From assembly GCA_003248075.1 (NCBI GenBank), contig QJYK01000267.1, forward strand, positions 1-46,430: a stretch of DNA of 46,430 nucleotides. The letters are read 5' to 3'. The first letter of the stretch is position 1. Each line of letters begins with the position of its first letter. Both the position numbers and the translations under genes were made by a program. The DNA is from Gemmatimonadota bacterium (lineage in GTDB: Bacteria; Gemmatimonadota; Gemmatimonadetes; Longimicrobiales; Gaopeijiaceae). This document shows positions 1 to 46,430 of the stretch, in pieces. The notes under the pieces were generated by a model. The model made no database searches. It was not told the DNA's origin and was given only the letters and a program-made list of their open reading frames with translations.

Positions 1-120
<120 letters not shown>

Positions 121-180
121 GCCGCCGTCCGGCCCTTTTCATTCTCGTTCGTTCGACATCCGACGACCAAAGGAGGACAC

Positions 181-432
181 ATGAGCGAGCCCACCGAGGC
201 CCGGGTCCGAGAGATCATCATCAACGAGCTGGGCGTCGAGCCTGAGAAGGTCACAGACGACGCGTCATTCGTTGAGGACCTCGGGGCCGACTCCCTCGAC
301 ACGGTCGAGCTCGTGATGGCGTTCGAGGAGGAGTTCGGCATCGACATTCCTGACGAAGACGCCGAACAGATGCGCACGGTCGGGGACGCGATCGCCTACC
401 TGAAAAAGAACGCCGAGGTGGGCGAGGACTGA
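181..432 (+). CDS. acpP: acyl carrier protein
   Basis: This 83-residue acidic protein carries growing acyl chains on a phosphopantetheine arm during fatty-acid synthesis. The attachment serine is Ser38 in the motif [18 protein letters not shown], an exact match to the family. Length and acidity are typical. A strong Shine-Dalgarno sequence (AAAGGAGG) lies just upstream of ATG 181. It sits 60 bp after fabG and 19 bp before fabF, so it is probably cotranscribed with both. I see no convincing promoter in the gap after fabG. Confidence 0.97.
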
Positions 433-451
433 GGCCGGGGCCGCGTCCGGG

Positions 452-1723
452 GTGATGATGGGAAGCTCTACCAGTCGCGACGAGCGCAGGGTCGTGATCA
501 CCGGCGTGGGCGTCGTGTCCCCGCTCGGCAACGACGTGCCCACGACCTGGGCCAACCTGCTCGCCGGTGTCAGTGGCGCGGACACGATCCGAGCCTTCGA
601 GGCCACCCAGGATTTCGCGACCCGCATCGCGTGTGAGGTGAAGGACTTCGATCCGCTCCTGTACATGGACAAGCGGGATTCGCGACGATTCGACCGCGTG
701 TCGCAGCTCGCCCTGGGGGCGGCCGCCCAAGCCATGGAGTCCGCCGGGTTCGACGGTGTCCCCGGCGGCATGGAGCCCCACCGCTTCGGTGTGGTCTTCG
801 GCAGTGGGATCGGGGGGATCGCCACCTTCGAGGAGCAGCATCGAAAGCTGATCGAGCAGGGCCCCAACCGGGTGAGCCCGTTCTTCGTGCCCATGTTCAT
901 TCCGGACATCTCGGCCGGGTTGATCTCCATGCGCTGGGGCCTTCAGGGACCGAACTACGCCACGGTCTCGGCCTGCGCCTCGTCGGCGCACGCGATCGGC
1001 GATGCCGCCCGGCACATCCGACACGGGGACGCGGACGCCATGTTGGCCGGCGGGGCCGAAGCCACGATCACTCCGATGACGATTGCGGGCTTCGCGTCCA
1101 TGAAGGCCATGTCGACCCGCAACGACGACCCGCAGCACGCGAGCCGTCCCTTCGACCTCCATCGGGATGGGTTCGTGATCGGAGAGGGATCCGGCGCCAT
1201 CGTCCTGGAGGCGCTGGAGATCGCCGAGGCCAGGGGAGCCGAGATCCTGGCCGAGGTGGTCGGGTACGGACTCTCGGGGGATGCGTACCACATCACCGCG
1301 CCACCCCCGGATGGATACGGCGCGCAGAATGCGATGCGCATGGCGCTGCGCTACGCCGGCGCCGAGCCCGCGGACGTCGACTACGTCAACGCCCACGGTA
1401 CGTCGACCATGGCCGACGCCATCGAGACGCTCGCCATCAAGCAGGTTCTGGGAGCACGGGCCTACGAGATCGTGGTGGGCTCGACCAAGTCGATGACGGG
1501 GCACCTGCTCGGTGCCGCAGGCGCGCTCGAGGCCATCGTCTCCATCTTCGCGTGTCGGGAAGGAAAGATCCCCCCGACGATCAACTTCGAAGAGCCGGAT
1601 CCGGCGTGCGACCTCGACTACGCCCACGGCGGGATGGTCGAGCGGCCGGTCCGACTGGCGCTCTCGAACTCGTTCGGCTTCGGGGGCCACAACGTGTGTC
1701 TGGCCATCCGTCGTTGGGGCTGA
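452..1723 (+). CDS. fabF: beta-ketoacyl-ACP synthase II
   Basis: This condensing enzyme joins malonyl-ACP to acyl-ACP in the elongation cycle. The thiolase-fold triad is intact: nucleophile Cys175 in VSACASSAH, His315 in NAHGTSTMADAIET and His351 in KSMTGHLLGAAG. At 423 residues it is normal length for FabF. The start is one of two adjacent ATGs at 452 and 455; an N-terminal tail of about 12 residues precedes the conserved RRVVITGVGVVSPLG. It follows acpP closely and belongs to the same fab operon. FabF rather than FabB is inferred from the GTSTMADAIET motif and the length. Confidence 0.96.
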   Translation: MMMGSSTSRDERRVVITGVGVVSPLGNDVPTTWANLLAGVSGADTIRAFEATQDFATRIACEVKDFDPLLYMDKRDSRRFDRVSQLALGAAAQAMESAGFDGVPGGMEPHRFGVVFGSGIGGIATFEEQHRKLIEQGPNRVSPFFVPMFIPDISAGLISMRWGLQGPNYATVSACASSAHAIGDAARHIRHGDADAMLAGGAEATITPMTIAGFASMKAMSTRNDDPQHASRPFDLHRDGFVIGEGSGAIVLEALEIAEARGAEILAEVVGYGLSGDAYHITAPPPDGYGAQNAMRMALRYAGAEPADVDYVNAHGTSTMADAIETLAIKQVLGARAYEIVVGSTKSMTGHLLGAAGALEAIVSIFACREGKIPPTINFEEPDPACDLDYAHGGMVERPVRLALSNSFGFGGHNVCLAIRRWG

Positions 1724-1826
1724 GCACCCGGCGCGGACCGCTTCCCGCAGAACATCGAGGAGGCGGGGCGCCGGGGCCGCACCCCGCTCCGGACCGCCCG
1801 GGAAATGAGGCCGACCGGGGGCGTCG

Positions 1827-2348
1827 ATGAGGGTCGGAACCGGATACGACTCCCACCGTTTTTCGGCCGACGTGCCGCTGATCCTCGGGGGCGTCGGGAT
1901 CCCGGACCATGCGGGCCTGGAGGGCCACTCCGACGGTGATGCGGTGGCTCACGCGGTGATCGACGCGATCCTGGGGGCCGCGGCCGCGGGGAACGTGGGC
2001 AGCCATTTCCCTCCGGGGGACGCGACCTGGAAGGGGGCGGACTCCATGGAGCTCCTCGCGAAAGCCGTCCACATCCTCGAGGAGCGAAACTACCAGATCG
2101 TGAACGTGGACGTGACCATCGTGTGCGAGTCACCGCGCATCGCGCCTTTTGTCGAGGGAATGAGGGCACGGCTCGGCGAAGTCCTGCGCATCGGTCCGGC
2201 GGGGGTGTCCGTGAAGGGTAAGAGCAACGAGGGGCTGGGATGGATCGGGCGGGGTGAAGGCATCGCCGTGCACGCGGTCGCGCTCGTGGACGCGATGCGG
2301 GGGCTGGACGACGGATGGGTGGCCGACGCGTCGCCTCCCAACGCCTGA
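1827..2348 (+). CDS. ispF: 2-C-methyl-D-erythritol 2,4-cyclodiphosphate synthase
   Basis: IspF converts CDP-methylerythritol 2-phosphate to the cyclodiphosphate in the MEP route to isoprenoids. The 173-residue protein opens with the family hallmark RVGTGYDSHRF, whose Asp and His bind the metal. It also has LEGHSDGDAVAHAVIDA, which includes a further metal-ligand His, and the signature SVKGKSNEGLGWIGRGEGI. It is about ten residues longer than the usual 155-165, at the C-terminus. A gap of about 100 bp separates it from fabF, and no other MEP-pathway gene is visible in the window. Confidence 0.96.
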   Translation: MRVGTGYDSHRFSADVPLILGGVGIPDHAGLEGHSDGDAVAHAVIDAILGAAAAGNVGSHFPPGDATWKGADSMELLAKAVHILEERNYQIVNVDVTIVCESPRIAPFVEGMRARLGEVLRIGPAGVSVKGKSNEGLGWIGRGEGIAVHAVALVDAMRGLDDGWVADASPPNA

Positions 2349-2415
2349 GGAGTCCCCCACGGGCGGTCGAGGTGGCCCCCGTCCGCCGGAGCCGCCCTGA
2401 GGGCCCCCGAGGCGC

Positions 2416-3021
2416 ATGGATACGCTGACGGCTTGGTTCGAGACGATTCCCGCCGCTCTGGCGTACGTTACGCTGGGGCTCGGAGCTGCGCTCGAGAACA
2501 TCGTCCCGGCCGTGCCCGCGGATACCTTCGTGGTACTCGGCGGATTCCTTTCAGGGCGGGCGGGGCTGGAGGTTGGCTGGGTCTTCCTCGCCACATGGGT
2601 CGCGAACGTGGGCGGAGCGCTCGCGATGTATTGGTTGGGGCACCGCCACGGACGGATCTTCTTCGAATACGGCTGGGGACGTCGGCTCCTGAACCCGACC
2701 CAGATGGGGCGCCTGCAACGGTTCTTCGAGCAGCGCGGGGTCCTGGCCATCTTCCTGGCCAGGTTCCTGCCCGGAATCCGCTCGTTCGTGCCTGTCTTCG
2801 CGGGGGTGAGCCATCTTGTGCCCCGCCAGGTGGCGCTTCCCTTGGCCGGGGCTTCCGCCATCTGGTACGGAGGGCTCGTCTGGCTGGGGGCCTTCGCGGG
2901 GCGCAACCTCGAGCAGGTGGTCGCGATCCTGGGACAGGTGAACGCATGGCTCTTCGGGGGGGCCATCGCCGTCTTCCTCTGGCTCCTGTCGTGGTGGATA
3001 CGCACGCGCGGACATGACTGA
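2416..3021 (+). CDS. DedA-family membrane protein
   Basis: This 201-residue polytopic inner-membrane protein belongs to the DedA/SNARE-associated (VTT) family, whose better-studied members act in lipid-carrier recycling and membrane homeostasis. Family features seen are the early LENIVPAVPADTFVVLGGFL, the G-x-x-x-G-rich stretch after VANVGGALAMYWLG, and FLARFLPGIRSFVPVFAGV with its conserved arginines. About four or five hydrophobic segments are visible. The 3' end overlaps xerD by 8 bp, which suggests coupled translation. The transported substrate cannot be told from sequence. Confidence 0.88.
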   Translation: MDTLTAWFETIPAALAYVTLGLGAALENIVPAVPADTFVVLGGFLSGRAGLEVGWVFLATWVANVGGALAMYWLGHRHGRIFFEYGWGRRLLNPTQMGRLQRFFEQRGVLAIFLARFLPGIRSFVPVFAGVSHLVPRQVALPLAGASAIWYGGLVWLGAFAGRNLEQVVAILGQVNAWLFGGAIAVFLWLLSWWIRTRGHD

Positions 3022-3925
3022 TCCAGCGGGCTTCCGGCTCGAGCAGTTCGAGGACTACCTCAGTTTCGAGCGGGGCCTTTCGGACCGGACCGTATCGGCG
3101 TATCGCCGGGACCTTCGCCGCTGGCTCGAGGTGATGATCGAGCTCGGGGCGGGCACGCCCTCGGCGGTCCGGCCGCAGGATCTGCGGGAATGGGTGTTCC
3201 GCATGAAGGAGCGCGGGCTCGCGCCGTCATCCATCCGGCGGGCGCAATCGGCCGTCCGCACCTATTTCTCGTTCCTTCTCGAGGAGGGCGTCGTTCCCGA
3301 CGACCCGACCGAGCGGTTGGAATCGCCCAAGCTCGGGGTGCGTTTGCCGGAGTATCTCACGCACGACGAGGCGCGGCGGCTCGTCGATGCCCCCGACCCG
3401 GATGCTCCGCTCCACTGGCGGGACCGGGCGATCCTCGAGCTCCTCTACGCGTGCGGCCTGCGTGTCTCGGAGCTCACGGAGCTGCCTCTTGCGGCGGTGG
3501 ACCTGGAGGCCGGTTTTCTGACGGTGTTGGGGAAGGGCTCCAAGGAGCGCTTCGTTCCGGTCGGTGCCCCGGCACTCCGAGCGCTGCGCCGCTACCTCGC
3601 GGAGGTCCGGCCCTCGTTGGACCGGGGGGGAGCGGCCGGGCGCGTCTTCCTGAACGCACGTGGAGCTCCGCTGTCCCGTGTCGCCGTATGGTCCTTGGTC
3701 AAGCGCGCCGGTCACACCGCGGGGGTCGCGCGTGAGATCTCGCCGCACACGCTGCGGCATACGTTCGCGACCCACCTCCTGCAGGGAGGTGCCGACCTGG
3801 CGGCGGTTCAGGAGCTCCTCGGCCACGCCGACATCTCGACGACCCAGATCTACACGCACGTCGACCGGGAATACCTGCGCGAGGTGCACCGGCGCTTCCA
3901 CCCCCGTGGAGGGGACCCGCCCTAG
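3014..3925 (+). CDS. xerD: tyrosine recombinase XerD
   Basis: This site-specific recombinase resolves chromosome dimers at dif together with a XerC partner. The 303-residue protein has the SAM-like core-binding domain (about 1-95) and the catalytic domain with all active-site residues: Arg150 (YACGLRVSE), a Lys in [11 protein letters not shown], His245 and Arg248 ([17 protein letters not shown]), His271 ([13 protein letters not shown]) and nucleophile Tyr280. This spacing is one residue offset from E. coli XerD, so XerD is preferred over XerC. The gene sits in a conserved housekeeping context rather than on a mobile element. Confidence 0.92.
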
Positions 3926-3945
3926 GCGATCCTGAGCTTGGTCGA

Positions 3946-4668
3946 CTACCTGCCGGCGAGGGCCACGATCTGCTCGGACTCGTGGATCCGGCGGCCCGGA
4001 ACCGGCGCACGGGCTGCGGCGACCATGGCCGCCGCCACGGTCTCGGCAGGGATCGGCCGGTAGCGGCGAAGCGGGCCCAACATCACCGGAGATACCAGGG
4101 TCCCGAGCCCCATGCCCAGGCGTTCGATCGGTCGCGAATCACGTCGGCGTCCCTTGAGGAGGGATGGACGGAAGACCTGAATCGACCGGAACGGAAGCGC
4201 CATGACCTCCTCCTCCGTCTCACCCTTCACGCGCAGGTAGAAGCTTCGAGCCCAACGCGAGGCGCCGACGGAGCTCACGAGGAGGAGGTCGCGAGCGCCA
4301 ACCGTCAGGGATGCCCGGGACGCGGCCACCACCGCGTCGTGATCCACACGACGGAAGGCCTCCTCGCTCTTCGCGGTCGCCATGGTGGTGCCGAGGCACA
4401 CGAACGCCTGATCGGCTCGTGCCCCGGCGAGGCCCGCCTCGAGATCCCGGAAGTCGACCCGCGGCGCCGACACCCGCGGTCGGGCCTCGAGGTCGCGGAC
4501 CTCCCGACGGGTCGGCGCGAGGACGCCGGCCAGGCCGGGCTCGGACAGCAAACGTCGGAGCAGCGCGCTCCCCACCAGCCCAGTGGCGCCGAAGACGACG
4601 ACCCTTCGACCCGCTTGACCGGCGGCTGAAGGGCTCGCATCCGCAGGGCGCGCCTCCGGTTCCGTCAG
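3946..4668 (-). CDS. TIP30/HTATIP2-like NAD(P)-binding atypical SDR protein
   Basis: This NAD(P)-binding Rossmann protein resembles human HTATIP2 (TIP30) and bacterial YbjT-type atypical SDRs; its substrate is unknown. The dinucleotide motif [15 protein letters not shown] is followed by [31 protein letters not shown] and the Tyr-x-x-x-Lys-containing [13 protein letters not shown], then [10 protein letters not shown]. The first standard start is GTG at 4575, but it lies inside the glycine-rich loop and would delete beta-strand 1. The frame is open upstream to TAG at 4680, and CTG at 4668 overlaps the S41 stop as CTGA, so I propose that start (240 residues). It converges on xerD with a 20-bp gap. 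Confidence 0.8.
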
Positions 4669-6293
4669 AAGCCTCCGCTAGCCCCTCGCGGCGCCGCGCG
4701 CTCGGCCGCGGCGCGCAGGAGGGCCGTCTGGCTTCCGTAGGACGTCAGCATCCGGGCCGCTTCTCGAAGGACCGGATCGCGCTCCATCCGGAAGTCGGCC
4801 TCGCGCCCGACCTGGTCCATGCGCTGGGCAATGGACATGCGAGCGCGCCAACCCAGCCAATCCCGAACCCCGTCGGCGTCCAACGCCGCGCGTGGTATTC
4901 CCTCGTCCGTGAGCTCCTGAAGGAAGTCGTCCAGGCGCTCCGGGGTGAGGGTCGGATCCTCTCCGGCCGCCTGGAGCTCCTTGGCCACCCCGAAGGAGAA
5001 CTCCGCGAGCCGCAGGCCCAGCGGGACCTCCTTCTCACCCGCGATCCGGAGAAGATCGCGCTCTACCAGGGTCAGCGTATCGTCGGCGACCTCGATGTCG
5101 GGGAAGATCCCGCCGGCGGCGAGGAGCTCTCGCCCCGACGACGTGGTCACGCGCGGGAAGGTGTCCAGGTCCTCCTCGAGCGGCCGCATCTCCATGTCGC
5201 GAGCCCTGTGCAGCGAACGCCCCAGGGGCGTCTGCCATTCACCTGTGGTGAACCTGAGGCGACGTCCGTAGGGGAGACGCATGACGGTCTGCACCAACCC
5301 CTTCCCGAAGGTGCGCTCGCCGATGACCAACGCCCGGTCGTAGTCCTGGAGCGCTCCGGCAAGAATCTCGGCCCCCGAGGCCGTGAACCGGTCGACCAGC
5401 ACGACGACCGGCAGGTCCGGCACCCGGACCGGGAAGCGGTCGCGGTAGGATTCCACCGACATGCGGGGCTCGCCGGCGTCCAGAGGCGCTCCGCCCTCGC
5501 GGCTCGCGAGGTTCCCGGCGTCGACCCGCTGTGAGGTGCTGGCCAGCACCGAGCCCGGCTCGAGGAAGATGTCGGCCAGCATGAGCGACTCGTCGAGGAA
5601 GCCCCCCGGGTTGCGCCTGAGATCGATGATGAGTCCGCGCGCGCCGCTGAGCTCACGGAGCGCGGCGTCCATTTCCTGAGCGGCGTTGCGCGCGACCCGG
5701 TCGAGGAGCGCGTATCCGATGTTGCCCTCGAGGACTCCGTAGCTCACTGCCGGCACGTGCACTTCGGCGCGCGTGATCTGGAAGGGAATCGGCTGGTCGA
5801 ACCCGGCGCGCTTGATCCTCACGTCGACGTCCGTCCCGACCGGCCCGCGGATCGAGTCGGCGGCCATGTCGGTGCCCCATGCGGACGCGTCGTGTTCATT
5901 CACCCCGACGATCACGTCCCCGACCTGGAGCCCGGCGTCGTTCGCCGGAGTGGCACGGAACACCGCGGTGACGGTGATCTGGTTGTTCAACAAGGTGATC
6001 TGGAGCCCGATCCCCGAATAGTTCCCGGTGGTCTCCTCCTCCCAGGCCTCCGATTCGACCGGCGTGAAGATCGAGGCGTACGGATCGTGAAGCGACTCGA
6101 TCATCCCACGGATTCCGGCTTCCCACAGTGCCGAGTCGCTGGGGGCGACCATCGCCATCCTCGAGAGCGCCTGCATCGTCTGACGGAAGACCTCGGCCTC
6201 CGGCGTGCTGTTCGCCTGCGTGCGCCGGTCCTGGCCGTGGAGCGGGTGCGCCACCGCGAGCAGCAGGGCGAGCGATCCGAAGCTGCGTCTCAT
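4665..6293 (-). CDS. secreted S41-family C-terminal processing peptidase
   Basis: This is a 542-residue periplasmic serine protease of the CtpA/Prc type. A signal peptide (about residues 1-20, ending LHGQ) is followed by a short helical region, a PDZ domain (about 93-170) starting GIGLQITLLNNQITV, and the S41 catalytic core. The nucleophile is Ser306 in TASGAEILAGAL and the general base is Lys331 in GERTFGKGLVQ; the 25-residue spacing is that of CtpA. About 100 C-terminal residues form an extra helical region that might bind substrate or partner. ATG 6293 was chosen because it starts a clean signal peptide. The stop overlaps the next gene on the minus strand. Confidence 0.92.
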   Translation of the reverse strand: MRRSFGSLALLLAVAHPLHGQDRRTQANSTPEAEVFRQTMQALSRMAMVAPSDSALWEAGIRGMIESLHDPYASIFTPVESEAWEEETTGNYSGIGLQITLLNNQITVTAVFRATPANDAGLQVGDVIVGVNEHDASAWGTDMAADSIRGPVGTDVDVRIKRAGFDQPIPFQITRAEVHVPAVSYGVLEGNIGYALLDRVARNAAQEMDAALRELSGARGLIIDLRRNPGGFLDESLMLADIFLEPGSVLASTSQRVDAGNLASREGGAPLDAGEPRMSVESYRDRFPVRVPDLPVVVLVDRFTASGAEILAGALQDYDRALVIGERTFGKGLVQTVMRLPYGRRLRFTTGEWQTPLGRSLHRARDMEMRPLEEDLDTFPRVTTSSGRELLAAGGIFPDIEVADDTLTLVERDLLRIAGEKEVPLGLRLAEFSFGVAKELQAAGEDPTLTPERLDDFLQELTDEGIPRAALDADGVRDWLGWRARMSIAQRMDQVGREADFRMERDPVLREAARMLTSYGSQTALLRAAAERAAPRGASGGF

Positions 6294-6464
6294 TCGGGGT
6301 CCTCGAGCGTGCGGGAGGCGTGGAAGGTCCGGTTTTCTGTAACCCAGGGCCCCGTGCGGCGTTCCCGGGCGGAGGCGCCTGTGCATGCCCTCCGGAATTC
6401 GTACCTTAGCCGAGGGAGTTCGCCACTCCTCGAGCGAAATGCCAGCCGTCCAGAGAGCCTCGGG
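6294..6464. promoter_or_regulatory. divergent intergenic region between S41 peptidase and nadE
   Basis: These 171 bp separate two divergently transcribed genes and must hold both promoters. On the plus strand TACCTTAG at 6402-6409 fits a TAnnTT-type -10 element, 55 bp before the nadE start, but I find no clear -35 box. No convincing operator palindrome was found. Confidence 0.35.
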
Positions 6465-8273
6465 ATGAGCCCAGCAAAGGTCAGGCCACCGCTTCGGGTC
6501 GCGCTGGTCCAACACAAGCCGCGCAAGGCCGACGTCGTGGCCAACGTTGAAGCCGTGCGCACGACTGCCGCGCAATGGGCCGCACGGGCCGATCTGGTCG
6601 TCTTCCCGGAAGCGAGCCTCTCGGGGTACTTCCTGGAGGGCGGAGTGGACGAGGTCGCCCTGGAGGCCGAACGGGTGGCCGAGATGTTGGGGCCGCCGCC
6701 TCGCGGAGGCCCGGACCTCGCCTTCGGGTTCTACGAGCGTTGGCGCCGCCGCGTCTACAACAGCGTCGCCTACCTCACACCGGAAGATGGCGCCTGGACG
6801 CTCCAGCACGTGCATCGAAAGATGTTCCTGCCCACGTACGGGGTCTTCGACGAGGCGCGCTTCGTCGAGGCGGGCACGGAGATCCGCCCCTTCGACACGC
6901 GCCTCGGCCGCATCGGCCTCCTGGTTTGCGAGGAGATGTGGCATTCCCTGCCCGCGACGATCCTGGCGCTCGGGGGCGCGGAGCTGCTCGTCGTCGTAAG
7001 CGCCTCTCCGGCGCGGGACTTCGGTGCGGACGGCAGGGGGAGGCCCGCCAACCTGGAGCGTTGGGAGCGGCTCGCGCCTGGGACGGCCGTCGAGCACGGC
7101 GTCTTCGTCGTCGTAGCCCAGCTTGTAGGATCCGAAGGGGGCAAACTTTTCCCAGGCGGGTCCCTGGCGGTCGGACCGGACGGCCGGGTCCTCGCACGCG
7201 GACCGCTGCTGGACGAGGGCGTGACCCTGGCGACGCTCGACGCCGCGGCCCTGGACCGGGCGCGCACGGACGCTCCGCTCCTCGCCGACCTGGAGCAGAT
7301 GCTCCCCCATCTGCGGCGCTCCCTGGCGCGGGCCGCGGGGGACGTCGGGGACCGTACCGCCGCGGACGAGGACGAGGAGCGTGTCATCCCGGAGGCGACG
7401 CCGCACCTGACTGGTCGTGGCGACGTGCAGGCCGTCGATCCGGGGCTCCGCGACCCCGGCGCCCTCGATCTCGACCTGGGGCTGGTCGAGCGGGCGCTCG
7501 TCGAGTTCGTGCGGGAAGAGGTCGGCCGGCGGCGCGGCTTCCAGCGCGTGGTGGTGGGGGTGTCCGGAGGGGTGGATTCCGCGGTTTCGCTAGCCATCGC
7601 CTGTCGGGCGCTCGGGCCGGAGAACGTCTTCGGCTTCCGGCTCCCGTACCGAACCTCGAGTCCGGAGAGCCTGGAGCACGCTGAGCTGGTTCTCCGGACC
7701 TTCGGCGCAAACGCGCGCACCATCGACATCAGCGAGTCCGTCGACCGCTACTTCCAGTCGCACGAGCCGGACATCTCGCCGCTGCGCAAAGGCAACCTGA
7801 TGGCGCGGTTGCGCGCTGTCGTCCTCTTCGACCAGTCCGCCAAGCTGGACGCGCTTCCCCTGGGCACGGGAAACAAGAGCGAGCGGTTGCTGGGGTACTT
7901 CACGTGGCACGCCGACGACTCGCCCCCCATCAATCCTCTCGGGGACCTGTTCAAGACCCAGGTGTGGGCGCTGGCGCGACACCTGGGGGTTCCGGACGTG
8001 ATCGTGGAGAAGCCCGCCACGGCCGACCTGGTGCGCGGGGTCACCGACGAGGACGAGCTAGGCGTTTCGTATCATGACGCCGATCCGATCCTCAACGGGC
8101 TCGTCCGGGGATACGACGTCGAGGACCTGGTACGCTTCGGCTTCTCCCGGCCTACCGTGGAGCTGGTGTGGCGGCGCCTGACAGCGACCCACTGGAAGCG
8201 GGAGCTTCCCACGGTGGCCATGCTGTCCTCCACCGCGATCGGCGCCTTCTACCTGCGTCCGGTCGACTTCTGA
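6465..8273 (+). CDS. nadE: glutamine-dependent NAD(+) synthetase
   Basis: This enzyme amidates deamido-NAD to NAD using ATP and ammonia released from glutamine. The 602-residue protein has an N-terminal nitrilase-type glutaminase domain with triad Glu49 (VVFPEASLSGYF), Lys119 (HVHRKMFLPTYG) and Cys155 (LLVCEEMWH). The C-terminal synthetase domain has the PP-loop SGGVDS at 367-372, then LPLGTGNKSERLLGYFT and PINPLGDLFKTQVW. ATG 6465 was chosen because homology begins right after it; the Shine-Dalgarno is weak. Its last 25 bp overlap, tail to tail, the permease gene on the other strand. Confidence 0.95.
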   Translation: MSPAKVRPPLRVALVQHKPRKADVVANVEAVRTTAAQWAARADLVVFPEASLSGYFLEGGVDEVALEAERVAEMLGPPPRGGPDLAFGFYERWRRRVYNSVAYLTPEDGAWTLQHVHRKMFLPTYGVFDEARFVEAGTEIRPFDTRLGRIGLLVCEEMWHSLPATILALGGAELLVVVSASPARDFGADGRGRPANLERWERLAPGTAVEHGVFVVVAQLVGSEGGKLFPGGSLAVGPDGRVLARGPLLDEGVTLATLDAAALDRARTDAPLLADLEQMLPHLRRSLARAAGDVGDRTAADEDEERVIPEATPHLTGRGDVQAVDPGLRDPGALDLDLGLVERALVEFVREEVGRRRGFQRVVVGVSGGVDSAVSLAIACRALGPENVFGFRLPYRTSSPESLEHAELVLRTFGANARTIDISESVDRYFQSHEPDISPLRKGNLMARLRAVVLFDQSAKLDALPLGTGNKSERLLGYFTWHADDSPPINPLGDLFKTQVWALARHLGVPDVIVEKPATADLVRGVTDEDELGVSYHDADPILNGLVRGYDVEDLVRFGFSRPTVELVWRRLTATHWKRELPTVAMLSSTAIGAFYLRPVDF

Positions 8274-9088
8274 GGCCGGCCGCCGATGGGAAGGCGGCGC
8301 CCGGCCGTCAGCGCGACGAAGAATCCGGACGCGGACACCAAGACGATCGCCGCTCCCGAGGGGAGATCCCAACTCCAGGAGAGCCAGAGTCCGATCAGCA
8401 CGGAGCCCACCGCGGACGCGACGGCCACGACGAGCATCCCTCCGAGGGAACGGGCCAACGCCTGTCCGGTGGCAGCAGGGATCACGAGGAAGGCGGAGAC
8501 CAACACGATACCGACCAGCCTGAGCGCCGCCACGATCGTCACCGCCAGCAAGGTCAGGAGCATGAAGCGGAGGCGACCCGCGGGGAGGCCCGCGGCGAGC
8601 GCCGCCTCCTCGTCCACGCCGACGAAGAGGAGCTCCTTGAAGTACCAGCCCAGGAGGCCCAGGCCGGTGAGGCACAGGCCCGCGATGGGGAGCACCTCTT
8701 CGGAGCGCACCGAGAGAATGTTGCCGAAGAGATACGCCATCAGATCCTGGCGATAGGCGGGGGAGAGGCTGATCAGCACGACGCCGAGCGCCATCGAGGT
8801 CGGGAAGAACACTCCGATGGCGGTGTCCTCGGAGACCTCGCGTCGACCGCGGATCCAACCGATGACCCAGGCGACGAACACCGTGAACACGGCGGCCGCG
8901 AGGAGAGGGGGGACGCCCAGAACGACCCCCAACGCCACCCCGCCGAGGGCTGCGTGCGAAAGACCGACCCCGACGAAGGCCATGCGGCGTAGCACGACGA
9001 AGAACGACAGGACGGCGCAGGTCACACCCAACAACGTGCCCGTGACCAGCGCGCGCTGGACGAACGCGTACCCGAGGAAATCGCTCAC
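8249..9088 (-). CDS. metal ABC transporter permease (ZnuB/MntB family)
   Basis: This is the membrane subunit of an ABC-3 family importer for zinc, manganese or iron. The 279 residues contain about eight or nine hydrophobic segments and the family stretches FFVVLRRMAFVGVGLSHAAL, VDEEAALAAGLP and VGIVLVSAFLVIPAATGQ. GTG 9088 is chosen because it overlaps the ATPase stop as GTGA. The last 25 bp run into the 3' end of nadE on the opposite strand, which leaves no room for a conventional terminator outside coding sequence. Metal specificity cannot be decided from this subunit. Confidence 0.93.
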   Translation of the reverse strand: MSDFLGYAFVQRALVTGTLLGVTCAVLSFFVVLRRMAFVGVGLSHAALGGVALGVVLGVPPLLAAAVFTVFVAWVIGWIRGRREVSEDTAIGVFFPTSMALGVVLISLSPAYRQDLMAYLFGNILSVRSEEVLPIAGLCLTGLGLLGWYFKELLFVGVDEEAALAAGLPAGRLRFMLLTLLAVTIVAALRLVGIVLVSAFLVIPAATGQALARSLGGMLVVAVASAVGSVLIGLWLSWSWDLPSGAAIVLVSASGFFVALTAGRRLPIGGRPQKSTGRR

Positions 9089-9852
9089 CGGGTCTCGCGC
9101 TCGGCAGCGCTGTGGACGTGGCCGTCGGGAAGCGGATAGGCGCTTTCGAGGGCCCCACTCGCGAGGACTTCCGAGGGCGTTCCCATTGCCCGAACGGCGT
9201 GGTCCAGGAGGACCAGCGTGTCCGCGTGGTCTCCGACCACATCCAGATCGTGGGTGGCGCACAGGAGCGTCAGGCCCTCGGCATGCTGGAGGTCGCACAC
9301 CAGGGCGTAGAAGCGTGCTCGCGCCCCGGAGTCCAGACCCGCGGTAGGCTCGTCCAGCAGCAGCAGCCTCGGTCGTCCGCACAGGGCCCGCGCGATGAGC
9401 ACGCGCTGCTGCTGGCCCCCGGACAGCTCCTCGAAGCGGCGCGCCGCCGAGCCGTCCAGACCGACCCGTCGCAGCGCCGCTCTCGCGGCCTCCCTGTCCA
9501 CTGCACGGGGACGCCTGCCGGGGCCGAGGAGCGCCGTCCGACCCATGAGCACCACATCCAGCGCCGAGATCGGGAAGCCCCGCGGAATCACGATCCGCTG
9601 AGGGACATAGCCCACGTCCCCGTGGAGATGTCCCGGGGGTCGGCCGAAAACGCGGACGACGCCTGACTGCGGGTTCAGGAGGCCGAGGACGACCCGGAGG
9701 CAGGTGGTCTTCCCGGCGCCGTTCGGACCGATCATCGCTACGAAGCCCCCCGCGGGAACCTGGAAGGTCACGCGATCGAGCGCGATCCGGCCGTCGAAGG
9801 ACACGGTGACGTCATCGAGAAGAACCGCCGGCGCCGTCGGCTCGGAAATCAC
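9085..9852 (-). CDS. metal ABC transporter ATP-binding protein
   Basis: This 255-residue cytoplasmic ATPase energises the adjacent metal importer. All ABC motifs are present: Walker A GPNGAGKTT, Q-loop region VPQR, signature LSGGQQQR, Walker B RLLLLDEP and the H-loop ATHDLD. The closest family resemblance is ZnuC/MntB-type ATPases. GTG 9852 forms a GTGA overlap with the upstream binding-protein stop, and its own stop overlaps the permease start in the same way, so all three subunits should be made from one message in coupled fashion. Confidence 0.94.
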   Translation of the reverse strand: MISEPTAPAVLLDDVTVSFDGRIALDRVTFQVPAGGFVAMIGPNGAGKTTCLRVVLGLLNPQSGVVRVFGRPPGHLHGDVGYVPQRIVIPRGFPISALDVVLMGRTALLGPGRRPRAVDREAARAALRRVGLDGSAARRFEELSGGQQQRVLIARALCGRPRLLLLDEPTAGLDSGARARFYALVCDLQHAEGLTLLCATHDLDVVGDHADTLVLLDHAVRAMGTPSEVLASGALESAYPLPDGHVHSAAERETR

Positions 9853-10745
9853 GATGCCTCCAGGGCGCGTGCGAAGGCGCGGGCGTTGTAGCGCATGAGG
9901 GACATGTAGTCGGTTCGTTCCTCGAGGTTCGGCCCGCCGAGAGGATCCACGGGAACGACCCGCGCTCCCATCTCGGATGCCAGCGCACGAGCGGCGGTCT
10001 CCGCGAGCTGAGGCTCGGCCATGACGGCCCTGAGCCCTGCTCGCCGGGCCGCCTCCACGAGCTGTCCGAGAGCGCGGGCCGACGGCTCGTGGCCGGGGCG
10101 CTCGTAAAGGCTTCCCAGCGAGACCAGCCCATATCGCTCGGCAAAGTACGACCACGCGTCGTGCGTCGCGATGAACGAGCGTCGTTCCGCTCCCGACAGC
10201 GTCTCCCGGATCTCTTCGTCCAGCGTGGTCAGCGAGTCGGACAGCGTCCGTCCCCGCCGCCGTACGGCCGCCGTGTCCCGACTCATGGGAATCACGAAGT
10301 CGACGATCTGGGGAAGGAGGACATCACGCACCAGGATGGGGTCGAGCCACACGTGCGGATCGCCCGACCCGGCCTCGCCGTGGGCGTCGTCGGCGCGCCG
10401 GAGGGACATCCCGTCGGTGAGCCGAAGCAGGCGGGTGGCGTCCCCCAGACCGCCCATCTCGTCCAGCCAACCGTCGAGACCGCCTCCGACCATGACGAAT
10501 CCGGCGGCGCCTTCGACCAGCCGCAGCTGCCCCGGTGACACCTCCCAGGTGGCCGGAGAAGCACGGGGAGGCAGCAGCGTCCGCACGACGAACTCCCCAC
10601 CCGCGACGCGGGCCACCAGATCCGCGACCGGAAAGATCGTCACGACGATCAGGGGCGTCGGGTCCTGTCGCTGTCCCGGCGAAGGACTGCAGGCCACGGC
10701 CGCAGCCGCCAGGACGAGGGTCCGTCCAGCCGGGATCCCGCGCAT
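9849..10745 (-). CDS. metal ABC transporter substrate-binding protein (ZnuA/TroA-like)
   Basis: This 298-residue cluster A-I solute-binding protein is exported, with a hydrophobic leader ending in AVAC; Cys19 may be lipidated although the lipobox is weak. Retained ligand regions are HVWLDP, the His in IATHDAWSYFAERYGL and the Asp in VPVDPLGG. The first ligand position, normally His in a S/D-P-H-T-x-E motif, is Ala65 here (SPATWEVSP). The His/acid-rich loop of zinc-specific members is reduced to a few residues around 115-125. Metal identity is therefore uncertain. ATG 10745 is 5 bp after the preceding gene. Confidence 0.88.
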   Translation of the reverse strand: MRGIPAGRTLVLAAAAVACSPSPGQRQDPTPLIVVTIFPVADLVARVAGGEFVVRTLLPPRASPATWEVSPGQLRLVEGAAGFVMVGGGLDGWLDEMGGLGDATRLLRLTDGMSLRRADDAHGEAGSGDPHVWLDPILVRDVLLPQIVDFVIPMSRDTAAVRRRGRTLSDSLTTLDEEIRETLSGAERRSFIATHDAWSYFAERYGLVSLGSLYERPGHEPSARALGQLVEAARRAGLRAVMAEPQLAETAARALASEMGARVVPVDPLGGPNLEERTDYMSLMRYNARAFARALEAS

Positions 10746-10750
10746 CGGTG

Positions 10751-11779
10751 TCAGTCCCGTCGAGTGACCTTGAGACGGATCGATTCCAGCAGGGGCAGGG
10801 GAGTGAGCTCGCCGTCGACGATGGCCGCGAGCTCCTCCTCCCTGCGCCACCGGGCCTCCAGCTCCGCCAGCTCGAGCTCGAGCAGGTGCTGCTCCGCGGC
10901 TTCGTTGGCGGCGATCTCGAGCGCGACGGCTCCCGTGCGCTGTAGGTCGCCCAGACGCCGACCGTCGCGGACCACGATGCGGGCCAGATCCTGTGGGCTG
11001 CCCGCCTCCTGGATCAGGCGCGTCGCGGACACGACCCGCCTCTCGGAGGCGCCGGCGAAGTGATGGTACGCCAAGGTTCTGCGCAGGGCCGCCTCCGCTT
11101 CCTGCCCCGTGAGGTGCAGACCCCCGTCCCGGTATTTGCCGCAGCGGGGACAACGGAACGCGAGATCGATCTGTCCCGGCTCGGTGGCGGGCAGAAGCCC
11201 CACGCCTGCCCGGTCGCGGTAGTCGAGGGACCGGAAGACGTGTCCGCACGCGACGCACGCCTGCTGGCCCCGCCAGGCCGCGCCCCCGAAGCGAAACCAC
11301 CGGGCGAGGTTCGTGAACGTGTCCGGCGCGTTCCCCATCACGAACCACATGCCCAGGAGCGTCATCCCTCCCGTGGCCCACCCGCCGGCTACCACCGCGC
11401 CGGCCGCGACCGTCCCGGCGAAGGAAATCCGCTTGTACTGCGCTCGCCTGGAGGTCAGCTCCTTGCCGTACCGCCACCAGGCCTCTTCGGCAAGGTTGGC
11501 GCGGCCGACCCGCACGATCTGCAGGTCCCCGGCGCGGAGCAGCGCGATGTTGTCGGTTTGTGAGAGCAGGCGGGCCTGATCCCGAGTGAGCTTCTCCAAC
11601 TCCTCCAGCGCCTCCCAACGCTCCTCGATGGGGGCCAGGGACCAGCGCTTGCAGGACGAGCACACGGCCCAGAGCCGCCCCCGTCCGGGATCGAAGGCGA
11701 CCCTCCTTCCGAGCGGCAGGTGCTCCAATTGTTCGTTCGGCTCGAAGGGAGTCGAGCAGACCAGGCACCGGGAGTACAT
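10751..11779 (-). CDS. membrane protein with two CxxC pairs (function unknown)
   Basis: I do not recognise a named family for this 342-residue protein. It has an N-terminal zinc-ribbon-like module (Cys5, Cys8, Cys40, Cys43), a Glu/Arg-rich helical stretch (about 50-115), a hydrophobic segment at about 118-149 that could be one hairpin or one transmembrane helix, and a second four-cysteine module (Cys175, Cys178, Cys210, Cys213). The C-terminal third is strongly helical and Glu/Leu/Ala-rich, possibly coiled coil. It is the first gene of the metal-transporter operon, 5 bp upstream of the binding protein, so a role in metal sensing or handling is possible but unproven. Confidence 0.8.
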   Translation of the reverse strand: MYSRCLVCSTPFEPNEQLEHLPLGRRVAFDPGRGRLWAVCSSCKRWSLAPIEERWEALEELEKLTRDQARLLSQTDNIALLRAGDLQIVRVGRANLAEEAWWRYGKELTSRRAQYKRISFAGTVAAGAVVAGGWATGGMTLLGMWFVMGNAPDTFTNLARWFRFGGAAWRGQQACVACGHVFRSLDYRDRAGVGLLPATEPGQIDLAFRCPRCGKYRDGGLHLTGQEAEAALRRTLAYHHFAGASERRVVSATRLIQEAGSPQDLARIVVRDGRRLGDLQRTGAVALEIAANEAAEQHLLELELAELEARWRREEELAAIVDGELTPLPLLESIRLKVTRRD

Positions 11780-11922
11780 GGGTCAGCCTACCCAGCCGGC
11801 CCGGTCGAGTGCCCCGCGGCCCCCCGGGGCGCAACGGTCGTCGACCCCGTGCACCGGGGATTGGCCCCGGCTCTCGGGAGACGAATACATTGTGCGATCC
11901 TTCCATCCCATCGGGACCCGCC
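11780..11922. promoter_or_regulatory. divergent promoter region, metal operon / S9B peptidase
   Basis: This 143-bp spacer must carry promoters in both directions. On the plus strand TTGGCC (11861-11866) and TACATT (11886-11891), 19 bp apart, make a weak candidate for the peptidase. I find no clear Zur- or Fur-like dyad that would link the minus-strand operon to metal control. Confidence 0.3.
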
Positions 11923-14115
11923 ATGCGCATCCGATTCCGCCTTCCGGTCGCTCTGGTCCTCGCCGCCCTGTCGACGTCTGCGCTGACCGCGCAGGAGAGG
12001 CTGACGGTCGAGGCGATCTTCGGCTCCCCCGAGCTCTATCCGGACGCCCTGCCCGAAACGCACTGGGTGCCGGACGGAACCGGGTTCACCTTCCTCGTCG
12101 GGAACGCCTCGGGCGGGACCGACCTCGCCCTCTACGACTTGTCGGCCGGGTCCGGGAGCAGGATCGTCGAGGGCTCGACGCTGGTTCCGGGCGGCGAGCG
12201 TCAGCCCGTCGACATCGAGGGGTACGCCTGGCTCCCCGACCGGAGCGGGCTGCTCGTCTACACGCGCTCGGCCCGCGTCTGGAGGGAGAACACGAAGGGC
12301 TTCTACTTCGTGTATCGCTTCGCCGACGGCTCCCTTCAGCCCATCTCGGTGGAGCAGGGATACCAGATGTTCGCCAAGGCAAGCCCGGACGGCACCCGGG
12401 TGGCCTTCGTTCGCGACAACGACGTGTGGATGACCGAGCTCGCGACGGGCGAGGAGACCCGACTGACCTTCGACGGATCGGCGGACGTCATCAACGGCAC
12501 CTTCGATTGGGTCTACGAAGAGGAGCTGGGCCTCAGGGACGGATGGCTCTGGAGCCCGGACGGATCGAAGATCGCGTTCTGGCAGTTGGATCAGTCGCCG
12601 ATCAAGACCTTCAACCTGATCGACGACCTGCGCCTCTACTCGGAGCCCGTGCCGATCCCCTACCCGAAGGCAGGCGACCCCAACTCCTTCGCCCGCATCG
12701 GGGTCCTCGACCTCGCGACGATGCGCACGACGTGGATGGATACGGGGGACAATCCGGACGTCTACCTGGCCCGCATGGAGTGGGCCGAGTCCTCCGACCA
12801 GATCGTGATTCAGCGCATGAACCGGCATCAGAATCGGATCGACGTCATGCTCGCCGACGTCTCCACCGGGGCGACCCACACCCTCTTCTCGGAGGAGAGC
12901 GACACCTGGGTGGACGTCGACCTGGACCTCACCTGGGTCGAGGGCGGGCGATCGTTCCTGTGGACTTCCGAGCGGGACGGTTGGGAGCATCTGTACCTGT
13001 ACGCGCGCGACGGCACCCTGCGGCGCCAGCTCACCCGCGGGGCGTGGGATGTGGACGCACCTCAGGCCGTGACCGACGACGGGTGGGTGTACTTCACGGC
13101 TGCCAAGGAAGGACCGCTCGAGCGCCACCTCTACCGCGTGCGCCTCGGCGGGGGGGGCATCGAGCGCATCACCAACGAGCCCGGCACGCACACCGTGGAC
13201 ATGGCACCCGGAGGGCAGGCCTTCCTCGATACGCGCAGCAGGAATGGCGAGCCCCCCGTGATTTCCCTCCGCGACCGCGAGGGGGAGATCCTGCGAACGC
13301 TGGTGGACAACCAAGAGCTGAGGGACCGACTCGCGGGGATGGGCCTCGTTCCGCCCGAGTTCTTCAGCTTCACGACGACGGATGGCGTGGAGCTGAACGG
13401 CTGGATGATTCGACCGCCGGACTTCGATCCCTCGAGGCAGTACCCGTTGCTGATGTATGTCTACGGGGGACCGGGGTCGCAGACCGCTGCCGACGCGTGG
13501 GGGGGATCCCGGTACCTGTGGCATCAGCTGCTCGCGCAGGACGGGTTCATCGTGGCCAGCGTCGACAACCGGGGCACGGGTGGGCGCGGGCGCGACTTCA
13601 AGAACATCACCTACCTTCGCCTGGGAGATTGGGAGAGCCGCGATCAGGTGGAGGCGGCGCGTTGGCTCGCCGGCCGGCCCTACGTGGACGGGGACCGGAT
13701 CGGCATCTGGGGATGGAGCTACGGCGGTTTCATGACCCTCATGAGCATGGAGCGGGGTGGAGACGTCTTCGCCGCCGGCATCAGCGTCGCACCGGTGACC
13801 TCGTGGCGCTTCTACGACACGATCTACACCGAGCGATACATGCGGACCCCGAGGGAGAACCCGGAGGGCTACCGGGCCGGCGCGCCGCTCGAGAACGTGG
13901 AGGGGCTCACCGGCAACCTCCTCCTGGTGCACGGCACGGGGGACGACAACGTGCATTTCCAGAACACGGTGCAGCTCGTGGACAGGCTCGAGGCCGCGGG
14001 CAAGCAGTTCCGTCTGATGATCTACCCGAACAAGACGCACAGCATCTCCGGAGACGGCACGCAGGTCCATCTGTTCACGATGATGACGGACTTCCTCATT
14101 GAGCGCCTGCGTTGA
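11923..14115 (+). CDS. secreted S9B prolyl peptidase, DPP-IV-like
   Basis: This 730-residue exported serine peptidase probably removes X-Pro or X-Ala dipeptides from peptide N-termini. The signal peptide (about 1-22, ending LTAQ) precedes an eight-bladed beta-propeller domain that carries the DPP-IV Glu motif in WVYEEELGLRDGW. The C-terminal alpha/beta-hydrolase domain has the triad Ser599 (GWSYGGFM), Asp674 (HGTGDDNVHFQN) and His706 (NKTHSISG). ATG 11923 was chosen over upstream in-frame codons because it begins the signal peptide. The stop overlaps the next gene as TTGA. Confidence 0.93.
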   Translation: MRIRFRLPVALVLAALSTSALTAQERLTVEAIFGSPELYPDALPETHWVPDGTGFTFLVGNASGGTDLALYDLSAGSGSRIVEGSTLVPGGERQPVDIEGYAWLPDRSGLLVYTRSARVWRENTKGFYFVYRFADGSLQPISVEQGYQMFAKASPDGTRVAFVRDNDVWMTELATGEETRLTFDGSADVINGTFDWVYEEELGLRDGWLWSPDGSKIAFWQLDQSPIKTFNLIDDLRLYSEPVPIPYPKAGDPNSFARIGVLDLATMRTTWMDTGDNPDVYLARMEWAESSDQIVIQRMNRHQNRIDVMLADVSTGATHTLFSEESDTWVDVDLDLTWVEGGRSFLWTSERDGWEHLYLYARDGTLRRQLTRGAWDVDAPQAVTDDGWVYFTAAKEGPLERHLYRVRLGGGGIERITNEPGTHTVDMAPGGQAFLDTRSRNGEPPVISLRDREGEILRTLVDNQELRDRLAGMGLVPPEFFSFTTTDGVELNGWMIRPPDFDPSRQYPLLMYVYGGPGSQTAADAWGGSRYLWHQLLAQDGFIVASVDNRGTGGRGRDFKNITYLRLGDWESRDQVEAARWLAGRPYVDGDRIGIWGWSYGGFMTLMSMERGGDVFAAGISVAPVTSWRFYDTIYTERYMRTPRENPEGYRAGAPLENVEGLTGNLLLVHGTGDDNVHFQNTVQLVDRLEAAGKQFRLMIYPNKTHSISGDGTQVHLFTMMTDFLIERLR

Positions 14116-14705
14116 GCGAGATGGTTCTGGTCATCGACAACTACGACTCGTTCACGTTCAACCTGGTGCAGCTCCTGGGTGAGCTGGGCGCCGAGCCGGC
14201 GGTCGTTCGCAACGACGCCTGCTCGGTGGACGACCTACTGGCGATGGGCCCCGAACGGGTCGTGGTCTCGCCCGGCCCGTGCACGCCCGCGCAGGCCGGC
14301 GTGAGCGTCGCGGCTTTCCGGGTGCTGGGGAGCGCAGGGATCCCGATGCTGGGGGTATGCCTGGGCCATCAGGCGCTCGGAGAAGCGTTCGGGGGGCGCA
14401 CCTGCCGCGCCGGCAGGCTCATGCACGGCAAAACATCCCGCGTGCGTCATCTCGGTGGGTCGCTGTTCGGGGGCATTCCCGAGACGTTCACCGTGGCGCG
14501 GTACCACTCCCTGATCACGGATCGCAACGCGCTTCCCGAGGTCCTGGAGCCCCTTGCCTGGAGCGTCGACGCCGCCGACGCGGGGGAGATCCAGGCCATG
14601 CGTCACCGGACGCTCCCGCTCTGGGGGGTCCAGTTCCATCCCGAGTCCGTGTTCAGCGAGCACGGGCGGACGCTCGTCCAGAACTTCCTCCGACCAGACG
14701 CCTGA
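14112..14705 (+). CDS. anthranilate/aminodeoxychorismate synthase glutaminase subunit
   Basis: This class I glutamine amidotransferase supplies ammonia to a chorismate-using partner, TrpE for tryptophan or PabB for folate. The 197-residue protein has IDNYDSFTFNLVQLLGE at the N-terminus, the oxyanion-hole region VVSPGP, the nucleophile Cys83 in GVCLGHQALGEAFGG, and the His-Glu pair in VQFHPESVF. No trpE or pabB lies in the window, so TrpG and PabA cannot be told apart and it may serve both. TTG 14112 overlaps the peptidase stop; ATG 14121 is the alternative start. Confidence 0.92.
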   Translation: MSEMVLVIDNYDSFTFNLVQLLGELGAEPAVVRNDACSVDDLLAMGPERVVVSPGPCTPAQAGVSVAAFRVLGSAGIPMLGVCLGHQALGEAFGGRTCRAGRLMHGKTSRVRHLGGSLFGGIPETFTVARYHSLITDRNALPEVLEPLAWSVDAADAGEIQAMRHRTLPLWGVQFHPESVFSEHGRTLVQNFLRPDA

Positions 14706-14784
14706 GCGGGCGACAACCCCGCCGCGCTCGAAGCGCATCTCAGGGGTGCCGACAGAGGATTGCACCCCCTCGGGAGAAGGAAGG

Positions 14785-15801
14785 ATGAAGATGAAGCCAA
14801 GGGTTCCGGGACGCGCGTGGGCCACCGTCCTGACCCTCGTCGCGTGTGGTGGGGCGCTGGTGGCGGCGGGTCCGACCTCCGCGCAGGAGCGCACGCGCAG
14901 CGATGACTGCAGGTGTGTCGATCGCGACGGGAACCCCATCGAGAGCTGCCGGTGCCTGCGGACGCCGCGCGTGGTCGTGGCCCCGACGTTCACGACGAGG
15001 GGGGCCCGACTCGGCGTGTCGCTCGACTCCGACCAGAGCCGCAATGACGACGCGGTCGGGGCTCGGATCTCCTCCGTCATGACCGATGGGCCGGCGGACG
15101 AGGCCGGCTTGCGCACGGGGGACGTGGTGACGCGCGTCGACGGCCACAGCCTTCTCGAGCCCCTCGACCAGGAGACCGAGGAGGGCTTCGACCTCGATCG
15201 ATCGATCCCCGTGCAGCGGCTCATCGCCCTCGCGCGGGACCTGGAGCCCGGGGCCCAGGTCGAGGTCGAGTACCGGAGGGACGGAGAGTCACACACGGCG
15301 CATCTGGAGGCGCGCGAGCTCTCGCCGTGGGGCCTGCGTGTGCTCGGCCCCGAGTGGGACGCGGATGCGCTGGCGGGCAGGATGCGCGACCTGAGCGACC
15401 GCATCCGGGACCGGGCGCTCGTCTTCGAGGGACCGGAGGGCGCGCGCGGGTTCGAGCTGGCGACGCCGCGGGCAGGGACTTTCCATCTCCGGAGCGGTGA
15501 CCGGGACGTCTCGGGGCTCTTGTGGCGGATCGGCGGCGAGGGTCTCGAGCTCACGGAGATGAAGCCCGGGCTGGCGAGCTACTTCGGCACCGACCGCGGT
15601 GTGCTGGTCACCGAGGTGGACGACGCCTCCGAGCTCGGGCTCGAGCCCGGCGACGTCATCCTTTCGATCCACGGGAGGGACGTGGACACCCCCGCGCAGG
15701 TCCGACGCATCCTCGGTAGTTATCGGGAGGACGAGAGGGTATCCCTCCGCATCATGCGCCAGAAGCAGGAGAGGACGATCGACGGTCGGGTGTCCCGGTA
15801 A
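14785..15801 (+). CDS. secreted protein with two PDZ domains
   Basis: This 338-residue exported protein has a signal peptide (about 1-34, ending SAQE), a short Cys-rich linker with four cysteines (about 42-57) that could form disulfides or bind a metal, a first PDZ domain (about 73-165) and a second one (about 260-335) marked by ELGLEPGDVILSIHGRDV. No protease domain is present, so unlike DegP or CtpA it can only bind peptides or act as an adaptor. A good ribosome binding site (GGGAGAAGGAAGG) precedes ATG 14785. It stands alone, 79 bp after the amidotransferase gene. Confidence 0.85.
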   Translation: MKMKPRVPGRAWATVLTLVACGGALVAAGPTSAQERTRSDDCRCVDRDGNPIESCRCLRTPRVVVAPTFTTRGARLGVSLDSDQSRNDDAVGARISSVMTDGPADEAGLRTGDVVTRVDGHSLLEPLDQETEEGFDLDRSIPVQRLIALARDLEPGAQVEVEYRRDGESHTAHLEARELSPWGLRVLGPEWDADALAGRMRDLSDRIRDRALVFEGPEGARGFELATPRAGTFHLRSGDRDVSGLLWRIGGEGLELTEMKPGLASYFGTDRGVLVTEVDDASELGLEPGDVILSIHGRDVDTPAQVRRILGSYREDERVSLRIMRQKQERTIDGRVSR

Positions 15802-15950
15802 CGCGGACGGGTCCAGTCCCATCCGGCGGGGCGAGGGCGGCGGCTCTCGCCCCTTCGTCGTTTCGGGCTTTCCCGCACTCGGACGCATGGGATAACTTCC
15901 CGCGAACCCGCTGACCCACCGCACCTGCCCCCCGCCGGGAGCCGGCCCCC
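15802..15950 (+). promoter_or_regulatory. intergenic region with candidate promoter for accC operon
   Basis: This gap of 149 bp precedes the TTG start of the biotin carboxylase gene. TAACTTCC at 15893-15900 fits the TAnnTT -10 pattern seen elsewhere in the window. A clear -35 box is lacking; the T-rich TTTCCC about 20 bp upstream is the only candidate. Confidence 0.3.
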
Positions 15951-17453
15951 TTGATCGAGAGCCTCCTCATCGCCAACCGCGGAGAGATCGCGGTGCGTGT
16001 CGTACGCGCCGCGCGCGAGCTCGGCGTCCGGACGGTGGCCGTGTACTCCGAGCCGGACCGGTTGGCTCCCCACGTGCTCGCGGCCGACGAGGCGTACCCG
16101 ATCGGGCCCGCCCCTTCCACGGAGAGTTACCTGCGGGTCGATCGCATCCTCGAGGCGGCACGGCTCTCGGGAGCCCGAGCGATCCACCCCGGATACGGGT
16201 TCCTCGCCGAGAGGGCCGCATTTGCGCGCGCGGTCCAGGAAGCCGGGCTGGTCTTCGTGGGACCGCCCGCGGACACCATCGCGGCCATGGGCGACAAGAC
16301 CGAGGCCCGCCGGCGCATGCGCGACGCCGGTGTCCCCATCGTCCCCGGCCTCGTGGCGCCGGTGGGCGACGTGGGCGCGGCCACCGAGGCGGCGCGGGAC
16401 ATCGGGTACCCGATCCTGCTCAAGGCCGCGGCGGGAGGGGGCGGCAAGGGCATGCGTGCCGTTGCCGAAGAGCGCGACCTTCCCCGCGCCTTCGAGGCGG
16501 CGAGGCGGGAGGCGATGGCGGCCTTCGGGGATGGCGCGATCTATCTCGAGCGCTTCCTGGAACGACCCCGTCACGTCGAGATCCAGGTGCTCGGGGACGG
16601 GCACGGGAACGTCGTGCACCTCGGCGAGCGCGAGTGCTCCATCCAACGACGTCACCAGAAGCTCGTCGAAGAGGCGCCGTCTCCCGTGCTGAAACCCGTA
16701 GAGCGCGCGGCGATGGGCGAGTCGGCCGTGAAAGCGGCGAAGGCGGTCGGTTACGTGGGCGCGGGCACCGTGGAGTTCCTTTTCCAGGACGGGGAATTCT
16801 TCTTCCTCGAGATGAACACTCGCCTGCAGGTCGAGCACCCCGTGACCGAGCTCGTCACGGGGATCGACATCGTCGCCTGGCAGCTACGGGTAGCGTCGGG
16901 CGAGAGCCTCGACTTCGCCCAGGAGGAGGTCCGCCTCGTCGGCCACGCCATCGAGTGCAGGTTGACGTCGGAGGACCCGTTTCGTGGATTCCTGCCCTCC
17001 ACCGGCACGATCACCGAGCTGCAGGTGCCGACCGGTCCCGGTGTCCGCTGGGATGGAGGGATCCATGCGGGGTTCCAGGTGGGCCTTCATTACGATCCGC
17101 TGCTCGCCAAGCTCATCGTGCACGCGCCGACGCGCGGCGCGGCGATCGCGCGCATGGCGCGGGCGCTCGACGAGCTCGTGATCGCCGGAGTCGACACCAG
17201 CACGCCCTTCCACCGCAGGCTGATGGAGGAGCCCGACTTCGCGGACGGCGTCCTCAGCATACGATATCTGGAGGAGCACCCCGAGCTCCTCGAGGACCGT
17301 GTGATGGACGGGGGGCTGGAGGCGATGGCGGTCGCGGCGGCGCTCCTGGAAGAGGAGGACCGAATGCGCCACCGTGCGACGCGCGTCGGCGACCGGGGAG
17401 GCGCGCTCCCGTCGCCCTGGCGACGAGGACTCCCCCCTTGGCGGTCCGGATGA
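15951..17453 (+). CDS. biotin carboxylase subunit of acyl-CoA carboxylase
   Basis: This ATP-grasp enzyme carboxylates protein-bound biotin with bicarbonate. The 500 residues include the N-terminal LLIANRGEIAVRVVRAAREL, substrate loop HPGYGFLAERAAFA, glycine-rich ATP loop AAAGGGGKGMRAV and the active-site MNTRLQVEHPVTELVTGIDI. It exceeds the usual 450 or so residues by a poorly conserved C-terminal tail of about 50. TTG 15951 is the only sensible start. The downstream carrier and methylmalonyl-CoA mutase suggest propionyl-CoA rather than acetyl-CoA carboxylation, but the same subunit could serve both. The stop overlaps rlmD as ATGA. Confidence 0.92.
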   Translation: MIESLLIANRGEIAVRVVRAARELGVRTVAVYSEPDRLAPHVLAADEAYPIGPAPSTESYLRVDRILEAARLSGARAIHPGYGFLAERAAFARAVQEAGLVFVGPPADTIAAMGDKTEARRRMRDAGVPIVPGLVAPVGDVGAATEAARDIGYPILLKAAAGGGGKGMRAVAEERDLPRAFEAARREAMAAFGDGAIYLERFLERPRHVEIQVLGDGHGNVVHLGERECSIQRRHQKLVEEAPSPVLKPVERAAMGESAVKAAKAVGYVGAGTVEFLFQDGEFFFLEMNTRLQVEHPVTELVTGIDIVAWQLRVASGESLDFAQEEVRLVGHAIECRLTSEDPFRGFLPSTGTITELQVPTGPGVRWDGGIHAGFQVGLHYDPLLAKLIVHAPTRGAAIARMARALDELVIAGVDTSTPFHRRLMEEPDFADGVLSIRYLEEHPELLEDRVMDGGLEAMAVAAALLEEEDRMRHRATRVGDRGGALPSPWRRGLPPWRSG

Positions 17454-18766
17454 GCGCGCCTGCGGTCATCGAGGAGGGGCAGGTCGTAGTCACCCGGGTG
17501 CGGGCCATCGCAGCGGGGGGCGCCGGCGTCGCCGAGCTGCCCGATGGTCGGGTCGCGTTTATCCACCGGACGGCACCGGGCGACCAGGTCGAGATTCGGG
17601 TCTCTCGCGTGCACGCGCGTTGGGCGGAGGCCGAGCTCGTCGCCGTCCTGCATCCCGGCCCCGGGCGTGTCGAGCCGACGTGCCCTCTCTACGAGCGCTG
17701 CGGCGGCTGTGCCCTACAGCACCTCGAGTACGCGGAGCAGCTGCGTTGGAAGGGACGCATCGTCGCCGATGCCCTCACGCGCCTGGGCGGTCTTCAGGTG
17801 GAGCCACCCGACGTCGCCCCTTCTCCCGAGACTTTGCGCTACCGGAATCGCGTCACGTTCACGGTGCGCCGACTCGGAGGCGGCCGCATCCTCGCAGGCT
17901 TCCACATGCTCCATCGCCGGGGCAACGTGTTGGACGTGCGCGCCGAGTGCCGCCTTCCGGAGCCACCGATCGCAGACGCATGGACCGCGCTGCGTGACGC
18001 CTGGCGGGAGGGCGCGCGGCCGCTCCCCATTGGGCGGGAGCTCCGCGTCACGATCCGCGCGCTCGAGGACGGTGTCGTGGTCCTGGTTCGAGGCGGAGCG
18101 GAAGGGTGGCGAGGTGACGAGCTGATGGCTCGTGTACCCCGCGTGGTCGGAGTCTGGCACCAGCCCCGAGGCGGAGCCCGTCCGGCGCTCGTCGGAGGAA
18201 CCCCCACCTTCGAAGCCTGGGGCGCCGACAGGATCCCCGTCGGTGGCGAGGCCTTCCTCCAGGTCAACCGGGACGGCGCACGGCTCGTTCTCGATCACGT
18301 CCTTCGGCTGGCTGGCGCCCCCGCCCAGGGCCCAGCAGCGGGCCTGGCCGTGGACGCGTACTGCGGGGTCGGCGTCTACGGTCGCGCACTGGCCGACCGT
18401 GGCTGGACGGTCACCGGCATCGAAAGCGATCCCGAGTCGTGTGCGGCGGCCAGGCACGAAGCGCCCACGGGCTTCTCGGTCCTGGAAGGGCTCGTGGAGG
18501 AGCACCTGCCCAGGACGCTCCCCGCGGAGCTGGTAGTCGTCAATCCCCCGCGCTCCGGCCTGCAGGAATGGGTCCCGGGAATGCTCCTGCACCATCGTCC
18601 GCGCCGCGTGGTCTACGTCAGCTGCGATCCCGCCACCCTGGCCCGGGACGCCAAGCGGATGAGCCTTGGATACCGACTGGTCGGGCTTCGCGCCTTCGAC
18701 CTGTTCCCCCAGACCGCGCACGTGGAGACCGTGGCGACATTCGAGACGAGGCCATGGGCAGGCTGA
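17450..18766 (+). CDS. rlmD: 23S rRNA (uracil-C5)-methyltransferase, RlmD/RumA type
   Basis: This SAM-dependent enzyme makes 5-methyluridine in RNA. The 438-residue protein has an N-terminal TRAM-like domain (about 8-70), four iron-sulfur cysteines (Cys78, Cys84, Cys87 in CPLYERCGGC, and Cys167) with E. coli RlmD spacing, SAM-binding DAYCGVGVYG, VVVNPPRSGL and the catalytic Cys392 in YVSCDPATLARD, ending FDLFPQTAHVETV. ATG 17450 overlaps the carboxylase stop. It lies between the two halves of a carboxylase and has no obvious metabolic tie to them. The target uridine (1939, 747 or a tRNA) cannot be fixed by sequence alone. Confidence 0.9.
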   Translation: MSAPAVIEEGQVVVTRVRAIAAGGAGVAELPDGRVAFIHRTAPGDQVEIRVSRVHARWAEAELVAVLHPGPGRVEPTCPLYERCGGCALQHLEYAEQLRWKGRIVADALTRLGGLQVEPPDVAPSPETLRYRNRVTFTVRRLGGGRILAGFHMLHRRGNVLDVRAECRLPEPPIADAWTALRDAWREGARPLPIGRELRVTIRALEDGVVVLVRGGAEGWRGDELMARVPRVVGVWHQPRGGARPALVGGTPTFEAWGADRIPVGGEAFLQVNRDGARLVLDHVLRLAGAPAQGPAAGLAVDAYCGVGVYGRALADRGWTVTGIESDPESCAAARHEAPTGFSVLEGLVEEHLPRTLPAELVVVNPPRSGLQEWVPGMLLHHRPRRVVYVSCDPATLARDAKRMSLGYRLVGLRAFDLFPQTAHVETVATFETRPWAG

Positions 18767-19290
18767 TGCGATACCATGTGACGATCTCCGGCACCTCCTT
18801 CGAGGTCGAGCTGGGCTCGGACGGGACGCGGGTGGACGGGCGGCCGGTGTCGGCGGAGCTGCTTTCGGTCGCAGGCACCGACGTTCGGAGTCTGCTCCTC
18901 GACGGGGCGTCGCACCGCCTGGTCGCCCGGCGCCTCGGCGCAGGCCGCTGGGCCGTACAGACGGCCGGGCGGCGGCTCGAGGCGGAAGTGCTGGACGAGC
19001 GGACCCGTGCGATCCGGGACATGGCCGGTGCACGCGCCGGCTCCCAGGGGTCGAGGCCGATCCGGGCGCCCATGCCCGGCTTGGTCGTGAAGGTCGAGGT
19101 CGCCGAAGGCGACTCGGTGGCAGAGGGTCAGGGCGTCGTCATCGTCGAGGCGATGAAGATGGAGAACGAGCTCAGGGCGGAGGGGGCGGGGCGGGTCTCC
19201 CGCGTGCTGGTCACGGAAGGGGAGGCGGTAGAGAAGGACCAGGTGCTCATCGAGATGGCTGATCCGGACGGGCGGGCGGCGGGGGACTGA
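18766..19290 (+). CDS. biotin carboxyl carrier protein of acyl-CoA carboxylase
   Basis: This 174-residue protein shuttles carboxy-biotin from the carboxylase to the carboxyltransferase. The C-terminal biotinyl domain (about 100-168) has the biotinylation site Lys131 in [10 protein letters not shown], a perfect match. The N-terminal 90 residues, with repeated DGR/DG turns, resemble the region just before the biotinyl domain in fused propionyl-CoA carboxylase alpha chains more than the Ala/Pro-rich linker of AccB. It starts at ATG 18766, sharing one base with the rlmD stop (TGATG), and shares one base with the mutase start. Confidence 0.9.
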
Positions 19291-20834
19291 TGGCCGAGGA
19301 GCGATCGTTCGCAACCGACAGCGGCATCCGGGTCGCGCGCAGCTACGCTCCCGGAGGTGTGCCCGAGGCGGGCGAGTTCCCGTTCACCCGGGGGATCTAT
19401 CCGGACATGTACCGGGGCCGGGTCTGGACCATGCGCCAATACGCCGGTTTCGGGACCGCCGAGGGGACGAACGAACGCTTCCGGTATCTCCTCGACCGGG
19501 GGCAGACGGGCCTCTCGGTGGCCTTCGACCTCCCGACGCAGATGGGCTACGACTCGGACGCCTCCATGGCCGTTGGCGAGGTGGGGCGCGTCGGGGTCGC
19601 CATCGACTCCCTGGAGGACATGCGGGCCCTGTTCCGGGGAATCCGACTGGACGAGGTCTCCACGTCGATGACGATCAACTCCACGGCCGCGATCCTCCTG
19701 GCCCTGTACGTGGCGCTCGGGGACGAGCGGGGCGTCCCCCGCGCTCGGCTGTCGGGCACGGTGCAGAACGATGTCCTCAAGGAGTACATCGCGCGGGGCA
19801 CCTACATCTATCCGGTCCGGCACTCTCTTCGGCTCGTGGCGGACGTCATGGGCTTCTGTGCCCGGGAGGTGCCGCGCTGGAATCCGATCTCGATCTCGGG
19901 CTACCACATCCGTGAGGCCGGCTCCACGGCGCCCCAGGAGATCGCGTTCACGTTCGCGAACGGGCTCAGCTACGTCCGTGGAGCCATGGCCGCAGGCCTC
20001 GACCTGGAGACATTCGGTCCCAGGCTCTCGTTCTTCTTCGCGGCCCACAACGACCTGCTGGAGGAGGTGGCCAAGTTCCGGGCGGCACGACGCCTGTGGG
20101 CGAGCCTCCTGCGCGAGCGTTACGGCGCCTCGGACGCGGCATGCCGGCTCCGGTTCCACACGCAGACGGGAGGCTCGCTGCTGACGGCGCAGCAGCCGAT
20201 CAACAACGTGGTCCGGGTCACCGTCCAGGCGTTGGCCGCGGTGTTGGGAGGCACCCAATCGCTGCACACGAACGGGTACGACGAGGCCCTGGCCCTTCCG
20301 ACCGAGGAGTCGGCCCGGCTGGCCCTGCGGACACAGCAGATCCTCGCCGATGAGTCGGGGGTGGCTCGGACGGTGGATCCCCTGGGCGGCTCCTGGTACG
20401 TCGAGGCGCTCACGGACGCGGTCGAGGCCAGGGCGCGTGAGTATCTCGGGCACATCGAGGAGCTGGGGGGCGCCGAGCGGGCCATCGACTACATGCAGGA
20501 GGAGATCCACCGATCGGCATACGCGTTCCAGCGGGAGGTGGAATCCGGGGAGCGGCTCGTCGTCGGGGTGAACGAGCACGTGGAACAGGAGGGTCCTGTC
20601 CGTATCGGACAGCCGGACTACTCCGCCCTGGAGCGGGACCAGGTCGCGAAGCTGACCGAGGTGCGCCGAGCGCGAGACGACGCCGCGGTACGCACGGCAC
20701 TGGGCGCGATCCGCGAGGCCGCGCAGGGAGAGGCCAACCTCATGCCGCCCATCGTGGAGGCGGTGAAGCGATCCGTGACCCTCGGAGAGGTGAGCGACGC
20801 GCTGCGGGAGATCTGGGGAACGTACGACGGCTGA
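19290..20834 (+). CDS. methylmalonyl-CoA mutase, large (catalytic) subunit
   Basis: This enzyme isomerises (R)-methylmalonyl-CoA to succinyl-CoA by a B12 radical mechanism. The 514 residues cover the TIM-barrel substrate domain only: [70 protein letters not shown] and the [14 protein letters not shown] region. The B12-binding domain that completes bacterial MutB is absent, so a separate small subunit is needed, as in archaeal-type enzymes; none is in the window. The start shares a base with the biotin carrier stop, which ties mutase and carboxylase into one propionate-handling operon. Confidence 0.93.
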
Positions 20835-20914
20835 ACGGCCCCGTAGTCCCGACTTCCCGCGTTGGTTAGGTTTTTTGGCTCCGGAGACCCGAACCGCGCC
20901 CGCTCGATCTTCCG

Positions 20915-21196
20915 ATGCCCACTTACGAGTACCGGTGCCCGAAGGGGCACGACTTCGAGTTGTTCCAGCGCATGTCCGACGAACCCGTCGCCGACTGCCC
21001 CGAGTGCGGCGCCGCCGCGCGCCGTCGCATCTCGGCGGGGGCCGGGTTCCTGTTCAAGGGCGAGGGTTTCTACATCACGGACTATCGGAGCAGCGAGTAC
21101 AAGAAGAAGGCCTCGGACGAGGGTGGGTCGGGAGGCTCTTCCCCCAAGGAGGCCGGGGGGTCCGGCAGCGCGTCCTCCGGCGCGAAGGACGACTGA
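20915..21196 (+). CDS. FmdB-family zinc ribbon protein
   Basis: This 93-residue protein has an N-terminal FmdB-type zinc ribbon, MPTYEYRCPKGHDFE then DCPECGA. Its putative ligands are Cys8, Cys28, Cys31 and probably His12, where many members have a second Cys. The C-terminal 40 residues are a low-complexity Gly/Ser/Lys/Asp tail, likely disordered. FmdB-family proteins are annotated as putative regulators, but a general function is not established. It is 2 bp upstream of argS. TAGGTTTT at 20867-20874 is a candidate -10 for this gene and argS. Confidence 0.88.
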   Translation: MPTYEYRCPKGHDFELFQRMSDEPVADCPECGAAARRRISAGAGFLFKGEGFYITDYRSSEYKKKASDEGGSGGSSPKEAGGSGSASSGAKDD

Positions 21197-21198
21197 GC

Positions 21199-22893
21199 GT
21201 GGCGCAAGAAGCCATCCGCTCCGCGGTCGGCCGGGTGCTGGCCGACCTCGGCGTTTCCGACGCCCCGGTGGGCCTCGAGCGTCCACGCGATCCGACCCAC
21301 GGCGACCTGGCGACCAATGTGGCGATGGCGTTGGCCAAACGGCTCGGGAGACCGCCCCGGCAGATCGCCGAGGAGATCGCCGCGCGCCTCGACCTGGAGG
21401 CCGCGGGGGTCACGGCGGTCGAGGTCGCGGGACCGGGGTTTCTCAACTTCCGCCTCAGCGCCGGCGCCGTCGCGTCCACGCTGGACACGATCCTGGAGGA
21501 GGACCTGCGTTTCGGGAGGAGCGAGGAGGGCCGGGGGCGCAGGGTGATGGTTGAGTTCGTGTCGGCGAACCCCACGGGGCCCCTCCACCTGGGGCACGGC
21601 CGCCAGGCCGCGCTCGGGGACGCCATCGCGTCGCTGCTCGATTGGACCGGGTGGGACGTGCACCGGGAGTACTACTACAACGACAGCGGCACCCAGATGG
21701 AGCTTCTGGGCCGGAGCGTCTGGGTGCGTTATCAGCAGCTCCATGGCCGGGCTGCCGAGATTCCGGAAGGGGGCTACCGGGGCGAGTACGTGCGGGACAT
21801 CGCGGAGGCGCTCACCGACCAGCAGGGTGAGCGCTGGGTGGGCGACGACTCCCCCGCGGCGCTCGACGCGATGCGGCGTTTCGCGGTGCAGGCGCTCCGT
21901 GCGGAGCAGGATCGGGATCTCGCGGACTTCCGGGTGCACTTCGACGAGTACTTCCTCGAGTCCTCGTTGTACGAAGAGGGCAAGGTCGACGAGACCGTCG
22001 CGGCGCTACGGGAGACGGGTCTCGTGTACGAGCACGAGGGCGCCGTCTGGCTCCGGACCACCGAGTTCGGTGATCAGAAGGACCGGGTGATGATCCGCTC
22101 CAATGGTCTGCCGACCTATTTCGTGCCGGACGTGGCGTACCACAAGAACAAGTGGGAGCGGGGGTTCGAGCGCGTCATCAACGTGCAGGGCTCGGACCAT
22201 CACGGAACCGTGGCCCGCGTTCGCGCCGGGGCGCGCGCGCTGGGGTGTCCCGAGGGGTACCCCGAGTACGTGCTGCACCAGATGGTGCGCGTCGAGCGCG
22301 ACGGCAAGGAGGTCAAGTTCTCTAAGCGCTCCGGCTCGTACACCACGCTCCGTGGGCTGTACGAGCACGTGGGCGTGGACGTGGCCCGGTACTTCCTGCA
22401 GATGCGCAAACCGGACGCGCATCTGGTCTTCGACCTCGACGTCGCCCTCGACCAGTCGGACAAGAACCCGGTCTACAAGATCCAGTACGCGCACGCGCGC
22501 ATGTGCTCGATCTTCGCGAAAGCGGGGCTCTCCCCGGAGGAGGTCCGGGCTGGGGAGGCCGATCTCGAGGTGCTGTCGGGAGAGCTGGAGCGGGAGCTGG
22601 TCAAGCTTCTCGGCGAGTTCCCGGCGGCCGTCTCACGCGCGGCGGGGGCCGGCGCGCCACATGTCGTGTGCGACTACCTGGAGCAAGCCGCCGGGGCGGC
22701 CAACGCCTGGTACCACTCGGGCAATCCCTCGCGAAACCCGGAGCTGGCGGTCCTGGTGGACGACCCCGGCCTCCGGGCCGCTCGCCTCGAGCTGGCTCGA
22801 GCGGTCCAGATCGTCCTTCGAAACGGCTTGACCCTCCTGGGGATCGAAGCACCGCAGCGCATGGACCGCGCGGCGGACTCCGATCCGGAGTGA
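21199..22893 (+). CDS. argS: arginyl-tRNA synthetase
   Basis: This class I synthetase charges tRNA-Arg. The 564-residue protein has the N-terminal Add1 domain (about 1-95), the HIGH-type motif HLGH at 130-133 within NPTGPLHLGHGRQAALGD, the KMSKS-equivalent KFSKRSG, and a C-terminal DALR anticodon-binding domain (about 440-564) containing YAHARMCSIF. GTG 21199 is the first start before the conserved helix AIRSAVGRVLADLG. Its stop overlaps the kinase start as GTGA. Confidence 0.95.
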   Translation: MAQEAIRSAVGRVLADLGVSDAPVGLERPRDPTHGDLATNVAMALAKRLGRPPRQIAEEIAARLDLEAAGVTAVEVAGPGFLNFRLSAGAVASTLDTILEEDLRFGRSEEGRGRRVMVEFVSANPTGPLHLGHGRQAALGDAIASLLDWTGWDVHREYYYNDSGTQMELLGRSVWVRYQQLHGRAAEIPEGGYRGEYVRDIAEALTDQQGERWVGDDSPAALDAMRRFAVQALRAEQDRDLADFRVHFDEYFLESSLYEEGKVDETVAALRETGLVYEHEGAVWLRTTEFGDQKDRVMIRSNGLPTYFVPDVAYHKNKWERGFERVINVQGSDHHGTVARVRAGARALGCPEGYPEYVLHQMVRVERDGKEVKFSKRSGSYTTLRGLYEHVGVDVARYFLQMRKPDAHLVFDLDVALDQSDKNPVYKIQYAHARMCSIFAKAGLSPEEVRAGEADLEVLSGELERELVKLLGEFPAAVSRAAGAGAPHVVCDYLEQAAGAANAWYHSGNPSRNPELAVLVDDPGLRAARLELARAVQIVLRNGLTLLGIEAPQRMDRAADSDPE

Positions 22894-23831
22894 GCCGAGC
22901 GCCCGTGTCGATCCTCTGCGTGGGAAGCGTGGCATTGGACTCGATCGAGACCCCGTTCGGCCGCGCCGAGCGGGTTCTCGGCGGCTCCGCCGTCTTCTTC
23001 GCGGCTGCGGCCACGGTGTTCAGCCCCGTCCGGATCGTCGGCGTGGTCGGCGAAGATTACCCCCTGTCGGACCTCGACTTCCTGGCCGCGCGCGGGGCGG
23101 ACCTCGAGGGGATCGAGCGACGCAGCGGGGAGAGCTTCTTCTGGGCGGGCCGGTACCACTACGACCTCAACTCGCGGGACACCCTGGAGACCCGACTGGG
23201 CGTGTTCGCCGACTTCCGCCCCCGGATTCCCGACCGCTTCAAGGACGCGCGACACGTCTTCCTGGGCAACATCGACCCCGCCCTCCAGAACGAAGTGCTG
23301 GACCAGGTCGAAGCACCCGAGGTCGTGGCCTGCGACACCATGGACTACTGGATCGAGGGGAATCGCAAGGAGCTCCTCGGGCTCCTGGAGCGGGTACGGA
23401 TTCTGCTCGTGAACGACGCAGAGGCGCGGCAGCTCGCGGACGAGCCCAATCTGCTGAAAGCTTCGATCTGGATCCGCGAGCGGGGACCGGAGATCGTGGT
23501 CGTGAAGAAGGGAGAGCACGGGGCGATCCTGTTCGCCGAGGACTGGGTGTTTTTCGTGCCCGGGTATCCGTTGGAGCGGGTCTTCGACCCGACCGGGGCG
23601 GGTGATGCGTTCGCGGGAGGCTTCATGGGGTATCTGGCCGGGGCGGGCACCCTCGACGAGGGTTCCTTGAGACGGGCCATGGTCTTCGGCTCGGCGATGG
23701 GCTCCTATGCGGTCGAGGACTTCAGCGTGAACCGCTTCCGCACACTCGACGTTTCGGACGTTCGGCGCCGGGTGCACGAGTTCCGCCGGATGACCGCGTT
23801 CGAGACCCACCCGGAGGCCATCGATGTCTGA
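22890..23831 (+). CDS. PfkB-family carbohydrate/nucleoside kinase
   Basis: This ribokinase-fold kinase of 313 residues has the N-terminal substrate region LGGSAVFFAAAATVF and the C-terminal signature DPTGAGDAFAGGFMGYLA, with the catalytic Asp in GAGDAF. Substrate is not evident; adenosine kinase-like or sugar-kinase-like roles are both possible. Its position before purM, overlapping by 8 bp, hints at a nucleoside or ribose link, but this is context only. GTG 22890 (overlapping argS) is used; GTG 22905 is an equally plausible start. Confidence 0.88.
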   Translation: MSRAPVSILCVGSVALDSIETPFGRAERVLGGSAVFFAAAATVFSPVRIVGVVGEDYPLSDLDFLAARGADLEGIERRSGESFFWAGRYHYDLNSRDTLETRLGVFADFRPRIPDRFKDARHVFLGNIDPALQNEVLDQVEAPEVVACDTMDYWIEGNRKELLGLLERVRILLVNDAEARQLADEPNLLKASIWIRERGPEIVVVKKGEHGAILFAEDWVFFVPGYPLERVFDPTGAGDAFAGGFMGYLAGAGTLDEGSLRRAMVFGSAMGSYAVEDFSVNRFRTLDVSDVRRRVHEFRRMTAFETHPEAIDV

Positions 23832-24858
23832 GGCGGGGCTGAGCTACCGGGACGCGGGAGTCGATCTGGACGCGGCGGAGCGGGCGAAGGGCGGCCTCGA
23901 GGCGCTGCTCGCGTCCACGCGGGACGAGAACACGCTCTCCGGGCTCGGAGCGTTCGGTGGGCTGTACCGCCTCCCGGGGGATGTCACGTCCCCGGTTCTC
24001 GTGTCCTCGGCCGACGGAGTGGGGACCAAGCTCAAGGTCGCGTTCATGGCGGGGCGCCACGATACGGTGGGTCAGTGCCTCGTGAACCACTGCGTGAACG
24101 ATATCCTCGTTCAGGGAGCTCGGCCGCTCTTCTTCCTCGACTATCTTGCGACCGGGACCCTCGACGAGCGCGTGGTGTCGGACGTGGTGTCCGGGGTCGC
24201 CGCGGCGTGCCGGGAGAACCGATGTGCGCTGTTGGGCGGCGAGACGGCGCAGATGGCCGACTTCTACGCCGCCGGGGAGTACGACCTGGCCGGCTTCATC
24301 GTCGGGGTGGTCGAGCGCGACCGGGTGCTGGACGGGAGCGAGATCCGCAGCGGCGACGTGCTCGTGGGACTCGAGTCCTCGGGCCTGCATACCAACGGAT
24401 ACACCCTGGCCCGGAGGATCGTCTTCGATGTCCTGGACCTCTCGGTGGACGACGAGCTCCCGGGCACCGGCAGGAGCGTCGCAGACGAGCTGCTGACCGT
24501 CCACCGGAGCTATCGGGCCACGCTGCTCCCCCTGCTGGAGCGCGACCTGATCCGAGGCCTCGCGCACAACACGGGCGGAGGCATCCCGGGGAATCTCCCC
24601 CGCGTCCTACCCGGGGGGCTCGGCGCTCGTATCGACCGCCGAGCCTGGGAGCCTCCGGCGGTCTTTCGCGCCCTGCAGACCGCCGGCAACGTGGATCGGG
24701 GAGAGATGGACCGAGTGTTCAACATGGGGATCGGCATGATCGCCGCGGTGCGCCCGGAGGACGCCGCTGAGGTCGTCGCGGCCGTCGTGGCTTCGGGCCT
24801 CAACGCCTGGCGGATCGGCAGCGTCGAGGCGGGGCAGGGCGTCCGGTACGAGGGATGA
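23824..24858 (+). CDS. purM: phosphoribosylformylglycinamidine cyclo-ligase
   Basis: PurM closes the imidazole ring to form AIR in purine biosynthesis, using ATP. The 344 residues carry the N-terminal LSYRDAGVDLDAAERAKGGL, the nucleotide region SADGVGTKLKVAF, DTVGQCLVNHCVNDILVQGA and the C-terminal HNTGGGIPGNLPRVLP, all diagnostic of AIR synthetase. Length is standard. It overlaps the PfkB kinase at the start (8 bp) and the next gene at the end (ATGA). No other pur gene is nearby. Confidence 0.96.
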   Translation: MSEAGLSYRDAGVDLDAAERAKGGLEALLASTRDENTLSGLGAFGGLYRLPGDVTSPVLVSSADGVGTKLKVAFMAGRHDTVGQCLVNHCVNDILVQGARPLFFLDYLATGTLDERVVSDVVSGVAAACRENRCALLGGETAQMADFYAAGEYDLAGFIVGVVERDRVLDGSEIRSGDVLVGLESSGLHTNGYTLARRIVFDVLDLSVDDELPGTGRSVADELLTVHRSYRATLLPLLERDLIRGLAHNTGGGIPGNLPRVLPGGLGARIDRRAWEPPAVFRALQTAGNVDRGEMDRVFNMGIGMIAAVRPEDAAEVVAAVVASGLNAWRIGSVEAGQGVRYEG

Positions 24859-25826
24859 GGCGCCTTCGATCGGCGGGACCGGTGGGGGTCATCCTCGTGG
24901 CGGGCGCGCTGGCGTGGCCATTCGACAGTGCGGGTCAGTCGGTTTCGGATCTGGCGGGGCGCTGTGTGGGAGCCGGCGGGGTGGAGACCACGTGCGGCGA
25001 GCTCGCGGTGACCGCCCGAGCCCTGCAGGGACACATCGGCCTGATGGCGGGCCTCGGCTCGGAGGTGTCGGGGAGCGCGAGCACTCTGGGGCGCCGGCTG
25101 GGAACCGCTCCCCGGATCGCGGTGGGGGGGCGTGCCGCGTTCGCCCGCGTCTCCCTCCCCGACCTGACCGACCAGGGCGCCGAGCCCTCACGCAAGACCA
25201 GTTTCCTCCTTCCGTCGCTCCATTTGGGGGTCGCGGTGGGCATCTTCGACGGGTTTTCGCTGGCACCCACCGTCGGTGGCTTCCTCGCGGTGGATGCCCT
25301 GGGAAACGCGAGCCTCGTCTTCTTGCCCAAGGGTGAGGGATTCGACGGACACGCGACCGCCTTCTCGCTCGGAGCCCGTATCGGCCTGTTGCGTGAGTCG
25401 TTCACCCTCCCGGGGATCTCCCTGTCGATCTCGCGTCGGGCGAGTGGAGACGTGGTCTACGGCGATGCCCAGGCGGGTGGCGGATCCGTCCGGGTGGACC
25501 CGGTCGTGACCTCGATTCGGGCCACCGTGGGTAAGGACCTGCTCTCGGTGGGGATCCTTGCGGGGCTGGGCTGGGATCGCTACTCCGGAGATGTCCTGAT
25601 CCACGCCGCGGCAGGCGGCACCGTCGTGGAGGCGTCGTCGTCCTCCCTGGACGCGTCGCGCACGACGGTCTTCGGGGGTGCGTCGATGAATTTCCTGATC
25701 CTGCAGCTCTCCGGGGAGCTGGGCTGGGCCGGGGGCTTCGGGCGGGTGAACGAGTATCTCGGCGCTCCGTTCGATCCGAGGTCCGGCTCGCTCTACGCCA
25801 GCCTGGCCTTCCGCCTGACGATCTGA
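24855..25826 (+). CDS. exported protein, probable outer-membrane beta-barrel
   Basis: I do not recognise a specific family. The 323-residue protein has an N-terminal signal peptide (about 1-27, ending SAGQ), a Cys pair at about 38 and 48, then alternating hydrophobic/polar stretches with Gly and Ser turns, for example LGVAVGIFDGFSLAPTVGGF and TVGKDLLSVGILAGLGWD. It ends in an amphipathic strand, SGSLYASLAFRLTI. This is the look of an outer-membrane barrel of about 10-12 strands. It is coupled to purM by an ATGA overlap, which probably reflects operon packing rather than shared function. Confidence 0.75.
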   Translation: MRRLRSAGPVGVILVAGALAWPFDSAGQSVSDLAGRCVGAGGVETTCGELAVTARALQGHIGLMAGLGSEVSGSASTLGRRLGTAPRIAVGGRAAFARVSLPDLTDQGAEPSRKTSFLLPSLHLGVAVGIFDGFSLAPTVGGFLAVDALGNASLVFLPKGEGFDGHATAFSLGARIGLLRESFTLPGISLSISRRASGDVVYGDAQAGGGSVRVDPVVTSIRATVGKDLLSVGILAGLGWDRYSGDVLIHAAAGGTVVEASSSSLDASRTTVFGGASMNFLILQLSGELGWAGGFGRVNEYLGAPFDPRSGSLYASLAFRLTI

Positions 25827-25837
25827 TCGGGGTCGAG

Positions 25838-26962
25838 GTGGCCGAGCTCCGAGCAGGCCTCGCGCCGTCCGACCGGGCTTTCCTCGAGCGAGCCCGGGTG
25901 TTGGCGCGTCACGGTTGGGGTCAGGTACATCCGAACCCCCTGGTCGGATGCGTGATCGAGAAGGATGGGGCCGTGGTCGGCGAGGGATTCCATGCCCGAT
26001 TCGGGGGGCCCCACGCCGAGATTCTCGCGCTTGAGGAGGCGCTTCACCGGGCCAACGGGGCTACCGCCTTCGTTTCGCTCGAGCCCTGCGACCATCACGG
26101 GAAGACGCCGCCCTGCACCGAGGCCCTCCTCAAGGCGGGCGTGGCTCGGGTCGTGTTCGGAGCCTCCGATCCGGGAGCGGAGTCGGGCGGCGGTGCCGAG
26201 CGCCTTCGCCGGGAGGGCATCGAGGTGGTGGGTCCTGTCTGGGGTGAGGGTGAGGCCGTGGCGGAGAACCCGGCCTTCCACCACACGGCGCGCGCGTCGA
26301 GACCGTTCGTGGCGCTCAAGCTCGCGCTCTCGCTGGACGGGCGAATCGCGGCGGCCCGTGGAGAGCGCTCGCGCGTCACGGGTGGAGAAGCCGAGAAGGA
26401 GGTGCACCGGCTTCGTTCCGGGTTCGACGCGATCATGATCGGTGCGGCGACCGCCCGCGTCGACGACCCGCAGCTCACCGTCCGACTCGCCCCGGAAGGG
26501 CGGGCGGCTCCGCGCCGCCTGCTCCTCGATCCCAGGGCGACGCTCCCCTCGGACGCAGCACTGCTCAGGGACGCCGAGAGATCTCCTGTCCACGTTTTCA
26601 CCCGGCTCGATGCCCCCGAGGTCGACATGGAGCGACTCGAGGGGGCCGGGGCCCACGTGCACCCGGTCCCGGCCGCGGCCGAGGGCCTCGTCCTCGACGC
26701 CGTTCTCGACGTGTGCTGGGAGCTCGGTCTGCGTGCCATCCTCTGCGAGGGGGGGAGCCGTCTGGCCACCTCGCTGCTCCGCGAGGACCTGGTGCAGCGG
26801 CTCTACCTGTTCCTCGCGCCCCAGGCCTTCGGCCCGTCGGGGGTTCCGGCCTTCGGGCCCGGCATCGCGGGCGCCCCATGGGGGGCGTTCGCGCCCGCGT
26901 TTCCCCCGGAGCTCTTCGGCCGGGACGCCCTTCTCGTGTTCGACCGACGGACGGGGGCCTGA
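25838..26962 (+). CDS. ribD: bifunctional pyrimidine deaminase/reductase RibD
   Basis: RibD carries out the deamination and the side-chain reduction steps of riboflavin synthesis. The N-terminal CMP/dCMP-deaminase domain has zinc ligands His59 (HAEILALEEA), Cys84 and Cys93 (EPCDHHGKTPPC). The reductase domain starts near FVALKLALSLDGRIAA and includes GFDAIMIGAATARVDDPQLTVR. At 374 residues it is full length. GTG 25838 lies 11 bp after the barrel gene. It shares one base with ribE. No FMN riboswitch is visible upstream because there is no leader space. Confidence 0.95.
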   Translation: MAELRAGLAPSDRAFLERARVLARHGWGQVHPNPLVGCVIEKDGAVVGEGFHARFGGPHAEILALEEALHRANGATAFVSLEPCDHHGKTPPCTEALLKAGVARVVFGASDPGAESGGGAERLRREGIEVVGPVWGEGEAVAENPAFHHTARASRPFVALKLALSLDGRIAAARGERSRVTGGEAEKEVHRLRSGFDAIMIGAATARVDDPQLTVRLAPEGRAAPRRLLLDPRATLPSDAALLRDAERSPVHVFTRLDAPEVDMERLEGAGAHVHPVPAAAEGLVLDAVLDVCWELGLRAILCEGGSRLATSLLREDLVQRLYLFLAPQAFGPSGVPAFGPGIAGAPWGAFAPAFPPELFGRDALLVFDRRTGA

Positions 26963-27576
26963 TGTTCAGCGGCATCATCGAGGGGACCGGTCGCGTCGTC
27001 GAGGTCACCGAGCGCGAGACCACACGCCGGGTGAGGATCGAGGCGACGGGGTTCGGCGGGGAGCTCTCGCCCGGCGACTCGGTCGCCGTGGACGGGGCAT
27101 GCCTGACCGTCACCGATCGCGAGGAGCGGACCTTCTCGGTCGACGTGATCGGAACGACGCTCGAGCGCACCATTGCCGGAACGTACCGGTCGGGCACCCG
27201 GGTAAACCTGGAGCGGGCCATGAAGCTCGGCGCGCGCCTGGATGGCCATCTCGTTCAGGGACATGTGGATGGCATCGGGCATCTTAAGCAGATTGTCAAA
27301 GAAGGAGAGTTCTGGCTGATGGATTTCGCGGTTCCTGCCGCGGTGGCCGCCGGCACGATCCGCCACGGATCGATCGCCTTGAACGGGGTCAGCCTGACCG
27401 TGAGCGAGCTCGCCGAGCCGGACTTCGTCCGGGTCGGCATCATCCCGTACACGTGGGAGCACACCAACCTGGGTGGGCTCGGACCGGGGGATCCGGTTAA
27501 CGTGGAGGGCGATCTGATCGGCAAGTACGTCGCCCGGATCCTGGCCGCCCGTGAGCGCGGGGAGACTGAAGCATGA
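26962..27576 (+). CDS. ribE: riboflavin synthase alpha chain
   Basis: This enzyme dismutates two 6,7-dimethyl-8-ribityllumazine molecules to riboflavin. The 204-residue chain shows the two lumazine-binding repeats: the first begins [15 protein letters not shown], and the second begins after [14 protein letters not shown]. Both have the [11 protein letters not shown] / [11 protein letters not shown] core. Length is typical. ATG 26962 shares a base with the ribD stop; the stop forms ATGA with ribBA. Confidence 0.96.
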
Positions 27577-28781
27577 CAGCCATGTCGCTGGACCGCGTCG
27601 ATGCGGCCATCGAGGACATTCGGCAAGGGCGTATGGTCATCGTGGCCGACGATGAGGACCGGGAGAACGAAGGCGATCTGGTGATGGCCGCGGCCTGCGT
27701 CACCTCGGACCACGTGAACTTCATGACGAAGCACGGTCGTGGGCTCATCTGCGTAGCGCTGACCAACGAGCGGGCCGACGAGCTCCAGCTCCCCCTTATG
27801 ACCGAAGCGAACACCGATCCCCAGGGGACGGCGTTCACGGTCTCGGTCGACGCGCATCGCCGCTTCGGGGTCACGACAGGGATCAGCGCCCACGACCGGG
27901 CCAAGACGATCGAGGTGTTGGTCGACCCGTCGACCAAGCCGGGGGATCTGCGCCGGCCAGGACACATCTTCCCTCTGCGGGCCAAGCCCGGGGGCGTGCT
28001 GCGACGGGTCGGCCAGACCGAGGCCGCGGTGGACCTCGCGCGTCTCGCGGGATTCGAACCGGTGGGCGTGATCTGCGAGATCCTCAGCTCGGACGGCACC
28101 ATGGCGCGCAGGCCGGAGCTCGAGACGTTCGCGAAGGCGCACGAGCTACGCTTCATCACGGTGGCCCAGCTGGTGGCGTACCGGCTGACGCGCACGAGGC
28201 TCGTGCAGAGGATCGCCGAGGTGGGCATGCCTACGCGGTTGGGCGAGTTCCGGGTCATCGGCTACGAGAGCATCCTGGACGGACGGGAGCACCTGGCCCT
28301 CGTCAAGGGAGACGTGCGGGGCAAGGCGAACGTCCTGGTGCGGATGCACTCCGAATGCATGACGGGCGACGTGTTTGGGTCGCTTCGCTGCGACTGCGGG
28401 GAGCAGCTCGCTGCCGCGATGCGACAGATCGAGGAGGAGGGGCTCGGTGCCATCGTGTACCTTCGTCAGGAGGGGAGGGGCATCGGGCTCGGGAACAAGC
28501 TCAGGGCCTACCAGCTCCAGGACGAAGGGATGGACACCGTTGAGGCGAACGAGCGACTCGGCTTCAAGCCGGACCTCCGAGACTACGGGATCGGGGCCCA
28601 GATCCTCCTGGACCTCGGCCTCACTTCCATCCGGCTCCTGACCAACAATCCTCGGAAGATCGTCGGCCTGGACGGATACGACATCGAGATTACCGGACGC
28701 GAAGCGTTGCGGATCGAGCCCGGCGAGCACAATCAGCGCTACCTGGACACGAAGCGCTCGAAGCTCGGACACATGTTGTGA
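27573..28781 (+). CDS. ribBA: bifunctional DHBP synthase / GTP cyclohydrolase II
   Basis: RibBA makes both precursors of the riboflavin ring. The DHBP synthase half (about 1-200) has [30 protein letters not shown] and [11 protein letters not shown], but the usual GHTEA motif reads GQTEA, with Gln148 where a metal-ligand His is normal. The cyclohydrolase II half (about 205-400) is canonical: zinc cysteines in [15 protein letters not shown] with an earlier Cys in [16 protein letters not shown], and the GTP-binding [11 protein letters not shown]. At 402 residues it is full length. Start and stop overlap ribE and ribH. Confidence 0.95.
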
Positions 28782-29269
28782 GCTCGGAGGGCAGCCCGGC
28801 GGCCGCGCGCCGAGGAGCGGTGGACGCGTCGGGGGTCCGGGTCGCGGTGGTCGTGGCGCGCTTCAACGCCGACGTGACGGACCGACTCCTCGAGGGCGCG
28901 TTGGCGTGTCTGTCGGAGCATGGCGGAGCCGCCGCCGACCGTGACGTGTTCCACGTCCCGGGAGCCTGGGAGCTGCCCCAGGCCGTCTCGTGGATCGTCC
29001 AGCGCGGGCAGCACGACGCGGTGGTCACGCTCGGATGCGTGATACGGGGCGATACCCCCCATTTCGACTATGTCTGCGCCCGTGCCAACGACGGGCTCGG
29101 GCGAATCGCGTCGCGAGCCCGGGTACCGGTGGTCTTCGGGGTGCTCACGACGGACACCCGTGAGCAGGCCCTGGCGCGGGCCGCGGTCGGTCCCACCAAC
29201 AAGGGCTACGAGGTGACGCTGGCGGCACTGGACATGGTGAGGCTCGCCCGCGACCTGGAGGGACGTTGA
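28778..29269 (+). CDS. ribH: 6,7-dimethyl-8-ribityllumazine synthase
   Basis: Lumazine synthase condenses the pyrimidinedione with DHBP. The 163 residues include the N-terminal [54 protein letters not shown] with the catalytic His, and [18 protein letters not shown]. The family assembles into pentamers or icosahedral capsids. The GTG start overlaps the ribBA stop and the N-terminus is about 15 residues longer than usual. Its TGA overlaps nusB as TTGA, repeating the common ribH-nusB linkage. Confidence 0.96.
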
Positions 29270-29721
29270 CCGAGGGTCGGTCGCTGGGCAGGACGGAGCG
29301 GATCCACCGCACGCGGGCGCGCGCCTGGGTGCTTCAGATCCAGTACCGCTGGGACGTGTCCGGACGGCAGGGGACGCTCACCGATGCCCTCGCCGACACG
29401 CTCCGGACGCGCCGGATCGCTCCACCGCGGGTGCCGTACGTGCGCACGCTGCTGCGAGCCCTGGACGAGCATCTGCCGCGCGTCGACGGGGAGCTCCAGG
29501 GGGCCCTGGAGAACTGGCGTCTGGATCGGCTGTCGACGGTCGACCGGGCGGTACTCAGACAGGCGTGCGCGGAGATGCTCTTCCTTGAGGACGTCCCACC
29601 CAAGGTCTCCATCCAGGAGGCGATCCGCCTCGCCGAGCAGTACGGGGGGCCGGAGTCGCCCCGGTTCGTCAACGGCGTCCTGGATGCCCTCTTCAAGGGG
29701 CTCGCCGAGGCCGGCGTGTGA
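29266..29721 (+). CDS. nusB: transcription antitermination factor NusB
   Basis: NusB binds boxA RNA with NusE (S10) in antitermination of rRNA operons. The 151-residue all-helical protein has RTRARAWVLQIQYRWDV near the N-terminus and the diagnostic LSTVDRAVLRQACAEMLF followed by VSIQEAIRLAEQYGG and RFVNGVLDAL. The TTG start overlaps the ribH stop; another start is not available without losing the first helix. The stop overlaps the glycosyltransferase GTG. Confidence 0.94.
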   Translation: MTEGRSLGRTERIHRTRARAWVLQIQYRWDVSGRQGTLTDALADTLRTRRIAPPRVPYVRTLLRALDEHLPRVDGELQGALENWRLDRLSTVDRAVLRQACAEMLFLEDVPPKVSIQEAIRLAEQYGGPESPRFVNGVLDALFKGLAEAGV

Positions 29722-30863
29722 CGGGGGTGGCGGTCGACGACGGGAAGCGTGCCCTGAGGGTCCTGGTGGTCAACTGGCAGGACAAGGACAACCCCCGCTC
29801 GGGCGGGGCTGAGATCCACCTCCACGAGGTGTTCGGGGGCCTGGCCGGAAGAGGTCACGAGGTCACGCTGCTCGTGTCGGGCTGGGCCGGCGCGGAGCCC
29901 GACGCCACTCTGGACGGGATGGAGGTCCACCGGACCGGCGGACGCCACACGTTCTCCCTGGCGGCGCCGCGCTATTACCGGACGAGGCTCGCTACCCGCA
30001 CGTTCGACGTCGTGGTGGAGGACCTCAACAAGGTGCCGGTGTTCACCCCCTGCTGGGGAGACACGCCGGTCCTGCTCCTCGTCCACCATCTCTTCGGTGG
30101 TACCGCATTCGAGCAGGCTTCGCTTCCGGTCGCTACCGCGACCTGGATCCTGGAGCGCACCGTACCCAGGGCCTACCGCGGCCGACCGGTGGTCGCGGTG
30201 TCCCGAAGCACGCGGCTGGATCTCGTGGCGAGGGGCATGGACCCCGAGCGCATCGAGGTCATCCCGAACGGAATCGACCTCGACGCGTTCACGCCCGCTC
30301 CCGACGGGCGACGCTTCGACAGGCCCACGCTCCTGTATCTGGGACGGCTCGAGCGGTACAAGCGAGTCGATCTGATCCTCCAGGCCGCCGCGCGGCTGTC
30401 GGCTCAGGGGTGCGACCTCCGGGTCGTCATCGCCGGACGCGGAAGCCAGGAGGCCGCCTTGCGCTCGCTCAGCACCGAGTTGGGGATGAGCGCACGCGTC
30501 GACTTCCGTGGTCATGTATCGGACGAGGAGCGCCTCGAGCTCTTCCGGCGGAGCTGGGTCCACCTCCTCACGTCTCCCAACGAAGGCTGGGGCATCGCGA
30601 ACGTGGAAGCGGCGGCGTGCGGGACGCCGACCGTTGCGAGCGACTCGCCCGGGCTCAGGGAGTCCGTGCTCGAAGACGTGAGCGGCTTCCTCGTGCCCCA
30701 CGGTGACGTGGTGGCCCTTGCGGAGCGCGCCGGCTCCATTCTCCGCGACGAGGCGCTCAGGGAGCGCCTGGCAAAGGGAGCAAGGCGATTCGCTGAAGGG
30801 TATTCCTGGGAGTCCTCCGTCCTCGCGATGGAGAGGGCTTTGACCCGCGCGGCGAGGTGGTGA
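29718..30863 (+). CDS. GT4-family glycosyltransferase
   Basis: This 381-residue GT-B enzyme transfers a sugar from a nucleotide donor to an unknown acceptor, probably at the cytoplasmic face of the membrane. The N-terminal acceptor domain contains SGGAEIHLHEVFGGLAGRGH. The donor domain shows VIPNGIDLDAFTP, LLYLGRLERYKRVDLILQAA and the E-x7-E signature in EGWGIANVEAAACGTP. It is coupled to nusB by a GTGA overlap but no other polysaccharide gene is near, so the product cannot be named. Confidence 0.88.
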   Translation: MTGVAVDDGKRALRVLVVNWQDKDNPRSGGAEIHLHEVFGGLAGRGHEVTLLVSGWAGAEPDATLDGMEVHRTGGRHTFSLAAPRYYRTRLATRTFDVVVEDLNKVPVFTPCWGDTPVLLLVHHLFGGTAFEQASLPVATATWILERTVPRAYRGRPVVAVSRSTRLDLVARGMDPERIEVIPNGIDLDAFTPAPDGRRFDRPTLLYLGRLERYKRVDLILQAAARLSAQGCDLRVVIAGRGSQEAALRSLSTELGMSARVDFRGHVSDEERLELFRRSWVHLLTSPNEGWGIANVEAAACGTPTVASDSPGLRESVLEDVSGFLVPHGDVVALAERAGSILRDEALRERLAKGARRFAEGYSWESSVLAMERALTRAARW

Positions 30864-30920
30864 CTCGGTGCCGCCGGAGGTAGTTTCAAGATTCACGCAC
30901 CGTCGACTGGGGAGGTCGAG
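30864..30920 (+). promoter_or_regulatory. candidate promoter upstream of hpf/PTS operon
   Basis: This 57-bp gap follows a gene that ends the riboflavin-nusB-GT run. TAGTTTCA at 30881-30888 resembles the TAnnTT -10 elements seen upstream of other operons here. No clear -35 is present. GGGGAGG near 30910 is a usable ribosome binding site for the TTG start at 30921. Confidence 0.3.
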
Positions 30921-31247
30921 TTGAGAGTACAGATCGCGGCACGCCACTGCGATATTCCCGATTCCGTGCGGACCCGTGCGGAGGAGCAGGTGCTACGCCT
31001 GGCGAAGTACGATCCCAGAGTCTCCACCGCAGACGTCGTGTTCGAGGAGGAGAGGGTGGTGCGAAGGGTCGAGGTGGTTCTCGGGGTCCACGGCGGTGAG
31101 CCGATCATCGCGCGCGGCGAGGACGCCGAGTTCCTCACGGCGCTGGACAAGGTGATCCAACGCCTTGCCCGCAGGCTGAAACGGCAGCGCGACCGCAAGA
31201 CCAACCACAAGGCCCCGCCCCTCTCCGACGGGGTCGTGGGCGACTGA
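30921..31247 (+). CDS. hpf: ribosome hibernation promoting factor
   Basis: This protein binds the 30S decoding centre and inactivates ribosomes during starvation. The 108 residues form the S30AE domain, from MRVQIAARHCDIPDSVRTRAEEQ to FLTALDKVIQRLARRLKRQRDR. It is the short type without the C-terminal dimerisation domain of long HPFs. The TTG start has a fair Shine-Dalgarno (GGGGAGG). Its place directly before hprK and the PTS genes matches the hpf-PTS neighbourhoods of several diderm groups, where it is usually tied to rpoN; rpoN is not present here. Confidence 0.92.
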   Translation: MRVQIAARHCDIPDSVRTRAEEQVLRLAKYDPRVSTADVVFEEERVVRRVEVVLGVHGGEPIIARGEDAEFLTALDKVIQRLARRLKRQRDRKTNHKAPPLSDGVVGD

Positions 31248-31254
31248 TAGGCGC

Positions 31255-32250
31255 GTGACACCCCCGTTCGACGCGATCACCGAGGCCAAGCCGAGGAGCA
31301 TCAGCGTCCAGGAGATCGTCGACGCCAAGTCGGAGACGCTGGCCCTCAGGCTTCTCACGCCCGAGGTGGAGCTCGACCGGCAGGCCTCGGATCCGGACGT
31401 CTCGAGTCCCGGGCTGGCGCTCGCGGGCTACATGGCCAGGGTACCATCGGGCAGGATGTGGGTCTTCGGCGAGACCGAGATGACCTTCCTGGCCACGCTC
31501 TCCGAGGAGACCGCCTCGGAGCGGCTCGCGCGACTCTGCTCCTTCGCGGTCCCGGCGCTCTTCGTGAGCAAGGGACAGACTGTGCCCGCGTGGTTCCTGA
31601 AGGTCTGCGCTTCCGCGGGCGTGCCGGTGCTCCTGAGCGGTCGCACCACCAAGGACGTCTATCAGCGCTTGAAGCCGTTCCTCGAGTCGGCGCTGGCGCC
31701 CCAGACGAACCTCCACGGCTCGCTGGCCGATGTGTACGGGGTGGGTCTCCTGTTCGTGGGCGAGTCCGGCGTCGGAAAGAGCGAGTGCGTCCTGGACCTG
31801 GTCGAGCGCGGGCACCGGCTGGTCGCCGACGACTTGGTCGTGGTGTCACGGCGTGGCAACGACGTGCTCATCGGACGCGGGCACGAGCTGCAGCGGCATC
31901 ACATGGAGATCCGCGGCATCGGTATCATCGACATCCCGACCCTCTTCGGCGTCCGGGCGTTCCGTCAGCAGAAGCGCGTCGAGGTCGTCGTACACCTCGA
32001 GCTCTGGGACCAGGAGCGTTCCTACTCGCGCACGGGCCTCGAGGAGGACCGCGTCGAGATCCTGGGCGTCGAGCTGCCGAGGGTCACCGTGCCGCTGAAC
32101 CCCGGCAAGAACATCACGGTGATCTCGGAGGTGGTGGCCATGACCCATCTCCTCCGGTACGCGGGTGTCCACTCCGCGGAGGTGTTCAACAACCGCATCC
32201 GGGATCGGATGAAGCCCATCCGCGAGTACCTCGAAGAGGACTATGAGTGA
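31255..32250 (+). CDS. hprK: HPr kinase/phosphorylase
   Basis: HprK phosphorylates and dephosphorylates a regulatory serine on HPr. The 331-residue protein has an N-terminal DRTGG-like domain and a C-terminal kinase domain with the Walker A GESGVGKSE beginning at residue 169, followed by RGHRLVADDLVVV. The family signature lies at MEIRGIGIIDIPTLFGVRAF, with KRVEVVVHLELWD after it. It ends EVFNNRIRDRMKPI, also typical. GTG 31255 is 7 bp after hpf. It overlaps the IIA gene by 8 bp. The downstream HPr has the matching target serine. Confidence 0.95.
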   Translation: MTPPFDAITEAKPRSISVQEIVDAKSETLALRLLTPEVELDRQASDPDVSSPGLALAGYMARVPSGRMWVFGETEMTFLATLSEETASERLARLCSFAVPALFVSKGQTVPAWFLKVCASAGVPVLLSGRTTKDVYQRLKPFLESALAPQTNLHGSLADVYGVGLLFVGESGVGKSECVLDLVERGHRLVADDLVVVSRRGNDVLIGRGHELQRHHMEIRGIGIIDIPTLFGVRAFRQQKRVEVVVHLELWDQERSYSRTGLEEDRVEILGVELPRVTVPLNPGKNITVISEVVAMTHLLRYAGVHSAEVFNNRIRDRMKPIREYLEEDYE

Positions 32251-32638
32251 GGTGGCCGGTGCCCGGGGTATCGTGGTTGCGCACGGCGTCATGGCGCGCG
32301 GCCTGGTGGACGCGGTCCGTCGCATCGCGGGCGAGGCCGCCGACGCACTCGATGCCGTGTCGAACGACGGTCTCGGGCCGCGCGAGCTCGCGGCCGCGGT
32401 CGAGGCCGCCGCCGGTGCGGGGCCGGTCATCGTCTTCTCCGACCTCGTCGCCGGGAGCTGCGCGCTGGCCGCGTTCGCTTCGTGCAGGGAGTCCGCCGAT
32501 CGGGCGGTGGTCTGCGGGGTGAATCTCCCCATCCTGCTCGACTTCGTCTTTCACCGGGACATGCCGCTGGAGGAGCTGGTGGCGCGGCTGGTGGACAAGG
32601 GCCGCCAGGCGATCCTCCCCCTCCCGGTGCGTCGCTGA
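32243..32638 (+). CDS. PTS mannose-family EIIA
   Basis: This 131-residue EIIA(Man)-type protein accepts phosphate from HPr, most likely on His14 in GIVVAHGVMARGLVDAV. A second family element, VIVFSDLVAGSCALAA, corresponds to the loop usually read as DLxGGSP; here SP is replaced by SC. Family members are cytoplasmic dimers. It precedes the IIB gene by 4 bp. With hprK upstream and HPr downstream it could also act as a regulatory phosphocarrier. Start ATG 32243 overlaps hprK. Confidence 0.88.
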   Translation: MSEVAGARGIVVAHGVMARGLVDAVRRIAGEAADALDAVSNDGLGPRELAAAVEAAAGAGPVIVFSDLVAGSCALAAFASCRESADRAVVCGVNLPILLDFVFHRDMPLEELVARLVDKGRQAILPLPVRR

Positions 32639-32642
32639 CCCC

Positions 32643-33122
32643 GTGCCACTGGTGCTCCTGCGCGTCGATGAGCGTTTGATCCACGGCCAGGTCGTCCTCG
32701 GGTGGGGAAGCGCGCTCCGGCCGGACCGCTACATCGTGGTCGACGACCAACTCGCCGAGAGCGGCTGGGAACAGGACTTGTACCGGCTGGGGGCGGGCGA
32801 CGGCGACACCTTTTTCGTCGGCGTGGCCGAGGCCAGGGAGCGTTTCCCCGAGTGGCGCGCGGGCGCGGAGCGCTCCATCCTACTCACCCGGGACGTGGGG
32901 ACGATGCTGGCGCTCGCGCGGGGCGGGCTGCTTGCAGGGGAGTCGGTCAACCTCGGCGGGCTGCACCATCGACCGGATCGGAAGCAGGTCCTGACCTACC
33001 TCAACCTCTCCGACGAGGAGATGCACCAGCTCGCGTCATTGGATGCCGAGGGCGTCGCTGTCTCGGCTCGGGATCTACCCGACGCCGCACGAGTGACACT
33101 CCGGTCTCTTCTCGGATCGTAA
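32643..33122 (+). CDS. PTS mannose/sorbose-family EIIB
   Basis: EIIB passes phosphate from EIIA to the sugar bound in IIC/IID. The 159-residue chain has the active-site motif LRVDERLIHGQVVLGWG with phospho-accepting His14, and the family stretch GGLLAGESVNLGGLHHRP. It is normal length. The GTG start has no obvious Shine-Dalgarno, which points to coupling with EIIA. The stop TAA abuts the EIIC ATG directly. Confidence 0.93.
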   Translation: MPLVLLRVDERLIHGQVVLGWGSALRPDRYIVVDDQLAESGWEQDLYRLGAGDGDTFFVGVAEARERFPEWRAGAERSILLTRDVGTMLALARGGLLAGESVNLGGLHHRPDRKQVLTYLNLSDEEMHQLASLDAEGVAVSARDLPDAARVTLRSLLGS

Positions 33123-33779
33123 ATGGAACTCTTGCTCGTGGCCGCCATCGGGGGCGCGCTTGCGCTGGACGCGACGTCCGCCGGCCAGTTCATGGTATCG
33201 CGGCCGTTGGTCGCGGGCGCGCTCACGGGCTGGGTCCTCGGGGACCCCGCGCAGGGGCTCCTGATCGGCGCCGTCCTCGAGCTCTATCTGCTGGTGTCCT
33301 TCCCGTCAGGCGGCTCACGCTTTCCCGAGGGGCCCACGGCCACCGTCGTGGCAGTGGCCACGGCGGGCGCGATGGCGGGGCCCGGCTCGGTCCCGACCGG
33401 CGTGGCCATGGGGCTCGTCCTGGGGCATGTGGGCGGCATGAGCATCTCGCTGCTCCGCCGACTCAATGGCCGATTCGTCCCGGATGCTCCGGGAGCGTCC
33501 CCACGTCGCCTCGTGGCATCGCACCTCCTGGCGCTGGGGCTCGACTTCGCGCGCGGGGCGGCCATCACGCTGGCCGGCGTGCTCGTCGGGCGCCTGGCCG
33601 CTCCCCACGCCGTGGCGGCATGGCCGCTCGGGGAGGGTGATTCGGCCGGTCTCCTCCTGGTGGGTGGCGCCGTTTCGGCCGGGATCATGCTGCGCAGCCT
33701 TGGCGGGTTCCGCCGTCGACGCCTGTTGTTCACGGCGGGGCTGGCGCTCGGCCTGATCGGTATTCGGCTCCTCTCGTGA
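33123..33779 (+). CDS. PTS mannose/sorbose-family EIIC
   Basis: This 218-residue polytopic membrane protein forms part of the sugar channel. The start MELLLVAAIGGALALDATSAGQFMVSRPLV and the motif GLLIGAVLELYLLVSFPSGGS are characteristic of EIIC(Man/Sor). About six hydrophobic segments are visible; it is somewhat shorter than the roughly 260 residues of E. coli ManY. Its last bases overlap the EIID GTG. Substrate specificity, expected to lie in IIC/IID, is not readable from sequence. Confidence 0.88.
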   Translation: MELLLVAAIGGALALDATSAGQFMVSRPLVAGALTGWVLGDPAQGLLIGAVLELYLLVSFPSGGSRFPEGPTATVVAVATAGAMAGPGSVPTGVAMGLVLGHVGGMSISLLRRLNGRFVPDAPGASPRRLVASHLLALGLDFARGAAITLAGVLVGRLAAPHAVAAWPLGEGDSAGLLLVGGAVSAGIMLRSLGGFRRRRLLFTAGLALGLIGIRLLS

Positions 33780-34525
33780 GCAGGGTACCCCGCGGTGCGC
33801 TCTGGTCCTCGTTCGCCCGGTCCTTCCTGATCCAGGGGTCGTGGAACTACCGGACCATGCAGGGGTCGGGGTTCGCGTTCGCCCTCCTACCGGCGCTGCG
33901 AAGCATCTTCCGCGGGCGTCCCGGCGAGCTCGACGCCTCGGTCGCGCGACACGCAGAGCATTTCAACGCGCACCCCTACCTCAGCAACCTCGCGCTCGGA
34001 GCCGTGGTCCGTCTCGAAGCGGACGGCGAAGACGGAGACGATGTGCGTCGCTTCAAGACCGCGGTACGTGGGCCGCTGGGAGGGCTGGGTGACTCGCTCG
34101 TCTGGGCGTCCTGGCTGCCCGCGGTGTCCCTTGCCGCCCTGGCGCTCTACTGGCTCGGCGCACCAGGCTGGCTGGCGGTGGCCACGTTCGTCGTCGTCTA
34201 CAACGTGGGGCACGTGGGCCTGCGGGCGTGGGGGTTCCGTACGGGGCTGGCCGAGGGGCGGTGGGTGGGCCGCTCGCTGGGGAGAGCAGCGCTGGGCAAG
34301 TGGACCGAGCGGGTCCGTAGCGCCGCCGCGCTCCTGCTCGGCGTGCTGGCGGGCACCGTGCTGGCCGGAACCGGCGGCCTGGCGGACGCGGGGCCCACCT
34401 GGGGGGTCCTGGGCGTGGCGGCCTTCGTGGTCGGTGATCTTGCCGGCCACCGACTCTGGCGCCCGACCGCCGTCGTGGTCGTGGTCGTGGTCGCCGTCCT
34501 CGCGACCTGGGGGTGGGCGTCATGA
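33776..34525 (+). CDS. PTS mannose/sorbose-family EIID
   Basis: This is the second membrane subunit of the mannose-family permease, 249 residues. Family marks are the N-terminal SFLIQGSWNYRTMQGSGFAF, HAEHFNAHPYLSNLALG and the GPLGGLGDSLVW loop. Hydrophobic segments follow at about 115-150 and near the C-terminus, which ends in a valine-rich helix. GTG 33776 overlaps EIIC; the TGA overlaps the HPr start. EIIC and EIID occur together only in this PTS family, so the assignment is firm even though sugar identity is open. Confidence 0.92.
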   Translation: MSRVPRGALWSSFARSFLIQGSWNYRTMQGSGFAFALLPALRSIFRGRPGELDASVARHAEHFNAHPYLSNLALGAVVRLEADGEDGDDVRRFKTAVRGPLGGLGDSLVWASWLPAVSLAALALYWLGAPGWLAVATFVVVYNVGHVGLRAWGFRTGLAEGRWVGRSLGRAALGKWTERVRSAAALLLGVLAGTVLAGTGGLADAGPTWGVLGVAAFVVGDLAGHRLWRPTAVVVVVVVAVLATWGWAS

Positions 34526-34800
34526 TGGACGGGCGCATCGAAAGGGTCGTGACGGTCGTGAATCGTGCGGGTATGCACGCCCGCCCAGCCGCCGAATTCG
34601 TGAAAACGGCCGGGCGCTATGTGGCCGACATCACGGTGGAGAAAGACGGGCTCGAGGTGAACGGCAAGAGCATCATGGGCGTGCTCATGTTGGCGGCGGA
34701 ACAGGGCAGCAACCTGCGCCTCGCCGCCCGCGGATCCGACGCTCATGCGGCACTGGAGGCGCTCGCCTCTCTGGTTGACCGGGGCTTCGAGGAGGAGTGA
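34522..34800 (+). CDS. ptsH: phosphocarrier protein HPr
   Basis: HPr relays phosphate from enzyme I to EIIA. The 92-residue chain has His19 in NRAGMHARPAAEFVKTA and the regulatory Ser50 in NGKSIMGVLMLAAEQG. The 31-residue spacing equals His15/Ser46 of Bacillus HPr, so it is a fit substrate for the HprK encoded upstream. ATG 34522 overlaps the EIID stop as ATGA; ATG 34525 is the alternative. A very short open frame bridges the gap to enzyme I. Confidence 0.96.
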   Translation: MMDGRIERVVTVVNRAGMHARPAAEFVKTAGRYVADITVEKDGLEVNGKSIMGVLMLAAEQGSNLRLAARGSDAHAALEALASLVDRGFEEE

Positions 34801-34835
34801 TGCCCGTGACGGAGGGGTCGCCGCTGTGTCCATGA
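34800..34835 (+). CDS. 11-codon frame bridging ptsH and ptsI (speculative)
   Basis: The ATG at 34800-34802 shares a base with the HPr stop (TGATG). It opens an 11-codon frame (MPVTEGSPLCP) whose TGA at 34833-34835 overlaps the ATG at 34832 of enzyme I (ATGA). It contains the GGAGGGG that can serve as the enzyme I ribosome binding site. It may keep ribosomes moving between the two genes, or be chance; no peptide function is claimed. Confidence 0.25.
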   Translation: MPVTEGSPLCP

Positions 34836-36604
34836 TTCTCGACGGCTCGCCCGCGTCCGAGGGCATCGCCTCCGGCAAGGTGTTCATCCTCCACTGGGCC
34901 GTACCCGTCGTGCCCCACGAAACGGTGCCCGGCGGGCGCGTGGACGACGAGGTGGACCGGTTCCACGCCGCCCGCGCCTGGGCCAAGGAACGACTGCGCG
35001 AGGTCCATGCCGCCACCGAGGCGAGGCTGGGCCTCGTGGAAGCGAGGATCTTCGATCCTCAGCTCCTGATGCTCGACGATCCGGCCGTGGTCGACGGTAC
35101 GGTCAGCTACATCAGGGACAACCACCTCACGGCGCAGCGCGCGTTCGAGTGGCGCATGCTCGAGCTCCAGGCGATGTGGGGGCGCACCTCACATCCCATG
35201 GTGCTCGACCGCCTCAACGACCTCGAGGACCTCATGGTCAGGGTCCTCAACCGTCTCTTGGGGCATCACGACCCCACGGCTCTGGCGGAGCAGAGGGAGG
35301 GGGTCATCGTCGTGGCGCAGAACCTGACGCCGAGCCTGGCCGTCCACCTGGACCGGGACCACGTCCGCGGGCTCGCGACCGACCATGGGACGCGCACCGC
35401 CCACTGGGCGATTCTCGCCCGCTCCATGGAGATTCCGGCCGTCGTCGGTCTGGGCACCGCATCCCAGGTGGCAAGGCACGGCCAGGAAGCGATCCTGGAC
35501 GGACGCATCGGGCGCCTCGTCCTGGACCCGGACGAGGGCGACCGACGCGCCTTCGAGGCCCGGAAAGAGCGCCTGATAGTCCTGGAGGAAGAGAGCGTCG
35601 CGATCGCGGACCTCCCTGCCGTGACCCTGGACGGGCAGCCCATCGCGATCCGGGCGAATCTCGACCTGCCGGTGGAGGCGGCCGCGGCCCGCGCCCACGG
35701 TGCCGAGGGCATCGGACTGTTCCGGACGGAGTTCCTGGTTGTCGGGCGCAACGCGCTGCCGGGGGAAGAGGAGCAGGTCGAGGCGTACCGGAAGGTCGCC
35801 GAGGCCTTTCCCGACTCCGCGGTCTACATCCGGACCTTCGACGTCGGTGGGGACAAGTTCCCCATGTTCCTGCACATGCCTCAGGAGGAGAACCCGTTCC
35901 TGGGATGGCGGGCCATCCGGGTATGCCTGGACGAGCCGGAGCTGTTCCGCACGCAGCTGAGGGCGCTACTTCGCGCGACGGTGTACGGCGACGTGCGCAT
36001 GATGCTGCCCCTCGTGAACGATGTAGAGGAGGTGCGCCGGGTCCGTGAGCTGCTGGAGGAGGAGGAGGAGGGACTGAGGGGGAAGGGCATCGCATTCAAC
36101 TCCGGATACAAGCTGGGCGTCATGATCGAGACGCCCGCAGCGGCGCTCGATGCCGCGGAGCTGGCGCGCCATTGCGATTTCTTCTCCATCGGGACGAACG
36201 ACCTGGTGCAATACACCCTGGCCGTGGACCGGACGAACACACGGCTCGCCAAGCTCTACAACCCCTTCCACCCCGCCGTGGTACGGCTGCTGCATCAGGT
36301 GGCGCGGGTGGGACGGGCGGCCGGCATCGAGGTGAGCGTATGCGGTGAGCTCGCGTCGAATCCCCTCGGCGCTTTCCTCCTCCTCGGGCTGGACATCACC
36401 GCGCTCTCCATGGCGTGGCCGTCGCTGTCCGAGATCAAGAAGGTCGTGCGCGACGTGCGCATCGAGGACGCGCGGCGAGCGGCTCGTCGTGCCCTGGCGG
36501 CGGCCACATCGGCCGACGTCACGCGTTGTCTGGTCGAGGGCATCGGGGACTCGGTGGACCTCGAGGTGTTTTCCGGGCGCTGGAGCTTGTCGCTGTCCGA
36601 CTGA
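34826..36604 (+). CDS. ptsI: PTS enzyme I (phosphoenolpyruvate-protein phosphotransferase)
   Basis: Enzyme I takes phosphate from PEP to HPr. The 592-residue protein has the N-terminal GSPASEGIASGKVFIL, the phospho-histidine His193 in GTRTAHWAILARSMEIPAVVG, GIGLFRTEFLVVGRNALPGE, the PEP-site stretch YIRTFDVGGDKFPMF and the C-terminal VSVCGELASNPL with the active-site Cys. GTG 34826 is preferred because GGAGGGG lies 8 nt upstream; ATG 34832 is possible. It is the last PTS gene in the operon, 65 bp before metK. Confidence 0.95.
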   Translation: MSMILDGSPASEGIASGKVFILHWAVPVVPHETVPGGRVDDEVDRFHAARAWAKERLREVHAATEARLGLVEARIFDPQLLMLDDPAVVDGTVSYIRDNHLTAQRAFEWRMLELQAMWGRTSHPMVLDRLNDLEDLMVRVLNRLLGHHDPTALAEQREGVIVVAQNLTPSLAVHLDRDHVRGLATDHGTRTAHWAILARSMEIPAVVGLGTASQVARHGQEAILDGRIGRLVLDPDEGDRRAFEARKERLIVLEEESVAIADLPAVTLDGQPIAIRANLDLPVEAAAARAHGAEGIGLFRTEFLVVGRNALPGEEEQVEAYRKVAEAFPDSAVYIRTFDVGGDKFPMFLHMPQEENPFLGWRAIRVCLDEPELFRTQLRALLRATVYGDVRMMLPLVNDVEEVRRVRELLEEEEEGLRGKGIAFNSGYKLGVMIETPAAALDAAELARHCDFFSIGTNDLVQYTLAVDRTNTRLAKLYNPFHPAVVRLLHQVARVGRAAGIEVSVCGELASNPLGAFLLLGLDITALSMAWPSLSEIKKVVRDVRIEDARRAARRALAAATSADVTRCLVEGIGDSVDLEVFSGRWSLSLSD

Positions 36605-36669
36605 TTCTGTAGCCTTTTGCGCTTGTCGGGTGCCCCGGCTTCCCACCCTCAGCCTGCGCGGAGCGAGCC

Positions 36670-37866
36670 TTGAGCCGCACGCTGTTCACCTCCGAGTCCG
36701 TCACAGAGGGTCATCCCGACAAGATCGCTGATCAGATCTCGGATTCGATCCTCGACCACCTGTTGAACGAGGACCACGGCTCTCGCGTCGCGTGCGAGAC
36801 CCTGGTGACAACCGGGATGGCGATGGTGGCCGGCGAGGTCACCACGCGAGCGTGCCTCCAGGTCCCCGACGTGGTGCGCGGTACGCTGGCCCGGATCGGG
36901 TACACCAACTCGGCGTTCGGCATCGATGCGGCGACGTGTGCCGTGATCACGAGCCTGGACCGGCAGTCTCCCGACATCGCCATGGGTGTGGACCGTGGTG
37001 GGGCGGGGGATCAGGGAATGATGTTCGGCTACGCGTCGGACGAGACCGAGGAGCTGATGCCCACGCCGATACTCCTAGCGCACCGGTTGACGCGTCGCCT
37101 GGCCGAGATCCGCAAGCGGGGCGAGCTCGCCTGGCTGCGCCCGGACGGAAAGGCGCAGGTGACCGTCGAGTACGAGGGCGACTGCCCGGTGCGCGTGCAC
37201 ACGGTCGTGGTGAGCACCCAGCACGACAAGGACGTCTCGCAGGAGGACCTGGTCGAAGCGGTGAAGGCGCGGGTCATCGATCCCGTGATGCCGGTGGGTC
37301 TCTACGACGCGGAGACCTGCATCCGTCACATCAATCCAACGGGTCGCTTCGAGATCGGTGGGCCTCACGGGGACGCGGGGCTCACCGGCCGCAAGATCAT
37401 CGTGGACACGTACGGCGGTATGGGCCGACACGGCGGTGGGGCGTTCAGCGGCAAGGACGCCACCAAGGTGGATCGGTCCGCCGCCTACGCGGCCCGCTGG
37501 GCCGCCAAGAACGTCGTCGCGGCGGGGTTGGCGCGCCGCTGCGAGATCCAGCTCGCCTATGCGATCGGCGTGACGCAGCCCGTGTCCGTGCACGTTGACA
37601 CCTTCGGGACCGCGACGGAGCTGGACGACGCCGGCATCGCGGCGGTGATCAACGACGTGTGCGATTTCTCCCCGCTCGGCATCATCGATCGACTCGGTCT
37701 GCGCAATCCGATCTTCACCCCGAGTGCTGCGTATGGGCACTTCGGGCGCGCGCCGGAGCTGCGCGCTCCGGACCTGGGAGGGACCGGGGCGGAGCCGGTC
37801 TGGTTCTTCCCCTGGGAGCGTACCGATCTGGTCGATGACCTTAGGAGCGCGGCGGCACGCCGCTAG
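36670..37866 (+). CDS. metK: S-adenosylmethionine synthetase
   Basis: MetK makes SAM from methionine and ATP. The 398 residues include [21 protein letters not shown] at the N-terminus, [12 protein letters not shown] with the hexapeptide-type ATP motif, and [19 protein letters not shown]. The TTG start is the only in-frame codon that gives the standard N-terminus. It follows ptsI by 65 bp, and a TAGCCTTTTG stretch there could be a -10, so it may have its own promoter. I see no SAM riboswitch; the spacer is too short for one. Confidence 0.96.
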
Positions 37867-37921
37867 TCGGTCGGGAGGCCCAGAGAACCCCGCGCGCCTT
37901 TCGGAGTAATGGTGGAGGAAG

Positions 37922-38506
37922 ATGCGGGTCGATGGCCCGTATGCGCTCCTTCCACCTCGGTCATCCTCGGTGCTGGTACAGGTCAAGGTCCAGAGCCTCG
38001 GGCTCGAGCGCTCGACCAACCAACCGGTCCTCATTCTCCAGGAGCTGGACGGAGATCGGGTCCTGCCCATCTACATCGGTCCGGCCGAGGCCAGCGCCAT
38101 CGCCATGCGCCTCGCCTCCATGGAGTTCGCGAGGCCCCTGACCCACGATCTCCTGGTTTCGATCCTCCAGGGCCTCGGGGGGTCCGTGCAGAAGGTCATC
38201 ATCACGAAGGTGGAGATGATGACCTACTACGCCGAGCTCATCGTGCGCCGCAACGGTCAGGTCTTCTCTGTGGACGCGAGGCCGTCGGACTCGATCGCCG
38301 TCGCGCTGCGCGTGGACGCCAGCATCTTTGTGCAGGAGGAGCTCCTCGAGCAGGCCTCGATCGAGATCGCGGACGAGGAATCGGCCAGCGCCGTCGACCC
38401 GTCGGACGCGATGCCGCGGGACCTGTCCGAGCCCATGGGTCCGGCGGAGCTCGAGGCATACCTGCGCCGGCTCAATCCCGAGGACTTTGGGCGCTTCAAC
38501 CCCTAA
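37922..38506 (+). CDS. bifunctional nuclease family protein (BFN/DUF151)
   Basis: This 194-residue protein has the BFN domain found in bacterial stress-related proteins and in plant bifunctional nucleases: VKVQSLGLERSTNQPVLILQ, VLPIYIGPAEASAIAMRL, ARPLTHDLLVSIL and DARPSDSIAVALRV. An acidic C-terminal extension of about 50 residues (UVR/BFN-linker-like) follows. ATG 37922 has a close GGAGG; GTG 37970, just before the conserved domain, is an alternative. Nuclease activity is known for plant homologues and not assured here. The next gene probably starts inside its 3' end. Confidence 0.9.
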   Translation: MRVDGPYALLPPRSSSVLVQVKVQSLGLERSTNQPVLILQELDGDRVLPIYIGPAEASAIAMRLASMEFARPLTHDLLVSILQGLGGSVQKVIITKVEMMTYYAELIVRRNGQVFSVDARPSDSIAVALRVDASIFVQEELLEQASIEIADEESASAVDPSDAMPRDLSEPMGPAELEAYLRRLNPEDFGRFNP

Positions 38507-39623
38507 GAACCGCGGGGCGGTTTCCCTCATCCTGCTCTCGACGCTGGCGACCGTCGGGGGCGGCCAGCCCTGCGGAGGCCAGGAGGTCGCGACACCTGAG
38601 CTGAGCGGCCGGGTCCTGCTCGGAGGCTCGCCGCTCGGTTCGGGAATGGTCGTCCTCCACCACGTATCGGCGGACGTCCAGGGCGAGATCGACTCGACCG
38701 CCGTGGGACCCGACGGCTCCTTCCGTTTTCGGCTGCCCCAGGTCCCGGACCCAGCTCGCTCCGACGTCTACTTCGCCTCGGTGCGCCACGCCGGTATCGT
38801 CTACTTCGGACGCCCGATCACGGTCGCCGTGGAGCTCGATTCGATCTACGAGATCCAGGCGTACGACACCCTCATGGCACCCACGAGAGGGGCGCCGCTC
38901 GTGGTCCAGGCGAGAAACCTCTTCCTCGAGCAGGAAGAGTCCGTCTGGCGGGTGACGGACCTGTTCCAGGTGCGCAACGATGAATACCGCACGTTGGTAG
39001 CCCGCGACGACGGCGTCGCCTGGCGGTACCCACTCCCGCAGGCCGCCCACGACCCTCAGGTCGCCCAGGCGGACTTCGCCGACGGCGGACCCGAGTTCGC
39101 CGAGGGCGACCTCGTGGTTCGTCAAGCGATCCCTCCCGGCGAGCGCATCTTCGTCGTGCGCTACACCACCGAGGACCCGTTCATCGAGGTCCCACTGCCC
39201 GGGGTCACCGAGGTCCTGGACATCCTGGTGCGGGAGCCGGCGCCGGCGATCGAGACGCCGGGCCTGACGGCGCTCCAGCCGGTCGAGCTGGAGCCGGGCA
39301 CGACCTACAGGAGATACAACGCCGCCGACCTACGCGACGCTCAGGTGCGTCTGCTGCCCGGCTCGGCGGCCTCGGTCCCACCGGTCCGTTGGTTCGCAGT
39401 GATTCTGGCGCTGACCCTGGCGGTGGCGGGGCTGTGGGCGGTGGGGTCGACCTCGGTCCGGCCCGTGGCGCCCGACACCGGTGCGGACCGGCGCTCGCTC
39501 GTCTACGAGATCGCGGGCCTCGACGAGGATTTCGCCTCGTTGGCCGCGCCATCTCCGGAAGAGCGCGGCGCGTACGAAGCGCGACGAGCCGAGCTGTTAC
39601 GCCGGCTTCGCGCGATGGGCTGA
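38487..39623 (+). CDS. exported, C-terminally membrane-anchored protein of unknown function
   Basis: Not a recognised named family. The proposed TTG 38487 start lies inside the end of the preceding gene and gives a good signal peptide (basic PKNR, then AVSLILLSTLATVGGG, to about residue 33). Residues 38-130 look like a carboxypeptidase-regulatory or transthyretin-like beta domain (SGRVLLGGSPLGSGMVVLHH; VGPDGSFRFRLP). More beta-rich sequence follows, then one transmembrane helix near 295-315 (WFAVILALTLAVAGLWAV) and a charged tail of about 60 residues. Topology would place the beta domains in the periplasm. Confidence 0.75.
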   Translation: MGASTPKNRGAVSLILLSTLATVGGGQPCGGQEVATPELSGRVLLGGSPLGSGMVVLHHVSADVQGEIDSTAVGPDGSFRFRLPQVPDPARSDVYFASVRHAGIVYFGRPITVAVELDSIYEIQAYDTLMAPTRGAPLVVQARNLFLEQEESVWRVTDLFQVRNDEYRTLVARDDGVAWRYPLPQAAHDPQVAQADFADGGPEFAEGDLVVRQAIPPGERIFVVRYTTEDPFIEVPLPGVTEVLDILVREPAPAIETPGLTALQPVELEPGTTYRRYNAADLRDAQVRLLPGSAASVPPVRWFAVILALTLAVAGLWAVGSTSVRPVAPDTGADRRSLVYEIAGLDEDFASLAAPSPEERGAYEARRAELLRRLRAMG

Positions 39624-39629
39624 CCCGCC

Positions 39630-40385
39630 ATGGCCCCCGTGGGGACCCGTGCGGTCCTCCTCCGCGCCCACGCGTATGGTGAGACCAGCAGGATCCTTCG
39701 GTTCTACACGGAGTCGTTCGGGCTCGTCTCGGTCATGGCCCGAGGCGTGCGCGGACGGTCCGGCAAGGGAGGGATGACTCTGGCGACGTTCGCCACCGGC
39801 GAGCTCACGGCCTACATCCAGCGCAACCGCGACCTGCAGACGATGAAGGACTTCGCCTGCATCCGCGCGCGCTCGCGACTTGGGTCCGGGGTGACCCGCT
39901 TCGCGGGCGCGTCCGCGGTCGCGGAGCTGGTCGTGGCCCATGCTGACCAGGAGCCGAATCTTCAGCTGTTCGGCGCGTTGGAGCGCGCCCTCGACGAGCT
40001 CGAGGATCTTCCCGACGACAGGGTCGTGACGGCCTCGTTGGCCGGAGCATGGACCGTCGTGGAGGCCCTGGGGTTCGCGCCCGAGCTGGACGGATGCACC
40101 CGGTGTGGACGGCCCCTCGCGGACGACGAGGTCGGCCGCTTCGACCTGGCGGCCGGGGGCATGCTGTGCGCGGCGTGCGGCCGCGACGCGACCGGGCCCC
40201 GGGTCGGACCCATCGCCCGAGCGCAGCTGCGCGGTCTCCTCGCGGGCCGAAGCGATCCGCCCGTCACCCACGAGCGGAGGCATCTGGCCCTCCTGTCCGA
40301 CTTCGTGACCTTCCACGTGGCCCAGAGGCCCTTGAAAAGCTTCCGGTTCCTGGGCGACCTGATGCCCGATGAGGTCGAGGGGTGA
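39630..40385 (+). CDS. recO: DNA repair protein RecO
   Basis: RecO helps load RecA onto SSB-coated DNA in the RecFOR pathway. The 251-residue protein has the N-terminal OB-fold (TRAVLLRAHAYGETSRILRFYTESFGLVSVMARGVRG) and a C-terminal helical domain with a four-cysteine zinc site (DGCTRCGRPL and GMLCAACG). ATG 39630 is 6 bp after the anchored protein. The stop overlaps selB as GTGA. Confidence 0.92.
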   Translation: MAPVGTRAVLLRAHAYGETSRILRFYTESFGLVSVMARGVRGRSGKGGMTLATFATGELTAYIQRNRDLQTMKDFACIRARSRLGSGVTRFAGASAVAELVVAHADQEPNLQLFGALERALDELEDLPDDRVVTASLAGAWTVVEALGFAPELDGCTRCGRPLADDEVGRFDLAAGGMLCAACGRDATGPRVGPIARAQLRGLLAGRSDPPVTHERRHLALLSDFVTFHVAQRPLKSFRFLGDLMPDEVEG

Positions 40386-42280
40386 ACGACTCCGTACGCG
40401 TCGTGCTCGGCACGGCCGGTCACATCGATCACGGAAAGACGGCGCTGGTGCGCTCTCTCACCGGCGTGGATACGGACCGACTGCCCGAGGAGCGCGCGCG
40501 CGGGATCACAATCGATCTGGGCTTCGCCGAGCTGCCTGCTTCCGACGGCGTGCGCCTGGGCGTGGTCGACGTGCCGGGTCACGAGGACTTCGTGCGGACG
40601 ATGGTGGCCGGGGCGACCGGGATGGACGTGGTCTTGCTGGTGGTCGCCGCGGACGAGGGCGTGATGCCCCAGACGCGAGAGCACCTCGACATCATTCGAG
40701 TCCTCGACGTCCCGGCCATGGTGGTCGCCCTTACCAAGTGTGACCTGGTGGAAGACGATTGGGCGGCCCTCGTCGAGGAGGACGTCCGGGCGCTGCTCCG
40801 CGGGTCCCCCTACGCCGACGCGCCGGTCGTGCGCACGTCGACCCGAACGGACCAGGGCCTCGAGTCGCTGCGGACCGTCCTGGAAGAGGCGGCGCGGGGC
40901 GCGCGCCGGCGCCGAACCGACGATCTGCTCCGCCTCCCCGTCGACCGTGCGTTCACGGTGCAGGGGACGGGCACCGTCGTGACCGGGACCCTGTGGTCCG
41001 GCCTCATCGAGGTCGGAGACCGCGTGGCGATCGCCCCCGGCTCGGACGAAGCCCGCGTCCGGACGCTCCAGGTCCACGGGCGCGGCGTGGAGGTTGCCCG
41101 AGCCGGCGAGCGCACGGCCGTAGGATTGGCCGGCCTCGAGCGGGCCGGCGTCGCGAGGGGGGCCACGCTGGTGAGTCCGGGGATGTGGCCTCCGTCGTGG
41201 ATGCTGACGGTACGCGCGGAGGTCCTCGGGGACGGCGCATGGACCCTCGAGCACGGCCAGCGGGTGCGGGTGCTCATCGGGACCGCCGAAACGTTCGCAC
41301 GCTGTGCCGTATTGGGCGGATCAAGCGTCGCGCCGGGAGAATCGGGCTGGGTGCAGCTTCGCCTGGAAGAGCCTATGGTGGCGCGCGCAGGGGACCGGGC
41401 CGTGCTGCGCAGCTACTCGCCGGTCACGACCATGGGTGGGGCGCTGGTGGTCGAGGCGGCCGCGCCAAAGCGCCGCCGCCTGGAGCCGGTGGATGTCCGG
41501 ACGCTGACGGGTGCCGCGGCCCCCGGAACGGGAGAACGCCTGGTCGCGATCCTCGAGGTCGGCGGTTGGGCTGGGACCCCCTCCGAGGAGCTCGCGGTCC
41601 GCGTGGGCAGGCCACCGGCGGAGATCGAAGCTGAGCTGAGCGCCGGGGCGCACGGGGCGCTCGCCGTCCGCGACCGGCTCTATCCGGAAGCGGTCGTTCG
41701 CGAGGCCGCCGACCTCGTTCTGCGCACCCTCGACGACGGTCATCGCAGTGAGGGCCTGATCCCGGCGGTTCCCCTCGAGCGCCTCCGCGGCGCGCTTCCC
41801 CCTTGGGCTGGCTCCGGGCTCGCCGATGCGGTCGTTCGCCGCTTGGCGGGGGAGGGCCGGTTGGAGCTCGCGGAGGGTGGAGCGAGACGCCCGGGCTTCG
41901 TTCCGATGCCTACGCCGGAGCAGGCCGAGAAGCTCGAGCGCCTGCTCGCCCTGTACCGGGACGCCGGGCTGTCAGCGCCGTTCACGGAGGACCTTCCACC
42001 CGACCTGGGCCCCGCGGAAGAGCTGGGGAGGTTACTGGGATTTCTGGAACGGAACGGCCGTTTGCGGACGGTGGACCAGGGGCTCCTGATCCATGTCGAG
42101 GCTCTCGATCGTGCCGAGAGGGACGTGATCGAGGTGCTGGGAGGTCGGCAGGGGCTCGGGCCCGCCGACTTTCGGGAGGTCCTTCCCGTCTCGAGGCGGC
42201 ATCTGATGCCGCTTCTCGCCTACCTCGACGGCATCGGTGCCACTACGCGCTCCGGAGGACTTCGGGAGGTCAGGAGGTGA
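40382..42280 (+). CDS. selB: selenocysteine-specific elongation factor SelB
   Basis: SelB is the EF-Tu paralogue that brings Sec-tRNA(Sec) to UGA codons with a SECIS element. The 632-residue protein has G1 GTAGHIDHGKTALVRSLTG, the switch region RLPEERARGITIDLGFA, G3 DVPGHEDFVRTM and G4 ALTKCDLVE. The SelB-specific domains IV (winged helices, about 380-632) follow the beta-barrel domains. Length matches bacterial SelB. The presence of SelB implies the organism decodes selenocysteine, but selA, selC and selD are not in this window. GTG 40382 overlaps the recO stop. Confidence 0.95.
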   Translation: MNDSVRVVLGTAGHIDHGKTALVRSLTGVDTDRLPEERARGITIDLGFAELPASDGVRLGVVDVPGHEDFVRTMVAGATGMDVVLLVVAADEGVMPQTREHLDIIRVLDVPAMVVALTKCDLVEDDWAALVEEDVRALLRGSPYADAPVVRTSTRTDQGLESLRTVLEEAARGARRRRTDDLLRLPVDRAFTVQGTGTVVTGTLWSGLIEVGDRVAIAPGSDEARVRTLQVHGRGVEVARAGERTAVGLAGLERAGVARGATLVSPGMWPPSWMLTVRAEVLGDGAWTLEHGQRVRVLIGTAETFARCAVLGGSSVAPGESGWVQLRLEEPMVARAGDRAVLRSYSPVTTMGGALVVEAAAPKRRRLEPVDVRTLTGAAAPGTGERLVAILEVGGWAGTPSEELAVRVGRPPAEIEAELSAGAHGALAVRDRLYPEAVVREAADLVLRTLDDGHRSEGLIPAVPLERLRGALPPWAGSGLADAVVRRLAGEGRLELAEGGARRPGFVPMPTPEQAEKLERLLALYRDAGLSAPFTEDLPPDLGPAEELGRLLGFLERNGRLRTVDQGLLIHVEALDRAERDVIEVLGGRQGLGPADFREVLPVSRRHLMPLLAYLDGIGATTRSGGLREVRR

Positions 42281-42373
42281 GGCGGGGCCCGGAAGGCGCG
42301 GGGCGGGCAACCCTGGCGACGCGCGGGGCGTCCCATTCGAGGACGACGCGGACCCGGTACCGGCGCGGTTTTC

Positions 42374-42403
42374 TTGACCTCGACTCGGGCTTCTGGGTAG
42401 TAT
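42374..42403 (+). promoter_or_regulatory. sigma-70-like promoter for the YPNPFNP protein
   Basis: TTGACC (42374-42379) and TAGTAT (42398-42403), separated by 18 bp, form the best housekeeping-type promoter I see in the window. Transcription should start near 42410, giving a leader of about 88 nt before ATG 42498. The rest of the 217-bp gap after selB shows no other feature. Confidence 0.55.
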
Positions 42404-42497
42404 GTGGGCGAGCGCGTGTCGCTGAACCGTCATTCTTTCCACCTGGAGTGCGATCGATCCTCGGATACGACGCAGTTTGGACTATGTGGAGGCCCCG

Positions 42498-42944
42498 ATG
42501 AGGCGCTGGGTTGGCGTCTTGTCCGCCTTCCTTCTCTCGATCGGTGCAGTGTCCCCTGTTTCGGCCCAGGATCCCGGCCGACCTGTACCGACTGGACAGG
42601 GTAGCGGATTTCAACTCGAGCAGAATTATCCGAATCCGTTCAACCCTGAGACGAAGATCCCCTTCGTGCTTTCGGAGGAGCTCTTCGTCGACGGGCGCCC
42701 GGCCGTCGTGTCCCTCCGCATCTTCAACCTGCTTCAGCAGGTCGTGGCGGTTCCCGTCGCTCTCGGCCACATCTCCGGGGAGGGTGTGCAGCTCCAACAG
42801 CTCGAGTACTTCCAGCCCGGTCGATTCGAGGCGTTCTGGGACGGCACGGACGCGTCGGGACGGCAGGTCGCCTCGGGCATCTACTTCATGCAGCTCACCG
42901 TCAACGGCGTCAGCAAGACGCGGAAGATGTACGTCCTGAAGTGA
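42498..42944 (+). CDS. small secreted protein with YPNPFNP (FlgD-Ig/T9SS-type) domain
   Basis: This 148-residue protein consists of a signal peptide (about 1-24, ending VSAQD), a short linker and one beta-sandwich of the FlgD-Ig/type A C-terminal sorting kind. The diagnostic FQLEQNYPNPFNPETKIPF opens it, and WDGTDASGRQVASGIYFMQL and the basic end KTRKMYVLK close it. In large secreted proteins this domain directs export or cell-surface attachment; here it makes up nearly the whole protein. ATG 42498 has GGAGG 5 nt upstream; an upstream ATG at 42477 is less likely. It has its own strong promoter and faces a convergent gene. Confidence 0.85.
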   Translation: MRRWVGVLSAFLLSIGAVSPVSAQDPGRPVPTGQGSGFQLEQNYPNPFNPETKIPFVLSEELFVDGRPAVVSLRIFNLLQQVVAVPVALGHISGEGVQLQQLEYFQPGRFEAFWDGTDASGRQVASGIYFMQLTVNGVSKTRKMYVLK

Positions 42945-42965
42945 CGGTGACCCTCCGCCGTCGCT
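42940..42965. terminator. hairpin between convergent genes
   Basis: An 8-bp stem (42940-42947 with 42958-42965, one G-U pair) with a 10-nt loop spans the 20-bp gap and both stop codons. It is symmetric and lacks a U-tract on either side, so at best it is a weak bidirectional terminator. Confidence 0.35.
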
Positions 42966-43417
42966 CAGCTGGATTTCCGGTCCAGTAGCTCCAGGAACTC
43001 ATCGGCGGAATCAAGGTCCAGAAGCCGCTCCGGCACCTCGGGGTCCTTGGCGAACTGAGCGATCTTGCCGAGCACGGGGAGGTACTGGTTGGACACCTCC
43101 AGCGGGGGCGCGACGATGAGGAAGAAGTTCTGGACCGACGCCCCGTCGATCGCGTTGAAGTCCATTCCGGAGCTCTTGCGCCCGTAGGCGAGGCGGAGCC
43201 GGCTGACGACCAGCGAGCGGCAGTGGGGAATGGCGATGCCCTTCCCGATGCCCGTGGACCCGAGGTTCTCGCGTCGCTTCAGCGTCTTGAACAGGATGGC
43301 CTCGGATTTCTCGTCGAGCCCCAGGAGCGAAACGAGCTCCTTGAGAAGGTCGTCCTTGGTCTCCGACTCCAGATCCAGCTTCACGACCTCGGCCGTGAAG
43401 AGATCCCGTAGCCGCAT
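42965..43417 (-). CDS. PTS IIA protein of the nitrogen/fructose family (PtsN-like)
   Basis: This 150-residue protein is an EIIA(Ntr/Fru) domain with the phospho-accepting His in GKGIAIPHCRSLVV, preceded by the family element TLKRRENLGSTGIG. Such proteins take phosphate from HPr or NPr and usually regulate, rather than transport. It stands alone on the minus strand, about 6 kb from the operon encoding HPr and enzyme I, which are presumably its phosphodonors. A good ribosome binding site (GGAGG) precedes ATG 43417. It diverges from dus. Confidence 0.9.
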   Translation of the reverse strand: MRLRDLFTAEVVKLDLESETKDDLLKELVSLLGLDEKSEAILFKTLKRRENLGSTGIGKGIAIPHCRSLVVSRLRLAYGRKSSGMDFNAIDGASVQNFFLIVAPPLEVSNQYLPVLGKIAQFAKDPEVPERLLDLDSADEFLELLDRKSS

Positions 43418-43546
43418 GTATGCCTCCGATCACCGTACCGTGACGCGCAGTTGGGAGTGGAGCCCCAATGTTAACACGGGCGCACCGCGCGCCCCAAGCC
43501 GCGTCGCTTCTCGCCGGCGGAGGCGTCAGGTAGCTTCAAAGGAGCC
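43418..43546. promoter_or_regulatory. divergent intergenic region ptsN-like / dus
   Basis: This is 129 bp. It must hold both promoters. The dus side has TAGCTTCA (43531-43538) running into the ribosome binding site AAAGGAG (43538-43544), too close to the ATG for an ordinary -10 with leader. No clear operator seen. Confidence 0.25.
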
Positions 43547-44542
43547 ATGATCGACGTCATGAAGTCGCTGCGAGGGCCCACCACGCCCCTCTACCTCGCG
43601 CCCCAGGCGGGCGTGAGCGAATCCCCGTTCCGCCGCCTCTGCCGACGGTTCGGGGCCGACGTCGTGGTGAGCGAGTTCGTCAGCGCCGCGGGCATCGTGA
43701 TGGGCACCCCACGCTCTCGCGAGTACCTCCGCTTCGAGCAGGAGGAGCGGCCGATCGGTGTCCAGATCTTCGGAGCCGACCCGAACCAGATGGCCGACGC
43801 GGCAGCGTTCGTCGCCGAGGTGTACGAGCCTGACTTCATCGACATCAACTTCGGATGTCCGGTGAAGAAGGTCGTAAAGCGCAATGGTGGCTCCGGGTGC
43901 CTTCGCGACCTCGAGTTGGTCGGCGCCATCGTTCGGGCCGTGGATGACGCCACGCCTCTGCCCACCACCGTCAAGATCCGGTCGGGGTTCGACGAGGCCG
44001 GTCGCGACCCGGTGGGGATCGGGCTGCGCTGCCAGGAGGCCGGGGCCCGAGCCTTGTGCCTGCATCCCCGCACACGCGCCGATATGTATGGCGGCCGAGC
44101 CCGCTGGTCCGAGATCCGTGACGTCGTCGCGGCGCTTGAGATTCCCGTGATCGGGAATGGCGACATCGTGCGCGGCGAGGACGCGCGGCGTATGCGTGAC
44201 GAGACCGGGTGTGCCGGCGTGATGATCGCTCGGGGGTCGCACGGGGATCCGTGGATCTTCGCGCAGGCGCGAGCGGCCCTCGACGGCAGGCCGATTCCGC
44301 CGGATCCGGATGTGGAGGAGCGCTTCCGGATCTGTCTGGAGCACGCGCGGAACGCGATCGCCTTCGAGCGCGACCCCGAGCGTGCGATCATCGACTTCCG
44401 CAAGCACCTGGGCTGGTACACGAAGGGACTTCCAGACGGCCGAAGGCTCCGGACGGAGCTGTTCCAAACGAACACGCTTCAGGACGTGGAGCGTCTTCTG
44501 GAGGGTTACCTCGAGGCCCAGGGCGTCATCGCCGGAGCCTGA
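43547..44542 (+). CDS. dus: tRNA-dihydrouridine synthase
   Basis: This FMN-dependent enzyme reduces uridines in tRNA D-loops. The 331 residues form a TIM barrel plus helical domain: YLAPQAGVSESPFRRLCRRFG, VQIFGADPNQMADAA, FIDINFGCPVKKVVKRNGGSGCLRD with the catalytic Cys, LHPRTRADMYGGRARW and IPVIGNGDIVRGEDA. It is nearer DusB than DusA or DusC, but I keep the general name. A good Shine-Dalgarno (AAAGGAG) precedes ATG 43547. It is monocistronic, followed by ssrA. Confidence 0.94.
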   Translation: MIDVMKSLRGPTTPLYLAPQAGVSESPFRRLCRRFGADVVVSEFVSAAGIVMGTPRSREYLRFEQEERPIGVQIFGADPNQMADAAAFVAEVYEPDFIDINFGCPVKKVVKRNGGSGCLRDLELVGAIVRAVDDATPLPTTVKIRSGFDEAGRDPVGIGLRCQEAGARALCLHPRTRADMYGGRARWSEIRDVVAALEIPVIGNGDIVRGEDARRMRDETGCAGVMIARGSHGDPWIFAQARAALDGRPIPPDPDVEERFRICLEHARNAIAFERDPERAIIDFRKHLGWYTKGLPDGRRLRTELFQTNTLQDVERLLEGYLEAQGVIAGA

Positions 44543-44570
44543 AGCTCTCCGGGGGATTCGCGATCCAGCG

Positions 44571-44600
44571 TGGACCGGCGGAAGCCATCCAGGGTATCTT
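44571..44600 (+). promoter_or_regulatory. candidate ssrA promoter
   Basis: TGGACC (44571-44576) and TATCTT (44595-44600), 18 bp apart, would start transcription near 44607, some 30 nt before the mature 5' end of tmRNA, so a short 5' precursor would be trimmed. TATCTTTG also fits the TAnnTTTG -10 of Bacteroidota-type promoters. Confidence 0.45.
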
Positions 44601-44635
44601 TGCCAGGATGTGCTGATTTGACAGACCCACACACC

Positions 44636-44986
44636 GGGGGCGTCACGGTTTCGACGTGTTTGGTGAACGTGGAGGAGCGTGCCGAGGCCCCGAGCCTCGT
44701 TAACAATCGGGAAACTTCATAGCTGCCAACACTGAACTGGCGCTGGCCGCGTAAGCTTCTTACCGGCCCGTCTCGCGGGTTGCCCGCCCAGGGCGTCCCG
44801 CAGAGACGTCGATAAACTGGGCTGGCCCCCCGGCAGTGCCGCCGGGTCGGGGGGCGAGATGCAAGGCGGCTGGCCGAGGAACCGGTTGATCGCTGGCCAC
44901 CCTCGGTGAGACCTCACAGCGATCTACGCACGTAGTGCCTCTGCCGGACCCATTCGCGGACGCGGGTTCGACTCCCGCCGCCTCCA
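44636..44986 (+). ncRNA. ssrA: transfer-messenger RNA (tmRNA)
   Basis: tmRNA rescues stalled ribosomes and tags their products for proteolysis. The acceptor stem pairs 44636-44642 (GGGGGCG) with 44979-44985 (CGCCTCC) with one G-U pair, discriminator A at 44986, and CCA not encoded. The conserved 5' element CACGGTTTCGAC follows. The T-arm is 44962-44978 with loop TTCGACT. The tag frame reads GCC at 44725 to TAA at 44752-44754, encoding ANTELALAA after the family-type TAGCT; the resume codon GCC is inferred by alignment to the E. coli site, and GCT just before it is in frame. Downstream stretches form the pseudoknot region. One-piece type. Confidence 0.95.
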
Positions 44987-45056
44987 TGCCCTCACGACCA
45001 CAAGGTCGTGGGGGCTTTGTGTTGTCGGGCATCGAGACGGCGGGAGGCGAACCCGC
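44962..45056. repeat. 30-nt inverted repeat of the ssrA 3' end
   Basis: The left arm (44962-44991) is the ssrA T-arm, the 3' acceptor strand, discriminator and 5 downstream bases. The right arm (45027-45056) is its reverse complement with only 3 mismatches in 30. The arms enclose the terminator hairpin. On the minus strand the right arm therefore looks like another tRNA-type T-arm and acceptor end, but the universally conserved T-loop A is C there, and no 5' half of a tRNA is present. Confidence 0.8.
44993..45020 (+). terminator. ssrA terminator
   Basis: A perfect 7-bp stem CACGACC (44993-44999) / GGTCGTG (45004-45010) with loop ACAA is followed by GGGGCTTTGT. The U-run is short, but position 7 nt after the mature tmRNA end makes it the natural intrinsic terminator. 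Confidence 0.65.
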
Positions 45057-45091
45057 CGGGATTCGCGAACAGCGAAGACCGAAAGCGGGGA

Positions 45092-45289
45092 CGAGCCGAT
45101 GGAGCACAGTGCCTTTCGTCAGCCCTCGCGCCGACCGACGAGGCAACGCGACGGCGGCGGAGCCGCCAGAGCGGTACTCCCGCCGCCTCCCGAGCCGATG
45201 GAGCACAGTGCCTTTCGTCAGCCCTTGCGCCGACCGACGAGGCAACGCGACGGCGGCGGAGCCGCCAGAGCGGTACTCCCGCCGCCTCC
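45092..45289 (+). repeat. tandem duplication, two 99-bp units
   Basis: Units 45092-45190 and 45191-45289 are head-to-tail and differ at one base only (C at 45127, T at 45226). Each unit contains a GGCGGC/GCCGCC dyad around 45154-45168 (and 99 bp on) and ends in the ssrA 15-mer. The near identity implies a recent duplication. Frames through it are open on both strands only because of base composition and a period divisible by three; I see no gene. Confidence 0.9.
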
Positions 45290-45293
45290 ACTC

Positions 45294-45331
45294 GGCCCTA
45301 CCTGATGCCCCGGTAGGGCCTTGTTCGTTCT
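45294..45331 (+). terminator. second terminator-like hairpin in the ssrA repeat region
   Basis: A perfect 9-bp stem GGCCCTACC (45294-45302) / GGTAGGGCC (45312-45320) with a 9-nt loop is followed by TTGTTCGTTCT. An outer stem CCACTCGG/CCGAGTGG encloses it. It follows the last copy of the ssrA 3' 15-mer at the same distance that the true terminator follows ssrA, but no complete RNA gene precedes it. Confidence 0.6.
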
Positions 45332-45547
45332 CCGAGTGGGGCGGGCGGGAGGCGAACTCGCACGGACTCGGCGAAGCCGAGGACGTACAGGTGGGTTTGG
45401 ACGGAGCGGCCACGATGGGATCGAAGACCCTCGCGGTCTTCCGCGACAGAGCGAGGTTCGGGCGAAGCCCGACCGAGGCTCACGGCGCCGCACGCCCCCT
45501 CCCATCCGCAGGATCCGAAGGACGGGGGCTCAGTCGTCCGCTTCCTC

Positions 45548-46430
45548 TCAGAAGCAGGACACGCTGGCGTCCATGGCGCCGGACGCCGGGGAGGTGATCT
45601 GCGTGGCAGTCCCTCCGGAGGCCGGCATCGCGAATACCGCGTAGCTGAGATTGGCGCCAGGACCGGTGAAGACGATGGTCGACCCGTCGGGAGTCCAGCA
45701 GGCGGAGTGTGCCTTGTCGTGGATGATAAGCCCGATGTCGGCCGGCCCGCTCACGTCACCGAGCAGCGCAACGGTGTCGGTCGCGAGGTCCAGGCGCCAC
45801 ACGCGGGTCGCGTTGTGGCCGGAGCTGCCAGGCGTCGTCGTCACCACTTCGAGGAAGGCCAAGCTCTCCTCGTCCGGAGACCACATGGGCGCCTTGAGGT
45901 GTACGTAGAGATCCGGATTCTCGGACTCGATCTCATGGAGCGTCGAGCGAAGGCCATCGGCATGCACCATCTCCAGCGCGTGGTCCAGCGCGTTCGGGGA
46001 GGTGAACGCGATTCTTCCGTCGGAGGCCACCGCCAGTTGGGTCGCGAAGGAAGCAATATGACGCCCAACCGTCCCCTCCGACTGGATCGTGTGCAGCGCC
46101 GGCGCCAGTCCGTCGGACGGCCGACCCCTGCGAAAGACCACGTCGCAGCACCAGCCGTCGGGGCTGTCGGTGAAGAGCACCCACTGGCAATCGGGTGTCC
46201 AACTGGCGGGACCCTCGGTGTTGCCCGGGGTCGCCGAAATCCGTTGCGGATCAGTGCCGTCGAGGGCGATCACCCAGTTGTCCCAGGCCGTCTCGAAACT
46301 CGTGTAGGTCTTGATCACGAGCCGGTCGCCCGCCGGGGACACCCTGGGGTCGACGAACATGCTGCCCCCGAGGTGGGAAGCCACCGTCTCCGATCCGCCG
46401 TCGATCACGTAGATGCCGCCCGAGAGGCTC
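45548..46430 (-). CDS. TolB-like beta-propeller protein (5' partial)
   Basis: The frame is open to the window edge and ends in TGA at 45548-45550, giving at least 293 residues. It is built of repeated blades of the PD40/WD40-like type: RVSPAGDRLVIKTY, ASWTPDCQWVLFTDSPDG, LAVASDGRIAFTSPN, PMWSPDEESLAFLEV and ACWTPDGSTIVFTGPG. These Asp-Gly turns are typical of TolB and related surface or periplasmic propellers. Five blades are visible and more, with any signal peptide, must lie beyond the window. Ligand or partner unknown. GTG 46408 is an internal codon, not a convincing start. Confidence 0.85.
   Translation of the reverse strand, partial: SLSGGIYVIDGGSETVASHLGGSMFVDPRVSPAGDRLVIKTYTSFETAWDNWVIALDGTDPQRISATPGNTEGPASWTPDCQWVLFTDSPDGWCCDVVFRRGRPSDGLAPALHTIQSEGTVGRHIASFATQLAVASDGRIAFTSPNALDHALEMVHADGLRSTLHEIESENPDLYVHLKAPMWSPDEESLAFLEVVTTTPGSSGHNATRVWRLDLATDTVALLGDVSGPADIGLIIHDKAHSACWTPDGSTIVFTGPGANLSYAVFAMPASGGTATQITSPASGAMDASVSCF

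Follow-up and report, generated by a model that had tools for sequence, protein, structure and literature searches.

A structured repeat family in Gemmatimonadota that copies and inverts the 3' end of its host tmRNA or tRNA gene

Described systems at the ends of tRNA and tmRNA genes

Mobile DNA in bacteria lands most often at tRNA and tmRNA genes, and the sequence behind these genes is usually written off as displaced fragments. The rtT repeats behind tyrT of E. coli (Rfam RtT) are tandem and non-coding, and each contains a copy of the tRNA 3' end, a likeness to the units described here; however, our units match no Rfam family, have another structure, occur behind many host genes in many genera, and include an inverted copy of the gene end. 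As in tDNA islands (Islander; the ssrA islands of Dehalococcoides), copies of the gene end lie downstream in the same orientation, the arrays are tandem, tmRNA and tRNA-Ser genes are targeted, and recombinase elements occupy the same junction. Unlike these islands, the units are ~97–270 nt long, hold neither a gene nor an integrase, and have an inverted end copy and covarying hairpin arms; island finders discard candidates below 2 kb or without an integrase (PMC4383910).

Integron attC sites with their cassette arrays, and the folded attP of CTX phage, resemble the units in working only, with inverted-pair ends and a structure-conserved, variable hairpin inside. Like integron arrays, the units stand in one orientation and in tandem behind a single fixed site, and the content between sites varies; unlike integrons, they have no attC core (GTTRRRY/RYYYAAC) at their ends (by eye), these ends being the tRNA or tmRNA 3' end, and they carry no cassette genes. 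REP/BIME palindromes are also short, intergenic, tandem hairpins, but the units are tied to tRNA and tmRNA ends rather than scattered; a REP transposase was rejected as their driver, as Y1 transposases are absent from the genome studied here and present in only 4 of 121 genomes of its family. Because the units work like integrons but fail the sequence test, and resemble islands but have no integrase, we class them as a variant of tDNA-bounded integration modules that belongs to neither group. A search of a literature library found no published description of such repeats.

The locus behind ssrA

The window (the whole stretch of DNA that was analysed, 46,430 nt of contig QJYK01000267.1 from a Gemmatimonadota bacterium) contains an ssrA gene followed by two members of the family (Table 1). 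Their general plan is an end copy (D), a terminator (t), an inverted end copy (I), a hairpin arm, a variable middle, a second hairpin arm, and a further D. A sequence-only reading of the locus had described a module repeated twice; two members are indeed present, although they are larger than claimed, and only unit 1 is complete, with its right half doubled, while the right end of unit 2 is decayed. The doubled half forms a 99-bp tandem repeat, the copies of which are 99% identical and are each closed by a tmRNA-end copy.

The landmarks of that reading were found as described. CCGCCTCCA closes at 44986, the exact end of the tmRNA, and again at 45290; a terminator-type hairpin comes after each end; the 14-mer GGCGGGAGGCGAAC is located at 45039–45052 and 45344–45357, at distances of 53 and 54 nt; and the small hairpins TTCGCGAACAGCGAA and CTCGGCGAAGCCGAG differ in sequence while both are paired. 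However, the 14-mer is not a separate motif. It belongs to an inverted copy of the T-arm of the host gene; read on the minus strand, this T-arm matches the 14-mer with one mismatch. Nor is the terminator hairpin the structured repeat, as it varies freely among units.

Table 1. Coordinates of the features identified behind ssrA in the window.
Feature	Position	Strand	Model score or basis
tmRNA gene (ssrA), tag ANTELALAA	44636..44986	+	
D0, tmRNA 3' end, source of the copies: T-arm GCGGGTTCGACTCCCGC, acceptor strand CGCCTCC, and A	44962..44986	+	
t1, terminator hairpin of tmRNA / unit 1; 12 pairs, T-run	44988..45015	+	
I1, inverted copy of 44962–44991; 30 nt, 90% complementary; contains the 14-mer at 45039–45052	45027..45056	+	
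Unit 1 left arm, CCCGC-CGG-GA-TTCGC..GCGAA-GA-CCG-AAA-GCGGG	45039..45099	+	covariance model R1 72.6 bits, R2 71.3 bits
Apical hairpin of unit 1 left arm, TTCGCGAACAGCGAA	45062..45076	+	
Unit 1 right half, copy 1 of the 99-bp tandem repeat; hairpin GGCGGCGGAGCCGCC, GGA loop	45092..45190	+	
D1, extra tmRNA-end copy, 15/16 identical	45176..45191	+	
Copy 2 of the 99-bp tandem repeat	45191..45289	+	
D2, extra tmRNA-end copy, 16/16 identical	45275..45290	+	
t2, terminator-type hairpin, weak T-run; like the terminator behind a displaced ssrA end in same-genus G001	45294..45320	+	
I2, partly inverted copy of the end preceding t2 (CCGAGT..GGCGGGAGGCGAACTCGC)	45332..45361	+	
Unit 2 left arm	45344..45405	+	covariance model R1 79.7 bits, R2 72.6 bits
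Apical hairpin of unit 2 left arm, CTCGGCGAAGCCGAG, GAA triloop	45367..45381	+	
Unit 2 right-arm-type hairpin, TCGGGC-GAA-GCCCGA	45458..45472	+	by eye, comparison with relatives' units
Unit 2 decayed end copy, CACGGCGCCGCACGCCCCCTCCCA	45481..45504	+	by eye, comparison with relatives' units

The 14-mer occurs three times exactly in the window's own genome, and the third occurrence (C152) lies in a coding-type region and was dismissed as a chance match. Comparison of the 551-bp stretch with its own genome revealed no second copy; thus, the family is visible by structure only. The DNA folding energy of one unit was only moderately below that of shuffled sequences (z −2.4 for one strand and −1.8 for the other), so that energy by itself is no evidence.

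Distribution, host genes, and covariation of the arms

We located tmRNA loci first in 59 relatives and subsequently in 109 genomes of the family, and most of these loci were read. Using covariance models (R1, then R2), the left arm was found in 32 of the 121 family genomes and in 16 of 40 genera, a patchy presence; a genome-wide search of G001, which belongs to the same genus as the window, gave no left-arm match. In a phylum-wide sample of 395 genomes, 24 matched the left-arm model, 22 of them from the window's family. High model scores were limited to Gemmatimonadota, and the named high scorers are all MAGs. An exact 18-mer was present in 60 stretches among 84,980 species genomes, and those outside Gemmatimonadota scored low with the model and were set aside as chance; viral contigs contained 4 exact 18-mers, none of them with an arm. 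The layout seen in the window is beyond chance, since it is found again in the genomes of tens of relatives, where the stems carry compensatory changes. The earlier proposal of a repeat family linked to tRNA-type ends is thus borne out: the models recovered the family across Gemmatimonadota genomes, well beyond the two copies of the window and with compensatory changes, and the matches adjoin tmRNA and tRNA-Ser genes.

Left arms lie almost always behind tmRNA or tRNA-Ser (GCT, GGA, or TGA), with a few weak matches that have no tRNA nearby. Behind the three tRNA-Ser genes the arms are found 15–53 nt downstream, in several genera as well as in the window's own genome, and the direct copies are those of the 3' end of that same tRNA (ATCCCACTCCCTCCG at Ser(GCT), ATCCCACCCCGTCCG at Ser(GGA)). 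Most other tRNAs of the window's genome are without such an end copy; Pro(CGG) and Cys(GCA) carry simpler relatives.

Several further loci were noted in passing. In G000 (contig 310; L080 1980–2971, L251 3600–4470), tRNA-Pro(CGG) is accompanied by two further 3'-end copies, each with its complement before it, which gives a simple hairpin and shows the same principle in its minimal form. At L131, tRNA-Cys(GCA) is followed by a terminator, a partial inverted copy, and, 189 nt on, a displaced end copy with 1 mismatch; right-arm-like sequence lies in between. Contig 1 of G029 (L108 1501–1640) holds a good match to the left half of a unit with no tmRNA adjoining; its terminator is of the type found behind ssrA in G004 and G007, and the tmRNA of G029 is on a different contig. 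Contig 124 of G051 (L073/L083), from a neighbouring family, carries at least 4 ssrA-end copies within 23 kb that bound gene-bearing segments, together with arm-like hairpins of a sequence unlike that of the window's family. In G001 (L054), a sequence about 120–260 nt behind the tmRNA resembles, by eye, a selenocysteine tRNA (TCA).

The units are non-coding and alike in size, with both ends intact and a shared internal plan. The order D, t, I, unit, D was found again in relatives, with two units each in G096, G104, G128, and G133, and with three units in tandem in G005, a genome that consists of a single contig (I at +64, +320, and +536; D at +234, +460, and +702), where neighbouring units are near-identical and yet differ in their terminators. 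Seemingly inverted units in G010 proved to be an artefact of contig orientation; every unit has the same direction.

The left arm consists of an outer stem, a 3–4 nt bulge, 3 pairs, usually a tandem GA/GA, a stem, and a triloop. In its inner helix, 97.6% of cells are paired and 7 of 8 pairs have two-sided changes, and the covariation score of the arm is 0.381, compared to 0.115 ± 0.014 for shuffles and no more than 0.091 for slid controls. The outer stem of the right arm is 94.9% paired and scores 0.471 (shuffles, 0.121 ± 0.045). Having been fitted to the model, alignment A3 is biased towards it; the covariation picture from alignment A1 (MAFFT, 9 sequences) agrees with that from A3. Compensatory stem changes exceed both the shuffled and the slid controls, and the view that structure is kept over sequence holds for both arms. 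In addition, outer stem and D both correspond to the host gene's T-stem, being GCGGG at tmRNA, GTGGG at tRNA-Ser, and GGGGG in G133, the tmRNA of which has the T-stem GGGGG. At L080 2189–2460, the two tandem units behind tRNA-Ser(GCT) have identical flanks and wholly different left-arm apical hairpins, as if the apical hairpin had been exchanged blockwise.

Loops, junctions, and possible explanations

Four explanations were considered and are ranked here as attachment modules, structured RNA, island relics, and decoy landing pads. The one that we favour, at roughly even chances, is that the units are non-autonomous attachment sites, exchanged site-specifically, whose single-stranded form folds up and so exposes a tRNA-end core. 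In the window, two such modules, small and non-coding, would then belong to an array behind ssrA, each reading terminator, inverted tRNA or tmRNA end, left arm, variable middle, right arm, and D. Such modules would be gained, lost, and multiplied as site-specific recombination acts on the host gene's 3' end, and each insertion would spare that gene, supply its own terminator, and add one D. On the single tmRNA-sense strand, the inverted copy is predicted to pair with D, so that a forked hairpin carries a double-stranded tRNA-end core; a tyrosine recombinase supplied in trans might take this core as its attachment site, as with folded attC or the attP of CTX phage.

The hairpin loops bear on the nature of the folded molecule. 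C(GNA)G triloops, in which each of the four bases occurs at N, are present in 42 of 86 predicted unit hairpins (37 units), compared to 0 of 34 in the terminators between units and 8 of 806 in flanking DNA, counts that are not independent because the arms are homologous and their loops inherited. Among perfect triloop stems on the tmRNA-sense strand, units have 47 GNA versus 1 TNC, and the background 27 versus 31. In a selected RNA, GNRA and UNCG tetraloops are expected; the units contain 2 GNRA and 0 UNCG. A GNA loop on a G-C stem forms an extraordinarily stable, nuclease-resistant DNA mini-hairpin (PMC4686876). Taken together, the loops point, indirectly, to single-stranded DNA, and to the tmRNA-sense strand. 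Selection on RNA or DNA structure had been suggested for this locus; the structure is conserved, and loop type and recombinase neighbours favour DNA over RNA.

A structured RNA is possible but unlikely as an explanation. The units would be transcribed with or beyond the tRNA or tmRNA and serve in processing, as a decoy, or in regulation, as a distant analogue of rtT at E. coli tyrT. This would account for the strong covariation of both arms, for the conservation of the unpaired stretches GGTTTGAGCCGAG and CCGCAGATCA across tmRNA and tRNA-Ser units, and for units that are flanked by tRNA-Ser genes inside tRNA operons and have no terminator ahead of them. However, almost all units at ssrA are located past the tmRNA terminator, with a gap of ~15–40 bases, no sigma-70-like promoter was found at these units (a weak test in a GC-rich organism), and the loops are GNA triloops instead of RNA-type tetraloops. 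An Rfam search returned the tmRNA alone above the gathering score; with a lenient cut-off only noise was added, the weak matches to permuted tmRNA reflecting the palindromic ends. The unit as an independent RNA gene was rejected, since no promoter was found and there is no space for one after the preceding terminator.

In relatives, recombinase-bearing elements abut either the tmRNA itself, as in G132 and G016, or the last D of a unit, and take the two as one and the same junction. In G129, the tmRNA, module, and D are followed by a flank identical at 143 of 149 positions to the sequence directly after the tmRNA of G139, and two more pairs of flanks present the same picture (G104 versus G021, 96/135; G002 versus G024, 121/141). 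The G139 flank carries a serine recombinase gene (PF07508, PF00239, PF13408), and the G021 flank a putative tyrosine integrase recognised by eye, for which Pfam matches zinc ribbons only. In G115, an inserted segment begins at the D of a unit and finishes with GGTTCG-D, with another unit next. The exact flank junctions at D, the recombinase-bearing flanks, and the G115 insert thus indicate that D works as an integration junction. The flank comparisons fit moving modules but also elements landing on D in a vertically inherited array. The large serine recombinase gene of G139 (L190) abuts ssrA, as in the Dehalococcoides ssrA islands; serine integrases are said to spare tRNA and tmRNA genes (PMC4383910). 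Integrase elements near tmRNA have arm-type repeats of TGGCACACA that are absent from the modules (by eye), and the idea that a unit is the end of such an element was discarded, as their right ends are without arms.

Somewhat less probable than a structured RNA is that the units are relics of genomic islands at tRNA and tmRNA ends, their insides lost, with tandem slippage in addition, and functionless now. Such islands do leave displaced gene fragments (PMC4383910), and in Dehalococcoides, ssrA islands stand in tandem and have direct repeats of ssrA (PMC3146451); moreover, units adjoin recombinase genes and remnants of these, and the 99-bp repeat is evidently a tandem duplication. Random deletions, however, would not be expected to yield a uniform size (~97–270 nt), intact ends, and a common plan; covariation and the one-strand GNA loops argue that the structure is maintained, and the recombinase-bearing elements have another end, GGTTCG-D.

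In G007 (L239/L360) and G104 (L236), the order is a purH-like gene, tRNA-Ser(TGA), unit, D, and an integron-integrase-like gene (TIGR02249 above cut-off) that starts ~100 bp after D, and a decayed integrase-like frame lies by the tRNA-Ser(TGA) unit of G136 (by eye). TIGR02249 matched above cut-off in 18 of the 121 genomes, and the gene lies beside a unit in just two of them, G007 and G104; at most intI loci no unit is close by, and the window's genome gave no match above cut-off. intI was present in 13 of 41 genomes with units versus 6 of 80 others (Fisher p 0.001, not corrected for kinship, such that phylogeny confounds the comparison). An integron-integrase relative as driver of the candidate recombination is only a lead. 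It is doubtful that the units form an integron-like system of their own, in which cassettes with folded single-strand sites mimicking the tmRNA or tRNA-Ser 3' end would be inserted in tandem behind these genes; the tyrosine recombinase at work might be the integron-integrase relative beside the tRNA-Ser(TGA) units. Very unlikely is a role as decoy landing pads, spare attachment cores kept by the host to divert integrases from tmRNA and tRNA-Ser genes and their terminators: recombinase elements or relics do lie at the unit's D in G129, G137, G104, G002, and G115 and behind tRNA-Ser(TGA) units in G007, G104, and G136, but a gene that serves as tDNA target is normally restored by the element, which leaves little harm to avert, the inverted copy and arms are left unexplained, and the elements of G132 and G016 sit at the tmRNA.

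The attachment-module explanation is favoured by the tandem alternation of I and D, the patchy presence, the exact D junctions, the terminators that vary between near-identical units, the host-tracking stems, the strand bias of GNA loops, and the integron-integrase-like gene behind Ser(TGA) units. Against it, no module was caught moving, neither as a circular form nor as an identical module at two unrelated sites, and the modules encode no recombinase. In palindromic DNA, template switching can also yield paired changes without selection.

Collectively, the family of structured repeats that copy and invert the end of their host tRNA or tmRNA gene is real and exceeds its first description, and the units appear to form a so far undescribed family of DNA recombination modules, at a place where mobile DNA lands preferentially. 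Such units would escape island finders that filter at 2 kb or by integrase. A structured unit that has no integrase and tracks the T-stem of its tRNA offers a direct handle on how short DNA is gained and retained there. If the folded strand is the recombination site, single-strand site-specific recombination would extend past integrons and filamentous phage to tRNA genes.
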